Below are positions 1-64,000 of a stretch of DNA of 64,000 nucleotides, piece after piece. Made by a program: the position numbers and the translations under genes. The notes under the pieces were generated by a model. It was given only the letters and a program-made list of their open reading frames with translations, ran no database searches and was not told where the DNA came from. Origin of the DNA: Microbacterium mangrovi. Its GTDB lineage: Bacteria; Actinomycetota; Actinomycetes; Actinomycetales; Microbacteriaceae. How positions within the stretch are numbered: position 1 is the first letter of the stretch; each line of letters starts with the position of its first letter. The DNA is taken from positions 868,001 through 932,000 of the forward strand of contig NZ_JTDK01000006.1 in the NCBI RefSeq assembly GCF_000802305.1, in the 5' to 3' direction.

Positions 1-49
1 CGCCGCAGACTCTGATACCCGACACCTCACTGGAGAGGAGCACAACAGC

Positions 50-1684
50 ATGAAGAAGAGGATTGTGACCCTGATGGTCGTCACGACCATGCTTCCGCTC
101 GTCCTTGCCGGATGCACATCCAAGGATGGCGCGCAATCTGCGGCGGACAAGTCACAGTACGTCTCGACGACCCCGAAACCATCGGGCGACATCAACTCCG
201 TCAATTGGGGCGTCGCCGGGTCGGAGCCGACGAGTCTGGACTGGATCTACGACTGGGACTATGGCCCGTCGAATCTCATCGAAGCAAACCTCTGCGAAGG
301 GCTGATGAGACAGAACCCAGACGGTTCTACGACACCCGGCCTCGCAACCAAAGTCTCCTCACCGAATGACACGACCTACGTCTACACCATCCGCGACGGA
401 GTGACCTTCACTGACGGGAGTCCGCTGACCGCAGACGACGTCGCGTTCAGCCTGAACAGGAATCTCAAAGCGTCACCCCCGTCGTACTGGGGACTGTGGT
501 ACCAGAACGTCGCCTCGATCGCGGCCACTGGCCGCCACGAGGTGACGGCGAGGCTGAAGAGTCCCGACGCGCTATTCGCATCGGTCATGACGACTCCCGC
601 CGGCTATGTCGGCGAGAAGAAGTACATCGAGCAGAAGGGCTCGAGCTACGGCACCGCGGCCGGTGGTGTGATGTGCACGGGGCCCTACGCACTGGAGTCA
701 TGGGACAAGGGCCAGAGCATCACGCTCAAGGCGAACGCTCACTATTGGGACAAAGCGTTGGAACCCAGGGCAAAGACATTCACCTTCTCCTTCATCCCCG
801 ACCCCTCTGCTCTGAACAGCGCCCTGCTGACGGGCGAAGTCGATGGCGCTTGGAGCATGAACGTGTCTTCGTTGAAGCCGCTTGTGAATGCGAAGGCCGG
901 CAACCTCTACCTGAACAAGGGAACTGAGGTGGTCGGCATGCAGTTCAACGACCTGACCACCGGGCCTCTCTCAAATCCGAAGATCCGCGAGGCGCTTCGA
1001 GCACTGGTCGACTACCAGGGGATCACCAGGGGGCTACTGGGTGGATACGCCGCGCCGACCAAGACGGCGGCACCGGAACCGACATGGGGATACTCCAAGG
1101 CCATCTGGGCAGCCGGCTACAAGGCGTCGGGCGGCGCATCGCAGGACCTCACGAAGGCCCGCCAACTGGTGAAGGAAGCGGGGGCCCCCACCCAGCCGAT
1201 CGTGATCGCGGTGAGCACTGATGACCAATCCGTCGTCAGTGTTGCCACGTCGATCCAGGCATCGGCGAAGAGTGTGGGGCTGGACATTCAGGTCAAGTCC
1301 TTCCCCGCCAGCGAGTACACCAACCTCTTCTATGACCCGACCGCCCGGGCTGGGCTGAACGCATTCATGAGTACCGTGACGGTCGACACACCGGACCCGC
1401 TCGAGATCTACTACCAGGCCATTCCGGGTTCTCCATACAACTACACGGGCATCAAGAACTCGGAGTGGACGAACTATCTGCAGGAAGCGATCGCATCGAC
1501 CGACGACGCGAAGAGGGCGACGGCCACGGTCAAGGCAGAAGAGGTCGTGGATAAGAACGTGTACTCGATCTCGCTGTATTCGCTGGATGCCCGAGTGTTC
1601 CTCGGAAAGCGGATCACAGGCGTGCCCGTCAGCTCGCTCTCGCAGTGGTATTATCCCTGGGCCGCAACGGTGGGCGCACGTTGA
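50..1684 (+). CDS. Peptide-type ABC transporter substrate-binding lipoprotein (family 5)
   Basis: Extracytoplasmic receptor of an oligopeptide/opine-type ABC importer. The N-terminus is a lipoprotein signal: basic start, hydrophobic core, lipobox L19-A20-G21 with Cys22 as lipidation site, then a Ser/Thr-rich linker. The mature 520 residues match the two-lobed SBP_bac_5 fold; the YTIRDGVTFTDGSPLTADDV stretch near residues 110-130 is the family signature. GGAGAGGAG lies 9 nt before the ATG. It is the first of five genes (SBP, two permeases, two ATPases) joined by 4-nt overlaps, a complete importer. The ligand cannot be read from sequence; family 5 covers peptides, opines and glycosides. Anything upstream is outside the window. 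Confidence 0.95.
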   Translation: MKKRIVTLMVVTTMLPLVLAGCTSKDGAQSAADKSQYVSTTPKPSGDINSVNWGVAGSEPTSLDWIYDWDYGPSNLIEANLCEGLMRQNPDGSTTPGLATKVSSPNDTTYVYTIRDGVTFTDGSPLTADDVAFSLNRNLKASPPSYWGLWYQNVASIAATGRHEVTARLKSPDALFASVMTTPAGYVGEKKYIEQKGSSYGTAAGGVMCTGPYALESWDKGQSITLKANAHYWDKALEPRAKTFTFSFIPDPSALNSALLTGEVDGAWSMNVSSLKPLVNAKAGNLYLNKGTEVVGMQFNDLTTGPLSNPKIREALRALVDYQGITRGLLGGYAAPTKTAAPEPTWGYSKAIWAAGYKASGGASQDLTKARQLVKEAGAPTQPIVIAVSTDDQSVVSVATSIQASAKSVGLDIQVKSFPASEYTNLFYDPTARAGLNAFMSTVTVDTPDPLEIYYQAIPGSPYNYTGIKNSEWTNYLQEAIASTDDAKRATATVKAEEVVDKNVYSISLYSLDARVFLGKRITGVPVSSLSQWYYPWAATVGAR

Positions 1685-2625
1685 TTCGGATCATCGCTCT
1701 CCGCCTGGTTCGGCTCGTCATCACGATGCTGGTATGCAGCTTTGTGGTCTACGGCGCGCTGTACCTGGCCCCGGGAGGAGCGATGGGCGCCATCACCGGG
1801 GGTCGCATTCTCTCGAAAGCCGACCAAGCGGAGATCGTCCGGATCTACCATCTCAATGAACCATTCCTGCAGCGATACTTCGCGTGGTTGCAGGGCTTGT
1901 TCACCGGCGATTTCGGGATATCACTTGTTTCGCGAGAGCCGGTCGTTGCGCTGATCGAACCGCGACTGGTGACGACCGCGATGCTCGTCGGGTATTCAGG
2001 CATGCTCATCATCGTCCTGGGCGTCGGGATCGGCCTTTTCGCTGCACTCCGTGGCGGAGCCAGCGACCGCATCTCCGTCATGGCAATGAGCGGGCTCGCC
2101 GCGGTTCCGGCGTTCCTCGCATCGTCGATTCTGCTTTTCGTGTTCGCGGTGAGTCTCGGATGGTTTCCGAGTTTCGGTGCAGGCGGTGGCTTCGTGGATC
2201 GCCTGTATCACCTGACCCTGCCGGCCGTGGCTCTTGCGCTGGCATCCATCGGGTACGTAGGTCGAATCTCCCGCGCATCGTTCAACGAGGAGAAGAACCG
2301 CGACCACGTTCAAACCGCGGTTAGTCGTGGTCTACCGCGTCGTAGCGTCATCGGTTCGCACATCCTCAGGAACTCGTTGGTGCCGATCGCGACGAGCGTG
2401 GGAATCACCATCGCGGGCCTCATCGCCGGGTCCGTCGTTGTCGAGCAGGTGTTTGCCGTCAACGGATTGGGATCCCTTCTGATCAAGGCCGTCGACGAGA
2501 AGGATTTCGCTGTCGTACAGATCGTGACCCTCGTGCTCGTCGCTGGCTTCGTGATCGTCAACACCATCGTCGACCTTCTCTACCCGCTCCTCGACCCGAG
2601 GATTCGAAAGGCAGCGACGCGATGA
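1681..2625 (+). CDS. ABC transporter permease (DppB/OppB type)
   Basis: Inner-membrane channel subunit of the importer that begins with the preceding lipoprotein. The 314-residue product has about six hydrophobic segments and the BPD_transp_1 EAA-like loop (segment RGLPRRSVIGSHILRN, near residues 215-230) that contacts the ATPase. An in-frame ATG 36 nt upstream exists, but I prefer the TTG that forms a TTGA overlap with the stop of the receptor gene, because all other junctions in this operon are 4-nt overlaps. The LP..GGAMG motif in the first periplasmic loop is typical of OppB-type permeases. Confidence 0.93.
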   Translation: MIRIIALRLVRLVITMLVCSFVVYGALYLAPGGAMGAITGGRILSKADQAEIVRIYHLNEPFLQRYFAWLQGLFTGDFGISLVSREPVVALIEPRLVTTAMLVGYSGMLIIVLGVGIGLFAALRGGASDRISVMAMSGLAAVPAFLASSILLFVFAVSLGWFPSFGAGGGFVDRLYHLTLPAVALALASIGYVGRISRASFNEEKNRDHVQTAVSRGLPRRSVIGSHILRNSLVPIATSVGITIAGLIAGSVVVEQVFAVNGLGSLLIKAVDEKDFAVVQIVTLVLVAGFVIVNTIVDLLYPLLDPRIRKAATR

Positions 2626-3482
2626 GCACGATTCCCGTCACCTCACTGATCCGACTTCAGTTCGCCAAGGTGAGCCGCCGCCCGACATCGGCCAAGGTGG
2701 CGACCCTCATTCTCATTGTTCTCGTGCTCCTGGCCGTCTTCGGACCTCTGCTGGCCCCGTACGGCCCGAACGAGACTGACCTGATGGCAACGAACTCACC
2801 TCCCTCTCTGCAACACCTGTTCGGCACGGATGAGCTCGGCCGAGATGTTTTCTCTCGCGTACTCTACGGATCGCGGATCAGCCTCTTCGCACCACTGGTT
2901 GTGACCGTCGCAGCCACCGTGATCGGTGGTGTGGTCGCCGTCAGCGCGGCGTGGATAAGGGGAAAATACGACTCCACCATCGGCGTGATGATCGACATCG
3001 CGCTCGCATTCCCCGGCATCCTGCTCGCCATTCTTGTCGCGGCTTTCGTGGGTCCGGGGATGTGGGCACCAATCGTCGCGATCTCGATCGCCAACATTCC
3101 GTACTCCGCGCGCCTGATACGGAGCTCTACGCTCGCTGAGCGCTCACTCCCCTATGTTGACGCGCTATACATCCAAGGGTTCCGCGGCACGACCATCAGC
3201 ACCCGGCACCTGATTCCAAACATCACAGGCTTTCTCGCTGCAATTGCGACGCTCACATACGGGTACGCGATGGTTGATCTGGCGGCGATCTCGTTCCTCG
3301 GTCTGGGAATCCAGCCACCGTTCGCCGACTGGGGCAGCATGGTCGCGCAGGGACAGAACGGGATCCTGCAGGGAGCCCCGTGGCAGACGATCGCTGCCGG
3401 TGCGTTCATAGTCATCACCGTGATCGCCGTCAACATCCTCGGCGAGTCGCTCGCTGAGCAGGCTTCAGGGAAGAATCGATGA
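2622..3482 (+). CDS. ABC transporter permease (DppC/OppC type)
   Basis: Second channel subunit, 286 residues, partner of the preceding permease. The N-terminal soluble stretch and one TM are followed by the LFGTDELGRDVFSRVLYG block (around residues 67-84), a hallmark of OppC/DppC proteins, then five more hydrophobic segments with the EAA loop. The ATGA overlaps at both ends indicate translational coupling. As with its neighbours, the transported solute is unknown. Confidence 0.94.
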   Translation: MSTIPVTSLIRLQFAKVSRRPTSAKVATLILIVLVLLAVFGPLLAPYGPNETDLMATNSPPSLQHLFGTDELGRDVFSRVLYGSRISLFAPLVVTVAATVIGGVVAVSAAWIRGKYDSTIGVMIDIALAFPGILLAILVAAFVGPGMWAPIVAISIANIPYSARLIRSSTLAERSLPYVDALYIQGFRGTTISTRHLIPNITGFLAAIATLTYGYAMVDLAAISFLGLGIQPPFADWGSMVAQGQNGILQGAPWQTIAAGAFIVITVIAVNILGESLAEQASGKNR

Positions 3483-4468
3483 CGCTTCTTGACATCAGGT
3501 CCCTCAGTGTGACGGCGTCGACGCAGGGCGCGACTCTCCCGATCATTCAGGACGTCTCCCTGTCGATCGCCCGGGGCGAGGCTGTTGGACTGGTCGGCGA
3601 GTCCGGCTCCGGCAAGTCGATGACGGCCCGATCGATCATGCGACTTCATGGTCGAAACGTCACCGCGGACGGGACCATCGAGTTCGAGGGGCGAGATGTC
3701 CTTTCGATGGGCGTTCGGGAGCTGCGTTCGTACAGGCGCAGCGACGTCTCGATGATCTTTCAGGATCCTCGAGCGGCGATCAATCCCGTGCGGACCATCG
3801 GGGCATTCCTCACGGAGGGTCTCCGCGGGAGCTTCGGCCTCTCAAAGCAAGAGGCGACCCGGCGCGCAATCGCGGCCATGGCAGCCGTCGGTATCACGCG
3901 TGCCGAAGAGCGCATGGCCCAGTATCCGCATGAATTCTCGGGCGGCATGCTCCAGCGGGTGATGATCTGCTCCAGCCTGCTTGCCAACTCGCGACTCCTC
4001 CTTGCCGACGAGCCAACCACCGCACTCGACGTGACAACCCAAGCCGAGGTCGTGGGGCTACTGGACGACCTCCGCCGGGAACGCGGACTCGGCCTCCTCT
4101 TCATCACGCATGACCTGGATCTGGCGGCCGGCCTCTGCGACCGCGTATTCGTGATGTATGCGGGGCGAATTGTCGAAGCGCGGGCAGCGAAGAACTTTGA
4201 GAGTGCAGCGCAGCACCCGTACTCGCGTGCGCTCTTCGAAGCTCGACCTTCGGTGGACTTTCGAGCGGCGCGCTTGCCGGCGATCCCCGGCGTTCCGCTA
4301 TCGGCCAGCGAGTCAGCGGACGCGTGCGCATTCGCTCCACGCTGCCCTTATGCGACCGATGAGTGCCGAACATCGTTGCCGCCGCTCGAAGAGGCCGACG
4401 CGGGGGACGTGAGATGCATCCGGGTACACGAGATTCCGCGCGCGCACCTCAGGGGGACGGCGTCATGA
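3479..4468 (+). CDS. Peptide ABC transporter ATP-binding protein (OppD/DppD type)
   Basis: Cytoplasmic ATPase driving the importer. The 329 residues show Walker A GESGSGKS (40-47), Q-loop FQDP (93-96), signature FSGGMLQR (152-159), Walker B LLLADEP (172-178) and the H-loop in FITHDLD. A C-terminal oligopeptide/dipeptide extension carries three Cys (CAFAPRCPYATDEC), as is usual in OppD/DppD. It overlaps both neighbours by 4 nt, so it is co-translated with the permease and the second ATPase. Confidence 0.95.
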   Translation: MTLLDIRSLSVTASTQGATLPIIQDVSLSIARGEAVGLVGESGSGKSMTARSIMRLHGRNVTADGTIEFEGRDVLSMGVRELRSYRRSDVSMIFQDPRAAINPVRTIGAFLTEGLRGSFGLSKQEATRRAIAAMAAVGITRAEERMAQYPHEFSGGMLQRVMICSSLLANSRLLLADEPTTALDVTTQAEVVGLLDDLRRERGLGLLFITHDLDLAAGLCDRVFVMYAGRIVEARAAKNFESAAQHPYSRALFEARPSVDFRAARLPAIPGVPLSASESADACAFAPRCPYATDECRTSLPPLEEADAGDVRCIRVHEIPRAHLRGTAS

Positions 4469-5274
4469 ATGTGGTCACGGCGAGAGATGTCCGGAAGGTG
4501 TTCCATATGCGGCACGGACGTGGCCGGCGCGAACATGTCGCCGTTCAGGGTGCGACGTTCGCTGTGTCGAAGGGCGGATCGCTTGGGATCGTCGGTGAAT
4601 CCGGGTCAGGCAAGACGACGCTCGCACGCATCATCGTCGGACTTGAGACTGCGACAAGCGGCTCGATCGAGGTGTGTGGGAACGACCGCACCACGGCATC
4701 TCGCTCCGCCACCGAGCGCCGGCAGTGGGCACGGCGAGTTCAGATGGTCTTCCAGGATCCTTACACCTCTCTGGATCGTCGGCAGACCGGCACCGCATGC
4801 ATCCGCGAAGTGCTCGCCATGCACTATCGCCTCGACCGTGCACAACGGGACAGCCGCATCGCCGAACTCGGCGACCAAGTCGGATTGACCCCTGCGCTGC
4901 TCGAACGCACACCGAGCGACCTTTCAGGCGGACAACGGCAGCGCCTCGCGATCGCCCGAGCCCTTGCCGTGGAGCCAGAGGTTCTCGTCCTCGACGAGTC
5001 CGTGTCCGCGCTGGATGTGTCCGTGCAGGCTCAGGTACTTAATTGCCTCGCCGACATACGGCAGTCGCTCGGGATGACATTCGTCTTCGTCTCTCATGAC
5101 CTCGGCGTCATCCGCCAAATCGCCGATGACGTCATCGTCATGAAGGCGGGCGTCATCGTCGAGCGAGGGTCATGTGCCGACGTTCTCGACCGCCCCGAAC
5201 ATGAGTACACAAGACTTCTCAAGGCCAGCGTTCCGAGGCCGGGCTGGAGGCCGTCGCCACCCCGGTCCGCATAG
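4465..5274 (+). CDS. Peptide ABC transporter ATP-binding protein (OppF/DppF type)
   Basis: Second ATPase of the importer, 269 residues from the ATG that overlaps the preceding stop; an in-frame ATG 102 nt upstream lies inside the previous gene and is not needed. Walker A GESGSGKT (44-51), Q-loop FQDP, signature LSGGQRQRL and Walker B VLVLDES are visible. It reads DES instead of the commoner DEP, but the catalytic Glu is kept. It ends the five-gene transporter operon; about 110 bp separate it from the next gene, which has its own good ribosome site and may still be co-transcribed. Confidence 0.94.
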   Translation: MNVVTARDVRKVFHMRHGRGRREHVAVQGATFAVSKGGSLGIVGESGSGKTTLARIIVGLETATSGSIEVCGNDRTTASRSATERRQWARRVQMVFQDPYTSLDRRQTGTACIREVLAMHYRLDRAQRDSRIAELGDQVGLTPALLERTPSDLSGGQRQRLAIARALAVEPEVLVLDESVSALDVSVQAQVLNCLADIRQSLGMTFVFVSHDLGVIRQIADDVIVMKAGVIVERGSCADVLDRPEHEYTRLLKASVPRPGWRPSPPRSA

Positions 5275-5384
5275 TGCGTCCACCGTACTGCGGTTGAGGC
5301 GGGGCCGGAAAGCTCACTCGGCACGGGAAGGCGTCGCAATGCCAACCGCGTCACACATCACATTCCACGCTTCGAGGAGGCGAC

Positions 5385-6200
5385 ATGACTACTCACAACC
5401 GGCGTACGGCCCTGATCACGGGCGTGTCATCCGGCCTTGGCCGGATGACAGCGGATCGTCTGCATTCATCCGGATGGGACGTTCTCGGGACCGCACGTTC
5501 GCCGATACCCGACGCGGCGTTCGATGTTGTCAACGTCGACGTCACGAGCGCCGAAGACGTGGAAATGATCGGTACCACGGTCATGGAGCGATGGGGTCGT
5601 CTCGATGCGCTCATCAACAACGCCGGGATCGCCATGCTCGGCCCGGTGGAGGAGCTCACGCCCGATGAGTACCGTCGCAACCTGGACGTCAACATCGTGG
5701 GTGCGATGGCCCTCGTGCGCGCCTGTCTTCCAGCCCTCCGGGCTGCAGAGGGCGCGGTCATCCAGATCTCGAGCGTCTCAGCTTTCACGGCCTTCGCCAT
5801 GTTCTCTGCGTATCACGCGTCGAAGTGGGGACTGGAAGGCGCGACGGAAGCCCTACGTGCGGAGCTCGAGACGCAACGTGTACGAGTCACCCTGGTGGAG
5901 CCGGCGTCCTTTCGGACCGAGATGGCGACGAAAGCGCCGATGGCGGTCGCGCGCACAGACGAGGGCAGATACGGTGCGGCTTGGCGTCACCTCGATGAGT
6001 GGCTCGCCTGGCACCACGGACTCAGCGCAGACGCGACAGCGTGCGTCGACGCAATCGTCGCGGTCGCCAGCCGACCCGATGCACCATTCCGCGTCCCCGT
6101 GGGCGAAGGGGCGACGCAAGCTCTCCGGGCTCAGGCCGCCGCCTACCAGGCCGCGGCTGACCGGGCCGACGCATTTCTTGCATCGTTGATCAACTCATGA
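5385..6200 (+). CDS. Short-chain dehydrogenase/reductase
   Basis: NAD(P)-dependent classical SDR, 271 residues: TGVSSGLG (12-19), NNAG (78-81), Ser near 129-130 and YHASK with Tyr143/Lys147. These are the cofactor site and catalytic triad, so it should be active as an alcohol dehydrogenase or ketoreductase; the substrate is unknown. An AGGAGG box lies 5 nt before the ATG. It sits between the peptide importer and a strong terminator, so it may act on the imported compound. It is more divergent from the two FabG-like SDRs in this island than they are from each other. Confidence 0.92.
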   Translation: MTTHNRRTALITGVSSGLGRMTADRLHSSGWDVLGTARSPIPDAAFDVVNVDVTSAEDVEMIGTTVMERWGRLDALINNAGIAMLGPVEELTPDEYRRNLDVNIVGAMALVRACLPALRAAEGAVIQISSVSAFTAFAMFSAYHASKWGLEGATEALRAELETQRVRVTLVEPASFRTEMATKAPMAVARTDEGRYGAAWRHLDEWLAWHHGLSADATACVDAIVAVASRPDAPFRVPVGEGATQALRAQAAAYQAAADRADAFLASLINS

Positions 6201-6247
6201 GAGCGGGGGCGCGGGTGCCCGCCGGACACCCGCGCCCCCGCTCTCAT
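6197..6247. terminator. Strong bidirectional hairpin between convergent genes
   Basis: A perfect 21-bp inverted repeat with a 9-nt loop. It starts on the stop codon of the SDR and ends just before the stop of the minus-strand enoyl-CoA hydratase fusion. There is no clear U-run, but stability and position between converging genes make a shared terminator likely. Confidence 0.85.
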
Positions 6248-6252
6248 GATCA

Positions 6253-7602
6253 TCACGCCACCCCGGGCGCTTCGCGACCCTTCTCGACCGTTCCCAAGGG
6301 GAGCGCATACCCCCACCAGTCAGCGATCATGGCCGGCGTGTCCTGTCCGGCGACACGGAAGATGCAGCGGCGGAGGATCTTGAATCCCTCGTCCTTCGGC
6401 ACGACCTCGAGCGTCTCGAACGTGGGGATGATCGTGTCGCCGTGATGAACTTGCGCGATGAACCGCACCTTGTCCAGCCCATAGTTCAACCCCCACATGC
6501 TGCTGTCGTCCATGCCCGAAGCGAAGCGGAGCGTCGCGTCAAGCATGCTCAGGAGGAAGAAGCCCTCGACGATGTCGTCCGGAAACTCGTCGACATCGCC
6601 TTTCGGGTATGCCCGGTCGAGCCAGGTGGCACGCTCGAATGCACTGCTGTCCTCGGCTGACAGGCGGAAAGGCTCCCCTTCAATGATCGAGCCCACCGTG
6701 CTGGGCAGATCCTCGAACCGGGTGGTTGTCGTCATGGGTTCACTCCTTTGGTCGTGGTGTTGACGGCTAGTCGGAAACGGCTTCAGATTTGCGCGCGCGC
6801 TCAGTCCGCGCTGGGTCAGGTACGCGCTGACGGCTGCCCGGTGTTCGGCGCCAGCGCCACACTCTTTGTGCCGCTCGACTTCTCGATCCATCGCCTCAAG
6901 GAGGTCTGCAGACTCCGCAGTTTCCAGATTCGCCTTCGCATAGGCGATCGCCGTCCGGGGCCCGCTTGCCAGTTTCCGTGCCATTGCGGTGACGTGGTGG
7001 TCGAGATCCCCGTCTCGGACGACGCGATTCAACAGACCGAGGCGAAGCAGTGCATCGGCATGGACGCGCTCGCCCAGCAGCATGATCTCCGCGGCTCGAC
7101 CTCGACCCAGTAGCCGCTGAAGCTGCCACGAGGTACCAAAATCACCGGGCAGGCCGACCCCGACGAAGGCTGACGCCATCATCGTGTTGGGTGTCCCTAT
7201 TCTGAGATCCGCCGCCAGCGCCAGGCCGATGCCGGCGCCGGCTGCCGCACCACGAAGAGAGGCGATCACAGGCTTGCTCATCGCTCGTAGTCCACCGACG
7301 ATCTGACGTTGGCGCCGCTGTTGCCGCCGGACTGCGTCAACATCGACGACGCCGCCCGAGCCGCCTTCTCCCCCGCGATCGCTGAAGTCCTTGACGTCGC
7401 CGCCTGCGCAGAATGCGTCGCCAACGGACGCGAGCACCACGCAGCCGATGCTGTCGTCCGCCGCAAGTTGCTCCACTGCCTCCGCGAGATGGTCCACCAT
7501 CTCCTCGGTGAGCGCGTTCCTTCGCTCTGGCCGATCGAGCGTAATCGTTCCGACGCCGTCACTCGACGTGAGGTGAACGTGCTGTCGCTCTTCATCGAGC
7601 AT
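6253..7602 (-). CDS. Enoyl-CoA hydratase/isomerase fused in frame to a MaoC-like hotdog domain
   Basis: Residues 1-265 are a crotonase-fold enoyl-CoA hydratase/isomerase: oxyanion-hole block AFCAGGDVKDF and the FVGVGLPGDFG region are present. Residues 290-449 form a MaoC-like hotdog domain (EGFFLLSM and GLNYGLDKVRF blocks) that lacks the Asp-x4-His dyad of active (R)-hydratases. The two halves are joined by a low-complexity polar linker without a stop. At residue 290 an internal ATG (position 6735) is preceded by AAAGGAGTGAACCC, a good ribosome site, so a separate 160-aa product is likely as well. The start used has GAGGAG 8 nt upstream. It could be a true fusion or a pair of genes joined by loss of the first stop. 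Confidence 0.85.
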   Translation of the reverse strand: MLDEERQHVHLTSSDGVGTITLDRPERRNALTEEMVDHLAEAVEQLAADDSIGCVVLASVGDAFCAGGDVKDFSDRGGEGGSGGVVDVDAVRRQQRRQRQIVGGLRAMSKPVIASLRGAAAGAGIGLALAADLRIGTPNTMMASAFVGVGLPGDFGTSWQLQRLLGRGRAAEIMLLGERVHADALLRLGLLNRVVRDGDLDHHVTAMARKLASGPRTAIAYAKANLETAESADLLEAMDREVERHKECGAGAEHRAAVSAYLTQRGLSARANLKPFPTSRQHHDQRSEPMTTTTRFEDLPSTVGSIIEGEPFRLSAEDSSAFERATWLDRAYPKGDVDEFPDDIVEGFFLLSMLDATLRFASGMDDSSMWGLNYGLDKVRFIAQVHHGDTIIPTFETLEVVPKDEGFKILRRCIFRVAGQDTPAMIADWWGYALPLGTVEKGREAPGVA

Positions 7603-7670
7603 CTTGGATCTCCTCGTGACGCTTCGCAGTGTCACCCGATTGGGTACTTTTCGGGTAGCGTATCGAACTT

Positions 7671-7710
7671 CTTGCGATAATGCGACAGCTGTTGTACAAA
7701 GAGTGACAGG
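7671..7710. promoter_or_regulatory. Operator-like element in the divergent promoter region
   Basis: The 208-bp gap between the minus-strand hydratase fusion and the plus-strand reductase holds CTTGCGAT, TGCGACAG, the palindrome TTGTACAA and AGTG in a fixed order. The same order and spacing recurs at 17010-17053 in the other divergent gap of the island. It is likely a TetR-family binding site controlling both directions; this is inferred from conservation and position only. Confidence 0.6.
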
Positions 7711-7810
7711 AAAAGATCTCGTCGTCCGGCACAGCACCCGCGCGCTGATCAGCTCCCGGAGCGCGCCGCGCCAACCGGCGCCCGACTACAGCCCACTCTT
7801 GAAGGAGTCA

Positions 7811-8572
7811 ATGTTGACCGCTGAACAAAGAATCGCCATCGTTACCGGTGCCGCTCGAGGTATCGGGGCAGCCATCGCGCAGCGTCTCGTGGAAGACGGA
7901 CTGGGCGTCGCCCTGCTGGATCTTGACGAGCGCGGATGCATGGACCTGGCAGACCGGATGACACAGGCAGGCGGCCGCGCGATCGGCGTCGGCATAGATG
8001 TCACGAACGAGCAGGCGGTCACGCAAGCGGTCGAACGGGTGACCCGCGAGCTCGGCGCACCCACCGTACTCGTGAACAATGCGGGAGTCATTCGTGACAA
8101 CCTGCTCGTGCGCATGAGCCTCGACGATTGGGAAACCGTGATGGCCGTGCATCTGCGTGGCGCCTTCTTGATGACCCGCGCAGCACAGGCGCAGATGGTC
8201 GAGGAGCGCTGGGGCCGGATCATCAACATCTCCAGCACCTCCGCGCTCGGCAACAGAGGGCAGGCGAACTATGCTGCCGCAAAGGCGGGGATCCAGGGCT
8301 TCACGAAGACTGCCGCGATCGAGCTTGGACGATTCGGCGTCACGGCGAACGCGATCGCACCCGGCTTCATTGAAACCGAGATGACTCATGCGACTGCGGC
8401 GCGGATCGGAATCACCTTCGGTGAGCTCTCGGATGCGGTAGTCAAAGACATCCCAGCCGGTCGAGCGGGCATCCCCGAGGACATCGCTCATGCCGTGTCG
8501 TTCTTCGCGAGCGAAGACGCGAGCTTCGTGTCCGGACAGGTTCTGTACGTCGCGGGCGGCCCGAAGGCATGA
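7811..8572 (+). CDS. FabG-like 3-oxoacyl reductase (SDR)
   Basis: A 253-residue classical SDR with TGAARGIG (12-19), NNAG, a Ser in NISSTSA and a YAAAK active site (Tyr and Lys near 152-156). The C-terminal SGQVLYVAGG block is typical of FabG and acetoacetyl-CoA reductases, so reduction or oxidation of 3-hydroxyacyl/3-oxoacyl thioesters is the best guess. GAAGGAG precedes the ATG at 7811; an in-frame GTG-type extension upstream would run through the operator region and is rejected. It begins a four-gene operon (SDR, MaoC hydratase, kinase, acyl-CoA dehydrogenase) with 4-nt overlaps. Confidence 0.93.
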   Translation: MLTAEQRIAIVTGAARGIGAAIAQRLVEDGLGVALLDLDERGCMDLADRMTQAGGRAIGVGIDVTNEQAVTQAVERVTRELGAPTVLVNNAGVIRDNLLVRMSLDDWETVMAVHLRGAFLMTRAAQAQMVEERWGRIINISSTSALGNRGQANYAAAKAGIQGFTKTAAIELGRFGVTANAIAPGFIETEMTHATAARIGITFGELSDAVVKDIPAGRAGIPEDIAHAVSFFASEDASFVSGQVLYVAGGPKA

Positions 8573-9021
8573 AGACCTTCACCGATCTGGAGGAGCTCGA
8601 AGGCTCTATCGGCACTCATCTCGGGTACTCACCGTGGCATACGGTCAGCCAGGATCAGATCGATGCGTTCGCAGAGGCGACCGGTGATCGGCAGTGGATC
8701 CACACCGACCCGGAGCGAGCGGCCGCCGGGCCCTTCCGCACGACGATCGCGCATGGCTACCTCGCATTGAGCCTCCTGCCCATGCTCGTGTGGCAGGTGT
8801 TCACGGTCGAGGGGTTCTCGATCAACGTGAACTACGGAGCTGACAAGCTGAGGTTCATCTCTCCGCTGCCCGTGGATTCGCGAGTCCGTGCAGGCGTCGA
8901 ATTGCTCTCCGCCTCGTGGTCCGACAAGGGCACACTCTTGCGCTCGAGGATCACCCTCGAACTCGAGGGCGGCACTCGGCCGGTGTGCGTCGTCGACTCG
9001 ATCAGTCTTCTGGTGCCATGA
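8569..9021 (+). CDS. MaoC-family (R)-specific enoyl-CoA hydratase
   Basis: A single hotdog-fold hydratase of 150 residues. The active-site pair Asp40/His45 (motif D-RQWI-H) is intact, followed by the family block AHGYLALSLLP and VNYGADKLRF. It should add water to enoyl-CoA with R-stereochemistry, or dehydrate (R)-3-hydroxyacyl-CoA. It overlaps the reductase before it and the kinase after it by 4 nt each. Unlike the MaoC-like half of the fusion gene at 6253-7602 it keeps catalytic residues, so the two are not redundant. Confidence 0.92.
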   Translation: MKTFTDLEELEGSIGTHLGYSPWHTVSQDQIDAFAEATGDRQWIHTDPERAAAGPFRTTIAHGYLALSLLPMLVWQVFTVEGFSINVNYGADKLRFISPLPVDSRVRAGVELLSASWSDKGTLLRSRITLELEGGTRPVCVVDSISLLVP

Positions 9022-10028
9022 GTGCCCTGCCCGGCTTGGACCTCGACCGACTCGCTGCCTGGATCGCCAACGCGGTGGAGCTCGATGGCGAACTTCGGGC
9101 CGAATTGATCACGGGCGGCAACTCGAACTTGACGTTCGCCGTCCGTGACAGCTCGCACGCATGGATTCTGCGTCGGCCCCCTGTCGGACACGTGCTGGAA
9201 ACAGCGCATGACATGGCGCGTGAATACAGAATCATCCGAGCACTTCAACCCACCCGAGTTCCGGTGCCCGGTGTAGTCACGCTCTGCTCGGATCCGTCGG
9301 TGCTGGGCGCTCCGTTCTACCTGATGGAGCGAGCGGCGGGGCACGCGATCCGAGACGTTCGAGAACTTGCCGCCCGCGGGCCGGAGCGAACGCGCGTCAT
9401 AGCAAACGAGCTCATTGACGCACTCGTGGCACTGCATGCTGTCGACATTGCATCTGTCGGGCTCCAGTCATTTGGGCGCCCGGAGGGCTATCTGTCGCGC
9501 CAGGTCGCCCGCTGGAAGAAGCAGCTGGATGCCTCGTTCACGCGCGAACTGCCTACTGCCGAGTCACTTCACGCACGCCTCCAATCCCGCATCCCCCAGT
9601 CCTCTGCAAGTGGAATCGTCCACGGCGACTATCGACTGGACAATGTCCTCGTCGACGACGACGATCGCATCAGCGCGGTAGTGGACTGGGAGCTGGCCAC
9701 GCTCGGCGATCCGCTGACCGATCTCGCGCTGATGGTCGTCTACGGCCGGCTCGGTCAGGCCCTGCCGGACGTCGTGCCCGATGTCGTGGGTGTCAGGGGC
9801 TATCCCTCTGAAGACGAGATCATCACCCGGTATGCAGCCGCCAGCTCTCGGGATGTGTCCGACTTCTCGTTCTACGTCGGCCTTGCATCGTTCAAGGCGG
9901 CAGGAATCTTGGAGGGCATCTGTCACCGCGCCTTACACGGACAGACCGCGGGCAATGTGCCCGCTGGGTTCGCGGACGCCGTCCTCGTCCTCCTCGATGG
10001 TGGACTCGCAGCACTCGACGAAAGGTAG
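9018..10028 (+). CDS. APH-family phosphotransferase (ACAD10/11 kinase-domain-like)
   Basis: A 336-residue kinase of the aminoglycoside phosphotransferase/choline kinase fold. The catalytic loop is HGDYRLDN (202-209) and the metal-binding segment is DWELATLGDP (223-232), with a nucleotide-binding N-lobe at about 30-105. It lies 6 nt before an acyl-CoA dehydrogenase. In human ACAD10/11 the same two domains are fused, and in the Pseudomonas levulinate operon LvaA and LvaC are separate genes; those kinases phosphorylate the 4-hydroxyl of 4-hydroxyacyl-CoA. By analogy this is a hydroxyacyl-CoA kinase, not a resistance gene. The start at the ATGA overlap is chosen over an ATG 102 nt upstream inside the MaoC gene. 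Confidence 0.85.
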   Translation: MSALPGLDLDRLAAWIANAVELDGELRAELITGGNSNLTFAVRDSSHAWILRRPPVGHVLETAHDMAREYRIIRALQPTRVPVPGVVTLCSDPSVLGAPFYLMERAAGHAIRDVRELAARGPERTRVIANELIDALVALHAVDIASVGLQSFGRPEGYLSRQVARWKKQLDASFTRELPTAESLHARLQSRIPQSSASGIVHGDYRLDNVLVDDDDRISAVVDWELATLGDPLTDLALMVVYGRLGQALPDVVPDVVGVRGYPSEDEIITRYAAASSRDVSDFSFYVGLASFKAAGILEGICHRALHGQTAGNVPAGFADAVLVLLDGGLAALDER

Positions 10029-10034
10029 GAACGA

Positions 10035-11267
10035 ATGGACTTTGGCTACGACGAGACGACCCAGAGGCTTCAGGACACGCTTCTGGACTTCATGGACACG
10101 CATGTGTACCCCGCCGAGCGTGAGATCGAGGGTCAACTCGACGCGCTCGACGACCGTTGGGCATGGGATTCCGCTCCCATCATCGAGGAGCTCCGGGCCG
10201 AAGCCCGCAAGCGCGGATTGTGGAACCTGTTCCTCCCGAAGGACCGGGGCGGTGCCCTGACGAATCTTCAGTATGCCCCGCTTGCAGAGATCGCCGGGCG
10301 CAGCGCCCACCTTGCTCCCGCCGCCATGAACTGCTCGGCACCAGACACCGGGAACATGGAGGTCCTCGATCTGTTCGGCTCACCCCACCAGAAGGACGAG
10401 TGGCTGAAACCGCTGATGGCCGGTGAGATCCGGTCTGCATTCGCGATGACCGAGCCGGACGTTGCCTCGTCAGACGCCACGAACATTGCGACGCGGATCG
10501 TGCGCGATGGCGACGACTACATCATCAACGGCCGCAAATGGTGGATCACGGGCGCGATGAACCCGCGTGCACGGATCTTCGTTGTCATGGGGAAGACAGA
10601 CCCCGATGCCGATCGTCACCGGCAGCAGTCGATGATCCTCGTTCCGCGGGATACGCCTGGCGTCGAGGTCATCCGCGGGATGCGTGTTCTGGGGTACGAC
10701 GATCACGATCACGGCGGACACGCAGAGCTGTCCTTCAACGACGTGCGCGTGCCGGCGTCCAACCTCATCGCCGGCGAGGGCGATGGGTTCGCCATTGCCC
10801 AGGCACGGCTTGGTCCGGGACGTATCCATCACTGCATGCGCTCGATCGGTGTTGCCGAGCGAGCGGTCGAGCTCATGTGCGCCCGCGCGGACGGTCGGGA
10901 ACCGTTCGGCCGAGCGCTCTCCGAGCAAGGCGTGGTCCGCGAATGGATCGCACAGGCGCGTGTGAAAATCGAGCAGTTGCGTCTGCTCACGTTGAAGGCC
11001 GCGTGGTTGATGGACACGGTGGGCAACAGGGGCGCGCACACCGAGATTCAGGCGATCAAGGTGGCCGCCCCGGCGACCGTACAGTGGATCCTCGACAAGG
11101 CGATACAGGTTCACGGCGCGGGCGGATTGTCACAGGACTTCCCGCTTGCGAACGCCTACGCGAGCATCCGTACCCTCCGATTCGCAGACGGGCCTGACGA
11201 AGTACATCTCAATGCTCTGGCGCGCGCGGAACTCCAGGCGCAGCGTGAAAGACGACGAGAGGTCTGA
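10035..11267 (+). CDS. ACAD11-like acyl-CoA dehydrogenase
   Basis: A 410-residue flavoprotein of the acyl-CoA dehydrogenase fold. Several blocks ([44 protein letters not shown]) closely match my memory of the dehydrogenase half of ACAD10/ACAD11 rather than beta-oxidation enzymes. With the upstream kinase it probably converts a 4-phosphoacyl-CoA to an enoyl- or 3-hydroxyacyl-CoA by phosphate elimination. GGTAGG precedes the ATG; the gap to the kinase is 6 nt. It ends the operon, followed by a strong hairpin. The function is inferred from family resemblance and pairing. Confidence 0.88.
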
Positions 11268-11275
11268 CGCAAGCC

Positions 11276-11310
11276 GAGGCGCCGCGGAGCATGGAGCTCC
11301 GCGGCGCCTC
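11276..11310 (+). terminator. Hairpin terminator after the acyl-CoA dehydrogenase
   Basis: A perfect 15-bp GC-rich stem with a 5-nt loop (ATGGA), 9 nt after the stop codon. There is no U-run. It closes the reductase-hydratase-kinase-dehydrogenase operon. Confidence 0.8.
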
Positions 11311-11420
11311 GACGTGACCGCGTCGGCCGCCACAGTCGAATGGCATTCACGACCAGAGCGCGCTGATGCGCTCGATCGGACTGTTCGGCAGATCGCCTGA
11401 CGTCGTTGGGCGACAGCAAA

Positions 11421-11472
11421 GGCCCCCCTCCGGCGTGGGGAGGGAGGAGCTCCCCACACCGGCCGGAGGCCC
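11421..11472 (-). terminator. Hairpin terminator after the CocE-type hydrolase
   Basis: A long imperfect stem (about 19-21 bp, loop near GGGAGGAGC) that on the minus strand ends in CCTTTGCT, just downstream of the hydrolase stop. It faces the plus-strand hairpin at 11276-11310, separating convergent operons. Confidence 0.7.
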
Positions 11473-11504
11473 TTCACTGCTGAGGCCCGCTGGCCTAGCA
11501 GGGC

Positions 11505-13169
11505 TTATGCGAGATCGATCGTCGGCATCTCGAGGCGCGCGCTCACGCCGCCGAGGCGAAGGGTTTGCACCGTCTTCGCCGTCGCCTCGATGTCGTACAG
11601 ATTGTCGCCGGTTCCGGGGTGCACGGCGTAGTGCGGGTAGTCACTCGAGGCGATCTGCAGCTGTAGTGAGTGGCCCGCACGAACGCGGTAGGCGTTGTCG
11701 TCCAGCGGAAGCCGGAACGAGCCGCCGATGGCGCGAGCCAGCGCGACTCTGCCCTGAGTGATTCGCCGAGTAGTGCCGTCCGGAGCGACGTCCTGCAACC
11801 TGACGTGAACATGCGTCGTCGGGCCTTCGAAATCGACAGTGGCAGTCAGAACGGGCTGGCCGGCGAAGTCCAGGTTCTTCGCAAGCGGTGCCGTGCGGAA
11901 CGTGAGGACATCCGCGCGGTCGACATAGTCGCGTTCGTCCGGGTACGCCGCGACAAAGTACCACAGCGCTTCCATGTCTACTGACGATGGCACCGGATTG
12001 GCCGGGTCGTGCGTCCAGGACAGGTCCTCCGGTGCCGCTGCCTGGCTGCCCAGTGTGTGGAGGCCCGACGGATCCGCGCTCAGGACGAACTGCGTGATGG
12101 TGGCGTCCGGCGGATACTGATCGCTCTCCTGCCATCCAACATGGCCGACGTGCCATTTTGCACGGGGACGCGGCTTGAGCGGGAGCCTGCCGTTGAGGTG
12201 CTCATCAAAGAAGTCCGCGTGCTCCGCCGTCTCCTCCTGAATCTTCGCGTCGAGCGCAGCTTCGTTCAGATAGGGGTTGGCCTCGTCGCCGCGGCCCACA
12301 TCTTCAAGCTTGTACCCCCCGTGGTCCGCGGACCCTACTCGCAGGTAGTGAAGGTTGCTCCAGCCTGGAAGCGATGAGAAGTGCCGCCAGTCGCGCATTC
12401 CGTCCGGAGCAAGCCCGGGGTCATACCAGTTCTGCCAATGGAGAACCGGGATCTGCGTTGTGTGGTAGGGGTGGCGGTTGCCGTACGGCGAGTACCAATC
12501 CTCCGTCTTCGTGCGGGCGAGTTTCTCCTCCGCACCTACGCAGCGGCCAATCTGTTCCCGGGCTTCGGCGATGATCTCCTCGACGGAGCCACTGCTCCAG
12601 TCGATGTCGGCCAGGTACCCCTCATTCGTGGTCCAGATCTGCAGCAGGTCGTTAAGCGATGCGAACGACTGGACTTCCTGGCGCCAACGACCGCCAACGT
12701 GTCCGTTCCCCATGTCGACGCCGGTGACCATTGGGATCGCTGCCTGGATCGCCGGGTGTCCGGACGCGACGGCGGCCCACGTTGTGAAGCCGTAATAGGA
12801 GGCGCCCATGACGCCGATCTTTCCGTTAGACCACGGCTGCTTCACGACCCACTCAGCGGTGTCGTATGCGTCCGCTACGTCGAACGCGTAGGGGATGGTC
12901 TGACCGGTCGATCCATACTTGCCGCGCACATCCTGTGCGATGAACACGAATCCGCGACTCGTGAAGTATTCCGCTTCGAACTTCAGCCCCGTGTAGAAGC
13001 TTCGCTTGTCGTACGGAGTGCGAACGAGGACCGCCGAGTGGGCCGTCGCCTTCTCGGGGAGGTACACATCCGTCGCCAGCTGGAAGCCGTCTCGCGTCGG
13101 AACCGCGTACTCGATCGATCGCTCCGAGGGTTCCTCGGCCGAGATCTTCTCAATGATGGTGAAACCCAT
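11505..13169 (-). CDS. CocE/NonD-family serine hydrolase (X-Pro dipeptidyl-peptidase-like)
   Basis: A 554-residue alpha/beta hydrolase of the CocE/NonD class (cocaine esterase, glutaryl-7-ACA acylase, X-Pro peptidase). The nucleophile elbow is GASYYG (122-127, Ser124), after the oxyanion-type segment QDVRGKYGSTG. The C-terminal 200 residues form the jelly-roll domain expected of PepX_C. No signal peptide is seen, so the enzyme is probably cytoplasmic. AAAGGAATCTC precedes the chosen ATG; an in-frame start 42 nt upstream is less likely. It is last in the ligase-thiolase-SDR-hydrolase series and could open the substrate's ester or amide bond. Confidence 0.9.
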   Translation of the reverse strand: MGFTIIEKISAEEPSERSIEYAVPTRDGFQLATDVYLPEKATAHSAVLVRTPYDKRSFYTGLKFEAEYFTSRGFVFIAQDVRGKYGSTGQTIPYAFDVADAYDTAEWVVKQPWSNGKIGVMGASYYGFTTWAAVASGHPAIQAAIPMVTGVDMGNGHVGGRWRQEVQSFASLNDLLQIWTTNEGYLADIDWSSGSVEEIIAEAREQIGRCVGAEEKLARTKTEDWYSPYGNRHPYHTTQIPVLHWQNWYDPGLAPDGMRDWRHFSSLPGWSNLHYLRVGSADHGGYKLEDVGRGDEANPYLNEAALDAKIQEETAEHADFFDEHLNGRLPLKPRPRAKWHVGHVGWQESDQYPPDATITQFVLSADPSGLHTLGSQAAAPEDLSWTHDPANPVPSSVDMEALWYFVAAYPDERDYVDRADVLTFRTAPLAKNLDFAGQPVLTATVDFEGPTTHVHVRLQDVAPDGTTRRITQGRVALARAIGGSFRLPLDDNAYRVRAGHSLQLQIASSDYPHYAVHPGTGDNLYDIEATAKTVQTLRLGGVSARLEMPTIDLA

Positions 13170-13240
13170 GAGATTCCTTTCGTTGTTGTTCGTGTTGGGT
13201 TGAGTTCGCACGCCGGCGCGTCTGACATCCCGTCGTCATG

Positions 13241-14002
13241 TCAAGCCCCGCTGGTCAGCGTTACGCCGCCGTCGGCGACGAGAGTCTGCCCCGTCATCCA
13301 CCCGGCCTCGTCGGACAACAGAAAGGTCACGACATCTGCAATGTCGTCGGGCTCGCCGAGTCGTCGAAGCGGGTACGGCGCCGCGACCTCCTCTTCTTTG
13401 CCGTCATAGAGCGCCGCGGCGAACCGCGTCTTCACGACACCGGGAGCGACGGCGTTGACGCGGATGCCCGGACCTAGCTCGACCGCCAACAGTTCCGTGA
13501 TGGAGATGAGCATCGCCTTCGTCGCACCGTACAGGCCGATGCCGGGTGCCGGCTTGAGACCCGAGATCGACGAAATGTTCACCACCGAACCGCCGTGATC
13601 GCGCATCCATGCGCGATAGACCTGCTGCGTCCACGCCAGCGCCGCGATGACGTTGACTTCGACAGTCTTGCGCGCGGCGCCTAGTTCGACATCGATCATC
13701 GGACCGTACGTCGGGTTGATCCCCGCATTGTTCACCAGGAGGTCTGCGCTGCCGAATTGCTCAATGGCAGAGCTGACCGAGCGGCATTGATGTTCAACAT
13801 CATCGGCGCGACCGACGACACCGAGAGCGCAGCTCGGTCCCCCCAGCGCGGACACTGCTTCTTCAAGCGCATTCTCGTTACGTCCTGTCAGAACGACGCG
13901 GGCGCCCTCGGCGACGAGTCGCTGCGCGATGCCCAGGCCGATACCTCTGCTCCCACCGGTGACGATGGCCGTCTTACCCTCGAACCGCTTCTTAGTTCTC
14001 AT
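13241..14002 (-). CDS. Short-chain dehydrogenase/reductase
   Basis: A 253-residue SDR with TGGSRGIG (15-22), NNAG, NISSISG and YGATK, so cofactor site and catalytic Ser/Tyr/Lys are intact. The C-terminal MTGQTLVADGGV block is that of FabG-like reductases. It starts 12 nt after the thiolase stop, in the same operon as the acyl-CoA ligase. It is likely to oxidise a hydroxyacyl or alcohol intermediate before thiolysis; the exact substrate is unknown. Confidence 0.92.
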   Translation of the reverse strand: MRTKKRFEGKTAIVTGGSRGIGLGIAQRLVAEGARVVLTGRNENALEEAVSALGGPSCALGVVGRADDVEHQCRSVSSAIEQFGSADLLVNNAGINPTYGPMIDVELGAARKTVEVNVIAALAWTQQVYRAWMRDHGGSVVNISSISGLKPAPGIGLYGATKAMLISITELLAVELGPGIRVNAVAPGVVKTRFAAALYDGKEEEVAAPYPLRRLGEPDDIADVVTFLLSDEAGWMTGQTLVADGGVTLTSGA

Positions 14003-14014
14003 CTTCGGCTCCCA

Positions 14015-15232
14015 TCAACTCATCCGTTCGATGACCATTGCCATGCCCTGACCGCCGCCGACGCACATGGACACGACTCCGAACTGGCGATCGTGCCACT
14101 GGAGTGAGTTGATCAACGTAGACGTGATGCGTGCGCCTGTCATGCCGAAAGGATGCCCAAGAGAGATCGCCCCGCCGTTGACGTTGAGCTTCTCGAGAGG
14201 GATGCCCAGCTGGCGTGCAGAGCCAAGCGCTTGAACGGCGAAGGCTTCGTTGATCTCGAAGAGATCGATGTCGTCGAGACCGAGCCCTGCGTGACGGAGC
14301 GCAGCGGGGATCGCTTCTACTGGCCCCAGACCCATGATCTCCGGCGACAGTCCGGTCACGGCCGTGCTGACGATCCTCGCCAGGGGCGTCAGCCCCAGCG
14401 CCGCGGCGCGGGAGTCGCTCACGACGACGAGGGCGGCTGCGCCGTCGTTGAGCGGGCATGCGTTACCCGCCGTCACTGTACCGTCGGGACGAAAGACGGG
14501 TTGTAGAGCGCCTACGGATGCAAGGGTGGTCCCCGGACGAGGACCGTCATCCGCATCGACGATGCTCAGATCTGGGAGCGTGACCGGTGCAATTTCACGC
14601 TCCCAGAAGCCCTCGTCACGGCGCTGGACCGCGAGGTTCTGGCTGCGAACGCTGAACTCATCCTGGTCCTCGCGAGACATCCGGAGGAGCTGTGCGACGT
14701 TTTCAGCAGTCTGTCCCATGGCGATGTATACGTCGGGCAGGTCGCCGGCTTCCCTCGGGTCCGTCCAACGCGAAGCCCCGCCCTGAGCCCGTTCCGCAGT
14801 GCGCTCGCGTGCCTCGTCGAAGATCGGGTTCAGCCCCTCGAGGTTGTCCGCGAAGCCGGAGCCGTACCGGCTCACTGTCTCGACTCCGGCTGAAATGAAG
14901 GCGTCGCCCTCGCCTGCCTTGATTGCATGAAAGGCCATGCGCGTCGTCTGGAGGCTGCTTGAGCAGTAGCGATTCACCGTGACGCCGGGCACGGAATCCA
15001 GGCCCGCCCGTACTGCCACAACTCGGGCGAGGTTGTTACCGGACTCCCCAGCAGGGGATCCGACACCGAGGAGCACGTCGGTGACTTCCGGCGGATCGAG
15101 GGCCGGGACTTTGGATAGTGCGGCCTGCACCATCTGGACGGCCAGCTCATCGGGCCGCATGTCGACCAATGAGCCCTTCCTCGCGCGGCCGATCGGCGAA
15201 CGCGCGGTGGAAACGATTACTGCTTCAGGCAT
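14015..15232 (-). CDS. Acetyl-CoA C-acyltransferase (thiolase)
   Basis: A 405-residue thiolase. The acyl-accepting Cys sits in NRYCSSSLQ (near 90), the His in NGGAISLGHPFG (near 357) and the second Cys in SMCVGGGQG (near 387), so all catalytic residues of a degradative thiolase are present. GAAGGA lies 6 nt before the ATG, which is preferred over an in-frame GTG two codons earlier. It lies between the acyl-CoA ligase and an SDR and probably performs the final CoA-dependent cleavage, releasing acetyl-CoA or propionyl-CoA. Confidence 0.94.
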   Translation of the reverse strand: MPEAVIVSTARSPIGRARKGSLVDMRPDELAVQMVQAALSKVPALDPPEVTDVLLGVGSPAGESGNNLARVVAVRAGLDSVPGVTVNRYCSSSLQTTRMAFHAIKAGEGDAFISAGVETVSRYGSGFADNLEGLNPIFDEARERTAERAQGGASRWTDPREAGDLPDVYIAMGQTAENVAQLLRMSREDQDEFSVRSQNLAVQRRDEGFWEREIAPVTLPDLSIVDADDGPRPGTTLASVGALQPVFRPDGTVTAGNACPLNDGAAALVVVSDSRAAALGLTPLARIVSTAVTGLSPEIMGLGPVEAIPAALRHAGLGLDDIDLFEINEAFAVQALGSARQLGIPLEKLNVNGGAISLGHPFGMTGARITSTLINSLQWHDRQFGVVSMCVGGGQGMAMVIERMS

Positions 15233-15301
15233 GGACACTCCTTCGGTGTCTGATAGCTCGGGTTTGGTGGGCCGCTGATGGCCCGGTGGGTCCCTGGAGT
15301 T

Positions 15302-16885
15302 TCACGAGCCCAGGAGCAGCACGTCGAGGGTGTTCGTGTTGATGGGGTCTTCGCTCTTGAGCTCCGCCTTGCGGACCTTCCCGCTACCCGTGTGCGGGAG
15401 TTCATCGCGGAACTCGAGAAAGCGAGGCACTTTGAACCGAGCGAGGGTGTTGCGTGCGTGCGCGACGATCGTCTCTGCAGTCACCTCGGCGCCCGGGCGC
15501 AGGACGATCAGAGCCTTGACTTCTTCTCCACGATCCGCGTCTGGTACAGGAATCACTGCGGCTTCCGCGACATCGGGCATCGCCATCAGCTGCTGCTCGA
15601 CTTCGGCTGCTGAGATGTTCTCACCACTCCGTCGGATGATGTCTTTCAGCCGTCCGATGAAGTAGTGGGCACCCTCCTCGTCCTTGCGAACCAGATCGCC
15701 GGTGCGGAACCAACCTCCGGGCAAGAGCAACTCCGCGTTCACTTCCGGTCGATTGTGATAGCCGAGCATCAGGCCCTCGCCACGGACGCACAGTTCGCCT
15801 GCCTCGCCAGGCGGCAACTCCCGAAGGTTCTCGTCGACGATCTTTGACTCACGCGTGGGGAAGCAGAATCCCATCGACCCGCGGGCCGCAAGGTCGGGCC
15901 GGTCCCACGGGACTGCGATGCCAACGCCGAGCTCGGTACTGCCGTAGGTATCACGCGCGAGGAGTCCGAAGCGAGTCTCCACGGCGGCGATCGCCTCAGG
16001 CGGCATCCCATCGACGGGGGCACGCTTGAGGGCCAGGGCCGAGTCGTCCGGCGACTCGGGGAACTCCAACATCCCTTCGCTCAGCCAGGCGAGGTCGATC
16101 TGGTGGTCGACGAGCCATCCCATGAACTTGCGGCGGCTGAGCCCCGCGGTCACATAGATCGCCCCGCCACCCGCGAGCGCTGACATCAGGTACATCTGGT
16201 TCTGCATGTAGAAGAACGGGTGGTCTGCGAGGATGCGCTGCACGTCGAAGAATCCCGAACCCCACACCCCCAGCTCCACCCAGTATCGGTGAGTGAGAAG
16301 GCACCCCTTGGGAAGACCCGTCGTCCCGGAAGTGAACTGGATGTTGGCGATCGTGTCGTGGTCCGGATATTCACGGAGAGGCAGAATATCGCCGTTGAGA
16401 AGGGAGTCGAAGGCGGGGCCGGGCTCACCCGGTTTGGCAACTCCGATGATGTTCTGCCGCAGAACGGGGCCCACCTCGCCATCGGAGTATGCAGCGAGGA
16501 CATCGTCAGCCGCGATCAGCCATCGGGCCTCCGAATCCGTGAGGACGAACTCAGCCTCGCGTTCGGTATATCCGGGATTCATCGGAACGATCGCCGCGCC
16601 GAGTTCTGCGAGGGCGAACCACGTGAGAGGGAACTCCACCTGATTCCGCAGTTGGACGCCTACCTTGTCGCCGGCGCGCACGCCCAGGCGCTGCAGGCCT
16701 GAGCGTAGCTGCGATACCCGCGTCCGGAACTCACTCCACGTCAAGTTCGGGCCGCCCCCTTCCACATGCACGATCGCCCGGCGATCCCCGTGCTGCTCCG
16801 CCGCTCGGTCGAGGGCGGCCGGCATGGACAGCCCCCGCAAGGATGAGGCGAACTCGCTGAGTTCGACGTCGACCGTTGTCGTCAT
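15302..16885 (-). CDS. Acyl-CoA ligase (AMP-forming, FadD/CaiC-like)
   Basis: A 527-residue ANL-superfamily adenylating enzyme. It has the P-loop TSGTTGLPKG (near 187-196), the YGSTELG block, the GEAGELCVRGEGLMLGYHN hinge region and the C-terminal catalytic Lys in TGSGKVRK. It activates a carboxylic acid to its CoA ester with ATP; the acid cannot be predicted from sequence. GGAGGAG precedes the ATG. It is the first gene of the minus-strand operon and is divergent from the amine oxidase gene, sharing the 17010-17053 regulatory element. Confidence 0.93.
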   Translation of the reverse strand: MTTTVDVELSEFASSLRGLSMPAALDRAAEQHGDRRAIVHVEGGGPNLTWSEFRTRVSQLRSGLQRLGVRAGDKVGVQLRNQVEFPLTWFALAELGAAIVPMNPGYTEREAEFVLTDSEARWLIAADDVLAAYSDGEVGPVLRQNIIGVAKPGEPGPAFDSLLNGDILPLREYPDHDTIANIQFTSGTTGLPKGCLLTHRYWVELGVWGSGFFDVQRILADHPFFYMQNQMYLMSALAGGGAIYVTAGLSRRKFMGWLVDHQIDLAWLSEGMLEFPESPDDSALALKRAPVDGMPPEAIAAVETRFGLLARDTYGSTELGVGIAVPWDRPDLAARGSMGFCFPTRESKIVDENLRELPPGEAGELCVRGEGLMLGYHNRPEVNAELLLPGGWFRTGDLVRKDEEGAHYFIGRLKDIIRRSGENISAAEVEQQLMAMPDVAEAAVIPVPDADRGEEVKALIVLRPGAEVTAETIVAHARNTLARFKVPRFLEFRDELPHTGSGKVRKAELKSEDPINTNTLDVLLLGS

Positions 16886-17009
16886 GGATCACTCCTCCAC
16901 ATCGTGTGATGATCGTCGGCCTCCGCTGGCCGGCGTTCCAGCGCGCCCACCGTCATGTGCTTCTTCGCGATGACTGAGAGACAACGCGATCGGAACGACG
17001 CACGGCGCA

Positions 17010-17053
17010 CTTGCGATCATAGTGCGACAGTAGTTGTATAACTAGTGCGATAG
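17010..17053. promoter_or_regulatory. Operator-like element between divergent ligase and amine oxidase genes
   Basis: It contains CTTGCGAT, AGTGCGACAG (17021-17030), the palindrome TAGTTGTATAACTA (17031-17044) and AGTGCGATAG (17044-17053); the two decamers are direct repeats 23 bp apart. On the minus strand, TATGAT at 17016-17021 could be the -10 of the ligase promoter, so a bound repressor would block it. Order and spacing match the element at 7671-7710. The TetR protein at 18889-19503 is the obvious candidate regulator. Confidence 0.65.
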
Positions 17054-17134
17054 ATCGAAAATGTGGTCTAATCATCCAATTCGCTGCGCTGAAGGACATG
17101 AGTCCCCGGCGCATCGCTACCAAAGGAGGTAGAT

Positions 17135-18460
17135 GTGTCAGAGAGCGAGTACGACGTCATCGTCGTCGGAGCCGGATACGCAGGCATCAGTTGCGCACGA
17201 GACCTGCGTGATCGAGGACTCTCCGTCCTCGTCCTGGAGGGGGCGAATCGAATCGGAGGGCGGACTTACACGCGTGCCTTCCGTGACCACCCCGACATCA
17301 CTGTCGAGGCCGGGGGCGCGTACGTTGACTTGAGCATCCACACGAACGTCGTGCGCGAGCTGGAGCGCTACCGGCCTGCCCTCATTCCCTCGAAAGGCGT
17401 GCCGACGAGCGCCCACTTCTTCACCGCTGGCGCCCGTAGCACACTTCCTGTGCCCTGGTGGGATCTCTGGGCGCTTGAAGCCGTGGCGATCCGGCTGCAC
17501 AACGCCGCTGCGCGACTGCGCTCGGACACGCCCCTGCACGAGCAGGAACTCGCCGACCTGGACGTCTCCGCAGCCGAGTTCTTCGAGCCGATCGGTCCGC
17601 TCCCCCAGTCCGTGCGAGACCTCATCTACGGTCAGATCGGTGGCCATGAAGGGGCCGATGCCGATTCTGCGTCCATGCTCTGGATCCTCGGGCTCATTGC
17701 CGCGGGAGGCGGGAGTCCGTTCCAGTACTTCATGTTCGGCGAGTCTTCAGACAGCCGGATGTTCGTGGATGGCCCGACTGACCTGCTGCACCGCATGGTC
17801 GACGGATCACAGATCGAGGTGCAGCTGAACAGGCGAGTCACCGCGGTGACCGACGATGGCTCCACCGTGCGGGTGGTCACGGACGATGGGACGGAAGTCA
17901 CCGCCGGAGCCTGCGTCATGGCAGTGCCGACGAATGTACTCCGGCGCATCGAGTTCACCCCCGGGATGACACCGGATCAAACAGCGCTGCTGCGTAGGAA
18001 TCATCCGGGTTCCGCGATCAAAGTTCACATGATCGTCGACAACATTCCGCCTGCACCCATTTGCATCGGATTGGGACCGCTGGTGACCGTCCTTCCCCTG
18101 GGTACTCTCGAGGACGGGCGCTCATTGCTCGTCGGATTCGGCGCCCACGGCATCTACGACTTCGACCCGTGCGATCGGGCATCGGTCGAAACCGGATTGC
18201 GGCTGTACCTCCCGGACGCCAACGTCGTGGCCGTTGACGCGCACGATTGGGCAGCCGACCCGCTATTCGATGGCACGTACCGTGTGGACCACCCGGGTGA
18301 GGGGCAGCTGAGCGGTCGGGTCATGAACGAGATGGCAGGCCGGATCGCGTTTGCCGGTGCTGACATCGAGGATCACCTCTTCCGCAACACCTTTGACGGC
18401 GCGATCTCCTCCGGCGCCCGCGCGGCGGTCGCCGTCGCAGCCCTGCTTGACGCCGTCTGA
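17135..18460 (+). CDS. Flavin monoamine oxidase-like amine oxidase
   Basis: A 441-residue flavoprotein amine oxidase. The N-terminal FAD site is [15 protein letters not shown] (GxGxxG at 12-17) followed by [12 protein letters not shown], and the C-terminal FAD-binding block [14 protein letters not shown] is also present. Such enzymes oxidise primary or secondary amines to imines/aldehydes, releasing ammonia or an amine. The GTG start follows AAAGGAGGT by 4 nt. It is divergent from the acyl-CoA ligase operon, so an amine or N-alkyl group is likely removed in the same pathway. Confidence 0.9.
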
Positions 18461-18469
18461 GCTGTCACA

Positions 18470-18518
18470 CAGAAGGCGGTTGGGCACCCGAGCAAACAGG
18501 TACCCAACCGCCCTTCTG
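18470..18518 (+). terminator. Hairpin terminator after the amine oxidase
   Basis: A stem of about 14-17 bp (AGAAGGCGGTTGGG pairing with CCCAACCGCCCTTCT, one bulged C) begins about 10 nt after the stop. It lies between the convergent amine oxidase and EthD-like genes and may serve both. Confidence 0.75.
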
Positions 18519-18559
18519 GCTGAACGAGACAGAAGCCACCGGAACGCGCGATGCCCTGC

Positions 18560-18874
18560 CTAATGCGCGGAGATCAGATCGAAATAGCCCATCTGAACAT
18601 TTGACCCATCGAGGCTGGCAGAGATCGGCATCTGCCCAGTCTCCCCCGCTCGCGTGACCTCCTGCTCCGCCTGAGTCGTGTCCGTGACCTCGTAAACGGC
18701 CAGGTACCTCTGGCCTGTCCCGTTCCCTGTTTTCGCATTGAGCGCGAACCGTCGGACGGATAGCACTGACGGAAGTCTCAGGAGGTCGGGAACGTGCACG
18801 TTCTCATACCAATGCTCGAAATCGGCTTCGGCGCCTTCAACAGGTTCCGTAAGCACCACCAACACTCCGCTCAT
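18560..18874 (-). CDS. Small EthD/ferredoxin-like-fold (dimeric alpha-beta barrel) protein
   Basis: A 104-residue protein with the N-terminal pattern ...FEHWYENVHVPDLL and ...RRFAL, recalling EthD and related dimeric alpha/beta-barrel proteins (WY..VHIP motif). These often accompany oxidative or hydrolytic catabolic genes, but the catalytic role is uncertain. The chosen ATG follows GAAAGG; longer in-frame reading overlaps the TetR gene and is rejected. It lies 14 nt downstream of the TetR gene, so both are probably co-transcribed. Confidence 0.75.
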   Translation of the reverse strand: MSGVLVVLTEPVEGAEADFEHWYENVHVPDLLRLPSVLSVRRFALNAKTGNGTGQRYLAVYEVTDTTQAEQEVTRAGETGQMPISASLDGSNVQMGYFDLISAH

Positions 18875-18888
18875 CCCATTGCCTTTCG

Positions 18889-19503
18889 TCACTGCGCCGC
18901 GACCGAGCGACTCACAGATGTCGTTCCAGCGAGCCCGAGCGACTCGACCAGCCAGTCCAGAATCGCGAGCTGACGCGCGGCCGGCCACTGCTGCGGGTTT
19001 TCGACCACCGATAGAGCGACCCCGTTCGTCGTGACTCGGAGCAGTTCAACGACCCGCTCTACCTCGCTCTCAGGCGCCAGATCGGCGACGTGGCTACGCA
19101 GAAGGGTGCGAATCGTCTGGTCCATGGCATTGAACGTCGCCCGATTCTCATCGCCAAGGAGTTGCCCTGCGATGAGATGGATGCGCACCTGCTCGTCACG
19201 GAGGCCGACGTCCGTCAGAGGCACCAGCCACCGCAACAGTGATCGGAGACGCTCCAGCGACGTGTCGGACGCTGCATCCAGGGCCTGGATGTCGGCGTTC
19301 CAGCCGGCAAGCACTTGAACCGTCACCTCGTCGAGAAGCTCGGTCTGGGTCGGAAAGTAGTGGGTGATCATGGTGGTTGATCCGCCCATTTGCTTCGCCA
19401 CCGCGCGAAATGACAACCCACGGGTCCCCGACTCGCCCAGTACCTGGAGCGTTGCATTCACGATGTCGCGTTTGCGCGATTCATGGTCGACGTGACGTGG
19501 CAT
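18889..19503 (-). CDS. TetR-family transcriptional regulator
   Basis: A 204-residue regulator. The N-terminal HTH (about residues 25-60, segment LSFRAVAKQMGGSTTMITHYF) is typical of TetR; the C-terminal ligand-binding domain is divergent, so no ligand can be named. GAAGGACC precedes the ATG. It is the only regulator inside the 1-24.9 kb catabolic island, and it is flanked by the amine oxidase and the second peptide importer. It is therefore the best candidate for binding the shared element at 7671-7710 and 17010-17053; a degenerate copy lies just upstream of its own start. Confidence 0.92.
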   Translation of the reverse strand: MPRHVDHESRKRDIVNATLQVLGESGTRGLSFRAVAKQMGGSTTMITHYFPTQTELLDEVTVQVLAGWNADIQALDAASDTSLERLRSLLRWLVPLTDVGLRDEQVRIHLIAGQLLGDENRATFNAMDQTIRTLLRSHVADLAPESEVERVVELLRVTTNGVALSVVENPQQWPAARQLAILDWLVESLGLAGTTSVSRSVAAQ

Positions 19504-19519
19504 GTGCGGTCCTTCCGTC

Positions 19520-19552
19520 TGTGCGACGCTGTTCGAGACCAGTGCGTCGTCG
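19520..19552. promoter_or_regulatory. Possible degenerate copy of the island operator upstream of the TetR gene
   Basis: GTGCGAC-gct-GTT-cgagacc-AGTGCG repeats the order of half-elements in the 17010-17053 element, with spacings one base shorter and without the TTGTAYAA core. It could be an autoregulatory site, but the match is weak. Confidence 0.3.
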
Positions 19553-19632
19553 CGAACGCGCCATGGTGAATATACTCGGCCGCGGATCGGGTGGAGTCAC
19601 AAGCCACACCTCAGGATCATCGGACATCCCTC

Positions 19633-21315
19633 CTAGTCAACAAGATCCGGTGCAGCCGCAAGGAGTTCGCGGGTGTAGTGGTGTTGGGGGTCGCCTACGA
19701 CCGACGCTGTATCTCCGGTCTCGACGATCTGCCCCTTGTTCACCACGAGCACGCGATCCGCAACGGTGTTCACGAGGGCAAGGTTGTGAGTGATGAACAA
19801 CAGCGCGAGACCATCCTGTCGGAGCTCGTCGAGAAGCATCATCACCGACGCTTGAACTGATACGTCAAGCGCCGAGGTCACCTCGTCGCACACGATAACC
19901 GACGGTCCGGCCGCAAGCGCGCGAGCGATCGCAACGCGCTGCTTCTCTCCTCCGGACAATTCACCCGGATAGCGATCGAGGTACGAGGTCGGGAGGCGCA
20001 CCCGATCCAGCAACTCTCCCGCGTCGGCACGGGCACGAGCCCCTTCGGACGTGCCGAAGAGCTTAAGCGGTCGCATCAGCGCCTGAGCGACCGTGTGCCG
20101 GGGGTTGAGAGAGCGGTCCGGGTTCTGGAACACAATCTGAATGTCCCGTCGCTGGGCGCGTGAACGCTCTCGCGCGCGCGGAGCGAGGCTTTCGCCCGCG
20201 AGCAGCAGCGAGCCGGAGTCCAGTTCATGGAGACCGACGATGCAGCGACCAAGAGTGCTTTTCCCGCTGCCGCTCTCTCCGACGACTGCGAGGCACTCCC
20301 CGGGAATCATCTCGAAAGAGGCACCGTGGAGCACCTCCACCGCTTTGTTCCCTCGCCCGTAGGAGGCGACGAGGTCTGACGCTTCGAGGACGGGCGTCTT
20401 CTCGTCGGACCCCTGGGCCGAGATGTCGATCTGAGGTTCTCGGGAGAGCGATCGGAATGAGAGTCCTTCCGGGCCGCGCGAGTGGGTGGACGCGAGCCCC
20501 GTGAGCTCATGCAACTCCCTCTTGACGTGGAGTCGTGGGACTGCGTCGAACAGCATCTGTGTGTACTCGTGGGATCGCGAACGGAAGACCTCGGCAGCCG
20601 GGCCCCGCTCGACCACCTTGCCGTCATACATCACCATGAGGGAATCAACCAAAGTCTGGACAGCCGCGAGGTCGTGGCTGACGTACACGAAGGCGAGCGA
20701 ATGGGTTCTACTGAGCCCCCGCAAGAGCTCAAGTATCCGCGCCTGCGTCGTCACGTCAAGCCCCGTTGTCGGTTCGTCGAGCACGACGACCTTTGGCCGC
20801 CCGACAAGGGCCATCCCGATGAGCACGCGCTGCTGTTGGCCTCCAGAGAGCTCGAAGGGATACCGCTGCAGAAAGTCGCGCGCATTGGGAAGACCGACCT
20901 CCGCGAAGGTGTCCTGAATGCGCTGGGCCGTCGCCTCGGATGCTCGGTGGTGAACACGCAGCACTTCCGCGACCTGCGCTCCGACACGCATCCGCGGGTT
21001 CAGGCTCGACATCGGATCCTGCGGCACGTAGGCGATCCGCTCGCCACGTACCCGACGCAAAGCCTCCGGGGACAGGGTCAGAAGGTCCTGCCCATCCAGG
21101 ATCACGGCGCCACCCGTGATCCGGCTGCCCGCACGTACCTTACCTAGTAGGGCACGCGCGGTTGTCGTCTTGCCACACCCGGATTCGCCGACGACGCCGA
21201 GGATTTCACCTTCCGCGAGTTGGAAGGAAACGGAGTCGACGATCGTGCGCCCAGCATCCGTTGACACCGTCAGCCCATCGACGCGGAGAACGATGTCTGT
21301 TCGTGTATCAGACAT
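19633..21315 (-). CDS. Peptide ABC transporter ATPase, two ATP-binding domains in one chain
   Basis: A 560-residue protein with two complete ABC ATPase domains in tandem, equal to OppD plus OppF. Domain 1 has GESGCGKT, the Q-loop and LSGGQQQRV with VVLDEP; domain 2 begins after about residue 290 with GESGSGKS, LSGGEKQRV and VIVCDEV. The last reads DEV but keeps the Glu. The chosen ATG overlaps the permease stop by 8 nt; an in-frame start 33 nt further upstream is possible. With the next three genes it forms a full importer, built differently from the importer at the left end, whose ATPases are separate. Confidence 0.93.
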   Translation of the reverse strand: MSDTRTDIVLRVDGLTVSTDAGRTIVDSVSFQLAEGEILGVVGESGCGKTTTARALLGKVRAGSRITGGAVILDGQDLLTLSPEALRRVRGERIAYVPQDPMSSLNPRMRVGAQVAEVLRVHHRASEATAQRIQDTFAEVGLPNARDFLQRYPFELSGGQQQRVLIGMALVGRPKVVVLDEPTTGLDVTTQARILELLRGLSRTHSLAFVYVSHDLAAVQTLVDSLMVMYDGKVVERGPAAEVFRSRSHEYTQMLFDAVPRLHVKRELHELTGLASTHSRGPEGLSFRSLSREPQIDISAQGSDEKTPVLEASDLVASYGRGNKAVEVLHGASFEMIPGECLAVVGESGSGKSTLGRCIVGLHELDSGSLLLAGESLAPRARERSRAQRRDIQIVFQNPDRSLNPRHTVAQALMRPLKLFGTSEGARARADAGELLDRVRLPTSYLDRYPGELSGGEKQRVAIARALAAGPSVIVCDEVTSALDVSVQASVMMLLDELRQDGLALLFITHNLALVNTVADRVLVVNKGQIVETGDTASVVGDPQHHYTRELLAAAPDLVD

Positions 21316-22201
21316 GAGGAACGGCCGATCGTCCAATGCCACGAACATATGCGTCCGCGACCCAGTTCACGGAGACCGTCAGCGCTGCGATGAGGATCGC
21401 CGGCGAAATCACCGCCCACGGTTGAATCAAGAAGCCGCTCCTGTTCTCGTTGATCATTACGCCCCAGTCGGGGGTCGGCGGTTGCGGACCAAATCCAAGG
21501 AATGCGATCCCTGCGTAAATCCCTACCGCGTATGCAATCCGGATGCCGAAGTCCGCGAGAAGCGGGGACCACAGGTTCGGTAAGAGCTCGCGCCAGATGA
21601 TGAACCACCGTGACTCGCCGCGCGCAACCGCAGCTTCCACATACTCGTTGCTCACGATCTCGCGCGTCGCAGCTCGCGTGATGCGCGCGACACCAGGCAT
21701 GAGAACGATCGCGATTCCTACAGCAACCAGCCACAGGTCTGTACCGCCTCCGGTGAGAAGCACGAAGATCAAGATGATCGGCGGAACCGACATCAATACG
21801 TCGAGAGCGCCGATGATGAAGAAGTCCGTCCTTCCGCGTACGTATCCGGCGGTGATTCCGACGCACACCCCGACGATGTACGCCGCGAGAGTGGCGGCCG
21901 TGGCGACAAGGATCGGGATCGTTCCGCCGGCGAGGACACGACTGAATACATCGCGTCCTACTGTGTCCGTACCTAGCCAGTGGGCGGCGCCTGGGAGCGA
22001 GAAGGGGGCGCCGACAATCTTCGTCGGGTCGTACGGTCGCACGACGGGGCCGAGGATGGCGATCAGCAACACCAAGCCGAGAAGAGAAAGACCGGCGATG
22101 CCCGTTTTCGAGCGCACAATCTGGGAGAAGAACTGCACCATCACGGGTCGCGCCGCGGCGCGGCCGCTCTCGGCGACGGCTTCAATCGTTCCTGTCTGCA
22201 T
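21308..22201 (-). CDS. ABC transporter permease (DppC/OppC type)
   Basis: A 297-residue permease. A soluble N-terminal stretch and first TM precede the LGTDTVGRDVFSRVLAGG block (about 74-91) that marks OppC-type subunits. Five further hydrophobic segments and the coupling loop (AVARGESRWFIIWRELLPN) follow. It lies 3 nt after the other permease and overlaps the ATPase gene. It is part of the second importer of the island. Confidence 0.93.
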   Translation of the reverse strand: MQTGTIEAVAESGRAAARPVMVQFFSQIVRSKTGIAGLSLLGLVLLIAILGPVVRPYDPTKIVGAPFSLPGAAHWLGTDTVGRDVFSRVLAGGTIPILVATAATLAAYIVGVCVGITAGYVRGRTDFFIIGALDVLMSVPPIILIFVLLTGGGTDLWLVAVGIAIVLMPGVARITRAATREIVSNEYVEAAVARGESRWFIIWRELLPNLWSPLLADFGIRIAYAVGIYAGIAFLGFGPQPPTPDWGVMINENRSGFLIQPWAVISPAILIAALTVSVNWVADAYVRGIGRSAVPHV

Positions 22202-22204
22202 TGA

Positions 22205-23152
22205 TCAGGCCGCCTTCCGGAGACGAGGGTTGAGGACCATCGCCGCGATATCGGCAAGCATGATCAAGACGACGTACGCCGCCGTGGCAAGCATGACGAT
22301 TGCCAATACCACGGGGAAGTCGCGGTTGTGTACTGCGTCGACCAATGCAGAGCCCAGACCCGGGTAGCTGAACACAACCTCGACCGTGACGACACCGCCG
22401 ACCAGCCATGCGATCGTGAAGGCGAAGATCTGCAGCGTGGGTCCAAGTGCATTGGGCAGGGCATGCCGAAAGAGGATCTGCCGTTGCGGAACCCCTTTCA
22501 ACTCGGCGATCTGGATGTAGTCCGAACGCAGGACGTCGATCATCGTTGCCCGGATCATCCGCGTCGCCTGCGCCGATGCTGCGAGAACAAGGGTCAGCGT
22601 GGGAAGGATGAGGTACTGATACTGGGCGAAGATCGGCACCGTGGAGTCGAATAGAGAGTTCGCGGGCAGCAGGGGCCAGGTCACCGCGAAAAGCGCGATG
22701 ACGAGCGCCCCGATGACGAACTCGGGGATCGACAGGAACACGAGTGTCGACCCGCTGATCACGTTGTCTGTCGCCTTGGTCGCACGCGTCGCCGACCACA
22801 ACCCGAGTACGAGGGACACCGGGATCAGGACCAGCGACGCCGCAGCCGCGAGGGCCACGGTGTACATGACCCGGCCACTCAACTGTTGACCGATCGGCTG
22901 CCCGCTGACGAGTGAAGTTCCCAGGTCTCCGTGAAACAGGCCGCCGAGCCACTCGAAATAGCGCTGAATCGCGGGCACGTCGAGCCCATGCTCGGCACGG
23001 AACTGCGACAGAAGCTCGGGAGTCGCCTGGCGGCCCAGAATCGCCTGCGCCGCATCTCCCGGGAGAGCCACAAGTCCGAAGAACACGATCGCTGAGACGA
23101 CGAGAATAATCACCGCCGCCGAGAGCACTCGTGTGAGGATCGCTCGCGTCAT
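22205..23152 (-). CDS. ABC transporter permease (DppB/OppB type)
   Basis: A 315-residue OppB-type permease: N-terminal TM, the LPGDAAQAILG block in the first external loop, and the conserved cytoplasmic loop ELKGVPQRQILFRHALPN. The ATG overlapping the receptor stop (ATGA) is chosen over an in-frame start 15 nt earlier. It is the channel partner of the following OppC-type subunit. Confidence 0.93.
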   Translation of the reverse strand: MTRAILTRVLSAAVIILVVSAIVFFGLVALPGDAAQAILGRQATPELLSQFRAEHGLDVPAIQRYFEWLGGLFHGDLGTSLVSGQPIGQQLSGRVMYTVALAAAASLVLIPVSLVLGLWSATRATKATDNVISGSTLVFLSIPEFVIGALVIALFAVTWPLLPANSLFDSTVPIFAQYQYLILPTLTLVLAASAQATRMIRATMIDVLRSDYIQIAELKGVPQRQILFRHALPNALGPTLQIFAFTIAWLVGGVVTVEVVFSYPGLGSALVDAVHNRDFPVVLAIVMLATAAYVVLIMLADIAAMVLNPRLRKAA

Positions 23153-24759
23153 CAGTGCTTCAACCACGCAGTCCGGAAGTCATATCCCCCGAACGGATCC
23201 ATCGGGCCCTCCTTGATGCCCCCCACGCTCGAACGGATGACGTCCGACTGATTGTTGAACGTCGGAATGATGTAGCCGGTGCCCTCGTGCAGGACCTGCT
23301 GAGCCTCAGCCATGAGGCGCTTCCGGTTGCCCTCATTGGGAGCGGCGAGCGCCTTCGTGAAGAGTTCGTTCCATTGCGCGTTGTGCCAATGCGTCTCGGG
23401 GTACTGCGCGTTCGGCGACAGGGTACTCGCCCACATCTGCACAAGCGGCAGACCCGGCCAGTAGGTCGACCAGAATGGCTTCTGGCCGTAGGCGATCGCG
23501 ATGTAGCTGTCGTACGGGAGCTTGGTGATCTTGACATCGACGCCAGCGCTTTCGGCCGAAGCGCTGAAGAGGCTGGCGGCGGCGACCATGCCCGGACTGC
23601 CGTCGGTAGTGAAGAGTTCGAATGTTTGCGAGGCAACGCCGGCTTCTTCGAGCAGCGCCTTCGCCTGCTTGGGGTCGTACTTGATCTGCTCGATGTCAGA
23701 TGCGTAGTACGGGTCGTACCAGCTGAAGAGATCGTTCGCGACGGCGCCTTCCCCGCTCAAGGCGTTCGTCACCTGCTGCTTGCGATCGACCAGCAGACGG
23801 AGCGCCTTCCTCACCCGTGGGTCGTTATACGGAGCCTTCTGAGTGTCCATCACGAACGCATTGAAGTATCCGGAGCGCCCGTTGAACAGGTGAAACTGTG
23901 GGTTGTTCTTGAACGTGCCCACGAGTTCGTAGCCAACGCTCGCTGCGGCGAGGATCTGTCCGCTCTGGATCGCGCTAGCCAACGCGCTCGGATCGGCGAG
24001 CGAGATGATTTCCACGCCATCGAGGTTGACCGCCCCACCCCAGTACCCGGGGTACGCGCGGAAGACCGCACGCTCGCCCGCAACGAAGCGCTCGAGCTTG
24101 AAGGGACCCGTACCGATGAACTTGCCGTTGGCCCCAGGAACGGCATGGTTCTTGAAGATCGCCAGCTGCGTGCGCGGGAGGATGAAGGTCAGCATGAAGT
24201 TCGGCGCGGACAGCGAGACCTTGACGGTCGAGCTGTCCACGGCACGGACAGACGAGACGCCCGCGCTCAGCAGATCGCCGCGACCGTAGGCACCATTCGC
24301 CTCATCAAGGACATAGTTGTAGGACCAAGCAATGTCGGCGGCCGTCAGCGGCGTGCCGTCTTGGAATGTGACTCCCTCGCGGACGTGGAGCGTCCAGCTG
24401 GTGCCATCTGCGGAGGGAGTCGCCTTGTCGACGATACCGGGGACCGGATTGCCCTGGTTATCGAAGGTGTATGCGGACTCATACACCTGCTGGATTCGCG
24501 CCGCGTCGATACCGGTCACCAGCTTGTTGGGATTGAGGGTCTCCTCGCTGCCACCGCTGATCATTCCAACCGTCAGCACGCCACCCTTTTGGGGCTTGCC
24601 GGCGCTGGCGCTGGAAGTAGGGGTTGCGCTGGGGGCACACCCCGCGAGCCCAGCGACGGAAGCGACCGCACCGACAGCGGCGATGCGGAGGAGCGTCCTC
24701 CGGTTCACGAGGATCTCGGACGTCGGGTGGGGGCTGTTCAGGAAGGGCAGTTGACGCAT
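23152..24759 (-). CDS. Peptide-type ABC transporter substrate-binding lipoprotein (probable Tat export)
   Basis: A 535-residue family 5 solute receptor. The N-terminus has a twin Arg (R20-R21, NRRTLLR), a hydrophobic core and lipobox L38-A39-G40 with Cys41, which suggests Tat export and lipidation; the left-hand importer's receptor has an ordinary Sec-type lipoprotein signal. The SBP_bac_5 signature VREGVTFQDGTPLTAADI is at about 130-147. GAGG precedes the ATG; a start at the GTG just before NRR (residue 18) is an alternative. It is the first gene of the four-gene importer operon, downstream of an inverted repeat at 24857-24880. Confidence 0.93.
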   Translation of the reverse strand: MRQLPFLNSPHPTSEILVNRRTLLRIAAVGAVASVAGLAGCAPSATPTSSASAGKPQKGGVLTVGMISGGSEETLNPNKLVTGIDAARIQQVYESAYTFDNQGNPVPGIVDKATPSADGTSWTLHVREGVTFQDGTPLTAADIAWSYNYVLDEANGAYGRGDLLSAGVSSVRAVDSSTVKVSLSAPNFMLTFILPRTQLAIFKNHAVPGANGKFIGTGPFKLERFVAGERAVFRAYPGYWGGAVNLDGVEIISLADPSALASAIQSGQILAAASVGYELVGTFKNNPQFHLFNGRSGYFNAFVMDTQKAPYNDPRVRKALRLLVDRKQQVTNALSGEGAVANDLFSWYDPYYASDIEQIKYDPKQAKALLEEAGVASQTFELFTTDGSPGMVAAASLFSASAESAGVDVKITKLPYDSYIAIAYGQKPFWSTYWPGLPLVQMWASTLSPNAQYPETHWHNAQWNELFTKALAAPNEGNRKRLMAEAQQVLHEGTGYIIPTFNNQSDVIRSSVGGIKEGPMDPFGGYDFRTAWLKH

Positions 24760-24856
24760 CACAACCTCAGATTCTGGTCAGGGAACTCGAGCGGTCGATG
24801 CTCGAGCGGCGCAACACTGCGCCGAGCATTCTCGGGTGAGAAGTTATCCATCCATC

Positions 24857-24880
24857 GTTATACAACGCTTGGTTGATAAC
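24857..24880. promoter_or_regulatory. Inverted repeat upstream of the second importer operon
   Basis: GTTATACAAC, a 4-nt spacer, then GGTTGATAAC: an inverted repeat with a one-base indel. The left arm is the exact reverse complement of GTTGTATAAC, the core of the 17010-17053 element. It lies about 100 bp before the receptor start and is a candidate site for the same regulator. Between this element and the MarR stop, the 120 bp hold nothing else I can recognise. Confidence 0.5.
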
Positions 24881-25000
24881 CCTAGAGACGTCTCCAGGGA
24901 TTGTCAACGAGGAGTTTCAGATAACCCACCCGCGTCCGGCTGCGCCCCGGCGGCGACTCTTCGGTTCGGGCGAATCGGAGCGCGACGCCGACCGACCACC

Positions 25001-25423
25001 TCAGTCTCGACCGAGAGCCCGCTGCAGCAGGAGTCGGAGATTCTGCGCCTCCGCGTTGGTAAGTCCAGTGATGAACGGCCCCGCGTTCAGCACCTTCAGA
25101 AGCTGTCCGCGACGGTCGCCTCCGGCTGACGTGAGGGCGAGCTGCTTTGCTCGGCGGTCAGTTGGGTGTGGCTGTCGTTCGATGAGGTTCTGACTCTCGA
25201 GCTTGTCGATGATGCCGATGGCATTGGAGGGTTCGCAGGCCATGCGCCCGGCGAGTTCCGTCAAGGTCATCGGACCGGTCAGCTCGAACAGGGCCGACGC
25301 CTGCGCAGTGGTGAGCCCGAGAGCTGCGACGCGCTCGCGCATTCGCGCGTTGCTCTGCATGTCGAGCTCATGGACGAGCTTGCCCAGCTCCCATTGCAAC
25401 GACGCGTCCGCGTCCAACTCCAT
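25001..25423 (-). CDS. MarR-family transcriptional regulator
   Basis: A 140-residue winged-helix regulator of the MarR class. Residues 35-110 hold the DNA-binding region (LTELAGRMACEPSNAIGIIDKLESQNLIER, then the basic wing PHPTDRRAKQLALT); N- and C-terminal helices should form the dimer. The ATG is one codon after an in-frame GTG. It is divergent from the MBL-fold hydrolase gene, and the short gap carries a perfect inverted repeat, so it probably represses itself and the hydrolase/SRPBCC operon and is released by a small phenolic or related ligand. Confidence 0.93.
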   Translation of the reverse strand: MELDADASLQWELGKLVHELDMQSNARMRERVAALGLTTAQASALFELTGPMTLTELAGRMACEPSNAIGIIDKLESQNLIERQPHPTDRRAKQLALTSAGGDRRGQLLKVLNAGPFITGLTNAEAQNLRLLLQRALGRD

Positions 25424-25454
25424 CACCCGTCCAGTCTAGCAAACTACTTGACGT

Positions 25455-25480
25455 CATGATTATTATCCTACATAATCATG
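25455..25480. promoter_or_regulatory. Perfect inverted repeat, probable MarR operator
   Basis: CATGATTAT, 8 nt, ATAATCATG: a perfect 9-bp inverted repeat in an AT-rich patch inside the 87-bp gap between the divergent MarR and hydrolase genes. TGACGTCA at 25449-25456 (containing TTGACG, a possible -35) abuts it. Size and placement are those of a MarR-dimer site. Confidence 0.8.
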
Positions 25481-25510
25481 TATGTCATAACCACATGGAG
25501 GTCTGAACTC

Positions 25511-26392
25511 ATGACGAACACCACCGAGCCCGACGCCGACCGTTACCGGCGCCCGTCCGGCATCCGCACTCTCGCCCTCGGCGACACGAAGCTCAGCTAC
25601 GTACCCGACGGCCAGGCAACCCTCGACGCCCGGATGCTCATGCCGGACGTGGCCGATGAGTTCTGGCGGGAGAACGCGCGGTATCTCACCGGCGGGACGC
25701 ATCTCACCGCGAGTGTCGGGGGCCTGCTCGTGGAGCGCGACGGCCGGGCGCTGCTCATCGACGCCGGGGCTGGTCCGATCACGATGGGGCCGCCGCTCAA
25801 CACGTACGGGGTCATCACCGGAGGTGCACTCCTGGAGAGCCTCGCGGTCCTCGGCCGCACGCCGGAAGACGTCGAGGCAGTCGCCCTGACCCACCTCCAC
25901 GCAGACCACTTCGGGTGGGCCTGGCATCCCGCACCCGGCGGTGACGCACCCGCGTTCCGCCACGCGCCCTATCTCGTCGCCGAAGCCGAGTGGTCCCAGC
26001 GCCACCTCCCCGAGGCACAGGGAATGGGGCCGATGATCGCAGCGATGGCGTCAAATGTCCGCACCATCGCTGCCGGCGCTGAGATCTTTCCCGGGGTCAC
26101 GGTCATGCCCGCCCCGGGTCACAGCGCCGGACACACCGGCTACGAAATCCATGCGGACGGCACCCGAGTGCTCGCTATCGGCGATGCCTTCCACACACCG
26201 CTTCAACTCGCACACCCGCGGTGGCAGAACACCTTCGACTACGACCACACGCAGGCCATCGACCTGCGCGACCGCCTCATCCGCGAACTTGCGCGACCCG
26301 ACACAATCGGGTTCGCCGTCCACTTCCCGGAGCCCTTCGGCCGCATCCGCTTCGAAGACGGTCGCCCCGTGTGGACGCCGGTCGACGCCTGA
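25511..26392 (+). CDS. MBL-fold metallo-hydrolase
   Basis: A 293-residue metallo-beta-lactamase-fold hydrolase. The zinc motif THLHADHFGW (near 120-129) supplies the two His, Asp and His ligands; further ligands are in PGHSAGHTGY and GDAFH. The family includes lactonases and esterases, so a hydrolytic or quorum-quenching role is possible but not shown. GGAGG lies 9 nt before the chosen ATG; the in-frame ATG 33 nt upstream overlaps the operator and is rejected. It is followed by an SRPBCC protein in the same operon under the divergent MarR. Confidence 0.9.
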   Translation: MTNTTEPDADRYRRPSGIRTLALGDTKLSYVPDGQATLDARMLMPDVADEFWRENARYLTGGTHLTASVGGLLVERDGRALLIDAGAGPITMGPPLNTYGVITGGALLESLAVLGRTPEDVEAVALTHLHADHFGWAWHPAPGGDAPAFRHAPYLVAEAEWSQRHLPEAQGMGPMIAAMASNVRTIAAGAEIFPGVTVMPAPGHSAGHTGYEIHADGTRVLAIGDAFHTPLQLAHPRWQNTFDYDHTQAIDLRDRLIRELARPDTIGFAVHFPEPFGRIRFEDGRPVWTPVDA

Positions 26393-26434
26393 GGAGCCCG
26401 CATTGTCCTTGAATCACAGATGAGGAGACAACAC

Positions 26435-26887
26435 ATGCCTGAGATCGTCAGTGCATCCGCAGAACGCGTCATCAACGCACCGAGAGGCACGGTCTACGAC
26501 TGTGTCGCCGACATGCGCCTTCTTGCCCGATTCCTCCCGCCGCCGTTCTATGACGTTCGGGTGGAGCAGGGCGGTGTGGGGGCCGGCGCCGTCGTGTCGT
26601 TCAAGATCGACTTCGCGCGCGGCACTCGGGAACTGCAGATGCACGTCACCGAACCGGCACCCGGTGAGGTCCTCGTGCTCACCGACACCAACGGATCAGG
26701 TCTCACCACGACGATCACCGTGACGCCGCACGACGCACACACACTCGTGAACATCACGTCGACCTTCACGGGCGAGACCGGGGTTGCAGGCGTCGTCGAG
26801 CGTTTCGTCGCACCGCGCAGACTCCACCGGGTCTACGCGAAGCAACTTGCGCGCATCGACGCCCACGCCCGGTCTCTGACCGCCTGA
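26435..26887 (+). CDS. SRPBCC-family protein
   Basis: A 150-residue protein with the START/Bet v1-like pattern: N-terminal strand, helix beginning VYDCVADMRLLARFLPP, a curved sheet and a long C-terminal helix. Polyketide-cyclase/dehydrase-like SRPBCC proteins bind hydrophobic ligands; the ligand is unknown. GAGGAG precedes the ATG by 8 nt. It is downstream of the MBL-fold hydrolase and is convergent with pyruvate carboxylase across a 72-bp gap. Confidence 0.85.
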   Translation: MPEIVSASAERVINAPRGTVYDCVADMRLLARFLPPPFYDVRVEQGGVGAGAVVSFKIDFARGTRELQMHVTEPAPGEVLVLTDTNGSGLTTTITVTPHDAHTLVNITSTFTGETGVAGVVERFVAPRRLHRVYAKQLARIDAHARSLTA

Positions 26888-26959
26888 GTCATCCGTCGAT
26901 ATCGCCGTGTTGACGACAGTGCCTCTGCCACCGACACCGGATGTGTCGCGGACGGCGTT

Positions 26960-29900
26960 CTACTCGATGACGATGACGAGGTCACCTGCCTCGACCGATC
27001 GCACGCCCGAGAACGCCGTCCGCGACACGCGGCCACCCACCGGTGCGGTGATCGCCGCCTCCATCTTCATGGCTTCGATGACGGCGACAGGCTGCCCAAC
27101 CTCGACGATGTCGCCGACTGCGGCCTTGACCGTCACGGTGCCCGAGAAGGGCGCGGCGACTTGCCCGGCAACCGTCCGGTCGGCCTTCTCCGCCACCGGG
27201 GCGACCACAGAAATCCGCTGATCCTTCACGAACACCGGGCGCAACTGGCCGTTGACGCGCACCATCACGGTCCGCACCCCCTTGTCGTCAGCGTCCCCGA
27301 TCGCCTCGAGCCCGACGTAGAGGCGCACGCCTTCCGCGAGGTCCACCGCGTGCTCGCTGCCAGCTTCGAGGCCATAAAGGTAGTCCCCCGTGTCGAGGAT
27401 CGACAGGTCGCCGAACTTCTCACGGGCCGCGTGGAACTGAACGGTCGGCTGCGGGAAGAGCAGCCGGTTAAGTGCATCCCGACGCTCATCGGAGGTGCCA
27501 TCGAGAAGCGCCTCATCGCTCTCCGGCACGGCGGCGACTTCCGGGCGTGCCTGGCGTCCCGCGAGTACCTTGCTTCGGAAGGGCTCAGGCCATCCGCCCG
27601 GGATCTCGCCCAGTTCGCCGGAGAGGAAGCCCACGACGGAGTCGGGGATGTCGAAGGACTGCGGATTCTCCTCGAACTCCTGCGGATCGGCGTCGACCGC
27701 TGCGAGGTGGAGGGCGAGGTCGCCGACGACCTTGGATGACGGGGTGACCTTCGGGATGCGGCCGAGAATCCGGTCCGCGGCCGCGTACATGTCCTCGATC
27801 TTCTCGAAGTTGTCGGCGAGCCCGAGCGCGATGGCCTGCTGGCGCAGGTTCGACAACTGCCCGCCCGGGATCTCGTGCGTGTACACGCGCCCCGTCGGCG
27901 ACGGTAACCCGGATTCGAACGGCTTGTACAGTGTGCGCACCGCGTCCCAGTAAGGTTCCAAGGCCAGGACGGCGGACTGTGACAGCCCCGTGTCGCGATC
28001 CGTGTTCGCGAGCGACGCCACCAGGCCAGACAGCGACGGCTGCGACGTCGTCCCCGACATCGGCGCGGAGGCCACATCGACTGCGTCCACGCCCGCCGCA
28101 GACGCGGCAAGCAGCGTCGCGAGCTGTCCGCCCGGGGTGTCGTGCGTGTGGAGGTGAACGGGAAGTTCGAAGCGGTCTCGAAGCGCGGTCACGAGCGTCG
28201 CCGCCGCCGCAGGACGCAGGAGCCCGGCCATGTCCTTGATCGCAAGCACGTGCGCACCGGCGGCGACGATCTGATTGGCGAGACGCAGGTAGTAGTCGAG
28301 TGTGTACTTGTCTTCGGCCGGGTCGAGGAGATTGCCGGTGTACGCCATCGCGACTTCAGCGACGGCGGTTCCCGTCTCGCGGACGGCGTCGATCGCGACA
28401 CGCATCTGGTTCACGTCGTTCAGCGCGTCGAAGATGCGGAAGACGTCCACACCGGTCGCGGCGGCTTCACGGACGAACGCCTGCGCCACGGAGGCGGGGT
28501 ACGGGGTGTAGCCCACGGTGTTCTGGCCGCGAAGCAGCATCTGGATCGGGACGTTCGGGAGGGTATCGCGAAGCGCCGCCAGGCGCTCCCACGGGTCTTC
28601 GCCGAGAAACCGCAGCGCGACGTCATAGGTCGCGCCGCCCCAGGCCTCGACCGACCACAGCTCGGGGGTGAGCCGCGCCACGTGCGGCGCGACGGCGAGC
28701 AGATCACGCGTCCGCACCCGAGTGGCGAGGAGCGACTGGTGAGCGTCGCGGAACGTTGTTTCCGTTACAGCGAGCGCGGTCTGCTCACGAAGGCTCCTCG
28801 CGTAGCGCTCAGGACCCTTTTCGAGCAACTGCTGGCGGTGACCGCGGGGGGCGGGTGCGTCGAGATCCACGGCGGGCAGCTTGACCCGGGGTTCGATCGC
28901 GGCGGGGCGCTCCCCATTCGGCTGATTCACCGTGACATCGGCAAGGTACTGCAGCGCGCGAGTCGCGCGGTCTTTCGGCTTGTTCAGGGTGAGAAGCTCG
29001 GGTCGTTCCTCGATGAACGAGGTGGAAACGTCTCCCGCCTGGAACGCGGAATCGGCCAGCACCGCCTGCAGGAACGGGATGTTGGTGGCGACACCGCGGA
29101 TTCGGAACTCAGCAAGCCCCCGACGGGCACGGCTCACGGCGGCGGCGAAGTCGCGCCCCCGGCAGGTGAGCTTGGCGAGCATCGAATCGAAATGCGGGCT
29201 GATGTGCCCACCGGGATTGATCGTGCCGTCGTCCAGACGCACCCCGCCACCACCAGGCGAACGGTAGGCGGTGATGCGTCCGAGGTCCGGGCGGAACCCG
29301 TTCGCCGGGTCCTCCGTCGTGATCCGGCACTGCAGGGCCGCGCCGCGAAGTCGGATCCGGTCCTGGGTCAGGCCGAGATCGGCGAGGGTCTCTCCGGCGG
29401 CGATCCGCATCTGCGCCTGGACCAGGTCGACGTCGGTGACTTCTTCGGTCACCGTGTGCTCCACCTGGATACGCGGGTTCATTTCGATGAACACATGCTC
29501 GCCCGTACGCTCACCTTCGGTGTCGAGAAGGAACTCGACCGTGCCCGCGTTCTCGTAGCCGATCGACTTCGCGAAGGCGATCGCGTCGCGGGTCAGGGCG
29601 TCGCGGACGGCGGGTTCCAGGTTCGGCGCGGGCGCGATCTCGACGACCTTCTGGTGCCGGCGCTGCACTGAGCAGTCGCGCTCGAACAGGTGCACGGTGG
29701 CACCCGACTTGTCGGCCAGGATCTGCACCTCGATGTGGCGCGGGCGAAGCACGGCCTGCTCGATGAACATCGTCGCGTCCCCGAACGCGGACTCGGCCTC
29801 GCGCATGGCGGACTCGAGTGCGTCTCTGAGGTCCTCGGCGCGTTCGACCCGGCGCATGCCGCGACCACCACCGCCCGCGACCGCCTTCGCGAACACCGGG

Positions 29901-30358
29901 AACCCGATCTCACCCGCACCCTCGACGAGCGCCTCGACGTCCGTCGACGGCGGAGTCGACCGCAGCACCGGCACACCCGCGGCGATCGCGTGCTCCTTGG
30001 CTGCAACCTTGTTGCCCGCCATCTCCAGGGCCCGCCGCCCGGGCCCGATGAAGCGGATACCAGCCTCCTCGGCGGCCGCGGCGAGCCCGGGGTTCTCCGA
30101 GAGGAATCCGTAGCCCGGGTAGATGGCATCCGCGCCGCACTTCTTCGCGACGCGGACGATCTCGGCGACGTCGAGGTAAGCCCGCACCGGGTGCCCTTCC
30201 GTCCCGATCAGGTAGGCCTCGTCAGCCTTCAGACGGTGCATGGAGTTGCGGTCTTCGTACGGAAACACGGCGACCGTCTGGGCGCCCAGTTCGTAGGCCG
30301 CGCGAAAGGCGCGGATCGCGATCTCGCCACGGTTGGCGACCAGGATCTTCCGGAACAT
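26960..30358 (-). CDS. pyc: Pyruvate carboxylase
   Basis: A 1132-residue single-chain pyruvate carboxylase of usual length. Order: biotin carboxylase (1-450, with ATP-grasp GGGGRGM and EMNPRIQVEHTVTEE), carboxyltransferase (about 520-800, FRDAHQSLLATRVRT), PYC/OADA domain, and biotinyl domain ending the protein with the AMKM motif (Lys1098). It makes oxaloacetate from pyruvate and bicarbonate and is biotin- and ATP-dependent. It follows the hydroxyproline-type operon by 95 bp containing a small hairpin, so it may be read from it or from its own promoter. Confidence 0.98.
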   Translation of the reverse strand: MFRKILVANRGEIAIRAFRAAYELGAQTVAVFPYEDRNSMHRLKADEAYLIGTEGHPVRAYLDVAEIVRVAKKCGADAIYPGYGFLSENPGLAAAAEEAGIRFIGPGRRALEMAGNKVAAKEHAIAAGVPVLRSTPPSTDVEALVEGAGEIGFPVFAKAVAGGGGRGMRRVERAEDLRDALESAMREAESAFGDATMFIEQAVLRPRHIEVQILADKSGATVHLFERDCSVQRRHQKVVEIAPAPNLEPAVRDALTRDAIAFAKSIGYENAGTVEFLLDTEGERTGEHVFIEMNPRIQVEHTVTEEVTDVDLVQAQMRIAAGETLADLGLTQDRIRLRGAALQCRITTEDPANGFRPDLGRITAYRSPGGGGVRLDDGTINPGGHISPHFDSMLAKLTCRGRDFAAAVSRARRGLAEFRIRGVATNIPFLQAVLADSAFQAGDVSTSFIEERPELLTLNKPKDRATRALQYLADVTVNQPNGERPAAIEPRVKLPAVDLDAPAPRGHRQQLLEKGPERYARSLREQTALAVTETTFRDAHQSLLATRVRTRDLLAVAPHVARLTPELWSVEAWGGATYDVALRFLGEDPWERLAALRDTLPNVPIQMLLRGQNTVGYTPYPASVAQAFVREAAATGVDVFRIFDALNDVNQMRVAIDAVRETGTAVAEVAMAYTGNLLDPAEDKYTLDYYLRLANQIVAAGAHVLAIKDMAGLLRPAAAATLVTALRDRFELPVHLHTHDTPGGQLATLLAASAAGVDAVDVASAPMSGTTSQPSLSGLVASLANTDRDTGLSQSAVLALEPYWDAVRTLYKPFESGLPSPTGRVYTHEIPGGQLSNLRQQAIALGLADNFEKIEDMYAAADRILGRIPKVTPSSKVVGDLALHLAAVDADPQEFEENPQSFDIPDSVVGFLSGELGEIPGGWPEPFRSKVLAGRQARPEVAAVPESDEALLDGTSDERRDALNRLLFPQPTVQFHAAREKFGDLSILDTGDYLYGLEAGSEHAVDLAEGVRLYVGLEAIGDADDKGVRTVMVRVNGQLRPVFVKDQRISVVAPVAEKADRTVAGQVAAPFSGTVTVKAAVGDIVEVGQPVAVIEAMKMEAAITAPVGGRVSRTAFSGVRSVEAGDLVIVIE

Positions 30359-30381
30359 CTGCGGTACGGGTCCTTTCTGGT

Positions 30382-30397
30382 GCCCCGTCGGCGGGGC
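30382..30397. other. Small hairpin upstream of pyc
   Basis: GCCCCG, loop TCGG, CGGGGC: a 6-bp stem between the aldehyde dehydrogenase and pyc. It could attenuate read-through or stabilise an RNA end; no U-run follows. Confidence 0.4.
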
Positions 30398-30453
30398 GTC
30401 GTGGGAGGTGTCGCCTCAGCGCATCCAGCGCGGGGCGACGACTGTTCCTTGAG

Positions 30454-31830
30454 CTACTTCGAGACGAAGTAGAGGCGCTTGTTGGCGAATTCGCCGATGC
30501 CGACCGGGCCCATCTCGCGCCCGAAGCCCGAGCGCTTGACGCCGCCGAACGGGATCTCCGCAGCCTCGGCCGCGATCGTGTTGACGTGAGCCATGCCGAC
30601 TTCGAGGCGGGATGCCACGCGTGCGGCGCGGGCCTCATCGGTGGAGAAGACGGAGCCGCCGAGTCCGAGTGCGCAGTCGTTGGCGAGCTCGAGAGCCTCC
30701 TCGTCGCTGGTTACGCGATAGACGGTCGCAACCGGCCCGAAGATCTCTTCGCGGTACGACTCGGATTTGCGAGGAACGTCGACGAGCACCGCGGGCGAGT
30801 AGTGGGCGCCGAGGCCTTCGGAGAGCACTCCCCCGGCGAGCAGACGGGCGCCCTCGGAGACGGCCTTCTGCACTTGCGCATCCACGGTCTCCGCAGCGGC
30901 CCGGGTGGACAGCGGGACGTACTCGCCTTCGCCCAGATTCAGCTGGTCGCCTGGCTTCAGACCCTCGGCGAGCTTCACCAGCTCTGCGACGAACTCGTCG
31001 TAGATGTCGGCCATGACGATCAGGCGCTTGTTGGAGTTGCAGACCTGGCCGGCGTTGTAGGTGCGGAAGTCCCACGCGGCCTTCGCGACGGCGGCGACGT
31101 CATCGGAGTCGAGGACGACCATCGGGTCGATGCCACCGAGTTCGAGCACGCACTTCTTGAGGTGGGCGCCGGCCTGGGCGCCGATGATCGCGCCGGCCCG
31201 CTCGGAGCCGGTCAACGACACTCCCTGCACACGCGGGTCGGCGATGATCCGACCGATCTGGTCGTGGGACACGAACAGCGCCTGGTACCCGCCGACCGGG
31301 ACGCCGGCCTGCTCCATGATCTCCTGGATCACACGGTTCGACTTCGCGCAGATGTCGGCGTGCTTGAGCAGGATCGTGTTGCCGAGCACGAGGTTGGGGG
31401 CTGCGAAGCGTGCGACCTGGTAGTAGGGGAAGTTCCACGGCATGACGCCGAGGAGCGCCCCGATGGGCAGGTGCTCGATCAGGGCCTTGCCCGGGATGGT
31501 GCTCGGGATCTCGTAGTCGGTGATGAGGCTTGGGCCGTGGACCGCGTAGTAGTCGATGATCGCGGTCGCGAAGTCGACCTCGTCGAGGCTCTCGGCGATG
31601 GACTTGCCCATCTCGATGGCGATGATCTCCGCCAGCTCCTGGCGGCGCTCGCCGAAGATCGCCGCGACGCGCTTGACCACGCCCGCACGGTCCTGCACGC
31701 TCCGGTCCCGCCACGCACGGTATGCGGTGTCGGCGGCCGCGAGTTGCTGCTCGACCTCTGCATCCGTGGCCGATTCGAAGGTCTCGACGATCTCGCCTGT
31801 CGCGGGGTTCTGAACCCGGTACTTCGCCAT
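30454..31830 (-). CDS. NAD(P)-dependent semialdehyde dehydrogenase (probable 2-oxoglutarate semialdehyde dehydrogenase)
   Basis: A 458-residue aldehyde dehydrogenase. Active-site Glu230 lies in LELGGIDP and catalytic Cys264 in NAGQVCNSNK, both intact. Overall pattern is that of succinate-semialdehyde dehydrogenases. Because the operon also encodes a hydroxyproline-type epimerase, a D-amino acid oxidoreductase and a DapA-like deaminase, 2-oxoglutarate semialdehyde is the more likely substrate. AGGAAAC precedes the ATG; the 150-nt in-frame extension upstream lacks support. The substrate is inferred, the family is certain. Confidence 0.9.
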   Translation of the reverse strand: MAKYRVQNPATGEIVETFESATDAEVEQQLAAADTAYRAWRDRSVQDRAGVVKRVAAIFGERRQELAEIIAIEMGKSIAESLDEVDFATAIIDYYAVHGPSLITDYEIPSTIPGKALIEHLPIGALLGVMPWNFPYYQVARFAAPNLVLGNTILLKHADICAKSNRVIQEIMEQAGVPVGGYQALFVSHDQIGRIIADPRVQGVSLTGSERAGAIIGAQAGAHLKKCVLELGGIDPMVVLDSDDVAAVAKAAWDFRTYNAGQVCNSNKRLIVMADIYDEFVAELVKLAEGLKPGDQLNLGEGEYVPLSTRAAAETVDAQVQKAVSEGARLLAGGVLSEGLGAHYSPAVLVDVPRKSESYREEIFGPVATVYRVTSDEEALELANDCALGLGGSVFSTDEARAARVASRLEVGMAHVNTIAAEAAEIPFGGVKRSGFGREMGPVGIGEFANKRLYFVSK

Positions 31831-31921
31831 GGTGTTCCGTTTCCTGTCTTCGGAGCGATGAAGCGATGTCATCGCTGCGTGTTCTCGTGGTCTGCTCCCC
31901 GCAACGGAGGGCACGGGGCTG

Positions 31922-32698
31922 TTACCGGACGTAGTCGGCGCCGGTGATGTCGATCGTCGCCCCGGTAGCGTGCCTCGCACGCCCCGTTGCGAGGAAGGCG
32001 ATGACCTCCGCGACGTCGCCGGCGGGCGTCACCTCCCCGAGGGGAAGCGCATCGAGCACCGAACGCTCGATCGCACCGTCGGACAGATCGGTCGCGACCC
32101 AGCCGGGCGCCAGGGCGTATGCGAGCACGCCGTCGCGGCCGTAGCCACGCGCGATCCCCTTGGTGAGGGCCAGCAGTCCCCCCTTCGCGGCGCCGTAGGC
32201 GAGGTGTTCGGCGTCGTCCCCGCGGTGAGAGGATCGGCTTGCGAGGTTGACGATGACGCCGCCGTCTCCGGCGCGGAATTCGAGGATCGCGCGTCGGCAC
32301 AGCTCTGACGGTGCCACGAGATTGAGGCCGAGGTTCGCTTCCCACCCCACTCGCCAGGCTTCGGCCGACTCGATCTCTGAGGCAATCCACGCCCCTGCGT
32401 TGTTGACGAGCACGTCGAGGCCTCCGAACGCCGACACCGCGGAATCCCAGACCGCGGTCGCATCGTCGACGCCGTCGAGCGCGCCGGTGACGAGGGCGAC
32501 GCGCGACCCGCTATTCGGTTCTCCTGCAGACTGGAGCTCGGAGAGCAACGACCGGGTGTGCTCGGATGCGGTTCGCGCGTGCACGACGACGCTCGCGCCC
32601 CGTCGGTGCAGGAGGGCGGCCGTCGCACGCCCGATCCCACGCGAGCTCCCGGTGACGAAGGCCCGCTTGCCGACGAGCTCGCCCTGTGCCGTGGACAT
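31922..32698 (-). CDS. Short-chain dehydrogenase/reductase
   Basis: A 258-residue SDR with TGSSRGIG (near 16-23), NNAG, NLASRSS and YGAAK, thus a complete active site. The start forms an ATGA overlap with the preceding SDR gene. It differs clearly from that neighbour, so the pair is not a recent duplication. Its role in the hydroxyproline-type operon is unclear; it may act on a hydroxy-acid or sugar-acid side substrate. Confidence 0.9.
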   Translation of the reverse strand: MSTAQGELVGKRAFVTGSSRGIGRATAALLHRRGASVVVHARTASEHTRSLLSELQSAGEPNSGSRVALVTGALDGVDDATAVWDSAVSAFGGLDVLVNNAGAWIASEIESAEAWRVGWEANLGLNLVAPSELCRRAILEFRAGDGGVIVNLASRSSHRGDDAEHLAYGAAKGGLLALTKGIARGYGRDGVLAYALAPGWVATDLSDGAIERSVLDALPLGEVTPAGDVAEVIAFLATGRARHATGATIDITGADYVR

Positions 32699-33462
32699 CA
32701 CGCGACGGCCTGGGCGCCAGTGATCTCGACGCACGCACCGCACACGAACTCGGCCTCGTCGGACGCGAGGAACGCGATGAGTGCGGCGACCTCGTCGGGA
32801 CGCCCGATGCGCCCGAGCGGCACGAGCGCGTCCAGATCGGCGATCGTGCGCCCCTTCTCGGCGATCCCCTTTTCGAGCATGGGCGTGTGGATCTCGCCGG
32901 GGCACACGGCGTTCACGCGCACGTGGTTCGGCGCGTAGTCGCGCGCAAGGCTCTTCGTGAAGGAGACGACCGCCGCCTTGGTGACGTTGTAGGCGAGGTG
33001 CCCGGATGCCGGGGTGAGCCCCCACTGGGATGCCGTGTTGACGATCGAACCGCCGCCAGCGGCGATCATCGCGGGAAGCACGGCTCGGCACATGTGAAAG
33101 AGCGCGTCGACGTTCACAGCGAAGCTCAGATTCCAGTCGGCCTCGCTCGTGTCCAACAGCGCACCGCGACGCATGGCGCCGGCATTGTTCACGAGCACGT
33201 CGACCGCGCCGCGGTCCGTCACGTATTCGACCGCGGCAACGGCAGCACGGCAGGCCTCGGCGGACGTAAGGTCGAACACGATCTCCTGTGCGTCGCCGCC
33301 GGCATCCCTGATCTCAGCGGCCACCGCGGCCGCGCTCGCTCCGACCGCGTCGGCCACGAAGACGCGCGCCCCCTCGGCTGCAAGCCGGCGGCTCGTCGCC
33401 GACCCGATCCCGCCGCCACCGCCCGTGACCAGGGCGACCTTGCCCGCAAAGCGCTTGCTCAT
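32698..33462 (-). CDS. Short-chain dehydrogenase/reductase
   Basis: A 254-residue SDR: TGGGGGIG (13-20), NNAG, NTASQWG and YNVTK. The chosen ATG follows GAAAGGAACAAC; a longer in-frame start is unsupported. The two coupled SDR genes sit between the epimerases and the semialdehyde dehydrogenase. Such SDRs often interconvert hydroxy- and keto-acids; the substrate is not known. Confidence 0.9.
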   Translation of the reverse strand: MSKRFAGKVALVTGGGGGIGSATSRRLAAEGARVFVADAVGASAAAVAAEIRDAGGDAQEIVFDLTSAEACRAAVAAVEYVTDRGAVDVLVNNAGAMRRGALLDTSEADWNLSFAVNVDALFHMCRAVLPAMIAAGGGSIVNTASQWGLTPASGHLAYNVTKAAVVSFTKSLARDYAPNHVRVNAVCPGEIHTPMLEKGIAEKGRTIADLDALVPLGRIGRPDEVAALIAFLASDEAEFVCGACVEITGAQAVA

Positions 33463-33492
33463 GTTGTTCCTTTCGGCATGGTGTGTGATGCC

Positions 33493-33517
33493 TGATCCCG
33501 CTGCCAAGCGGGGATCA
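33493..33517. other. Intercistronic hairpin in the hydroxyproline-type operon
   Basis: TGATCCCGCT, loop GCCA, AGCGGGGATCA: a 10-bp stem with one bulged base between an epimerase stop and the next SDR start. It probably shapes relative expression or RNA stability rather than ending transcription. Confidence 0.5.
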
Positions 33518-33524
33518 GCGGTGT

Positions 33525-34559
33525 TCAGGCTGGCGACAGCCAGGTGTCAGCGACGGTGAACCCCCGGGGGTAGGGGTCTGTAGGGTGGAGACCCATCTGA
33601 TGGAGGCCCGTGATCCAGGCCTGTCCCGCAATGGCAGGCACGACCGCAGGATACGGACCGAGCCGAGTGACGGATTCGATCGACGAAGTGAATCGGCTGC
33701 CGGTGATCGACTCGTGGATGAAGGTTTCGCGGGGCTCGATGAGGCCCTGCGCATGCAGAAGTGCGAGTCGCGCGGAAGTGCCGGTTCCGCACGGCGAGCG
33801 GTCACACCGCCCGGGTGAGACCACAACCGTGTTCCGGGCAGTGAGCACACCGTTCTCTCGTCGGAGCGGCCCCATTAGCTCAAAATTTGTGATCCCGGGG
33901 ATCTCCGCATTCTCGGGGTGCTCGACCGGCAACTGGGCGATCGCCGCCTGCTTGATTCGCTCGCCGACCTCGCACACCTCGCGCGCCTCCGACGGATCGA
34001 TCGCGAAGCCGAGCTCTTCGGCCTGCGCCATCGCGTACGTCATTCCCCCGTACGCGACGTCCAGACGCACCGTGCCGATACCGCCCACCTCGATGCTCAC
34101 ATCGCGGTAGTAGACGAAGGCCGGCTGGTTCACGAGCCGAACGCTCGTGACTTTGCCGTTGTCGCAGGCGCAGCGAACGCGGATGAGCCCGGCAGGCGAT
34201 TCGAGCACCAGCTCGGTCACCGGTTCCTTCAACGGGAGAATCCCAGTCTCCAACAGCACCGTCGCGACGCACATTGTGTTGGAACCAGACATGGCAGGGT
34301 ACTCCGTAGTCTCAAGGATCACGTACCCCATGTCGGCCTCAGGGTGGTTCGACGGCAGGACGATGTTCGCGTTGTGCCAGACCGCCCCGCGGGGCTCAAA
34401 AAGCACCAGCTTACGAATCTCGTCCATCTGCGATTCGAGATGCCGGCGTTTGTCGAACATCGTCTCGCCCGGGACATGACCCACGCCGCCCACGATCACC
34501 TTGCCGCTCTCTCCCGCTGCGTGACATTCAACAACCGAGAGCACTCGGGAAAACTGCAT
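33525..34559 (-). CDS. Proline racemase-family 4-hydroxyproline 2-epimerase-like protein, Ser/Cys type
   Basis: A 344-residue member of the proline racemase/4-hydroxyproline epimerase family. The second catalytic site is DRSPCGTG (Cys257). The first, normally MCGH, reads MSGS (Ser91), so the acid/base pair is Ser/Cys instead of Cys/Cys; 3-hydroxyproline dehydratases instead have Cys/Thr. It likely epimerises trans-4-hydroxy-L-proline at C2 or acts on a related hydroxyproline. CAGGAGGAAG immediately precedes the ATG. It is next to a second paralogue with the same substitution (34591-35679). Confidence 0.85.
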   Translation of the reverse strand: MQFSRVLSVVECHAAGESGKVIVGGVGHVPGETMFDKRRHLESQMDEIRKLVLFEPRGAVWHNANIVLPSNHPEADMGYVILETTEYPAMSGSNTMCVATVLLETGILPLKEPVTELVLESPAGLIRVRCACDNGKVTSVRLVNQPAFVYYRDVSIEVGGIGTVRLDVAYGGMTYAMAQAEELGFAIDPSEAREVCEVGERIKQAAIAQLPVEHPENAEIPGITNFELMGPLRRENGVLTARNTVVVSPGRCDRSPCGTGTSARLALLHAQGLIEPRETFIHESITGSRFTSSIESVTRLGPYPAVVPAIAGQAWITGLHQMGLHPTDPYPRGFTVADTWLSPA

Positions 34560-34590
34560 TCTTCCTCCTGGGATCCGGCACGGGAACCGG

Positions 34591-35679
34591 CTACGCAGCC
34601 CAGATATCGCCGACGGTGTATCCCTCGCGGTACGGGTCGGTCGGGTCGAGCTCCCAGACCGCGCGGCCGCTGACCCAGCCGCGGCCCGTGATCGTGGGCA
34701 GCACCGCGTGATAGTCCCCGACGCGCGTCTCGCCGACGAGGCGACCGATGAACTCGCTGCCGATGATGCTGCGGTGCGAGAAGTCCTCGCCGAGCCCGAG
34801 CTGCCCACGGGCATGCAGCGCTGCCATCCGCGCGCTCGTCCCGGTGCCACACGGCGACCGGTCGAGAACGCCCGTCCAGCTTTCCTCGCGATCTGCGACG
34901 ATCGGGGCGCTCGTCAGGACGTTCGCGTTCTGGGCCTGCTTGCCCGGCTTACGGTCACCGTTGTGCAGCATGATCATCGCGACCCGGTCGATCGCGGGAT
35001 TGACCGGGTGGCGCACCGCCACCTGTTCGAGCGCGGCCAGTTTCACGAGCGCAGCCGCCCGCGTGATGCGCTTGGCGTTCTCCGGTTTCAGGTCGATGCC
35101 CAGCTGGGCGATGTCGAGCTGCACGAAGTATTGACCGCCGAACACAACATCGACCCGGATGTCGCCGAACTCACGAACGGTGAGCATCCGGTCGATCTCG
35201 ACCGCGAACGCAGGGACGTTCACCACGGTCACCGAACGCACCTTCACCCGGCCGTCGCGTTCCTCGAGGTGCGCGGTGGCGCGGACGATGCCCACCGCGG
35301 TGTCGATGACGACCTCGGTCTCGGCGCCGCGGACCGGCACGATCCCGGTCTCCACCGCGGCGGTGACCGCGCAGATCGTGTTGCTGCCGGACATCGGGGT
35401 GAATCCACCCTGTTCGAGCACGACGATGCCGAAGTCGGAGCCCGCGTTCACGGGTGGGAGCAGGAAGACGCCACACGTCGCCGGGTAGCCGCGCGGCTCA
35501 CGCAGCAGCAGCCCGCGCAGCCCGTCGAGTTCGCGTACGCAATAGTCGAAGCGCTCCGCCATGGTCTCGCCGACAACGAATCGGTCCGCATTCGGGATGA
35601 CCCGGCCCGGCTCCCCCTCCGCGTGGACCTCGATGGTCTCCACCGCGAAGGGTGCGCCCCCAGCGGTCTCGGCGCTCAT
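34591..35679 (-). CDS. Proline racemase-family 4-hydroxyproline 2-epimerase-like protein, Ser/Cys type (second copy)
   Basis: A 362-residue paralogue of the following gene. The catalytic positions are Ser97 (MSGSN, in place of MCGH) and Cys277 (DRSPCGTG). It is moderately similar to its neighbour over the whole length, pointing to an old duplication with possible specialisation (3- versus 4-hydroxyproline, or proline betaine-type substrates). The ATG overlaps the DapA-family stop by 4 nt, so both are translationally coupled. Longer in-frame starts run into that gene and are rejected. Confidence 0.85.
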   Translation of the reverse strand: MSAETAGGAPFAVETIEVHAEGEPGRVIPNADRFVVGETMAERFDYCVRELDGLRGLLLREPRGYPATCGVFLLPPVNAGSDFGIVVLEQGGFTPMSGSNTICAVTAAVETGIVPVRGAETEVVIDTAVGIVRATAHLEERDGRVKVRSVTVVNVPAFAVEIDRMLTVREFGDIRVDVVFGGQYFVQLDIAQLGIDLKPENAKRITRAAALVKLAALEQVAVRHPVNPAIDRVAMIMLHNGDRKPGKQAQNANVLTSAPIVADREESWTGVLDRSPCGTGTSARMAALHARGQLGLGEDFSHRSIIGSEFIGRLVGETRVGDYHAVLPTITGRGWVSGRAVWELDPTDPYREGYTVGDIWAA

Positions 35680-36581
35680 GCTGCGAGCACTCCGAGGCCT
35701 CGGAGCGCGTCGGCGATCCGTGCGCGGTCGTCTGCCGCAAGCGGCAGGATCGGCTCGCGCACCGGACCGACCGGCGTGCCAAGGAGTTCGAGCGCGGCCT
35801 TGAGGCCGGCCGGGTAGTTCACCGACTCGAGCACGGAACTGAGGTTCCACAGCGGCGCCCACAGCTCGCGTCCGCGATCCAGGTCTTTCTCCTCGGCGAT
35901 GACGCGGAAGAGTTCTGCGGCCTGCGCCGGGGCGATGGAGGCCACACCCCACACCGAGCCCTTCGCGCCGAGGGTGATGCCGAGGAACGTCAGCGTGTCC
36001 CATCCGTTGAAGGCCGTGATCCGATTGGTGCGGCTCGTCAGCACATCCGTCAGAGCAACGGCGTCCCCCGACGTGTCCTTGAAGTAGTCCACGCCGTCGA
36101 TGTCACCGAGTTCCGCGAGCTGCTCGGCGTCGAGCGCGATCCCGGTCGCCCCGGGAACGTTGTAGTACATGATCTGCAGGCCGATCGAATCGGAGATGGT
36201 TCGCAGGAACGCTTTGAGCGCCTCGAACGAGAGCGGGTCGTAGAAGGGCGGCACGACCATCACGGCGTCGGCACCGACCTCTTCGGCGTAGCGGGCGAGC
36301 TCGACCGCCCCGGCAGTGGAGGTGTGCCCGACGCCCGCGATGACCTTCACACGCCCAGCAGCTGCTTCGACGTTGAGTCTGATGACTTCTCGGTACTCCT
36401 CGGGAGTGAGGCTCGTGAACTCGCCGGAGGTGCCGGTGGGAACGACACCCGCCACACCGCCGGCGACCATGCGCTCGACCTGCGCTCTGATGCCGTCGGC
36501 ATCGACGGCGGTCCCGTCCGCGGTGAAGGGGGTGGGGATCGCGGCGAGCACACCGCCGAGGTCGGCATTCTTACGGGTCAT
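35676..36581 (-). CDS. DapA/NAL-family aldolase or deaminase (probable pyrroline-4-hydroxy-2-carboxylate deaminase)
   Basis: A 301-residue TIM-barrel protein of the DapA family. GTSGE (50-54) binds the carboxylate, Tyr140 (YYNVPG) and Schiff-base Lys168 (FKDTSGD) are in place. In hydroxyproline operons a DapA homologue removes ammonia from 1-pyrroline-4-hydroxy-2-carboxylate to give 2-oxoglutarate semialdehyde. The flanking epimerases, D-amino acid oxidoreductase and semialdehyde dehydrogenase support that role over lysine synthesis. GAAGAACTGCC precedes the ATG. Confidence 0.87.
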   Translation of the reverse strand: MTRKNADLGGVLAAIPTPFTADGTAVDADGIRAQVERMVAGGVAGVVPTGTSGEFTSLTPEEYREVIRLNVEAAAGRVKVIAGVGHTSTAGAVELARYAEEVGADAVMVVPPFYDPLSFEALKAFLRTISDSIGLQIMYYNVPGATGIALDAEQLAELGDIDGVDYFKDTSGDAVALTDVLTSRTNRITAFNGWDTLTFLGITLGAKGSVWGVASIAPAQAAELFRVIAEEKDLDRGRELWAPLWNLSSVLESVNYPAGLKAALELLGTPVGPVREPILPLAADDRARIADALRGLGVLAA

Positions 36582-36617
36582 GGCAGTTCTTCTTTCGTTT
36601 CTTGGGTCTGGGTGCTG

Positions 36618-37862
36618 CTACCGGCCGCCGCGGAAGCGGGCGGGTGAGAACGGCAGCAGGACGGGGTCGAGGACGCCCTCGCGGATGAGGGTGCTCATGG
36701 CGCGCGCGGTCGCCGGCGCCAGGGTCACGCCGTACATGCCGTGGCCGCCGGCGACGTAGGCGTTCGCCAGGCGAGGAAGGCGGCCCATGACGGGGAGGCC
36801 GTCGGGCGCGACGGGCCGCATGCCGGCCTGAGGCCGGACATCGGCAGCAGCAGGCGGTTCCCAGTCGCGCAGATAGGTGAGCGGAGCGCGGAGGATCGCA
36901 TCGACGCGCACACGGTTGATGTTCTCGTCGAGACCACCGAACTCCATGGTGCCCGCGAGCCGTAGTCGATCCTCGAACGGAGTGACGGCGACCTTCGCGT
37001 CGTAGAGGTTGGTCGCGCCCTTCAGCCCGTACGGCGACATCTCGACCGAGTAGCCCTTGCCGGGCCGGATCGGGAGGTCTGCCCCGAACAGCTTGGACAC
37101 TGGACCGGTCCACGCGCCCGCGGCGAGAAGGAAGTTGTCGGCCGGGAACGTTCTGCTACCTGAAGACACGCTGACGATGCGATCGCCGGCTCTCTGCACC
37201 TTGTCGATCGGCGCGTTCTCGACGATCTCGACGCCCATCTCCACGAGCTTCGCGTGCAGCGATGCTCCGAATGCGCGCGGGTCGAGGTGGAGTTCCTTCG
37301 GGAAGAACAGTCCGCCGCGCACCCCGTCCTTCAGCAGCGGCTCGTGCACCCGGACGTCGTCACCGAGCATCTTGATCGGCGCGATGCCGTACTGACCGGT
37401 GAGGTCCGCGTACCCGAGGTGCAGGTGCATGTGCGCGTCGTCATGGAACGCCATCAGCAGCCCGTTGTGCTTCAGCTCGAAATCGATCCCGTCGGCGCGG
37501 TAGTCGTCGAACGCGCTGATCGAGTCGCCCATGAGGGCCAGGTGCGCGGCGAAGCCCGCGCGCTGATCCTTCGCATTGGATGCACGGAACATGCCGAGCA
37601 TGAACGTGAGGAATGAAGGCTTGATCGACGGCTTGATGTACAGCGGGCTGTCGCGCTTGGTCATCCACTTCATCGCCGAGACGACGGCTCCGGGGCCCGG
37701 GAGCGGCAGCGAGTCGGCGGGGACCACCCAGCCCGCATTCACTTCGGCGGCGCCGAGCCCGGTGGCGCGGGCGTCGACCAGGGTGACGCTCTCCCCCTCT
37801 TTTGCGAGCTGGTAGGCCGTGGTGAGGCCGATGATGCCGCCGCCGATCACAACAGTGTGCAA
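36618..37862 (-). CDS. FAD-dependent D-amino acid oxidoreductase (probable D-hydroxyproline dehydrogenase)
   Basis: A 414-residue DAO/DadA-type flavoprotein. N-terminal VVIGGGIIGLTTAYQLAKEG is the FAD-binding fold, and the C-terminal block MYGVTLAPATARAMS is typical of DadA and hydroxyproline dehydrogenases. It should oxidise cis-4-hydroxy-D-proline to 1-pyrroline-4-hydroxy-2-carboxylate, the substrate of the DapA-like neighbour. The start is a TTG with GAGAAAGAAG about 10 nt upstream; a GTG four codons later is possible but would cut the first strand of the FAD site. Confidence 0.87.
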   Translation of the reverse strand: MHTVVIGGGIIGLTTAYQLAKEGESVTLVDARATGLGAAEVNAGWVVPADSLPLPGPGAVVSAMKWMTKRDSPLYIKPSIKPSFLTFMLGMFRASNAKDQRAGFAAHLALMGDSISAFDDYRADGIDFELKHNGLLMAFHDDAHMHLHLGYADLTGQYGIAPIKMLGDDVRVHEPLLKDGVRGGLFFPKELHLDPRAFGASLHAKLVEMGVEIVENAPIDKVQRAGDRIVSVSSGSRTFPADNFLLAAGAWTGPVSKLFGADLPIRPGKGYSVEMSPYGLKGATNLYDAKVAVTPFEDRLRLAGTMEFGGLDENINRVRVDAILRAPLTYLRDWEPPAAADVRPQAGMRPVAPDGLPVMGRLPRLANAYVAGGHGMYGVTLAPATARAMSTLIREGVLDPVLLPFSPARFRGGR

Positions 37863-37896
37863 CTCGGGTCTTCTTTCTCTCGTGTGGGTGGGGGGT

Positions 37897-37929
37897 GGAT
37901 GCTGCCGGTCGGACCGGCCGGCAGCATCC
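37897..37929. other. Strong intercistronic hairpin between transporter and enzyme genes
   Basis: A perfect 12-bp stem (GGATGCTGCCGG / CCGGCAGCATCC) with a 9-nt loop in the 70-bp gap between the transporter ATPase and the oxidoreductase. No U-run follows, so partial termination or a processing barrier giving more transporter than enzyme mRNA is likelier than a full stop. Confidence 0.65.
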
Positions 37930-37932
37930 GGG

Positions 37933-38769
37933 TCAGAATCGGACCGCGTCGACGAACTTCTTGAGGTCGGGGTTCGTGCTGCGGTTGAACGCTTCGTCTG
38001 GGGTGGTGTTCACGGCGATCTCCCCCTCGTGGAAGAAGACGAGCCGGTCCGCCGCTTTCGCGGCGAAGGCCATGTCGTGGGTGACGAGAGCCACCGCGAG
38101 GCCTTCTTCTGCCTTCAGTCGCCGGAGGACGTCGAGCACCTCTGCGGCGACGGGCGGATCGAGCGCACTGGTGATCTCGTCGCACAGCAGGAGCTTGGGT
38201 TGCATCATCAGGGCGCGGGCGATCGCGACGCGCTGCCGTTCACCGCCCGAGAGCTGCGAGGGGCGGCTGCGCAGATGATGGGCCATGCCAACCTCGCCGA
38301 GCGCGACCTCCGCGCGGTCCGCGGCTTCCGAGGCAGAGAGCTTCAGTCGCTTGCGAGGAGCGAGCGTCATGTTGCCGAGCACATCCATGTGCGGCCAGAG
38401 CGTGTAGCTCTGGAAGACCATGCCGACGTGGGATTCGACGTCGGCCCAGTCGTCGGTGCGCTCGCCCTCTTCGAACACGACCCGTCCGTCGAAGGCGATC
38501 GTGCCCTCGTCCGGGTCGGTGAGACCGGCGATGGCGCGAAGCAGCGTGCTCTTGCCGGATCCGGACTTGCCGATGATCACGGTGATGTCACCGAGCGCCA
38601 TGCCGAAGTCGACGTTCTTGAGGATGACGCGGTCGCCGAAGCTCTTCTGCAGACCGGTCGCTGCGACCAGCACGTCTCCGATCGCCGCCGAGAGGACACC
38701 TGTGTCGGTGCCGCGAGCGCCGAGCGTTCCGATGGCCGTCGTGACCAGCCCTGGAGTCTTGTTGCTCAT
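37933..38769 (-). CDS. Polar amino acid ABC transporter ATP-binding protein
   Basis: A 278-residue HisP/GlnQ-type ATPase. Walker A GKSGSGKS (68-75), Q-loop, signature LSGGERQRVAIARAL and Walker B LLLCDEITSALD are intact; the N-terminal 40 residues are an extra, low-complexity extension. The ATG overlaps the permease stop (ATGA). It energises the amino acid importer that heads the hydroxyproline-type operon. Confidence 0.93.
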   Translation of the reverse strand: MSNKTPGLVTTAIGTLGARGTDTGVLSAAIGDVLVAATGLQKSFGDRVILKNVDFGMALGDITVIIGKSGSGKSTLLRAIAGLTDPDEGTIAFDGRVVFEEGERTDDWADVESHVGMVFQSYTLWPHMDVLGNMTLAPRKRLKLSASEAADRAEVALGEVGMAHHLRSRPSQLSGGERQRVAIARALMMQPKLLLCDEITSALDPPVAAEVLDVLRRLKAEEGLAVALVTHDMAFAAKAADRLVFFHEGEIAVNTTPDEAFNRSTNPDLKKFVDAVRF

Positions 38770-39506
38770 GCTGTTGTCTGCACCTTCAGCTTGTTGCCCG
38801 GAAGCACACGGGACAGGAGTCCGGGGGCTTTCGGTCCTTGCGACATCATGTTCCGCTCGATCCGAGACAGGATCAACGACACCGGGAACGCGATGACGAA
38901 GTACATCAGGGCGGCCGTGGTCAGGATCTCGAGGGAACGGTAGGTCTCCGACGCGATCATGTTCGCGGTGAACATGAGGTCCGCGACCGCGATCGTCGAC
39001 ACCAGCGCCGTGTCTTTGAACAGCGAGATGTTCAGCGACAGGATCACCGGCAGCTGCTGGCGAAGCGCCTGCGGGACGATGATGTAGCGGATCTGCTCCC
39101 AACGGGTCAGTCGCAGCATCTGCCCGGCTTCGACCTGCTCGACGGGCACTGCCTGGAATCCGGATCGCAATGCTTCGGCCATGAACGCCGTCAGGTTCGC
39201 CGTCAGCGCCATCACCGCCGACACCGGGCCCGGGATCGTGATTCCGGTCAGGGCAGGCAATGCATAGTAGACCCAGAAAAGCTGCACCAGCAGCGGCGTG
39301 CACCGGAACACCTCGATGTAGAGCTGTGCCGCCCATCGGACGACGTCGATGTGCGACATCCGCATCAGCGCCACGGGGATCGACAGGATCATCGAGAGGA
39401 CGATCACGATCAGCGAGATCTCGATCGTCACCCACAGCCCCTCCAGGAGGCGGGGGAAGTTGCTCTGGACGACGCCCCAGTCGAAGTCATACGTCTTGAT
39501 CATCAT
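38766..39506 (-). CDS. Polar amino acid ABC transporter permease
   Basis: A 246-residue HisM/GlnP-type permease with about five TM segments and the coupling loop QAVPVEQVEAGQMLRLTRWEQIRYIIVPQALRQ. A single permease gene is present, so it probably forms a homodimer. Two adjacent ATG codons can start it; no strong ribosome site precedes them, suggesting coupling to the receptor gene 13 nt upstream. Confidence 0.93.
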   Translation of the reverse strand: MMIKTYDFDWGVVQSNFPRLLEGLWVTIEISLIVIVLSMILSIPVALMRMSHIDVVRWAAQLYIEVFRCTPLLVQLFWVYYALPALTGITIPGPVSAVMALTANLTAFMAEALRSGFQAVPVEQVEAGQMLRLTRWEQIRYIIVPQALRQQLPVILSLNISLFKDTALVSTIAVADLMFTANMIASETYRSLEILTTAALMYFVIAFPVSLILSRIERNMMSQGPKAPGLLSRVLPGNKLKVQTTA

Positions 39507-39519
39507 GAGCTGCAGCCGT

Positions 39520-40404
39520 TCACTTGCTCATCGCCAGGTCGCCGAGGTTCGCCGGGTCCACGATGCCCGCCTTGTCGAAGGCGGCCTTGAGCGTGCCGTT
39601 GTTCTGTGCGCTCTGGATGGCGATGTTCAGCACCTGCAGTGAACGTGCGTCGATGTTCTCGTTCACGCCGTAGTTGGAGTCCTGCTTGAAGATCGTCGGG
39701 TTCGGCACCACGATCTTCAGCGACGAGTCCTTCTTTGCCGCGTCCGCGAGCGTCGGCAGGTCTGCGAAGGCGGCGACGGCGCGGCCGGCCTTCATCGCGC
39801 TGATGGCGTTCGGGATGCTGGCGGTGGAGAGCACGCTTCCGGCGAGCGCCGTGATCGTCGGCTCGTACGACGTGCCTCCAGCGAGGGCGACCGGCTTCCT
39901 CGTGGCGAGGATCTCTTTGGCGCTGTGCAGGCCGGAGTCGGCGCGGACCAGGAAGGCGCCCTCGTAGGTGTAGACGGGGACGGTGAACTGGATCGCCAGG
40001 GATCGCTCGGACGTCGAGTCGAGGTAAGCGGCGACGTCGAACCGGTCTGCCTGAAGTCCGGACACCATGTTCGACCAGTCGGACGCGACGGGCACGAACT
40101 TCACGCCCATCTGCTTCGCGAGGAGCTGGAGGGGCAGGACGTTGGGGCCGCCCATCGTCCCGTCGGGCTGCTGCCCGGTCATGGGCGGCGCCGATGCGAT
40201 GCCCACGCGCAGTTCGCCCTGCTGCTTGATCTTCGCGATCCATGCGCCGTTGCCACTCGTGCCGCCCGCGGCCGCGGCGGAGCCGGTGCCGTGCAAGGAG
40301 GCGCCGAGCCACCCGGCCACGAGAGCGAGGACGAGGACGCCGATCACGGCGAGGATTCTGCGGTTGGCCCGCTTGGCCTTGGTGGTCTTGGTTGAGGTTG
40401 TCAT
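39520..40404 (-). CDS. Polar amino acid ABC transporter substrate-binding protein
   Basis: A 294-residue SBP_bac_3-type receptor. A basic N-terminus and one hydrophobic segment (about 17-37) without a lipobox Cys suggest an uncleaved membrane anchor or a Sec signal ending near the Ala-rich stretch. The mature part has GELRVGIASAPPMT and FDVAAYLDSTSERSLAIQFTVP blocks typical of amino acid receptors. It heads the operon; a hydroxyproline-like ligand is inferred from the downstream enzymes. An in-frame start 105 nt upstream would cross the operator and is rejected. Confidence 0.9.
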   Translation of the reverse strand: MTTSTKTTKAKRANRRILAVIGVLVLALVAGWLGASLHGTGSAAAAGGTSGNGAWIAKIKQQGELRVGIASAPPMTGQQPDGTMGGPNVLPLQLLAKQMGVKFVPVASDWSNMVSGLQADRFDVAAYLDSTSERSLAIQFTVPVYTYEGAFLVRADSGLHSAKEILATRKPVALAGGTSYEPTITALAGSVLSTASIPNAISAMKAGRAVAAFADLPTLADAAKKDSSLKIVVPNPTIFKQDSNYGVNENIDARSLQVLNIAIQSAQNNGTLKAAFDKAGIVDPANLGDLAMSK

Positions 40405-40451
40405 GGGACCCTGCTTCGTTGGAGGTTCGGGATGTGCGTCTGATTGCCTGA

Positions 40452-40468
40452 GTGTCAGACAATCTGTC
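40452..40468. promoter_or_regulatory. GntR/FadR-like operator upstream of the amino acid importer
   Basis: GTGTCAGACAATCTGTC about 50 bp before the receptor start. TGTCAGACA is a palindrome, and 15 of 16 bases of TGTCAGACAATCTGTC recur upstream of the APC permease. It fits the GT-N3-AC core of FadR-subfamily GntR operators. Confidence 0.7.
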
Positions 40469-40576
40469 GACGTGCGGCCCACACTACGCGCTGCGGACTC
40501 CCCCCGCAAGATGCAATTTCCATCAATTTCGGGGGCCCGCCTCCCGACGCTCGCACCGCTCTCGCGACATGACGAA

Positions 40577-40606
40577 GGCCCCTCCGTGACGAATCACGCA
40601 GGGGCC
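40577..40606 (-). terminator. Hairpin terminator after the APC permease
   Basis: A 13-bp stem with one mismatch and a CGAA loop, 13 nt after the permease stop; on the minus strand it is followed by TTCGTC. Confidence 0.75.
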
Positions 40607-40618
40607 CTCGGCCTGATC

Positions 40619-42535
40619 TCAGGATGCCGTCGTCGGGTCGGATGCATCCAGCTCGCGCTGAGCTTGCAGGATGTCGTCCAGCTCTTCGGTCGGACCGCCG
40701 GATCGCACCGCCCAGAAGAATGCGCCGATGGAGAGCGCGGCCATCATGATCACGTCGGATTGTCCCCCCAACGGAGGGTTCTTAAGGGGCCCGAACTGCC
40801 CGAAGTACGCGAGGCCGACGATCGCAGTGAGGGTCACGACGAGCCAGACTCCGGCACGGAGATGGCGGCGCCCCGTCGGTGTGCTGATTGCGTAGAGGAT
40901 CGCCAGGAATGCGGCGATGGCCAGAACGAAGGCCCCGAAGTACACGGGGAACGGCCATCCATCGGGGCGCTGCTTCTGATCGAGAGTAGCCAGCCATCCA
41001 CCGCCCGTGGCGACGACCACCCATGCCACCAACAACAGCCCCGACAGGATCCAGCTCGGTGCGATGCGACTCCACCCTTCTTTGACGCTTGTGTACGCGC
41101 CGTAGATCGGCAGGGCGAGGAACAGCACCGTGAACAGATTGATCAACGGCACCCATCCCGCGAAGTAGATCAGCATGAGACTCGCGACGAACCCGGCCAG
41201 TGCCCATGCGACCCCGCCCTTGATCCGCACCGGACGAGGAAGATCGGGAGCCGTGCGCCGCAGCACCGCGAGCACTGGTCCGCCCATGACGTAACTCAGC
41301 GTGAGGGCGATGGAGACCATGCCGACGAACAGGTACCAGCTGGGAGCCGGGAAGAAGAACACCACGCCGAGCGCGGTGCATGCGATGAGCGCGACGATCG
41401 GCGTGCCGAAACGGTTCATCCGCTGAAAGACGACCGGGAGCTCCTTGTTGACCGACATCGAGTAGACACTCCGGGTGCCGATGCCGAGCCACACCCATCC
41501 GGTCGCAGACGGGGACAGGACGGCATCGGTGAGCAGCACCACGGAGAACCATCCGAAGCCGGCGGCCGCCACAGCATTCAGGAGTGGCGCGGACGCCCAG
41601 TCGCTGTTGAGAAGGGCAGCCCAGTCCCCTGGCTTGATACCGGCCAGATCCCAGTTCAACGCTCCAATGAAGCCGATCTGGAGCGCCAGGTAAATGACGA
41701 GGGGGATGATGAGCCCACCGATGACGATCGCGAGCGGGATGTTCCGCTGCGGTTTCACCACTTCGCCGCCGAAGTCCAGGATCTGGCGCAGGCCACTGTA
41801 CGCGAAGACGATTCCGCCCCCCGCGAGCGCACTGAAGACGGCGCCGCCTCCGAAGGGGAAGAAGCCGCCCCCGATCGTGAAGTTCGCCGAGTTGAACGCG
41901 CTGAAGAGGAGGATCGCCGTCGTCAGCGGAACGATGAGCTTCCAGATCGTGACGTACTTGTTCGACTCGCTCAGCAGCTTGGCCCCGAACGAATTGAGAA
42001 TGAAGAAGACGAAGAGGAGCAGGACACCGGCGATGATCCCGGTAGGCCAGGAGAGGACCGTGACTCCCTGACGGACTTCGAGCAATCCGAGCTCAGGCCA
42101 GTGGCCGCCGATATAGGTGATGACCGCCTGCACCTCGATGACCGGGAGCGATAGCGCCGCAATCAGATATCCCCAGCCGTTGAACCAGCTGAGGAATGCC
42201 CCATGCGTGAGTCGGGGGTACCGCACACCCGCGCCCGAGCGCGGCAGCATTGCTCCGAGCTCCATCCACGTGATGCCGATGACGCCGAAGAACAGGGCTC
42301 CGAGCACCCACGTGATGATGGAGGCCGGACCGGCGTGGCTCGCAGCAGCCAGCGTGGCGAGGAGCCATCCTGAGCCGACCTGGACACTGACGGCCAGTGC
42401 GATCAGACCGAACAGGCTGATCTGCTTCTTCAGCTTGAGGTCCGCGACCTCGAATGCACCGGTCGCCGGCTGGCTCTCATTGGTCGTGCCGTTCGCTTGC
42501 CGTGACACGGGAACCCCCTCGTTCTCGATCATCAT
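40619..42535 (-). CDS. APC-family amino acid/polyamine permease
   Basis: A 638-residue membrane protein. At least 12 hydrophobic segments, with two or three extra ones after residue 450, make it longer than usual APC transporters (about 450-500). The first TM carries the substrate-binding GSGW motif (VQVGSGWLLA). It lies between the ABC operon and the Ldh2/GntR genes and has its own operator, so it is likely a second uptake route for the same or a related amino acid. Two adjacent ATGs are possible starts; the first sits right against AGGA, so the second may be used. Confidence 0.92.
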   Translation of the reverse strand: MMIENEGVPVSRQANGTTNESQPATGAFEVADLKLKKQISLFGLIALAVSVQVGSGWLLATLAAASHAGPASIITWVLGALFFGVIGITWMELGAMLPRSGAGVRYPRLTHGAFLSWFNGWGYLIAALSLPVIEVQAVITYIGGHWPELGLLEVRQGVTVLSWPTGIIAGVLLLFVFFILNSFGAKLLSESNKYVTIWKLIVPLTTAILLFSAFNSANFTIGGGFFPFGGGAVFSALAGGGIVFAYSGLRQILDFGGEVVKPQRNIPLAIVIGGLIIPLVIYLALQIGFIGALNWDLAGIKPGDWAALLNSDWASAPLLNAVAAAGFGWFSVVLLTDAVLSPSATGWVWLGIGTRSVYSMSVNKELPVVFQRMNRFGTPIVALIACTALGVVFFFPAPSWYLFVGMVSIALTLSYVMGGPVLAVLRRTAPDLPRPVRIKGGVAWALAGFVASLMLIYFAGWVPLINLFTVLFLALPIYGAYTSVKEGWSRIAPSWILSGLLLVAWVVVATGGGWLATLDQKQRPDGWPFPVYFGAFVLAIAAFLAILYAISTPTGRRHLRAGVWLVVTLTAIVGLAYFGQFGPLKNPPLGGQSDVIMMAALSIGAFFWAVRSGGPTEELDDILQAQRELDASDPTTAS

Positions 42536-42591
42536 TCCTGCTCAGATCGGGCTTGGGCCCGCCTGCTGCCGTGATGACTCTTCTTGAGAAT

Positions 42592-42614
42592 GACAGATTG
42601 TCAGACGATCTGTC
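42592..42614. promoter_or_regulatory. GntR/FadR-like operator upstream of the APC permease
   Basis: GACAGAT, 9 nt, ATCTGTC: a perfect 7-bp inverted repeat enclosing TTGTCAGACGA, which fits the TNGTNNNACNA pattern of FadR-type GntR sites. It is about 60 bp before the permease start and shares 15 of 16 bases with the site at 40452-40468. Confidence 0.75.
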
Positions 42615-42698
42615 AAGCATTACGCCTCACGACGGCGATGCGCACGTCTCGCCAGGGCACCGGCCTATGTGGGCGAGGGCGTGAGCTTCCTGGCGCGG

Positions 42699-43703
42699 TC
42701 AGACGAACAGAGCGGAGATAGCGGGCGTCACCGGGATGCCGTCTTGCAGTACGCGTGCACGGGCCTGGTATCGCTGATCGGCGGGCAACCGCGAAACGCC
42801 GGCTCCGCGGAGCATGTTCGCGAGAGCAGCGACCCGGGATGCGAATACCTCGTTCGCACCTCGCCGCGGGTCGATGACGATGACCAGTTGCCCCGTGCGC
42901 GGTGACGGCCCGGCGGACGAAGCTGATGCGTCGGCTTCGAACGAGAACGCTCCACCGGTCAGCGCGCCGGCGAGGACCTCGACCATCAGCGACAGTGCGG
43001 ACCCCTTGTGCCCGCCAAAGGGCAGCAGCCCACGCTCGGCGAGGATCTCACCTGGATCGGTCGTGTCGCGTCCGCCGACTCCGGTCCCGACCTCGAGCGA
43101 CACCTGACGCCCCGCGTTCCGCGCGAGCTGCAGATCGCCATGCGACATCGCAGAAGTCGCGAAATCCATGACGATCGGCGGAGCACCTTCGACGGGAGTC
43201 GCGAACGCGAGCGGATTAGTGCCGAACACAGGCTCGACCGCTCCACGCGGCCGCACCACGCGCGTCCCGCCCACCACCATCGTCAGAGCGACGAATCCAC
43301 GCTCCGCAAATCGCTCGATGTCGGGCCAGAGCGCGCTGAAGTGGTGCGAGTCCCGCACCGCGACGACGGCAAGACCCGTCTCGTCGAGCATCGTATCGAC
43401 GGTATCGGCCGCCAGGACCAACGCCGGTTGAGCGAAGCCGTTCGCTGCGTCGACGCGGAGAAAGGATGGCCCCACGTTCGTGAGCACCGGAACGGCCGCG
43501 CCATCCGTCTGGCCCGACTCCAACGACTTCACATAGCCGGCGACGCGGAACACGCCGTGGCTCAACGCGCCGTCGCGCTCGCAGCCGGCACAGTTGGCCG
43601 CGAGGATGTCAGCCACCCATCGCGCGGCGCCCGCCTGCTGGAGGGTCGTCGAGATGAGTTCCCTCAGCTCGTCGAACGACACATGCGAGTCAAGAACGCC
43701 CAT
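42699..43703 (-). CDS. Ldh2/MdhA-family NAD(P)-dependent oxidoreductase
   Basis: A 334-residue member of the malate/L-lactate dehydrogenase (Ldh2) family, which includes ureidoglycolate dehydrogenase and 1-pyrroline-2-carboxylate reductase. Conserved blocks LSHGVFR, DSHHFSALW, FGTNPLAFATP and FGGHKGSALSLMVE are present. In 3-hydroxyproline catabolism such a reductase turns 1-pyrroline-2-carboxylate into L-proline, which would suit this neighbourhood. That substrate is inferred only. It follows the short SDR-like gene by 3 nt in a GntR-led operon. Confidence 0.88.
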   Translation of the reverse strand: MGVLDSHVSFDELRELISTTLQQAGAARWVADILAANCAGCERDGALSHGVFRVAGYVKSLESGQTDGAAVPVLTNVGPSFLRVDAANGFAQPALVLAADTVDTMLDETGLAVVAVRDSHHFSALWPDIERFAERGFVALTMVVGGTRVVRPRGAVEPVFGTNPLAFATPVEGAPPIVMDFATSAMSHGDLQLARNAGRQVSLEVGTGVGGRDTTDPGEILAERGLLPFGGHKGSALSLMVEVLAGALTGGAFSFEADASASSAGPSPRTGQLVIVIDPRRGANEVFASRVAALANMLRGAGVSRLPADQRYQARARVLQDGIPVTPAISALFV

Positions 43704-43706
43704 GGG

Positions 43707-44300
43707 TCAGTCCGCGGCGAGAACCTCGCCGGTCGACAATCCGTCGACGGCGCGGCGGAATGCCTGACCGACCACATGGTCCGACACCGGCGACAGCCCG
43801 GGGAACGATGAATGGAACGCCTCGGCGGTCGCAAGCACATTCGGGCTCACGACGTTGATCCGGATGCCGCGGGGCAGCTCAACGGCAGCAGCACGCACGA
43901 ATGCCTCGACCGCCCCGTTCGCCATCGCCGCGGCGACACCAGCGGCAATCGGAACCCGTCCGACGACACCACTGGTCAGCGTGATCGATCCGCCGTCACG
44001 CACGAAGGGCGTGGCGATGCGAACGAGATCGATCTGGTTGAGCACCTTACCCGTGAACGCGCGCAAGTAGTCGTCGCGGCTGAGGTCCTCGAGCGGGAGG
44101 AACGGCACATGCCCCACAGTGGAGACGATCGCATCGACGCTCCCGATCTCCGCGAACAGGGCCTGGATCGAGTCGGGCTGCTCCAGATCCACAGGCGGTT
44201 GTGTGCTGCGGCCAACCTCCACCAGGTCATGGTGCGGACGCAGTGCGGCTGCAGCAGCGGCGCCGACATGACCCGACGCGCCGATGATGACGACCGTCAT
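43707..44300 (-). CDS. Short SDR-like protein (atypical NAD(P)-binding)
   Basis: A 197-residue Rossmann protein: GASGHVGAAAAAAL (8-21) binds the cofactor and TSGVVG supplies a Ser. The usual YxxxK is not evident (the region reads AAAMANGAVEAF), so this is an atypical or catalytically reduced SDR. The ATG overlaps the stop of the GntR gene by 4 nt; a start 33 nt further upstream is possible. Role unknown. Confidence 0.8.
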   Translation of the reverse strand: MTVVIIGASGHVGAAAAAALRPHHDLVEVGRSTQPPVDLEQPDSIQALFAEIGSVDAIVSTVGHVPFLPLEDLSRDDYLRAFTGKVLNQIDLVRIATPFVRDGGSITLTSGVVGRVPIAAGVAAAMANGAVEAFVRAAAVELPRGIRINVVSPNVLATAEAFHSSFPGLSPVSDHVVGQAFRRAVDGLSTGEVLAAD

Positions 44301-45013
44301 GCCTGGTCTCCTTCTGATTCCGACTTCTTCCACAGCATCGCGATCAGTTCGTCTGCGCTGTCGATCGTGTGCGCGATGAATGCCTTGTGGATCACTTCGC
44401 GGTCCTTCGTCAGGATTGCATCCATGAGCTCTGCGTGCACTCGATGAGCACGGGCGGGATCGTGACGAGCGGCTTGGTCTTCGGCGAGCGCGATCGTCAT
44501 ATGCGCTGCGGTGACTGGCCAGAGCTGCACGAGCAGGTAGTTCTCCGAAGCCACCCAGATCTGCCGGTGGAAGTCCAGGTGGGCGTCGTGATGAATCAGT
44601 GGGTCCGCGTCGAACGGCAACCGGCCGTAACGATCCCAGCCATCCTTGACCATCTGCAGCCGGCGGCCGCTGTCATCCGCGAGGATCGCATCGATCGCGA
44701 GCATGTCGAGGCCGACGCGGGCAACGGCGATGTCGCGGATCTGCCCAGGCGATAGCTCAGCGACACGTATCCCCCGATACGGTTCCTGCACGATCAGCCC
44801 CTCGCGCGTGAGCTGCATGAGCGCTTCACGAACCGTCGGTCGGCTCACACCCAAGGACGCGGCGAGCTGCGCTTCGGTCAGCTTCTCACCCGGGTTCAGT
44901 CGACCAAGCACGATCGATCGCCGGATCTCGATGCCGACTGCCTCCTTCCGCGAGACCGATGAAACGGGTGCCGGACCCCGTTGCCCGAGAGCGTCAGCAG
45001 CGTGCGTGCTCAT
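44297..45013 (-). CDS. GntR-family regulator with FCD domain
   Basis: A 238-residue FadR-subfamily GntR. The N-terminal winged helix (about 25-95) contains LTEAQLAASLGVSRPTVREALMQL; the C-terminal FCD domain has Asp/His residues (DAHLDFHRQIW, HRVHAELMDAI) that bind a metal and an organic acid or amino acid. It is the only regulator of region 3, and FadR-type motifs occur before the ABC importer, the permease and its own gene, so it is the likely controller of the hydroxyproline-type regulon. Confidence 0.92.
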   Translation of the reverse strand: MSTHAADALGQRGPAPVSSVSRKEAVGIEIRRSIVLGRLNPGEKLTEAQLAASLGVSRPTVREALMQLTREGLIVQEPYRGIRVAELSPGQIRDIAVARVGLDMLAIDAILADDSGRRLQMVKDGWDRYGRLPFDADPLIHHDAHLDFHRQIWVASENYLLVQLWPVTAAHMTIALAEDQAARHDPARAHRVHAELMDAILTKDREVIHKAFIAHTIDSADELIAMLWKKSESEGDQA

Positions 45014-45051
45014 CCCCGCCCATCCTCAATGCGCTCCCAGGAGTGCCTTAA

Positions 45052-45067
45052 TGTATGACAATCTAAC
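45052..45067. promoter_or_regulatory. Weaker GntR-like site upstream of the GntR gene
   Basis: TGTATGACAATCTAAC matches 12 of 16 bases of the motif before the ABC importer and lies about 40 bp before the regulator start, suggesting autoregulation. Confidence 0.45.
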
Positions 45068-45104
45068 TACATCGTTGATCGTAGCGCGCGAGGCGACCGC
45101 GACG

Positions 45105-46283
45105 CTACATCTCCGAGATCGGGAGTCCATCCGAGCGAGACGCAGTCTCGTCGCCAACGGCAACCCAATTCAGTGTGATGCGTCGCCACCGCTCGGGCTC
45201 TGAGTTCCAGCACATCGTGTGCTCCGCGAGGAAGCCCTCAACACATACGACGTCTGGACGGCTTGCCGCGACGCGACGCGACACTTCGTACGGCGTTGAG
45301 GTGTCGGCCACACCGTGAAGAATCAATGTCGGGACGCGAAGCCGTGCCGCACGTCCGAGCCAGTCCAAATTGTCGAGTGATATGGCCGTCTGCAATCCGA
45401 CCAGCCGTGAAAGCGCGCGGACTTCGAGCCACGGATGCGCCAGAACTCCAAACCACGCGGGAAGTCCCGCCCGCACGCAGTTGGCGTCGATCGTGGACCG
45501 CCAGTCCAGCACCGGTGAATCCAGGACCACGCGCTCGATCACATCGTGAAACTCAGGATCTGTCGCCAACTCGAGCGCGATCACGGCGCCCATCGACCAC
45601 CCGAAGAGCACAATGCGATGCGCACCGTGAGCGATCGCATACCTCACCGCAGCGCGGACGTCGTCCCCCTCGGCAACGCCCAGAGTGGATCGGCCGGTTC
45701 CGTCAGCGGGACCCTCGCCATCGTTGCGGTAGCTCACCACGAGGGAGACGAGTCCAGCGGTCGTGGCGACCTCGACGCCGCGGAGTGTTCCCGCTCGCGA
45801 GCTACCGAGCCCATGGATATGAACGGCCCACCCCCCGCGTCCACCCGACGGTTCGATGAGCCACGCGGGTGCTGAACCTACGGGGGTCTCGATCACGACG
45901 TCGGATACGTTCAGGCCCGCGTCGCGTGGATCCTCGAAGTAGATTCCACTCCACGACGCCATACTCCCTGCCATCAGCTCGAGAGGTGCGTTGCCTTCAA
46001 CCACACGAGTGACCGTCGAGTCACTCTCGTGGATGACGTCGCCAAGATGAACCCATCCCCCGCCTTCGAGCCAGAGGTTGTAGCGTCCGCCAGCGGCGGT
46101 CCGCGCGGTTCGGTCAAGGACAATTGCTGTCTGCTCCTCGTCCCGGAGAACGTTTAGAACGGTCAGGTCGAACACCCGGCCAGACGCTGGAGCCGTGAGC
46201 CTCCGCGCAATCATCCACCCGATGCCGGCCGCCGCGAAAGCAGCGGCACCCGCAAACAGCGCAGCAACCCGGCCGATCTTCAT
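45105..46283 (-). CDS. Membrane-anchored alpha/beta hydrolase
   Basis: A 392-residue protein. Residues 5-27 are one TM segment after a basic start, so the catalytic domain is probably outside the membrane or at its surface. The hydrolase domain (about 150-380) has the nucleophile elbow GWSMG (Ser230), an Asp in HGVADTS and a His in EHTM: a complete triad. GGAGG lies 4 nt before the ATG, which overlaps the 7-TM gene's stop. It is the last gene of the EspR-like/ImmA/7-TM operon; a role in processing or degrading a secreted signal is a speculation from that context. Confidence 0.85.
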   Translation of the reverse strand: MKIGRVAALFAGAAAFAAAGIGWMIARRLTAPASGRVFDLTVLNVLRDEEQTAIVLDRTARTAAGGRYNLWLEGGGWVHLGDVIHESDSTVTRVVEGNAPLELMAGSMASWSGIYFEDPRDAGLNVSDVVIETPVGSAPAWLIEPSGGRGGWAVHIHGLGSSRAGTLRGVEVATTAGLVSLVVSYRNDGEGPADGTGRSTLGVAEGDDVRAAVRYAIAHGAHRIVLFGWSMGAVIALELATDPEFHDVIERVVLDSPVLDWRSTIDANCVRAGLPAWFGVLAHPWLEVRALSRLVGLQTAISLDNLDWLGRAARLRVPTLILHGVADTSTPYEVSRRVAASRPDVVCVEGFLAEHTMCWNSEPERWRRITLNWVAVGDETASRSDGLPISEM

Positions 46284-47296
46284 CGCGCCTCCTTCGGTTG
46301 GCCGACACCGGGGCGGGGGCGATTCGGTGGCGTTCGAACTGGCTGCCCCGTCAGGTGAGCTTCCGCTTGGTCGACCAGCTCGCGCTCGGATGCGCTGAGT
46401 GTGAAAGAGACCCGCGGATCGAACACAGCGTCCCGAATCTCCACGATCTGCCGGTGGAGCATGGCGTCCGGGTTTTCAGAGGTGAACGCTCCGAGATCCT
46501 GCTCACCCACGCTCGGACGCACCTGCCTCGCCCGTTCCCAAGCAGGCGTCACCGCGGTGACGAGTCGACGTGTCGTCAACGCACGGCTTCGTGCGTGCAC
46601 GCGCCGAATTGCTGGCAGGCTCGCCAAGCCGAAACAGAGAAGGACGAAGGTCAGGAGGAAGAGCGGGCCGTACACCGCCCCGAGGGCGACCATTAACGGG
46701 ACATTCCCACTGACGTGCGCGAGATCCATAACGATGATCACGGCCGAGAGGACGAGCCCACACAGGCTGCCGAGCAGCAACGAGATCGCAGGCAGTCGAT
46801 CAACTCCGGTGCTCTGTCCGATCCTTCGAGCAGAGACCACGGCCATGACAGTCACGACCATTCCGTTGTAGGCGTACTCGATCATCGAATACGCTGCCGC
46901 CGCCGGCTGCGCTCCGTAGTCCAGCATGAACGTGGTGGTCGTCTCGCCCCGCTTGATCAGCGCGAAGGCGACGATCACTCCGGTCAACGAGACCGCCAAC
47001 AGGATGCCGCCAAGCGCGATGTTCACTGCCCGCGACCGGTATTCGGTCACCTTCACCACACCGCGGCCGAGGAAGAAGATTCCAAACATCAACGCGAGAT
47101 CGGCAAGCAGCGTGGCGAGGTTGGCGCCACCCAACAGCTGGTCGACCCTGTCGTACACGGCATCGATGTTGAGCGTCATCGCCACTGCGATCGTGACGGC
47201 GGAGTACGTGATGCTCCGTTCCGCGCGCCCCCTCCGCAGGATGAGGAGACTCGCGACGAGCATCCACATCACGATGGCGACGATGATCTGGATCAT
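46280..47296 (-). CDS. Seven-TM membrane protein (MAB_1171c / DUF6545-like)
   Basis: A 338-residue protein with seven clear hydrophobic segments in residues 1-225 and a basic, polar cytoplasmic tail of about 110 residues (ASERELVDQAEAHLTG near 305-320). I recognise the layout as the MAB_1171c putative transporter family, found in actinobacteria beside ImmA/IrrE proteases and HTH regulators; its function is not established. It overlaps both neighbours by 4 nt, so stoichiometric expression with protease and hydrolase is expected. Confidence 0.75.
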   Translation of the reverse strand: MIQIIVAIVMWMLVASLLILRRGRAERSITYSAVTIAVAMTLNIDAVYDRVDQLLGGANLATLLADLALMFGIFFLGRGVVKVTEYRSRAVNIALGGILLAVSLTGVIVAFALIKRGETTTTFMLDYGAQPAAAAYSMIEYAYNGMVVTVMAVVSARRIGQSTGVDRLPAISLLLGSLCGLVLSAVIIVMDLAHVSGNVPLMVALGAVYGPLFLLTFVLLCFGLASLPAIRRVHARSRALTTRRLVTAVTPAWERARQVRPSVGEQDLGAFTSENPDAMLHRQIVEIRDAVFDPRVSFTLSASERELVDQAEAHLTGQPVRTPPNRPRPGVGQPKEAR

Positions 47297-47766
47297 CCGA
47301 AGATCTCCATGAACTTCGACTCGTACGACGCCGATCGCCGGATGCCCGCCGCGAGATGATCCGCCAGGACTTCAGCAGCAACTTCGTCGTCAGACTCAAG
47401 ATCCTGGCGAGCAAGGATGCGCCGGCGCGTCATCGGGGGGATGTCGGGGAGCAAGACGTCCTGAGAAGCCACGTGTGGGTCATCACCGTGATCGAGAATC
47501 ACGTGGGCCAGCTCATGCAAGACGAACTGCTGCCGATGAAGCAGCGACTCGCTACGCGCATGAACCACGACGTCCTCGGCCTCCCCCACGAGGAGGACGG
47601 CACACACGCCGCCACTCTCGTTCAGCTCAGTGAGTTCGACGATCCGGAGGGGGCGATCCGTGTATCTCTGCACAGCGTCGACGACCTCGTCGAACGTGAA
47701 GGCGTCTCCGAGGTCAAGCTCGCTCATTGCCGTCAATACGGTCGCTTCAATGTCCACGAAGACCAC
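47293..47766 (-). CDS. ImmA/IrrE-family metallo-endopeptidase
   Basis: A 157-residue protein with the zinc motif HELAH (84-88) in FVLHELAHVILDHG. In ICEBs1 and phage-like elements ImmA cleaves the HTH repressor to derepress the element. Here the HTH regulator gene lies immediately upstream (48 bp apart), making it the natural target. The GTG start follows GGGAGG; an ATG 39 nt later (MSELDL) is the alternative. The protein is shorter than ImmA proteins fused to HTH domains. Confidence 0.85.
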   Translation of the reverse strand: MVFVDIEATVLTAMSELDLGDAFTFDEVVDAVQRYTDRPLRIVELTELNESGGVCAVLLVGEAEDVVVHARSESLLHRQQFVLHELAHVILDHGDDPHVASQDVLLPDIPPMTRRRILARQDLESDDEVAAEVLADHLAAGIRRSASYESKFMEIFG

Positions 47767-47814
47767 TTCCCTCCCGAAGCACCGGCCACCCTACTTGGGT
47801 GGAAGGCGCCGCTG

Positions 47815-48237
47815 CTACTCCTGCCTCAACTCCTCGTCGAGAAAACGACTGATGGCCTTGAGCGCATCCGGCGACACATCCCCCAGTGTGCGGGCCGCAT
47901 AAGACTTGACCTTCGCCGCCCGCATCGATCGCACAAGGTCGAGCTGTGCCCTGACCCTGGCCGGCATCGGTGCGTCGTCGTCGCCCACCAGAAACGCGGC
48001 GTCGACGTCGAAGAAGTCAGCCAGAGCCTCAAACAATCGACGGTCCTGGACGTAGCGGTGACCGTTCACCATGTACGTCCATCGCGAGCGAGACAGATTC
48101 ACTCCGCGATCCTGCACGAAGGCCGCGATCTGCGCGTGGGTGGGCTCGGCACCCGTCTCCGTGATCGCGACATCGAGGAGCAGCCGAAGACGCTTCGCCA
48201 GGTCTTCGGCGGCTGCCTTGCTCTCTTCTTCTGTCAT
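47815..48237 (-). CDS. EspR-like HTH transcriptional regulator
   Basis: A 140-residue helix-turn-helix protein. The HTH (about 30-80, GVNLSRSRWTYMVNGHRYVQDRRLFEALADFF) is like the variant found in mycobacterial EspR, and the C-terminal helices (VRSMRAAKVKSYAARTLGDVSPDALKAISRFL) resemble EspR's dimerisation part. GAGG precedes the ATG. Upstream lie four 14-bp palindromes, the likely binding sites. It leads the operon with protease, 7-TM protein and hydrolase. Confidence 0.85.
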   Translation of the reverse strand: MTEEESKAAAEDLAKRLRLLLDVAITETGAEPTHAQIAAFVQDRGVNLSRSRWTYMVNGHRYVQDRRLFEALADFFDVDAAFLVGDDDAPMPARVRAQLDLVRSMRAAKVKSYAARTLGDVSPDALKAISRFLDEELRQE

Positions 48238-48280
48238 GTCTTGTCCTCATTCCCCTCGGGTCAGGGAACGGTGCCTCGAT

Positions 48281-48403
48281 TTGGGCACGCCCAACGTGGC
48301 GTTGAGCATGCCCAATCTACGCGTTGGGCATGCTCAAAACAATCCTTGCGAACTCGAAGAAGCGGTGGAAGGCTGACACCCATCGTGCATTGAGCATGCT
48401 CAA
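48281..48403. repeat. Four copies of the palindrome TTGRGCATGCYCAA
   Basis: Copies at 48281-48294 (TTGGGCACGCCCAA), 48302-48315 (TTGAGCATGCCCAA), 48324-48337 (TTGGGCATGCTCAA) and 48390-48403 (TTGAGCATGCTCAA, perfect palindrome). Start-to-start distances are 21, 22 and 66 bp, about 2, 2 and 6 helical turns, so all copies face the same side of the helix. They fill the 246-bp gap before the EspR-like gene. A cooperative operator is most likely; a partition site or iteron cluster is the alternative. Confidence 0.9.
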
Positions 48404-48483
48404 AGACCGCCACGAGGGTCCACGCCCTCGATCGTCAGAGAGGGCCTCGCATGGAACGAGAGAGCGACCGTACGGCCGGCGTG

Positions 48484-48819
48484 TTACAGCTCGCCGATGG
48501 CGATTCCGAGTTGGAAGTACATCTCGCTCACCGCGGCGTCGTTGACCGTGTACTTGATCCGCTGACCCCGAACAGCCTGCTCCAGAGGCGGATCGGCGAT
48601 CAACATGCCAGACGACGTCAGCGCCTGAAGCGCCTTCGCGACCGTCGGCACCGCAAGACTCGTGCCCGTGGCGATCTCGCCTCGGGTGGATGCGCCGTGG
48701 TTCCTGATGTATCCGATGATGCCGGCGCGCACCATGCTGCCGAGAGCCTTAATGGGGTCCTCCACGTTGTCGGCGTCGAGGGGTCTCGCATATCTGGGCA
48801 CATGCCCATTGTGTCGCAA
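48484..48819 (-). CDS. Winged-helix transcriptional regulator (ArsR-like)
   Basis: A 111-residue protein with a winged-helix pattern (about 28-100: GSMVRAGIIGYIRNHGASTRGEIATGTSLAVPTVAKALQALTSSGMLI). The start is uncertain: a TTG with GGGGAG just before it (used here) or a GTG 18 nt downstream. It lies back to back with the transfer operon (about 100 bp apart), so it probably controls that promoter. A TGGGCA-CA-TGCCCA inverted repeat overlaps its start region. Confidence 0.8.
   Translation of the reverse strand: MRHNGHVPRYARPLDADNVEDPIKALGSMVRAGIIGYIRNHGASTRGEIATGTSLAVPTVAKALQALTSSGMLIADPPLEQAVRGQRIKYTVNDAAVSEMYFQLGIAIGEL
48795..48808. promoter_or_regulatory. Inverted repeat TGGGCA-N2-TGCCCA at the winged-helix gene start
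   Basis: Two 6-bp arms like those of the 14-bp palindromes upstream of the EspR-like gene but with a 2-bp spacer (CA). It may be a weak site for the same regulator or an autoregulatory site of the winged-helix protein. Confidence 0.4.
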
Positions 48820-48840
48820 GCTCCCCGGCTAGAGCGAATA

Positions 48841-48920
48841 ATTTAGGGGTTCCCTTCTGAAGCGTACCGTTATAGTATCCCCTCAAGGCACAGTTCACCA
48901 GAGGAACTTAGGAGGCTGAA
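48841..48920 (+). promoter_or_regulatory. Probable promoter region of the transfer operon
   Basis: An AT-richer stretch between the divergent winged-helix gene and the transfer operon holds TATAGT at 48871-48876, a good -10 hexamer, about 50 bp before the first ORF. No convincing -35 is seen, which would suit an activated promoter. AGGAGG at 48910-48915 serves the leader ORF. Confidence 0.45.
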
Positions 48921-49004
48921 ATGATTCGCAACGACGCGGCAAACAGCCGCGATCGCGCCAGGTGCGAGGCTGCGCCGTCCGCCTCGCAAAGGTGGTTCCG
49001 ATGA
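48921..49004 (+). CDS. 27-residue leader ORF of the transfer operon
   Basis: An ATG with AGGAGG 5 nt upstream opens a 27-codon frame, rich in Arg, Ala and Ser with one Cys, whose TGA overlaps the ATG of the VirB8-like gene (ATGA). The VirB8-like gene has no good ribosome site of its own, so this small ORF likely exists to couple its translation. There are no TM segment or known motif. It is too short to name. Confidence 0.7.
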   Translation: MIRNDAANSRDRARCEAAPSASQRWFR

Positions 49005-49708
49005 GCACTGGGATGTCACGACGTGGGCTGATCTGGGCGACCGTCGGAGCCGTCGTGCTTCTGATCGCCATCGTCGCGATCATCGCCGCGACGCTCAACG
49101 GAGCACCCCAAGCCAGGCCGTCCTCGCCGGCACCGACTTCTTCAGCCTCCCCCTCGTCGGCGACGCAACCGCAGGCTGCCGTCGTCGATGAGGGGGTGAC
49201 CCAGTATGGCTGGGTCCCCGAGCCGATCACCACGGATCGGGAGACGTACGTCCGGGCGGCGCTGGCCGCGGCTTCCACGTTCGATCCGTCGAAGTCCACG
49301 CGCGACAAGTTCTTGGCCTACCTAGCGACCTGGTTCACGCCCGACGCGCGCTGGAAGACCCAGGCAGATCGAGACCGCGCGACGCAGCTCTACCTCGGCG
49401 CCCTGGACGAATCAGTCGTGCTGCCCGATGACCAGTGGACCCAGCTTCGCTCGGATCAGAACACCGTGACCGCGAAGGTGACGGGGCCGATCAAATACAT
49501 GGCAGTGCCGAACGATCCAGGCGGGATGTCGATCGCAACCGCGGACGTCACAGTGACGTACCGGCAGGGGAACGTCACCAACGATGACCAGGTGCGGGTG
49601 AGCGTGCAGGTGCTGTGCGGTTCTGGTTCTGTCCCGGCTCCGGGTTCGGCGCAGCGGGCAGGTGACTGCAAGGTCGTTCGCTTCTTCGATTCGGCGTTGG
49701 AGGGGTGA
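49001..49708 (+). CDS. Conjugal transfer protein, VirB8/TcpC-like
   Basis: A 235-residue bitopic membrane protein: short cytoplasmic N-terminus, one TM (about 10-32), a Pro/Ser/Ala-rich linker to residue 60, then an extracellular domain of about 170 residues that suits the NTF2-like fold of VirB8/TcpC proteins. It would form part of the inner-membrane platform of the transfer apparatus. Sequence similarity is weak, and the role rests on topology and operon position. Start chosen at the overlap with the leader ORF. Confidence 0.7.
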   Translation: MSTGMSRRGLIWATVGAVVLLIAIVAIIAATLNGAPQARPSSPAPTSSASPSSATQPQAAVVDEGVTQYGWVPEPITTDRETYVRAALAAASTFDPSKSTRDKFLAYLATWFTPDARWKTQADRDRATQLYLGALDESVVLPDDQWTQLRSDQNTVTAKVTGPIKYMAVPNDPGGMSIATADVTVTYRQGNVTNDDQVRVSVQVLCGSGSVPAPGSAQRAGDCKVVRFFDSALEG

Positions 49709-49714
49709 TCGATC

Positions 49715-50356
49715 ATGGGCGCCCCTGCCGTTGCGACGCTGACAATCGTCAGGTCGAAAACGGCCCGCCGAGTCATGGCCGTCGCGGCGACCATGTTCCT
49801 CGTCACCGTGCTCAGTGTTGCGGTGCCACTACTGACGGTGGTGTTCATCGCCAGCGGGCAATCCGGCACCGCCACCTCGGCGGACGTGCCGAAAGCGCCG
49901 GCGGTGGATCCCGCGGCTCACGTTGCGAAGGGCGGATGGACGTACCCACTGGTCGGGTCCTATTGGAAGGGACGCGGGTTCGGCCCTGACCCGAATATCT
50001 CGCGTGTCTGCTCCTACTGCTCGACGTGGCACAAGGGTTACGACATGTCGCAGGGATGCGGCGCGACCGTGCACGCCGCCGCGGCCGGCCTCGTGACACA
50101 CGCGGGCAGCTACTTCGGATACGGGAACGCGGTCGTGATCGAGAACGGCGGGGGCGTCGCGACGATCTACGGCCACATGGCCTGGGGATCTCTCCGGGTC
50201 AGCACCGGGGAGCGGGTCAGACCCGGCACCCCGCTCGGGGCGGAGGGAATTACTGGCAATTCCACTGGATGCCACCTGCACTTCGAAGTCCGCATCCACG
50301 GCGTCGCCGTGGACCCGGCACCCTTCATGGCCGCACGCGGCCTGCCACTCAAGTGA
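49715..50356 (+). CDS. M23-family peptidase (membrane-anchored cell-wall hydrolase)
   Basis: A 213-residue protein with an N-terminal TM (about 20-48) and a LytM/M23 zinc peptidase domain: first ligands in HKGYDMS, later YGHM and the HLHFEV motif, so the metal site is complete. It should open peptidoglycan locally for the transfer channel, like VirB1/Orf14-type hydrolases of other systems. GGAGGGG precedes the ATG; it follows the VirB8-like gene by 6 nt. Confidence 0.9.
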   Translation: MGAPAVATLTIVRSKTARRVMAVAATMFLVTVLSVAVPLLTVVFIASGQSGTATSADVPKAPAVDPAAHVAKGGWTYPLVGSYWKGRGFGPDPNISRVCSYCSTWHKGYDMSQGCGATVHAAAAGLVTHAGSYFGYGNAVVIENGGGVATIYGHMAWGSLRVSTGERVRPGTPLGAEGITGNSTGCHLHFEVRIHGVAVDPAPFMAARGLPLK

Positions 50357-50380
50357 GATCGCAATCAGGGAGGAAGAGCG

Positions 50381-50674
50381 ATGAATCACACAATCTGGGC
50401 GGACGTCAAAGTCCCGCCGATCAACCCCAACTTCGGCGCCCCATGGATGTCGGGTCTGCAGCTGCTCGTGTCGTATCTCCTGGCTACCGCGATCATCGTG
50501 GTCCTGCTCATGCTCATCGTCGCCATCAGCTCCCTCGCGGGCCAGACGATCGGCCCCGAGCGCGTGCGCACCTGGGCAGGCGAGAACGTCCTGCGGATCT
50601 TCATCGCCGCGGCCCTTCTCGGCTCTGTGTCCGGCCTGTTTCAGTGGTTCGTCGGGTTCAATTTCGGGTTCTGA
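50381..50674 (+). CDS. Small two-TM membrane protein of the transfer operon
   Basis: A 97-residue protein with two hydrophobic segments (about 26-53 and 70-95) separated by a charged loop. Size and position between the M23 peptidase and the VirB6-like gene recall VirB2/VirB3- or TrbC-like subunits, but no motif proves it. GGAGGAAGAGCG precedes the ATG. Confidence 0.75.
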   Translation: MNHTIWADVKVPPINPNFGAPWMSGLQLLVSYLLATAIIVVLLMLIVAISSLAGQTIGPERVRTWAGENVLRIFIAAALLGSVSGLFQWFVGFNFGF

Positions 50675-50675
50675 C

Positions 50676-52241
50676 ATGCGCACCCCAGCCCGCTTCGCGA
50701 TTGGAGCGGCGGTCATCACGGCCGCCCTCCTGACCCTCGCGGCCCCCGCGTCGGCGGCTCCCCCGGGATCTGCAGCGACGACCACGCGCATCGCACAGTC
50801 CGGGATGCGTCCCATGGATACGGTGACCGGTCAGCCGTGGTCTGCCCCGGCCTATCCGGTGAAGTGCGATCGCGAGCGCAACCTGATCTCCTGCACGCCG
50901 ACCGATCCGCACGACGTGCGCGAGACCAACTGCTACCTGAACGTCTTCGTCAGTGGCACCGCGACGACGATCTGCTCGACCTACGACGGTCACGCAGCCG
51001 CGATCAAGGCCGCCGGCGGCAGTCCTGTCACGGTCGACTTCGGATGCCACATCGGCGATCTCGTCTGCGTGACGTTCGAGAACTGGGGACGGAGCGCCGC
51101 GCTGCTCGCGACCGCGCTGATGTTCTCGATCCTGGATGCCACGCGCTTCCAGGTGGGTGGAAGCCTGTGGAACGCGGCCGCCGCCGAGTGGTCGTTCTGG
51201 GCGTGGGCGACGCTGATCGTGCTGCTCGGGTCGATGATCTGGGCCATTACGGCCGCGGTCGTGTCCCGCGAACGAGACCAGCTCGTCGGCGCGTTGGTCC
51301 GCTCATTCATCGCAATCCCAGCAGTCCCGCTCACGTTCTGGTTGATCGGCCACCTGGTGCAGTCGATCGACGACCTCATGTCGGACATCATCGGCCGCCG
51401 CACCGGAATCTTCGGGCTCTTCTCCACGATGCAGTCCGTGATGTGGGCCGGCGGGCATGCGGGCTACGTGTTCGGATTCATCCTCTACGGCATCATCCTC
51501 ATCGGGATGGTCCTGCTGCTCGCAGTATTCCTGTTCCGCAATGTGGCCCTCGCCGCGCTGATCATGGTCGGGCCGATCGCCTGGATGGTGTTCCCATCCC
51601 GCTCCGTCGGCCCGCAGTGGGTGGTTCGATACATCTCGGCAGTCGTCGTACTGCTCTTGACGGGGCCGTTGACGCTGTCGTTCTTCTCCCTCGTCGTCCG
51701 AGGCCTGGCGACCGTGAAGACGATCTGGGATCCGGCCTCGTGGCCGTACCTGGTCGGACTCGCGCTGATTGCGTTCGCCCCGTTCGCCGTGTTCGGCTTG
51801 TTCAGCTTCCTGGGCGCCGTCGCGGCAGATTCCCTCGGGTCTCGCCTCGGCGGGCACGCCGCAGCCATGGGAACCCGAACTGCACGCACCGCGGCATCCA
51901 TCCCGACCCGGCTCGGCTCCCTGCCTGCAGGAGTACCCGCGGCACGGCGAGCGCCGACATCGCGAGCCGCCACGGGGGGACGCGGCCCTACTGGTCCGGG
52001 CGGGAGCGCCGGAAGCTCTGGCAAGCATGGGCCGTCCGGCAACGCCGCCAGTGGCAGTGGACGAACGAACGATTCCGCGTCCAAGAAGCCGACCGCCCAG
52101 GCATCCGCGCAGAAGCCAGCACCGCATTCGCCTACGCAGAGCTCCGCCGCCACCTCGCGGCGGTCTGCGCCCGCCCCGGCCGCCCCACGACCGCAGCCGC
52201 CGTTGCGGACGGTGCCGAAGCCTGAAGGAGGCTCGCGATGA
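50676..52241 (+). CDS. VirB6/TrbL-like polytopic channel protein
   Basis: A 521-residue protein: signal peptide (1-29, cut likely after ASA), an external domain with several Cys (near 65-130), five to six TM segments (about 140-400) and a long Gly/Ser/Pro/Ala-rich tail. It is the most likely VirB6 analogue, the multi-spanning part of the DNA channel. It starts 1 nt after the previous stop and overlaps the next gene by 4 nt. Its function is inferred from architecture. Confidence 0.75.
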   Translation: MRTPARFAIGAAVITAALLTLAAPASAAPPGSAATTTRIAQSGMRPMDTVTGQPWSAPAYPVKCDRERNLISCTPTDPHDVRETNCYLNVFVSGTATTICSTYDGHAAAIKAAGGSPVTVDFGCHIGDLVCVTFENWGRSAALLATALMFSILDATRFQVGGSLWNAAAAEWSFWAWATLIVLLGSMIWAITAAVVSRERDQLVGALVRSFIAIPAVPLTFWLIGHLVQSIDDLMSDIIGRRTGIFGLFSTMQSVMWAGGHAGYVFGFILYGIILIGMVLLLAVFLFRNVALAALIMVGPIAWMVFPSRSVGPQWVVRYISAVVVLLLTGPLTLSFFSLVVRGLATVKTIWDPASWPYLVGLALIAFAPFAVFGLFSFLGAVAADSLGSRLGGHAAAMGTRTARTAASIPTRLGSLPAGVPAARRAPTSRAATGGRGPTGPGGSAGSSGKHGPSGNAASGSGRTNDSASKKPTAQASAQKPAPHSPTQSSAATSRRSAPAPAAPRPQPPLRTVPKPEGGSR

Positions 52242-53731
52242 GCACCAACGACGAGAGCATGCGCCCGGTCCGACTCCCCCGCCGATCCCGGCAAGGCGTC
52301 GTCATGGGCCTGGACGGCTGGCAGGTTCTGTGTCTGATCATCGCCGGGTTCGTGATGCTGACCGCGGTCCTGCGACTCGGCCCGCTCGGGTTCCTCGTGG
52401 CAGCACCGATCTATCTGCCGTTCGGGATCACCGCGCTGATCACCGTGCAGGGGTTCTCGGCTCCGCGGATGCTGGCCCTGTGGGTCTCGAAGCAGATCCG
52501 CCACGCGGTCGGCGCGACCACGCAGCAGTATCGGCCTGAGCACGTCCGGCTCGAGGGCACGATCAACCTGCCCGGCACCCGAGCCTCGCTTCGGATCTGG
52601 GAAGTCGACGGCATGGCCGCCGCCTACAGCCCGCACGACCGCACAGTGTCGATCACGGCGGAGCTCGAGGTGCAGGGGTTCTTGATGAAGGACACCCCGG
52701 AGCGGTTCGACCTGGCCGAGCAGTGGGCGAAGGTACTCGCGTCGTTCACCCAGCGCACCGGCATAAAGCGCGTCACCCTTCAGGAGCGCACCACCCCGAC
52801 CACGATCCGTGCCGCCCGCGAGCACTACCGCGCCACCGCCACACGCCTCCACGTCGACCAGGACTCCCCCGCTGCGGTCAACTATCAGGAGGTGTTGGAT
52901 GCAGCGGAACGGTTCGCGGTCGCGCACCGGAATTACCTGACCCTCACCCTTGACCTGGTCACCTTCGCACCGCAGCTGAAGGCTCTGGGCGGTGGTAAGG
53001 GGGCCATCCAGACGCTCGCGGCGATCGAAGCCGGGAACGTGTCCGAAGCTCTCGCCGCAGTGAAGGTGACCGTCCGTCGCTGGCTCACGCCGCGGGACAT
53101 CGCTGCGCTCGCACGGACTGCGTTCGACCCGGAGTACCTGTCCACCGTTCAGGACCGTGACGGCGACACGGCGGGTGTCGATCTCTCGGGGATCGGGCCG
53201 ATGTTCCTCGACGAACCGAAGCATCGCAACGGGATCGTCGTCACCGACTCCGGCGTGCACACCACCATGTGGATCCACGAGTGGCCGCGCTCGGATGCCG
53301 CGGTCGGGTTCATCTCTCCCATCGTGTTCGCACGCCACCCCGTGACCGGAGAAGCCGTCACCCACATCCTCTCGATCGTGCTCGCCCCGGTCCCGGTCGC
53401 GAAGGCGCTAAAGCGGATCCGGGATGAGAAGCGGGTCTGGCGCGGCAACGAGAGGCTGCGCGCCAAGCGCGGCGCCGACGGGTCCGCCGCCGACGAGGCC
53501 GACTGGAACGCCCTCGAAAAGCAGGAAGAAGAGATCGTCGCCGGGCACGGCGAGTTCCGGTACGGCGCCTACCTCACCGTCACCGCACCCGACGAGGAAG
53601 CCCTCGACCAGGCGGTCGCCGGCGTGCGCAACGCGCTCTCCCGCGCCGGGATGGAAGCCCAGATCCTGTACTGCCAGCAGGCCGAAGCGCTCATGGTGAA
53701 CGCACTCCCGCTCGGGATGGGGATGAAGTGA
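52238..53731 (+). CDS. SCO6880-family transfer protein
   Basis: A 497-residue protein with two N-terminal TM segments (about 25-68) and a large cytoplasmic part. I recognise the actinobacterial SCO6880-like family, always placed just before the VirB4-like ATPase and possibly combining a PrgI/VirB3-type membrane anchor with the N-terminal part of VirB4. No Walker A is present. It has ATGA overlaps with both neighbours. Confidence 0.8.
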   Translation: MSTNDESMRPVRLPRRSRQGVVMGLDGWQVLCLIIAGFVMLTAVLRLGPLGFLVAAPIYLPFGITALITVQGFSAPRMLALWVSKQIRHAVGATTQQYRPEHVRLEGTINLPGTRASLRIWEVDGMAAAYSPHDRTVSITAELEVQGFLMKDTPERFDLAEQWAKVLASFTQRTGIKRVTLQERTTPTTIRAAREHYRATATRLHVDQDSPAAVNYQEVLDAAERFAVAHRNYLTLTLDLVTFAPQLKALGGGKGAIQTLAAIEAGNVSEALAAVKVTVRRWLTPRDIAALARTAFDPEYLSTVQDRDGDTAGVDLSGIGPMFLDEPKHRNGIVVTDSGVHTTMWIHEWPRSDAAVGFISPIVFARHPVTGEAVTHILSIVLAPVPVAKALKRIRDEKRVWRGNERLRAKRGADGSAADEADWNALEKQEEEIVAGHGEFRYGAYLTVTAPDEEALDQAVAGVRNALSRAGMEAQILYCQQAEALMVNALPLGMGMK

Positions 53732-55335
53732 TGACCCGGCAGACCTTCACCATCACCCCGGCGCAGCAGTCCTCGGCCGACCGCCGCGCGACCCGCAAGC
53801 AGGTCGCCGCCGCCACCAAGGCGGAACGCCCCGCAAAGGGCGTGAAGCGCGAGCGTCGGCTGCCCGACCCCGCCGTTCCGGGCCCGTTCGGCCCGGGACT
53901 CGCCGACCGCTCCTACTGGAATCTGGCACAGGTGACCGTGCCGCCGCACCAGGCGACCTCGCAGCACCTCGCCGGGATCTACCCGTTCGTCGCCGATGCC
54001 GGCCTCGGTCATCGCGGCCCTGTCATCGGCGTCGACCTGAACGCGGACGCGCTTTGGCATTTCTCCCCCTGGGAGGCATATGCCGACACCACTGAGCGCG
54101 GGGCCTTCTCCACCAACATCCTCGTCCTTGGCGCGTACCGGTCCGGGAAGAGCGCCGTGATCAAGATGCTCACCAGCCGGTCGCTGCCGTTCGGGCACCA
54201 GGTCGTTTTGCCATCGGATTCGAAGGGTGAGTGGGTGAAGGTGGCCGAAGCGCTCGGCGGGTCGATCATCCGCCTCGGCGCCGGGAGCGCTGAACGCCTC
54301 AACCCCCTCGACCGGGGTCCCCGCCGCACCGGCACCACCGACGACCAGCACGAGCAGATGGTCGCGCAACGCCGCATCACCACCCTGACCTCTCTGATCG
54401 AGCAGACCCTCGCAGGCACCCGCCTGACCGCCGTGGAGCACGCGGCCGTGCACCTCGCCCTCGCCCGCGCAATCGGCACGACCGATGACCGGCCGACGCT
54501 GCGGGAGGTGCACCGGCAGCTCGAGGTCATCGCGTCAGGCGACACCGACGGAGACCCGGCGTTGGTGCCGGCTTCTGCGCAGCCCCGGTTCGTGCTGCGC
54601 CGGTTCGTGGACGGGGATTTGTCCGGGCTGTTCGAGGACGAGTCCACGGCCGCCTTCGACGAGGATGCCCCGATGGTCGTCGTCGACACCAGCGAACTGT
54701 TCGCCCGCGGTGACCTCGTCGCCCAGCTCACCCAGGTGTGCTCGACCGCGTGGATCCAGGCGGTCGTGTCCGACCGGGCGGCGCACCGCACCCGGTACGT
54801 GGTCCGCGAGGAGGGCTGGCGTGACATGACGTCGCTTGCCGCCCTGCAGATGTATCAGCAGTGGCTGAAACTGTCCCGGCACTACGGGATCAGCAACATC
54901 GTCATCCTGCACAAGATGGGCGACCTCGACACCGTCGGTGCCAACGGATCCCAGGAACGATCCCTCGCCTACTCGATCGCAGGCGACATCGAGAACAAGT
55001 TCATCTTCCACGTCAACCACCAAGAACGAGCCCCACTAGTCGACCGGCTCAACATCCCGCCCATGCACGCCGACATGGCCCGCCAACTCGGCCGCGGCCA
55101 GTTCCTCGCATACGTGGGCCAGTACTCCTACCTCGTCGATGCGTTCGCGACATCCACCGAGTGGGAGTACGACCTGTTCGCGACCGACGACGCGGTCCTC
55201 CCACTCGAGGCGGATGTGCCCGCGGTCATCGACCTGGCCGACAGGGTCGAGACCGCGTGGCCCGACCCCAACGACATCGCTGAGACGGATGTGAGCGTCG
55301 ATGGATGGCTCACCCAGGAGAGGGGATCAGCATGA
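53731..55335 (+). CDS. VirB4-like conjugation ATPase
   Basis: A 534-residue ATPase of the VirB4/TraC-HerA group. Walker A is GAYRSGKS (134-141). The later VVVDTSE reads like a Walker B with Thr in place of the usual Glu, and the RNLVRE/MTSLAALQMYQQW region matches the sensor part. It should power assembly or transport of the channel. The N-terminal half of a normal VirB4 (about 800 aa) is missing and may be supplied by the SCO6880-like neighbour. The ATG at the overlap is preferred over a GTG one codon earlier. Confidence 0.85.
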   Translation: MTRQTFTITPAQQSSADRRATRKQVAAATKAERPAKGVKRERRLPDPAVPGPFGPGLADRSYWNLAQVTVPPHQATSQHLAGIYPFVADAGLGHRGPVIGVDLNADALWHFSPWEAYADTTERGAFSTNILVLGAYRSGKSAVIKMLTSRSLPFGHQVVLPSDSKGEWVKVAEALGGSIIRLGAGSAERLNPLDRGPRRTGTTDDQHEQMVAQRRITTLTSLIEQTLAGTRLTAVEHAAVHLALARAIGTTDDRPTLREVHRQLEVIASGDTDGDPALVPASAQPRFVLRRFVDGDLSGLFEDESTAAFDEDAPMVVVDTSELFARGDLVAQLTQVCSTAWIQAVVSDRAAHRTRYVVREEGWRDMTSLAALQMYQQWLKLSRHYGISNIVILHKMGDLDTVGANGSQERSLAYSIAGDIENKFIFHVNHQERAPLVDRLNIPPMHADMARQLGRGQFLAYVGQYSYLVDAFATSTEWEYDLFATDDAVLPLEADVPAVIDLADRVETAWPDPNDIAETDVSVDGWLTQERGSA

Positions 55336-56672
55336 GCACCAGCACCAACCCAGGGCTGCGGGTCTTCGTCCACGGCGACACCGCGACGGTCATCGACGGT
55401 GACGGCGGCACCAGCACCGTCACGCCCGCAGGCGATCAGGATGTCCGCCAAGCTGTCGTCACGCACGCAGCGCGCCTTGCCCAGCAGTCCGGCGAGACCA
55501 TCGAGCTCACCACGTCGGGCGATCGAGGGGCACACCACCTGCTCGTCGAACCAGACGGCCACATCCACCCCATCGAACAGCCCGCGGTGGATTTGCAACA
55601 CGATGACGACCGAAACTCCGGTCGCGCGACGACGCCGCCCGCCGACTCTCGTCGTCCTGCCCTTACTCCGGAGGAACTCGAGCCGGCCGGAGAGAAGTCT
55701 GCAGAGGGTGACGGACAACTCGCGCCGCGGCTGGCCGCCGACGTCCCGAATGAGACGTCTACGGACCGGACATCGTTCATCAGCACAGGAACTCCCGCAG
55801 CGCTGGTCCCGTCGAGTGGGTTTCGCGGCTTCCTGCGCAACCTCGGCCTCGTTCGGACGCCGTCACCGGCGGATGTTGCCCGTCTTGAGCGGATCCGTCT
55901 GATCTCGGCCCAGTGGGCCGGGCCGCGGATGATCGCCGTCGTCAACGGGAAAGGCGGCGTTGGGAAGACCCCGACCACGGCCATGCTGGCAGCGGTCTAC
56001 GCGCGCTACGGCGGCGGGTCAGTGCTCGCGTTCGACAACAACGACACCCGCGGGACCCTCGGGTGGCGCACCGAGCAAGGCACCCACGAAGCGACCATCA
56101 CCGACCTGCTCGCTGCCGCACCTCAGCTGACGGCGGCGCCGACGAGCGCGATGGCCGCGTTCATCCACCACCAGACCGATGACCGGTACGACGTACTCCG
56201 GTCCAACCCGCGTGTGCTGTCGGCCGAGCAGCGCCTGACCATGCCGGAGTTCGACACCCTCGTCGGGACCGTCACCCGCGGCTATCGGCTGGTCGTGTTC
56301 GACTCCGGTAACGACGAGTCCGCCGACCGATGGCTGCGGATGGTCGACTGGGCAGGGCAGCTCGTCGTGCCCACCCTCGCTTCCCCTGAGTCCGCTGAGT
56401 CCGCCGCCCTTTTGCTTGAGGCGCTCGCCGCCCGCGACGAACGCTCCGCCATGCTCGCTCGCAATGCGGTCGTCGTCATCACCCTCGCCGAACCCACCGG
56501 CAATGCTGACGTGGCGCGGCTCGTCGCAACGTTCCGGGATCTCGCGAGGGCTGTCACGGTGATCCCGTTCGACCCCGCACTCAAGGCAGGAGCGCTCAGG
56601 TTTGGCACGCTGCGTCCGCGCACCCAACAGGCGTGGGTTGAGACCGCCGCGCACGCGGTGGAGAAGTTCTGA
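55332..56672 (+). CDS. ParA/MinD-like P-loop ATPase
   Basis: A 446-residue protein. Residues 1-195 are low-complexity and acidic; residues 200-446 are a ParA/MinD (deviant Walker) ATPase with KGGVGKT (207-213) and the FDNND and VVFDSGND segments that stand for switch regions. The KGGVGKT is followed by PTT rather than TTT. No ParB gene is adjacent, so it may position the transfer machinery (as TadZ or VirC1 do) instead of partitioning DNA. It overlaps the VirB4-like gene by 4 nt. Confidence 0.85.
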   Translation: MSTSTNPGLRVFVHGDTATVIDGDGGTSTVTPAGDQDVRQAVVTHAARLAQQSGETIELTTSGDRGAHHLLVEPDGHIHPIEQPAVDLQHDDDRNSGRATTPPADSRRPALTPEELEPAGEKSAEGDGQLAPRLAADVPNETSTDRTSFISTGTPAALVPSSGFRGFLRNLGLVRTPSPADVARLERIRLISAQWAGPRMIAVVNGKGGVGKTPTTAMLAAVYARYGGGSVLAFDNNDTRGTLGWRTEQGTHEATITDLLAAAPQLTAAPTSAMAAFIHHQTDDRYDVLRSNPRVLSAEQRLTMPEFDTLVGTVTRGYRLVVFDSGNDESADRWLRMVDWAGQLVVPTLASPESAESAALLLEALAARDERSAMLARNAVVVITLAEPTGNADVARLVATFRDLARAVTVIPFDPALKAGALRFGTLRPRTQQAWVETAAHAVEKF

Positions 56673-56683
56673 GGAGAAGTCTC

Positions 56684-57355
56684 ATGGACACCCTTCTTGC
56701 CCAAGTCGCCGGCACAGTCCTCATGGTCGCTTCCGCGGCGGGGACGACGGCGACCTTGTACGGCCGCACGCGCCGCGGACCGGGCAGGGTCGCGGTCGCG
56801 CTCATCTGGCTCGCCCTCGGAACCACAGGCATCACCACCCTCGGCACCGGAATCGCGCCGCACGGGTCCTGGGCGATCGTCGCGGGTGCCGTCGTGACCG
56901 GCGGTCTGCTGGCGTGCGCGATCGTGCTCGGCGTCCTGCGCATGCAAGACCTAAAGGCGGCACGTCGCAGGGATGCCCTGCTCGGCGTCCCGCCCGTCGC
57001 ACCCGTGCCGGCGGCTCGTCTGATCGTGACCCTCTCCGGCCTCGCCGCCCTGCTCATCTGCACCGGCCTATTCGTTCCCGGAGCTCTGGTGTTTGCGACC
57101 GCGGCCGGCATGCCGCCCGCCCAGCTCACACCCGGGTTGATGGTCGACATCCTCATCGCCACGCCGCTCGTCTGGGTCGCTATCGGGCTCACCGCATGGG
57201 ACCGGTACGTCCAGCGCGCTCGCGACATGGAAGCCCTGCGGCAAGGAATCGAGACCCGGGTCGCGGACGCTGGAACCGCCGCCTACCGAGACGGCTTCGC
57301 GGCCGGGCGCGAAGAGGGATATCACCACGCCGCCTTCGGAACATCCTGGGAGTGA
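56684..57355 (+). CDS. Polytopic membrane protein of the transfer operon
   Basis: A 223-residue protein with about five hydrophobic segments and a C-terminal, cytoplasmic coil of about 45 residues rich in Ala, Glu and Arg. GAGGAGAAG precedes the ATG. I do not recognise a family; position between the ParA-like ATPase and the coupling protein suggests a membrane partner of one of them. Confidence 0.75.
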   Translation: MDTLLAQVAGTVLMVASAAGTTATLYGRTRRGPGRVAVALIWLALGTTGITTLGTGIAPHGSWAIVAGAVVTGGLLACAIVLGVLRMQDLKAARRRDALLGVPPVAPVPAARLIVTLSGLAALLICTGLFVPGALVFATAAGMPPAQLTPGLMVDILIATPLVWVAIGLTAWDRYVQRARDMEALRQGIETRVADAGTAAYRDGFAAGREEGYHHAAFGTSWE

Positions 57356-57361
57356 CCGGCC

Positions 57362-59182
57362 ATGATCGGCGGCGGATTCTGGATGAGGGCACTCGCCGTG
57401 CTGCTCGCAGCTGCAGGCGTCATTGCCCTTCTGACGGCGTTCACCGCTGAGCTCCTCACGTCCTGGGCCTGCGGCGCCCGCCCAGTGAGCTCTGGCCCCT
57501 ACTCCGGGCTCATCCTCTTCATCACGGGGAATCCCGCGGTCTACAGTGCCCCGGCTGGATGCTCGATTCCCACGGTGCCGATCCGGATCGTCGACCTCAT
57601 CCTCTCCTTTGCCCTCATCGCCGTGGCGATAGCCAGCTACCTCGCGTACCTGCGGTACCGCGAGTCGGATGCCGCGTTCCTCGCCGGCATCCGATCCCGG
57701 CCGGGGTTCGCCACCCGCACCGAGATTCGACAGCACCTATCCGCGGCCGCGGTGCTGAGACGCGCGAAGCAGCTGCGGCCCGGCCAGCACGGCGTGAAAC
57801 CCGCCGACGTCGGCTGGCGCGTCGGCCGCGCCCACGGCACCGACGTGTTCGTGTCCATCGAAGACTCCGTCGCCCTCGAGGGACCACCACGTGCCGGAAA
57901 GGGGTACCGGGTGCTGATCTCGGCGATCCTCGACTGGGCGGGGCCCCTCATCACGACCTCGACGACGAACGACAACCTCACCGCCACCATGCGGATGCGT
58001 GAGAAGTGCGGTGAGGTGCGCGTGTTCGACCCGCAAGGACTCTCCGGCGTCCGTAGTGCCCTCCGGATCTCTCCGATCATCGGGTGCGAAGACGCTCTCG
58101 TCGCCGTGCAACGCGGGCAGGCTATCGTCACCGGCACCGCGTTGGGCACCTCCAGCACAAACCAGGAATGGGCCGACGTCGCCGGCACCGTCCTTTCCCG
58201 CCTCCTGCACGCCGCCGCCTTGTCCGGCCGCAGCGTTGCCGACCTGTACGAATGGGGATCCACTCCCGCCCTCGCTCATACCGCGGTCGACATCCTTCGG
58301 TCGGAAGACCGCGCCGCACCCGGCTGGGCGGATGGGCTCGAGGCGGTTCTCGCCGGAGACGAGAAACTCCTCTCATCCACCTGGTTCGGCGTGCAGTCCG
58401 CCGTTGCGCCGCTCGCGATCCCGCAGATCCGGACAGCGCTCATGCCCGCGCGTGGCTCCGGGTTCGACCCTCATGAGTTCCTGCAGGCCGAGAACACTCT
58501 GTACCTGATCGGGTCCGGCGCCGGAGCCGGTGCGATGGGCGGGTACCTGTCCGCGATCCTCGACGACGTCGTCGAAGTCGCACGCCGCCGGGCCCTCGCC
58601 TCCGAAGGCGCCAGGCTCCCACTCCCCCTCGGGCTCATCCTGGACGAGATCGCCAACATGTTCCGGTGGGCTGCACTCCCACGGGTCATGGCGGAGGGCG
58701 GCGGCCGCGGCATCTGCACCTTCGTCGTCCTGCAAGCCCTCTCCCAAGCCGAGACCGCCTGGTCCCGCGCGGAGGCCGACACCATCTGGTCCGCAGCCAC
58801 CGCGAAAGTCCTCCTCGGCGGGGCATCCCACGTACAGCACTTGCGCGACATCGAAGCGCTCCTCGGCACGCGGGAACAGCACCGCACCGAACGATCCTGG
58901 AGCACCCGGCAAGCTGGCACCTCCATGTCGGAGCGCCACGACAGGTTGCCGCTGATGACCGTGGACGAGATCCGCCGGCTCCCCGCCGCAGCCGGACTCC
59001 TCGCCTACCGCAACCGCCGCGGCGTCCTCCTCGACCTCACCGGATGGGACGAACGACGGGACGCACGCCACATCAAGGCTGGCAAAGCCTCAGCCGAGAC
59101 CGAGCAGCGCGGTGTCTTCGAATCCGACTATGCCGCCCGCTCCGCGATGCCGCGCCCGATCGGCGAGGAGGACCCGTCATGA
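57362..59182 (+). CDS. VirD4/TraG-like coupling protein ATPase
   Basis: A 606-residue coupling protein. Two N-terminal TM segments (about 8-35 and 73-97), then a cytoplasmic ATPase with Walker A GPPRAGKG (174-181) and Walker B LILDE (about 423). This is the receptor that brings the relaxase-DNA complex to the channel. It starts 6 nt after the membrane-protein gene and overlaps the HNH gene by 4 nt. Confidence 0.9.
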   Translation: MIGGGFWMRALAVLLAAAGVIALLTAFTAELLTSWACGARPVSSGPYSGLILFITGNPAVYSAPAGCSIPTVPIRIVDLILSFALIAVAIASYLAYLRYRESDAAFLAGIRSRPGFATRTEIRQHLSAAAVLRRAKQLRPGQHGVKPADVGWRVGRAHGTDVFVSIEDSVALEGPPRAGKGYRVLISAILDWAGPLITTSTTNDNLTATMRMREKCGEVRVFDPQGLSGVRSALRISPIIGCEDALVAVQRGQAIVTGTALGTSSTNQEWADVAGTVLSRLLHAAALSGRSVADLYEWGSTPALAHTAVDILRSEDRAAPGWADGLEAVLAGDEKLLSSTWFGVQSAVAPLAIPQIRTALMPARGSGFDPHEFLQAENTLYLIGSGAGAGAMGGYLSAILDDVVEVARRRALASEGARLPLPLGLILDEIANMFRWAALPRVMAEGGGRGICTFVVLQALSQAETAWSRAEADTIWSAATAKVLLGGASHVQHLRDIEALLGTREQHRTERSWSTRQAGTSMSERHDRLPLMTVDEIRRLPAAAGLLAYRNRRGVLLDLTGWDERRDARHIKAGKASAETEQRGVFESDYAARSAMPRPIGEEDPS

Positions 59183-59568
59183 GCAACCGGCGACGCCGCG
59201 CGTGGGGCAACTCCTACAGGACGGAGTATCTGCGATCTCGGATCTGGTTCCGGCGCCGGGACGCGTGGTTCGCGGAGACTCGCCGGCGCGGCATCCCGCT
59301 CGCCTGCGCCGCGTGCGGTCAGCCCGCGCCGCCTGGGCAGCTCGAGCTGCACCACGTCGACTACCGGCACGTAGTCCGCGCCGAGCACGGGTGGGTGTCC
59401 CGGGAGCGGCACGAGGACCTCGTCCCGCTGCACCCGCTCTGCCACGACCTGCTGCATCGGCTCATCGAACGAGACCGCGTTCTCGCCCGGATGCGCAGTC
59501 GACGCGACGCCTCAAATCTGGCACTCGCTCGGCTGCGGCAGAAGCTCGTCCGGTTGGGGGCCTCATGA
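59179..59568 (+). CDS. HNH-type nuclease-like small protein
   Basis: A 129-residue basic protein. CAAC (43-46) and C88/H89 with H93 form a zinc-knuckle pair around HHVD (58-61), the core of HNH endonucleases. It overlaps the coupling-protein stop and the next start by 4 nt each. A role in DNA processing during transfer or in defence against competing DNA is possible. Confidence 0.8.
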   Translation: MSNRRRRAWGNSYRTEYLRSRIWFRRRDAWFAETRRRGIPLACAACGQPAPPGQLELHHVDYRHVVRAEHGWVSRERHEDLVPLHPLCHDLLHRLIERDRVLARMRSRRDASNLALARLRQKLVRLGAS

Positions 59569-60053
59569 CCGACCAGCATCCCGAAGACATGCCCATTGAG
59601 GAGCTCGTTGCCTCGCTCCGTCTCGACGGGTTCGACCCATCCGACAGGGGCGGATCATCCGAGCCCCTCGGCGGACAACCGGTCAACTGGCGCGACTTGG
59701 ATGGCAAGGACGCCCGAAAGACGTGGGACGACCTGCGGCAGTGGGTCGAGTGGGTCACCACCCGGTACGACATCCCCGAAGTCATCGTGCCCACATGCTG
59801 GTGGCGACACGGCGCCCTCGTCGAAGAACTCTCCGCTCTGCGCACCGCATGGGAAGCGGCCTTTGACCCCACCGATGCCGGGTTCGGACCCATCGGATGG
59901 CACGAGCGCTTTGCCATCGCCCGCCCTCGGCTGAAGGCCGCATACCCGGGCTCGTGCATCAACGGACACCGAGACCGCACCCCTCGCACGTGGAAGGACG
60001 CCACGGACGAAGGCGAATGGGACGCGTGGGTCGACCAGGCTCACGCCCGATAG
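59565..60053 (+). CDS. DUF4913-family protein
   Basis: A 162-residue protein. The central part (WRDLDGKDARKTWDDLRQW, then VPTCWWRHGALVEELSAL and WHERF) matches the DUF4913 pattern seen in actinobacterial mobile elements beside coupling proteins. No catalytic motif is known. The start at the ATGA overlap is chosen; the longer frame runs through the HNH gene. Confidence 0.8.
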   Translation: MTDQHPEDMPIEELVASLRLDGFDPSDRGGSSEPLGGQPVNWRDLDGKDARKTWDDLRQWVEWVTTRYDIPEVIVPTCWWRHGALVEELSALRTAWEAAFDPTDAGFGPIGWHERFAIARPRLKAAYPGSCINGHRDRTPRTWKDATDEGEWDAWVDQAHAR

Positions 60054-60089
60054 CGCCCACGGGCGCTCCAACAGGAAGGAGTCGACACC

Positions 60090-60536
60090 ATGTCGACCAA
60101 GATCCCCCTCACCATCGAGGGGAACCTCACCGCCGACCCCGAACACGGCACCGCAGAGTCCGGAGTCGAGTACTCCCGGTTCAGCGTCGCCGTCAACGAC
60201 CGGCGCCTCGACGAGAACACCGGCCAGTGGGAAGACGCCGGCACCGTCTTCCACCGCGTCACGGCGTTCGGCCGCCAAGCCGGGAACGTCGCCGACTCGC
60301 TCCGCAAGGGGGACACTGTGCTCGTCTCCGGCGAGCTCAAGTTCGGCAGCTACGTCGACAAGCAGACCGGCGCCACCCGTGAATCACGAGAGATCCTTGC
60401 CGACACCGTCGGGGCATCCCTCAAGTACAACGCGGTGCAGGTCGACCACGCCCCTCGAGTGAGTGGCCCGGCAGCTGACGCCACCGGGCCATACGCCGCG
60501 CCGGTGTACGAGACCGACGCCAACCTCGCACGCTGA
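60090..60536 (+). CDS. ssb: Single-stranded DNA-binding protein
   Basis: A 148-residue SSB: OB-fold residues 1-110 with the TADPEH, YSRFSVAVNDRR and VFHRVTAFGRQAGNVADSL blocks. The C-terminus lacks the acidic DDxPF tail of housekeeping SSBs, as is common on conjugative elements. GGAAGGAG precedes the ATG; a short hairpin AGCGCCC/GGGCGCT lies just upstream. It is the last gene before the operon terminator and probably protects transferred single-stranded DNA. Confidence 0.93.
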   Translation: MSTKIPLTIEGNLTADPEHGTAESGVEYSRFSVAVNDRRLDENTGQWEDAGTVFHRVTAFGRQAGNVADSLRKGDTVLVSGELKFGSYVDKQTGATRESREILADTVGASLKYNAVQVDHAPRVSGPAADATGPYAAPVYETDANLAR

Positions 60537-60556
60537 ACTGGAACGAACAGCGCAAC

Positions 60557-60601
60557 ACCGCCAGGGTACGCGTGTCCCACCGGACGCGCGACCCTGGCGG
60601 T
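60557..60601 (+). terminator. Hairpin terminator of the transfer operon
   Basis: An 11-bp perfect outer stem (ACCGCCAGGGT / ACCCTGGCGGT) with a further 9-bp inner stem (CGCGTGTCC / GGACGCGCG). It lies 20 nt after the ssb stop and just before the convergent small gene. Confidence 0.8.
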
Positions 60602-60608
60602 CGCTGCG

Positions 60609-60929
60609 TCACCCCTCGGCGCTCGGTTGGTCGACCGCGTTCGACCACACCCAGCATCGATACTCGACATCGCACGCAGTGAATCGAATCGCGACAGCTG
60701 AGTCGGTCCACATCACCGCCTCCGCGAAGTTCACCCGAAACGGCTCGGGACCAAACCGCACCCATGCGCGCACGACCTGCGGCCGCGGATTCTTGGTCAA
60801 CGGCTGATAGTCGAGATCCAGCTCCTGCGGGCTCAGCGACTGCAGCGGCGCCTTCTTGGCGAGACGGGCGATGTACTTCTCATCGCCTACCCGGTCCACC
60901 TGGGCCGCGTATCGTCTGTTCGATCCCAC
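60609..60929 (-). CDS. Hypothetical protein, 106 aa
   Basis: No family recognised. The product has a basic N-terminus, then a stretch rich in aromatic residues (VVRAWVRFGPEPFRVNFAEAV, YRCWVWSNAV) that suggests a beta-rich small domain. The start is a GTG without a clear ribosome site. It is convergent with the transfer operon across the terminator hairpin and opposite in direction to it. Confidence 0.55.
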   Translation of the reverse strand: MGSNRRYAAQVDRVGDEKYIARLAKKAPLQSLSPQELDLDYQPLTKNPRPQVVRAWVRFGPEPFRVNFAEAVMWTDSAVAIRFTACDVEYRCWVWSNAVDQPSAEG

Positions 60930-61026
60930 GACGGAACGGTAACGGCGCCCTCCGACGTTTCGTCCTGGACCGTGCCGGCAGGATCCGTGCCTGGCCTGCG
61001 GTCACTCGGATCCCTACTATGTGGTC

Positions 61027-61200
61027 ATGCTCCAGCAAACCGACCTCGCCGGGATGTTCTGGCAAGCCCTCCTCAATGGCGCCGTTGGGGTCTGGAACAT
61101 GCTTCTCGCCAACCCATGGCTGCTCGTCCTGTTGGTTGGGATCATTGTCGCGAGGCTCGTACTTGAATTCACTCCTCGCCGGCGCCGCCGTCGCCGGTAG
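61027..61200 (+). CDS. 57-residue single-TM small membrane protein
   Basis: A short ORF with one strong hydrophobic segment (about 20-45, ending LLVLLVGIIVARLVLEF) and a terminal run of Arg, i.e. a small bitopic protein with a positive C-terminus. It is 9 nt from the following gene. No strong ribosome site is seen, so confidence is moderate. Confidence 0.5.
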   Translation: MLQQTDLAGMFWQALLNGAVGVWNMLLANPWLLVLLVGIIVARLVLEFTPRRRRRRR

Positions 61201-61209
61201 CTTGGTGAG

Positions 61210-61485
61210 ATGCTGATCGGCCGCATCCGTCCCTCCGAAGTCCGCGAGTTCACGATCGAGGGCGACGATCTCGAGCAGGTACGCGCCGATGTCCGCGCAG
61301 CCGTACCGGCAGGCTGGGATCTCACCGACGCCCCCATCGAGATGGGCTAGGGTTTCACAAGCTTCACGAGCCGGGCGAAGATGGCGCGCCGCGACGAGCC
61401 CACCGACATCGAAGCCGACGATCTCGACGGGCTCCTCTCTCAGGTGCCCGACGGATACCAGCTCCTTAACGTTCGCGCGCTGTAG
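61210..61485 (+). pseudogene. Two-repeat small protein gene interrupted by an in-frame TAG
   Basis: From the ATG the frame runs 46 codons (ending DAPIEMG) to TAG at 61348, then continues without shift for 44 codons, including the ATG at 61381 (ARRDEPTDIEADDL), to TAG at 61483. The two halves resemble one another: IEGDDLEQ..VPAGWDL and IEADDLDG..VPDGYQL. One base change (for example AAG to TAG) would explain the break. Either half could still be translated separately. Confidence 0.65.
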
Positions 61486-61548
61486 CCAACACCCCGCCTG
61501 CGCTTACGCACTGGTCGGCCCAGGTGGCCGAAGAGTACGCTCGCCCGC

Positions 61549-62292
61549 ATGTATGGGGATCGCGTGGCGCGCTGGGATCGCGCCGTCGAGTGGCCGCTGA
61601 CGATCGCTGCCGTCGTCTTCCTCGTCGCGTACGCGACGCAGATCCTCGCCCGGGAACGAGGCAGCGCGTCCGCGGTGGCTGAGGCAGTCGTATGGGTCAC
61701 CTGGGGCATCTTCGCGATCGACTACATCGTCCGGCTCGTGATCACAGAAAACCGTCGCAGATGGTTCATCCACCACCTTCTGGACCTCGCGATCGTCATC
61801 CTGCCGATGCTGCGCCCGCTCCGGCTGATGCGCTTCCTCACGATCCTGGCAATCATCCAGCGCGGCGCCGGGTCGATGGTTCGCGGCCGCGTCATCGTTT
61901 ACACGATCGGCGCGACCCTGCTCACGATCTTCGTCGCGGGCCTTGCCGTGCTCGATGCCGAGCAGGGCAACCACGGCCCCATCCAGAACCTCGGAGACGC
62001 ACTCTGGTGGGCATTCGTCACCATCACCACCGTCGGATACGGCGACTATTTCCCCGTCACCTTCGAGGGCCGAATGGTCGCCGTTGGTCTTATGATCGGG
62101 GGAATCGCACTGATCGGCATCGTCACGGCGACCCTGGCGTCGTGGATCGTTGAAAAGGTCTCTGCGGAAGCCAAGACTGCCGCCGCAACTCAGCAGCAGG
62201 TCGAGGACCTGCGTACTGAAGTCGCCGAGCTCAAAGACCTACTCCGGGAAAGCCTGACGTCCAAGCAGACCCGCGAATCGGATATTGCTTAA
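61549..62292 (+). CDS. Six-TM potassium channel (VIC superfamily)
   Basis: A 247-residue protein with six hydrophobic segments, a basic S4-like stretch (LRPLRLMRFLTILAIIQR, 88-105), a pore helix and the selectivity filter TVGYGD (161-166). The C-terminus is a coiled coil (about 195-240) that could form the tetramer. It acts in the cytoplasmic membrane as a potassium channel, probably voltage-gated. It is placed between transfer genes and relaxase, so it is probably cargo of the element. No good ribosome site is evident. Confidence 0.9.
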   Translation: MYGDRVARWDRAVEWPLTIAAVVFLVAYATQILARERGSASAVAEAVVWVTWGIFAIDYIVRLVITENRRRWFIHHLLDLAIVILPMLRPLRLMRFLTILAIIQRGAGSMVRGRVIVYTIGATLLTIFVAGLAVLDAEQGNHGPIQNLGDALWWAFVTITTVGYGDYFPVTFEGRMVAVGLMIGGIALIGIVTATLASWIVEKVSAEAKTAAATQQQVEDLRTEVAELKDLLRESLTSKQTRESDIA

Positions 62293-62359
62293 TAGCGACG
62301 GCAACGATGGTAACGATCATGGCGAGCTGTCAATAGGCTCGGCAGATGAAAGAGGCATG

Positions 62360-62386
62360 AAAGGGCAACCGGGGACCGACCCTTTT
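62360..62386 (+). terminator. Weak hairpin between the channel gene and the relaxase gene
   Basis: AAAGGG ... CCCTTTT: a 6-bp stem with a long, partly paired loop and a short U-run on the plus strand, 68 nt after the channel stop and just before the convergent relaxase stop. The rest of the 100-bp gap shows nothing else. Confidence 0.4.
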
Positions 62387-62396
62387 ATCGACCGCG

Positions 62397-64000
62397 CTAC
62401 CCAATTCCGCCGATGAACGACCCGCGTCTGGTCATTGCAGCCGCATTCCGTGCCAATGCCTCATTGTCATTTGACGACTCCCGTGCGGCCCGCCGCAGCT
62501 CAGCTTTGGCCATTTGTGTGGAGTCGTCGATAGTGGCCTCGATGCTTCCGCGGAGTAGGCACTTTGCGATCTCCGCTCGGGCCTCACGTTCTGACCGCGC
62601 CACGACAATGACTTCGTTCTCGTCGCGTCCGCGCGTCATGCCCACGTAGAGCCCGGCTGCATCGACTCCGGGTCCGACTGCCGCGAAGTTGGTTGTTTCC
62701 CCCTGGATGCCGTGGACGGTGGACGCGTAGGCGAGATGGACGTGCTCGCAGACGTAGTCGCGCGTCACAGTTCGCACGTCCCCGCTGTCCCTGGTGGAGG
62801 CCAGGAGAACCGATGTCGCATTGATCCGGGCGACGGTCCAGGTCGCGCGATTCTCCACCCCGGAGGCGCGGTCGTTGCGCCTGGTTTGCACGATGTCGCC
62901 GACGAGGATCCGCTGGTCCCCTAGACCTAGCGCGACACGATCCTGCCGAAGCTGACCGAGCTCCAGACGTTTGTGCTGGATCGCTTCGCTGACCGCGTCC
63001 GCCTCCGCGTTTGTCGCTGTCACGAGTGCGACCCGGCGACCCGCTCCGGCGTGCTCGAAGTAGGCGTCGACCATCGCCTCCATTGCGGCATCCTCGCTGT
63101 CCACACGCCGGACGTGCCCCGTGCGTGCGAGTTCGGTCGCGACCGCGGCGGCCTCTTCCACGCCGGCGGGTTGCCGCATGCGGAGGGTGAGGGCGGCATA
63201 CTCCGGATCGTGGAACCGGTGTACGTCCGACAGTTCGACGACGGCTCCGGAGCGGCGTGCCATGCACGCCATCGCGCCGGAGTGCCCGACAGGCCTTGCC
63301 TGCAGGTCGTCCCCGACCATTGCGAGTCCTGCGCCCGTGTCGGCTGCGACCTGAGCGAGCGCGTTCGCGGTGTTCAGGTCCACCATTCCGCTTTCGTCGA
63401 CGACGATCCGGTCGCCGGGTGCGAGCGGGTACCGGGTCGGGCCGTTGTAGGTGATCCCTGTGGCCTGGTCGATGTCGCCCGGGTGGAGTCGTGTCCAGAC
63501 CTCGTTGCCGGCGGCATCGGTGCCGTATCGCCAGCCGTGATCGACCAGGAGAGCATGCAGGCTGGATGCTTCGGCCCCGATCTCTCGTTGCGCGACGGTC
63601 GCGGCTTTCTTCGTGGGCGCGACCACGACCATGCGTCGCTGCTGCCGGGCCAGAGCTGCATGCGCGACGCGCAGCATCGTCGTCTTCCCGCTGCCGGCCG
63701 GGCCAACGACGGTGACCAGACGATGCGTGCCGCCGATCACCGCCGCGGCATCCGCCTGGCCCTGATCCAACTTGACGTTCTCGAGGACCTCCGCCGACAG
63801 TCGCTGGATCGCGTCGGGAGGGATGTCCACGCCGGGCCGGTTCAGCTCGTCGAACCGGGTCGCGAGGTCGAGTTTCAACGCCGCCGTGCGCGCGGACATG
63901 AGGTGCTTGATGTGGGCCGGCACATCCTTCTCGTCGTGCAGGACATCGACCGTGTCCAGGAGCGCGCGGGCGGCGACATCGTTGATGACCTCCTGCAGCA
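62397..64000 (-). CDS. MobF/TraA-type relaxase, C-terminal helicase part (5' end beyond window)
   Basis: The frame is open from the right edge of the window, so the N-terminus lies outside. What is visible is the RecD-like helicase region: Walker A GPAGSGKT, motif VVVAPTKKAA, DEAD-like VVDESGMVD, GDDLQARPVG and YASTVHGIQGET. This is the C-terminal half of TrwC/TraA-family relaxases, which nick the transfer origin and unwind DNA. The relaxase domain (HUH) is not in view. It is convergent with the potassium channel gene. Confidence 0.88.
   Translation of the reverse strand, partial: LQEVINDVAARALLDTVDVLHDEKDVPAHIKHLMSARTAALKLDLATRFDELNRPGVDIPPDAIQRLSAEVLENVKLDQGQADAAAVIGGTHRLVTVVGPAGSGKTTMLRVAHAALARQQRRMVVVAPTKKAATVAQREIGAEASSLHALLVDHGWRYGTDAAGNEVWTRLHPGDIDQATGITYNGPTRYPLAPGDRIVVDESGMVDLNTANALAQVAADTGAGLAMVGDDLQARPVGHSGAMACMARRSGAVVELSDVHRFHDPEYAALTLRMRQPAGVEEAAAVATELARTGHVRRVDSEDAAMEAMVDAYFEHAGAGRRVALVTATNAEADAVSEAIQHKRLELGQLRQDRVALGLGDQRILVGDIVQTRRNDRASGVENRATWTVARINATSVLLASTRDSGDVRTVTRDYVCEHVHLAYASTVHGIQGETTNFAAVGPGVDAAGLYVGMTRGRDENEVIVVARSEREARAEIAKCLLRGSIEATIDDSTQMAKAELRRAARESSNDNEALARNAAAMTRRGSFIGGIG

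What the first reader, a model, noticed from the sequence alone, without database searches (positions are those of the whole stretch)
45105..48237. Four-gene regulator-protease-7TM-hydrolase operon: candidate undescribed signalling or immunity system
An EspR-like HTH protein, ImmA/IrrE protease (HELAH), 7-TM protein and membrane-anchored alpha/beta hydrolase are linked, the last three by 4-nt overlaps. Known: ImmA cleaves its HTH partner to induce ICEBs1. The coupled 7-TM protein and surface hydrolase add a sensing or signal-processing arm I know of no study for. A possible model is signal detection by the membrane proteins, protease activation, repressor cleavage and element induction.
Basis: partly seen in the sequence, partly recalled or inferred. 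Interest (0 to 1): 0.8.

Follow-up and report, generated by a model that had tools for sequence, protein, structure and literature searches.

The report
Membrane-linked switch of conjugative elements
Four linked genes (a repressor, a protease, a seven-helix membrane protein and a surface enzyme) form a conserved control unit of self-transferring DNA elements in soil and food actinobacteria, and the unit probably couples a signal at the cell surface to the decision to transfer.

Summary
All four genes are at the stated coordinates, and the last three are joined by 4-nt overlaps. It is not a local curiosity: in a scan of named genomes with the 7-TM protein, 76 of 80 loci carry the four genes in the same order. 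In these relatives the operon lies back to back with a replication/conjugation operon (nearest divergent profiled gene ArdC or Prim-Pol in 75 of 78). The shared control region holds an array of 14-bp palindromes (at least 3 sites in 75 of 78 loci; 8 such sites elsewhere in 1.46 Mb) that overlaps the predicted repressor promoter and a weaker divergent one. I read it as an ImmR/ImmA-type repressor-protease switch of an ICE family, with the 7-TM protein and surface hydrolase as sensory arm. The operator part is well supported by sequence; repressor binding, cleavage and sensing are inferred. The window's own element is aberrant: it keeps operators at the repressor promoter, but ArdC and Prim-Pol are gone and no operator lies at its transfer operon. 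The window lies inside a 134-kb stretch flanked by 84-nt repeats at tRNA-Arg. 'Immunity system' is not supported. My searches found no study of the module.

The parts
47815..48237 (-). HT: EspR-like helix-turn-helix protein, proposed repressor (140 aa)
   Evidence: profile hit in 79 of 81 sequences (window and 80 loci)
47293..47766 (-). PR: minimal M78/ImmA-like zinc protease, HELAH plus conserved Glu residues (157 aa)
46280..47296 (-). TM: 7-TM protein of the MAB_1171c/DUF6545 kind, outside N-terminus and cytosolic helical tail predicted (338 aa)
45105..46283 (-). HY: membrane-anchored alpha/beta hydrolase, Ser230-Asp327-His355 (392 aa)
48390..48403 (.). operator site 1, TTGAGCATGCTCAA
   Evidence: conserved in relatives
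48324..48337 (.). operator at the place of site 3 of relatives, in the spacer of the predicted repressor promoter
48302..48315 (.). operator at the place of site 4 of relatives
48281..48294 (.). extra operator, 21 nt further downstream than site 4 of relatives
48346..48359 (.). place where relatives have site 2; 8 of 14 bases match (counted by eye), read as decayed together with the lost divergent promoter (inference)
   Evidence: sequence; compare
48314..48342 (-). predicted promoter of the four-gene operon: TTGTTT, 17-nt spacer, TAGATT
   Evidence: sequence; same geometry in relatives
48484..48819 (-). ArsR-like winged-helix regulator between the operon and the transfer genes, divergent to the latter
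   Evidence: all profile matches below cut-off; also beside the module in L063, L064, L089, L104
48962..59182 (+). transfer operon: 48962 unknown, 49715 M23 peptidase, 52238 VirB4-like (weak, 17.7 bits against 21), 55305 ParA-like, 57362 TraG/VirD4 coupling protein
62397..63998 (-). AAA_30 helicase part of a probable relaxase; the frame runs past the window end (contig 930397-933153)
   Evidence: the relaxase domain itself was not profiled in Pfam

Best explanation
The operon is the decision switch of a family of actinobacterial integrative and conjugative elements and plasmids. HT binds an array of CATG-centred palindromes, oligomerising along one face of the DNA (22-nt spacing), and represses its own promoter and, in most relatives, the back-to-back promoter of the ArdC - Prim-Pol - ParB - conjugation operon. 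PR is a minimal ImmA-like protease that removes HT. PR is too small to carry the ssDNA-sensing parts of PprI/CapP; its activity is set by the coupled 7-TM protein through the latter's conserved cytosolic tail. The 7-TM protein reads an outside ligand, and the surface hydrolase makes, trims or destroys that ligand. The hydrolase was recruited from an enzyme family common in the genomes of these bacteria and may silence self-derived signal in element carriers, as proposed for PrgY of pCF10. Shown by sequence: linkage, operators, promoter geometry, recent spread of the module. Inferred: HT as the binder, cleavage, sensing, the ligand. In the window's element the switch keeps its own operators but no longer shares a promoter region with transfer genes.
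For: Order conserved in 76 of 80 loci; the protease stop lies in NTGA (4-nt overlap) in 80 of 80, the 7-TM stop in 77 of the 78 that have HY. Nearest divergent profiled gene ArdC in 64 and Prim-Pol in 11 of 78. Operators: 62 of 78 loci with four sites, 13 with three (up to 2 mismatches); gaps (sites up to 3 mismatches) 22-23 nt in 145 and 43-47 nt in 77 of 223; 8 sites outside in 1,455,072 bp. Repressor promoter: -35 TTGNNT in 36 of 36 and -10 TANNNT in 35 of 36 representatives at 17-nt spacing with site 3 as spacer; site 2 contains TTGCGC as divergent -35. No further exact site in the 4.4-Mb genome. Other subclades have other palindromes with a CATG centre at the matching place. Near-identical modules (99.2-100% over 3,350 bp) in different genera. 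TM and HY have the best matched divergence (r 0.91; other pairs 0.46-0.73). The tail holds 4 of the 10 invariant or nearly invariant columns among 24 diverse 7-TM relatives. ImmA cleaves ImmR in ICEBs1 (PMC6540685, passages); an ImmR/ImmA pair controls TnSmu1 (PMC10233336, abstract).
Against: No biochemical step is shown. In the window's own element site 2 and the divergent promoter are gone, ArdC and Prim-Pol are absent, and no site lies before the transfer operon at 48962. The TTGAGC array belongs to the close clade: 17 of the 62 wider loci have at least three sites, 45 do not. The divergent -10 is poor: TA stands 17 or 18 nt from the -35 in 33 of 36, but none reads TANNNT. HY is missing from 28 of 62 wider loci, so it is an accessory. 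The trio also exists outside conjugative elements, e.g. at a conserved place followed by a two-component system in one genus. NCBI names the 7-TM family 'putative transporter'. PR scores below Pfam's cut-off. Distance correlation between linked genes can arise from co-inheritance alone. The 80 loci were all retrieved with the 7-TM protein of the close clade, and many are near-identical (43 clusters at 90%).
Confidence: 0.6

Rival explanations
1. The HTH/protease pair is an ordinary DNA-damage (ssDNA) switch like PprI-DdrO or CapP-CapH; the 7-TM protein and hydrolase are passengers of the repressed state, for example surface-exclusion or cell-surface modification factors.
For: Weak capP/capH profile matches (capP in 10 of 34 protease relatives, best E 8.7e-9); PprI is activated by ssDNA, and CapP too as cited there (PMC10904395, abstract and passages). 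HY has relatives in most genomes of the family.
Against: The 7-TM gene overlaps the protease gene in 80 of 80 loci and has HTH and protease beside it in 55 of 62, also where HY is absent. PR has 157 residues, the capP profile 242 positions.
Confidence: 0.2
2. The 7-TM protein is a transporter or exporter and HY processes its substrate; HT/PR respond to the internal level of that substrate.
For: NCBIfam calls the family a putative transporter; the M. abscessus study lists MAB_1171c as an integral membrane transporter protein and its knockout lowered biofilm mass (PMC8707978, passages).
Against: The model aligns best with 7-TM receptors (Z 12-14 over residues 1-240), though this may only be a common helical arrangement; Pfam gave no transporter family, only a weak DUF6545 match.
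Confidence: 0.12
3. Immunity/abortive-infection or toxin-antitoxin system of the element.
For: HTH plus M78-type (COG2856) pairs have been listed with toxin-antitoxin systems (PMC2701414, passages).
Against: For the four window proteins PADLOC gives only capH and capP, both weak; no toxin gene in the operon; the partner operon is replication and conjugation.
Confidence: 0.05

Closest known systems
ImmR-ImmA of ICEBs1 (and TnSmu1)
   Same: HTH repressor with an adjacent HEXXH protease, controlling replication/transfer genes of an integrative conjugative element
   Different: HT is EspR-like; the input is not RapI-PhrI but, I infer, a coupled 7-TM protein and a surface hydrolase; the operators are a phased four-site array
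CapH-CapP (CBASS) and DdrO-PprI/IrrE
   Same: M78 protease plus HTH repressor; weak profile matches
   Different: smaller protease, membrane partners; the partner operon is conjugation and not CBASS or DNA repair
MAB_1171c family / DUF6545 proteins
   Same: same 7-TM family (24 of 24 aligned relatives match at E 0.001)
   Different: the window protein is below NCBI's curated cut-off; I found no described role of the family in a regulator/protease operon
PrgY of pCF10
   Same: an element-encoded membrane protein whose outer domain is proposed to lower self-made signal (PMC6540685, passages)
   Different: PrgY is not an alpha/beta hydrolase as far as I recall; the analogy is functional only and untested
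EspR of Mycobacterium tuberculosis
   Same: sequence similarity over nearly the whole length
   Different: EspR has no linked protease that I know of (recalled)
BreLI and RUSTI islands of cheese actinobacteria
   Same: actinobacterial ICEs; BreLI has primase, ParB, excisionase and TrbL genes and excises (PMC6579920, passages)
   Different: membership in this family is a lead from gene lists, not tested; term searches in the main texts found no ImmA or hydrolase and no repressor or helix-turn-helix

Membership tests
ImmR/ImmA-type ICE switch | HEXXH M78 protease encoded beside an HTH repressor | tested here: met
   Motif invariant in 34 aligned sequences; HT next to PR; the Pfam profile itself is below cut-off for the window, 11 of 34 members match at E 0.01
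ImmR/ImmA-type ICE switch | repressor operators over the element's replication/transfer promoter | tested here: inconclusive
   Operator-like array there in close relatives, with a weak divergent -10; not present in the window's own element. HT as the binder is inferred
ImmR/ImmA-type ICE switch | protease-dependent loss of the repressor on induction | not testable with these tools
   needs an experiment
CapH-CapP of CBASS | adjacent CBASS operon (nucleotidyltransferase and effector) | tested here: inconclusive
   None named among the neighbours that were profiled in Pfam; not every neighbour was profiled and none but the four proteins was run against PADLOC
MAB_1171c family (NF042915) | score above NCBI's curated cut-off (100 bits) | tested here: not met
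   87.3 bits for the window protein; 8 of 398 genomes of the family have a match over it
GPCR/rhodopsin-like 7-TM fold | structural match standing clear of unrelated helical bundles | tested here: inconclusive
   VIA-align Z 14.1, 226 residues, rmsd 4.2; Foldseek best E 0.036
alpha/beta hydrolase | curated profile match and catalytic triad | tested here: met
   Pfam Hydrolase_4 38.6 bits against 27; triad invariant in 24 aligned sequences; fold match to esterase Pf2001 E 1.5e-13
EspR | near full-length sequence similarity | tested here: met
   E 1.4e-4 over residues 8-135

The most novel reading that the evidence does not exclude
A receptor-gated conjugation switch: a bacterial 7-TM receptor of GPCR-like arrangement, with a surface esterase or peptidase that edits its ligand, turns an ImmA-type protease on or off and thereby decides when a large, actively spreading family of actinobacterial ICEs replicates and transfers. 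This would be a mate- or quorum-sensing system that acts by regulated proteolysis instead of a kinase or a Rap protein, with element carriers made deaf to their own signal by the hydrolase.
Probability: 0.35. Interest if true: 0.88.

Novelty: new variant of a known kind. Interest (0 to 1): 0.7.

Why it matters
If right, it names the control point of a widespread conjugative family that moves between genera of actinobacteria, gives its operator sequence, and makes the open question of what triggers transfer in these elements directly testable. It would also give the MAB_1171c/DUF6545 proteins, for which my searches found one paper and no mechanism, a role as sensory partners of M78 proteases.

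Tried and rejected
Phage origin: no match of the 7-TM protein in 50,697 phage records, and no relative confirmed in the viral contig scan. Regulon beyond the array: outside the array 8 matches with one mismatch in the genome, against 23 for the reversed control pattern, so no sign of further sites; the one inside the element with at most 2 mismatches to the consensus is isolated. Gene fusions that would prove partnership: no ORF matched two of the four profiles at E below 1e-10. The att search by 17-mers inside the window failed and a 12-mer search too, because the left end lies outside the window; found later. A first distance correlation used poor HY alignments and is replaced, in which HT and PR starts were set by fixed lengths. 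Survey rows dropped: of the matched places outside the own genome I fetched 48 of 75 and 10 of 28; weaker matches and second copies were left out. Literature: searches for MAB_1171c; DUF6545; ICE with ImmA/ArdC/actinobacteria; ICE with Microbacterium and Leucobacter; RUSTI; CapP/CapH/ImmA/IrrE; ImmA with membrane terms; ImmA IrrE with seven-transmembrane; EspR with conjugative element/ImmA listed no study of this gene set; only open-licence papers are held and long listings were cut. A fold class for the 7-TM protein is not claimed.
Full report
What is there. HT is EspR-like. PR carries HELAH; H84, E85, H88, E128 and E132 are invariant in 34 aligned sequences, although its Pfam M78 score is below the cut-off. 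TM matches NCBIfam MAB_1171c below its cut-off (87.3 of 100 bits) and has a weak DUF6545 match in its tail (E 0.012). HY is an alpha/beta hydrolase with an N-terminal helix and an intact triad. Beyond HY lies a GntR regulator (44297-45013, minus strand); on the other side lie an ArsR-like regulator (48484-48819) and, on the plus strand, transfer genes (M23 peptidase, a weak VirB4 match, ParA-like, TraG/VirD4).

Where it lies. The window is contig C52:868001-932000 of a 4.4-Mb genome. Its family is Microbacteriaceae by inference: same-family genome G379 shares a contig length with the record of Leifsonia sp. Root4 (L141). A tyrosine integrase (L065 8870-10093) lies beside a tRNA-Arg gene. An 84-nt direct repeat (83 of 84 identical) of the tRNA end lies at C52:808025-808108 and 942312-942395, so the window sits in a 134-kb stretch that I take as the element. 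In 10-kb blocks G+C is 0.63-0.70 inside, 0.70-0.71 to the right and 0.67-0.73 to the left. In a congener (L225) the same tRNA lies about 2 kb from its neighbours on both sides; in this genome the left neighbour is 218 kb away, so more than this one insertion or rearrangement separates them.

Is it more than chance? A scan of named genomes with a TM alignment gave 93 relatives, of which the best 80 were kept. 76 of 80 have HT-PR-TM-HY in this order; of the other four, two lack HY on short contigs and two lack a detectable HT. Many copies are near-identical; at 90% TM identity there are 43 clusters with the window, 42 with all four genes. A wider survey (62 loci: the window, three plasmids and 58 places) found HT+PR+TM+HY in 31, HT+PR+TM in 24 and less in 7. 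The order varies: HT may precede PR or follow TM or HY. The TM family as such is found at E 0.001 in 59 of 398 genomes of the family and 19 of 198 of the phylum, weak matches included. Eleven plasmids (Arthrobacter, Paenarthrobacter, Citricoccus) carry a TM relative, 9 typed as conjugative; in the three looked at, PR-TM-HY-HT lies in order.

What it controls in relatives. In 64 of 78 loci with HT the nearest divergent profiled gene is ArdC-like and in 11 a Prim-Pol gene. The divergent operon goes on with DUF2637+HTH, a ParB-like gene (just below cut-off), an M23 peptidase and DUF6112. In the space between, 62 of 78 loci have four and 13 have three copies of TTGAGCATGCTCAA-like palindromes (at most 2 mismatches); of 223 gaps (sites with up to 3 mismatches) 145 are 22-23 nt and 77 are 43-47 nt; outside the arrays there are 8 sites in 1,455,072 bp. 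The three loci with fewer are L142, L150 (contig starts at HT) and L197. In 36 of 36 representatives a -35 (TTGNNT) and in 35 a -10 (TANNNT) lie 17 nt apart with site 3 as spacer: the repressor promoter. Site 2 contains TTGCGC as a divergent -35; TA stands 17 or 18 nt from it in 33 of 36, but none reads TANNNT, so this promoter is weaker evidence. These boxes were read off the sequences before being counted, and the divergent -35 is part of the operator. In the wider survey 17 of 62 loci have this array and 45 do not; some other subclades have palindromes with the same CATG centre near the matching place, which suggests that the local HT is the binder; this is inference.

The window's own copy. 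It has sites at 48390, 48324, 48302 and 48281 and the repressor promoter (TTGTTT-17-TAGATT, 48342-48314), but only 8 of 14 matching bases where site 2 should be. No ArdC, Prim-Pol or ParB homologue was found by these profiles between C52:722001 and 972000. It shares the ArsR-like, ParA-like and TraG genes with plasmid-type loci, while VirB4-like genes occur in both types. No operator lies before the transfer operon, and no further exact site exists in the genome. So this element looks like a mosaic of an ICE-type control module and a plasmid-type transfer operon. Control of its transfer by HT is not shown, and the case for function rests on the relatives.

The membrane arm. The TM model has seven long helices and a helical tail (pLDDT 84); a modest charge bias places loops 1-2, 3-4 and 5-6 and the tail inside. 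Conserved segments include TTxFMxDxGxQPAAAxYS after helix 4 and HRxxVEIRDA in the tail. Structural comparison finds many GPCRs at Z 12-14, but Foldseek E-values are poor and such scores are common for helical bundles; the fold is left open. HY models as an alpha/beta hydrolase with an extra beta part behind a helix, closest to esterase Pf2001 and acylaminoacyl peptidases. 318 of 398 genomes of the family encode a relative of HY; the second one in this genome is 39% identical and lies near an AFG1-like ATPase gene and an ammonium transporter gene. TM and HY have the most similar divergence of all pairs (r 0.91), suggestive of partnership but not proof.

Mobility. Modules 99.2-100% identical over 3,350 bp occur in records named Leifsonia, Microbacterium, Leucobacter, Granulicoccus, Propionicicella, Sediminivirga and Agromyces.

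How it most likely works. HT holds both promoters down; PR, when activated, removes HT; TM relays an outside state to PR; HY edits the ligand. The precedent for the lower half is ImmR/ImmA (PMC6540685, passages; PMC10233336, abstract). ssDNA activation of such proteases (PMC10904395, abstract and passages) is the main rival for the input. The precedent for an element-encoded surface protein that damps self-signal is PrgY (PMC6540685, passages). The upper half is inference.

What is new. A membrane receptor-like partner coupled to an M78 protease/HTH pair, the phased operator array between divergent operons, and the ICE family bound together by them. My searches of open-licence papers listed no study of it. 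It is a new variant of the ImmR/ImmA kind, not a new kind.

Noticed in passing
contig C52:808025-942395 (window coordinates about -59976 to 74395): 134-kb stretch flanked by an 84-nt direct repeat at tRNA-Arg(CCG), containing the whole window
   Followed up: partly
48484-48819: ArsR-like regulator divergent to the transfer operon; also beside the module in L063, L064, L089, L104; may be the local regulator of transfer
   Followed up: partly
L065:4346-5215 and L065:3048-4115: Zeta-toxin-like and protein-kinase-like genes between relaxase and integrase
   Followed up: no
L095:6209-11334 and sister loci L098, L099, L101-L103, L105: HT-PR-TM trio at a conserved place, followed by a response regulator, histidine kinase and PepSY protein in several
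   Followed up: partly
L118:8481-11052: two 7-TM genes in tandem behind one protease gene
   Followed up: no
L214 (G000:C2): second copy of the surface hydrolase in this genome; relatives in 318 of 398 genomes of the family; function unknown to me
   Followed up: partly
L067, L070, L078, L084, L090-L092, L094: PR-TM-HT group without hydrolase; the transfer profiles found nothing nearby except one M23 match in L090; own palindromes of the type TTRGACATGTCYAA
   Followed up: partly
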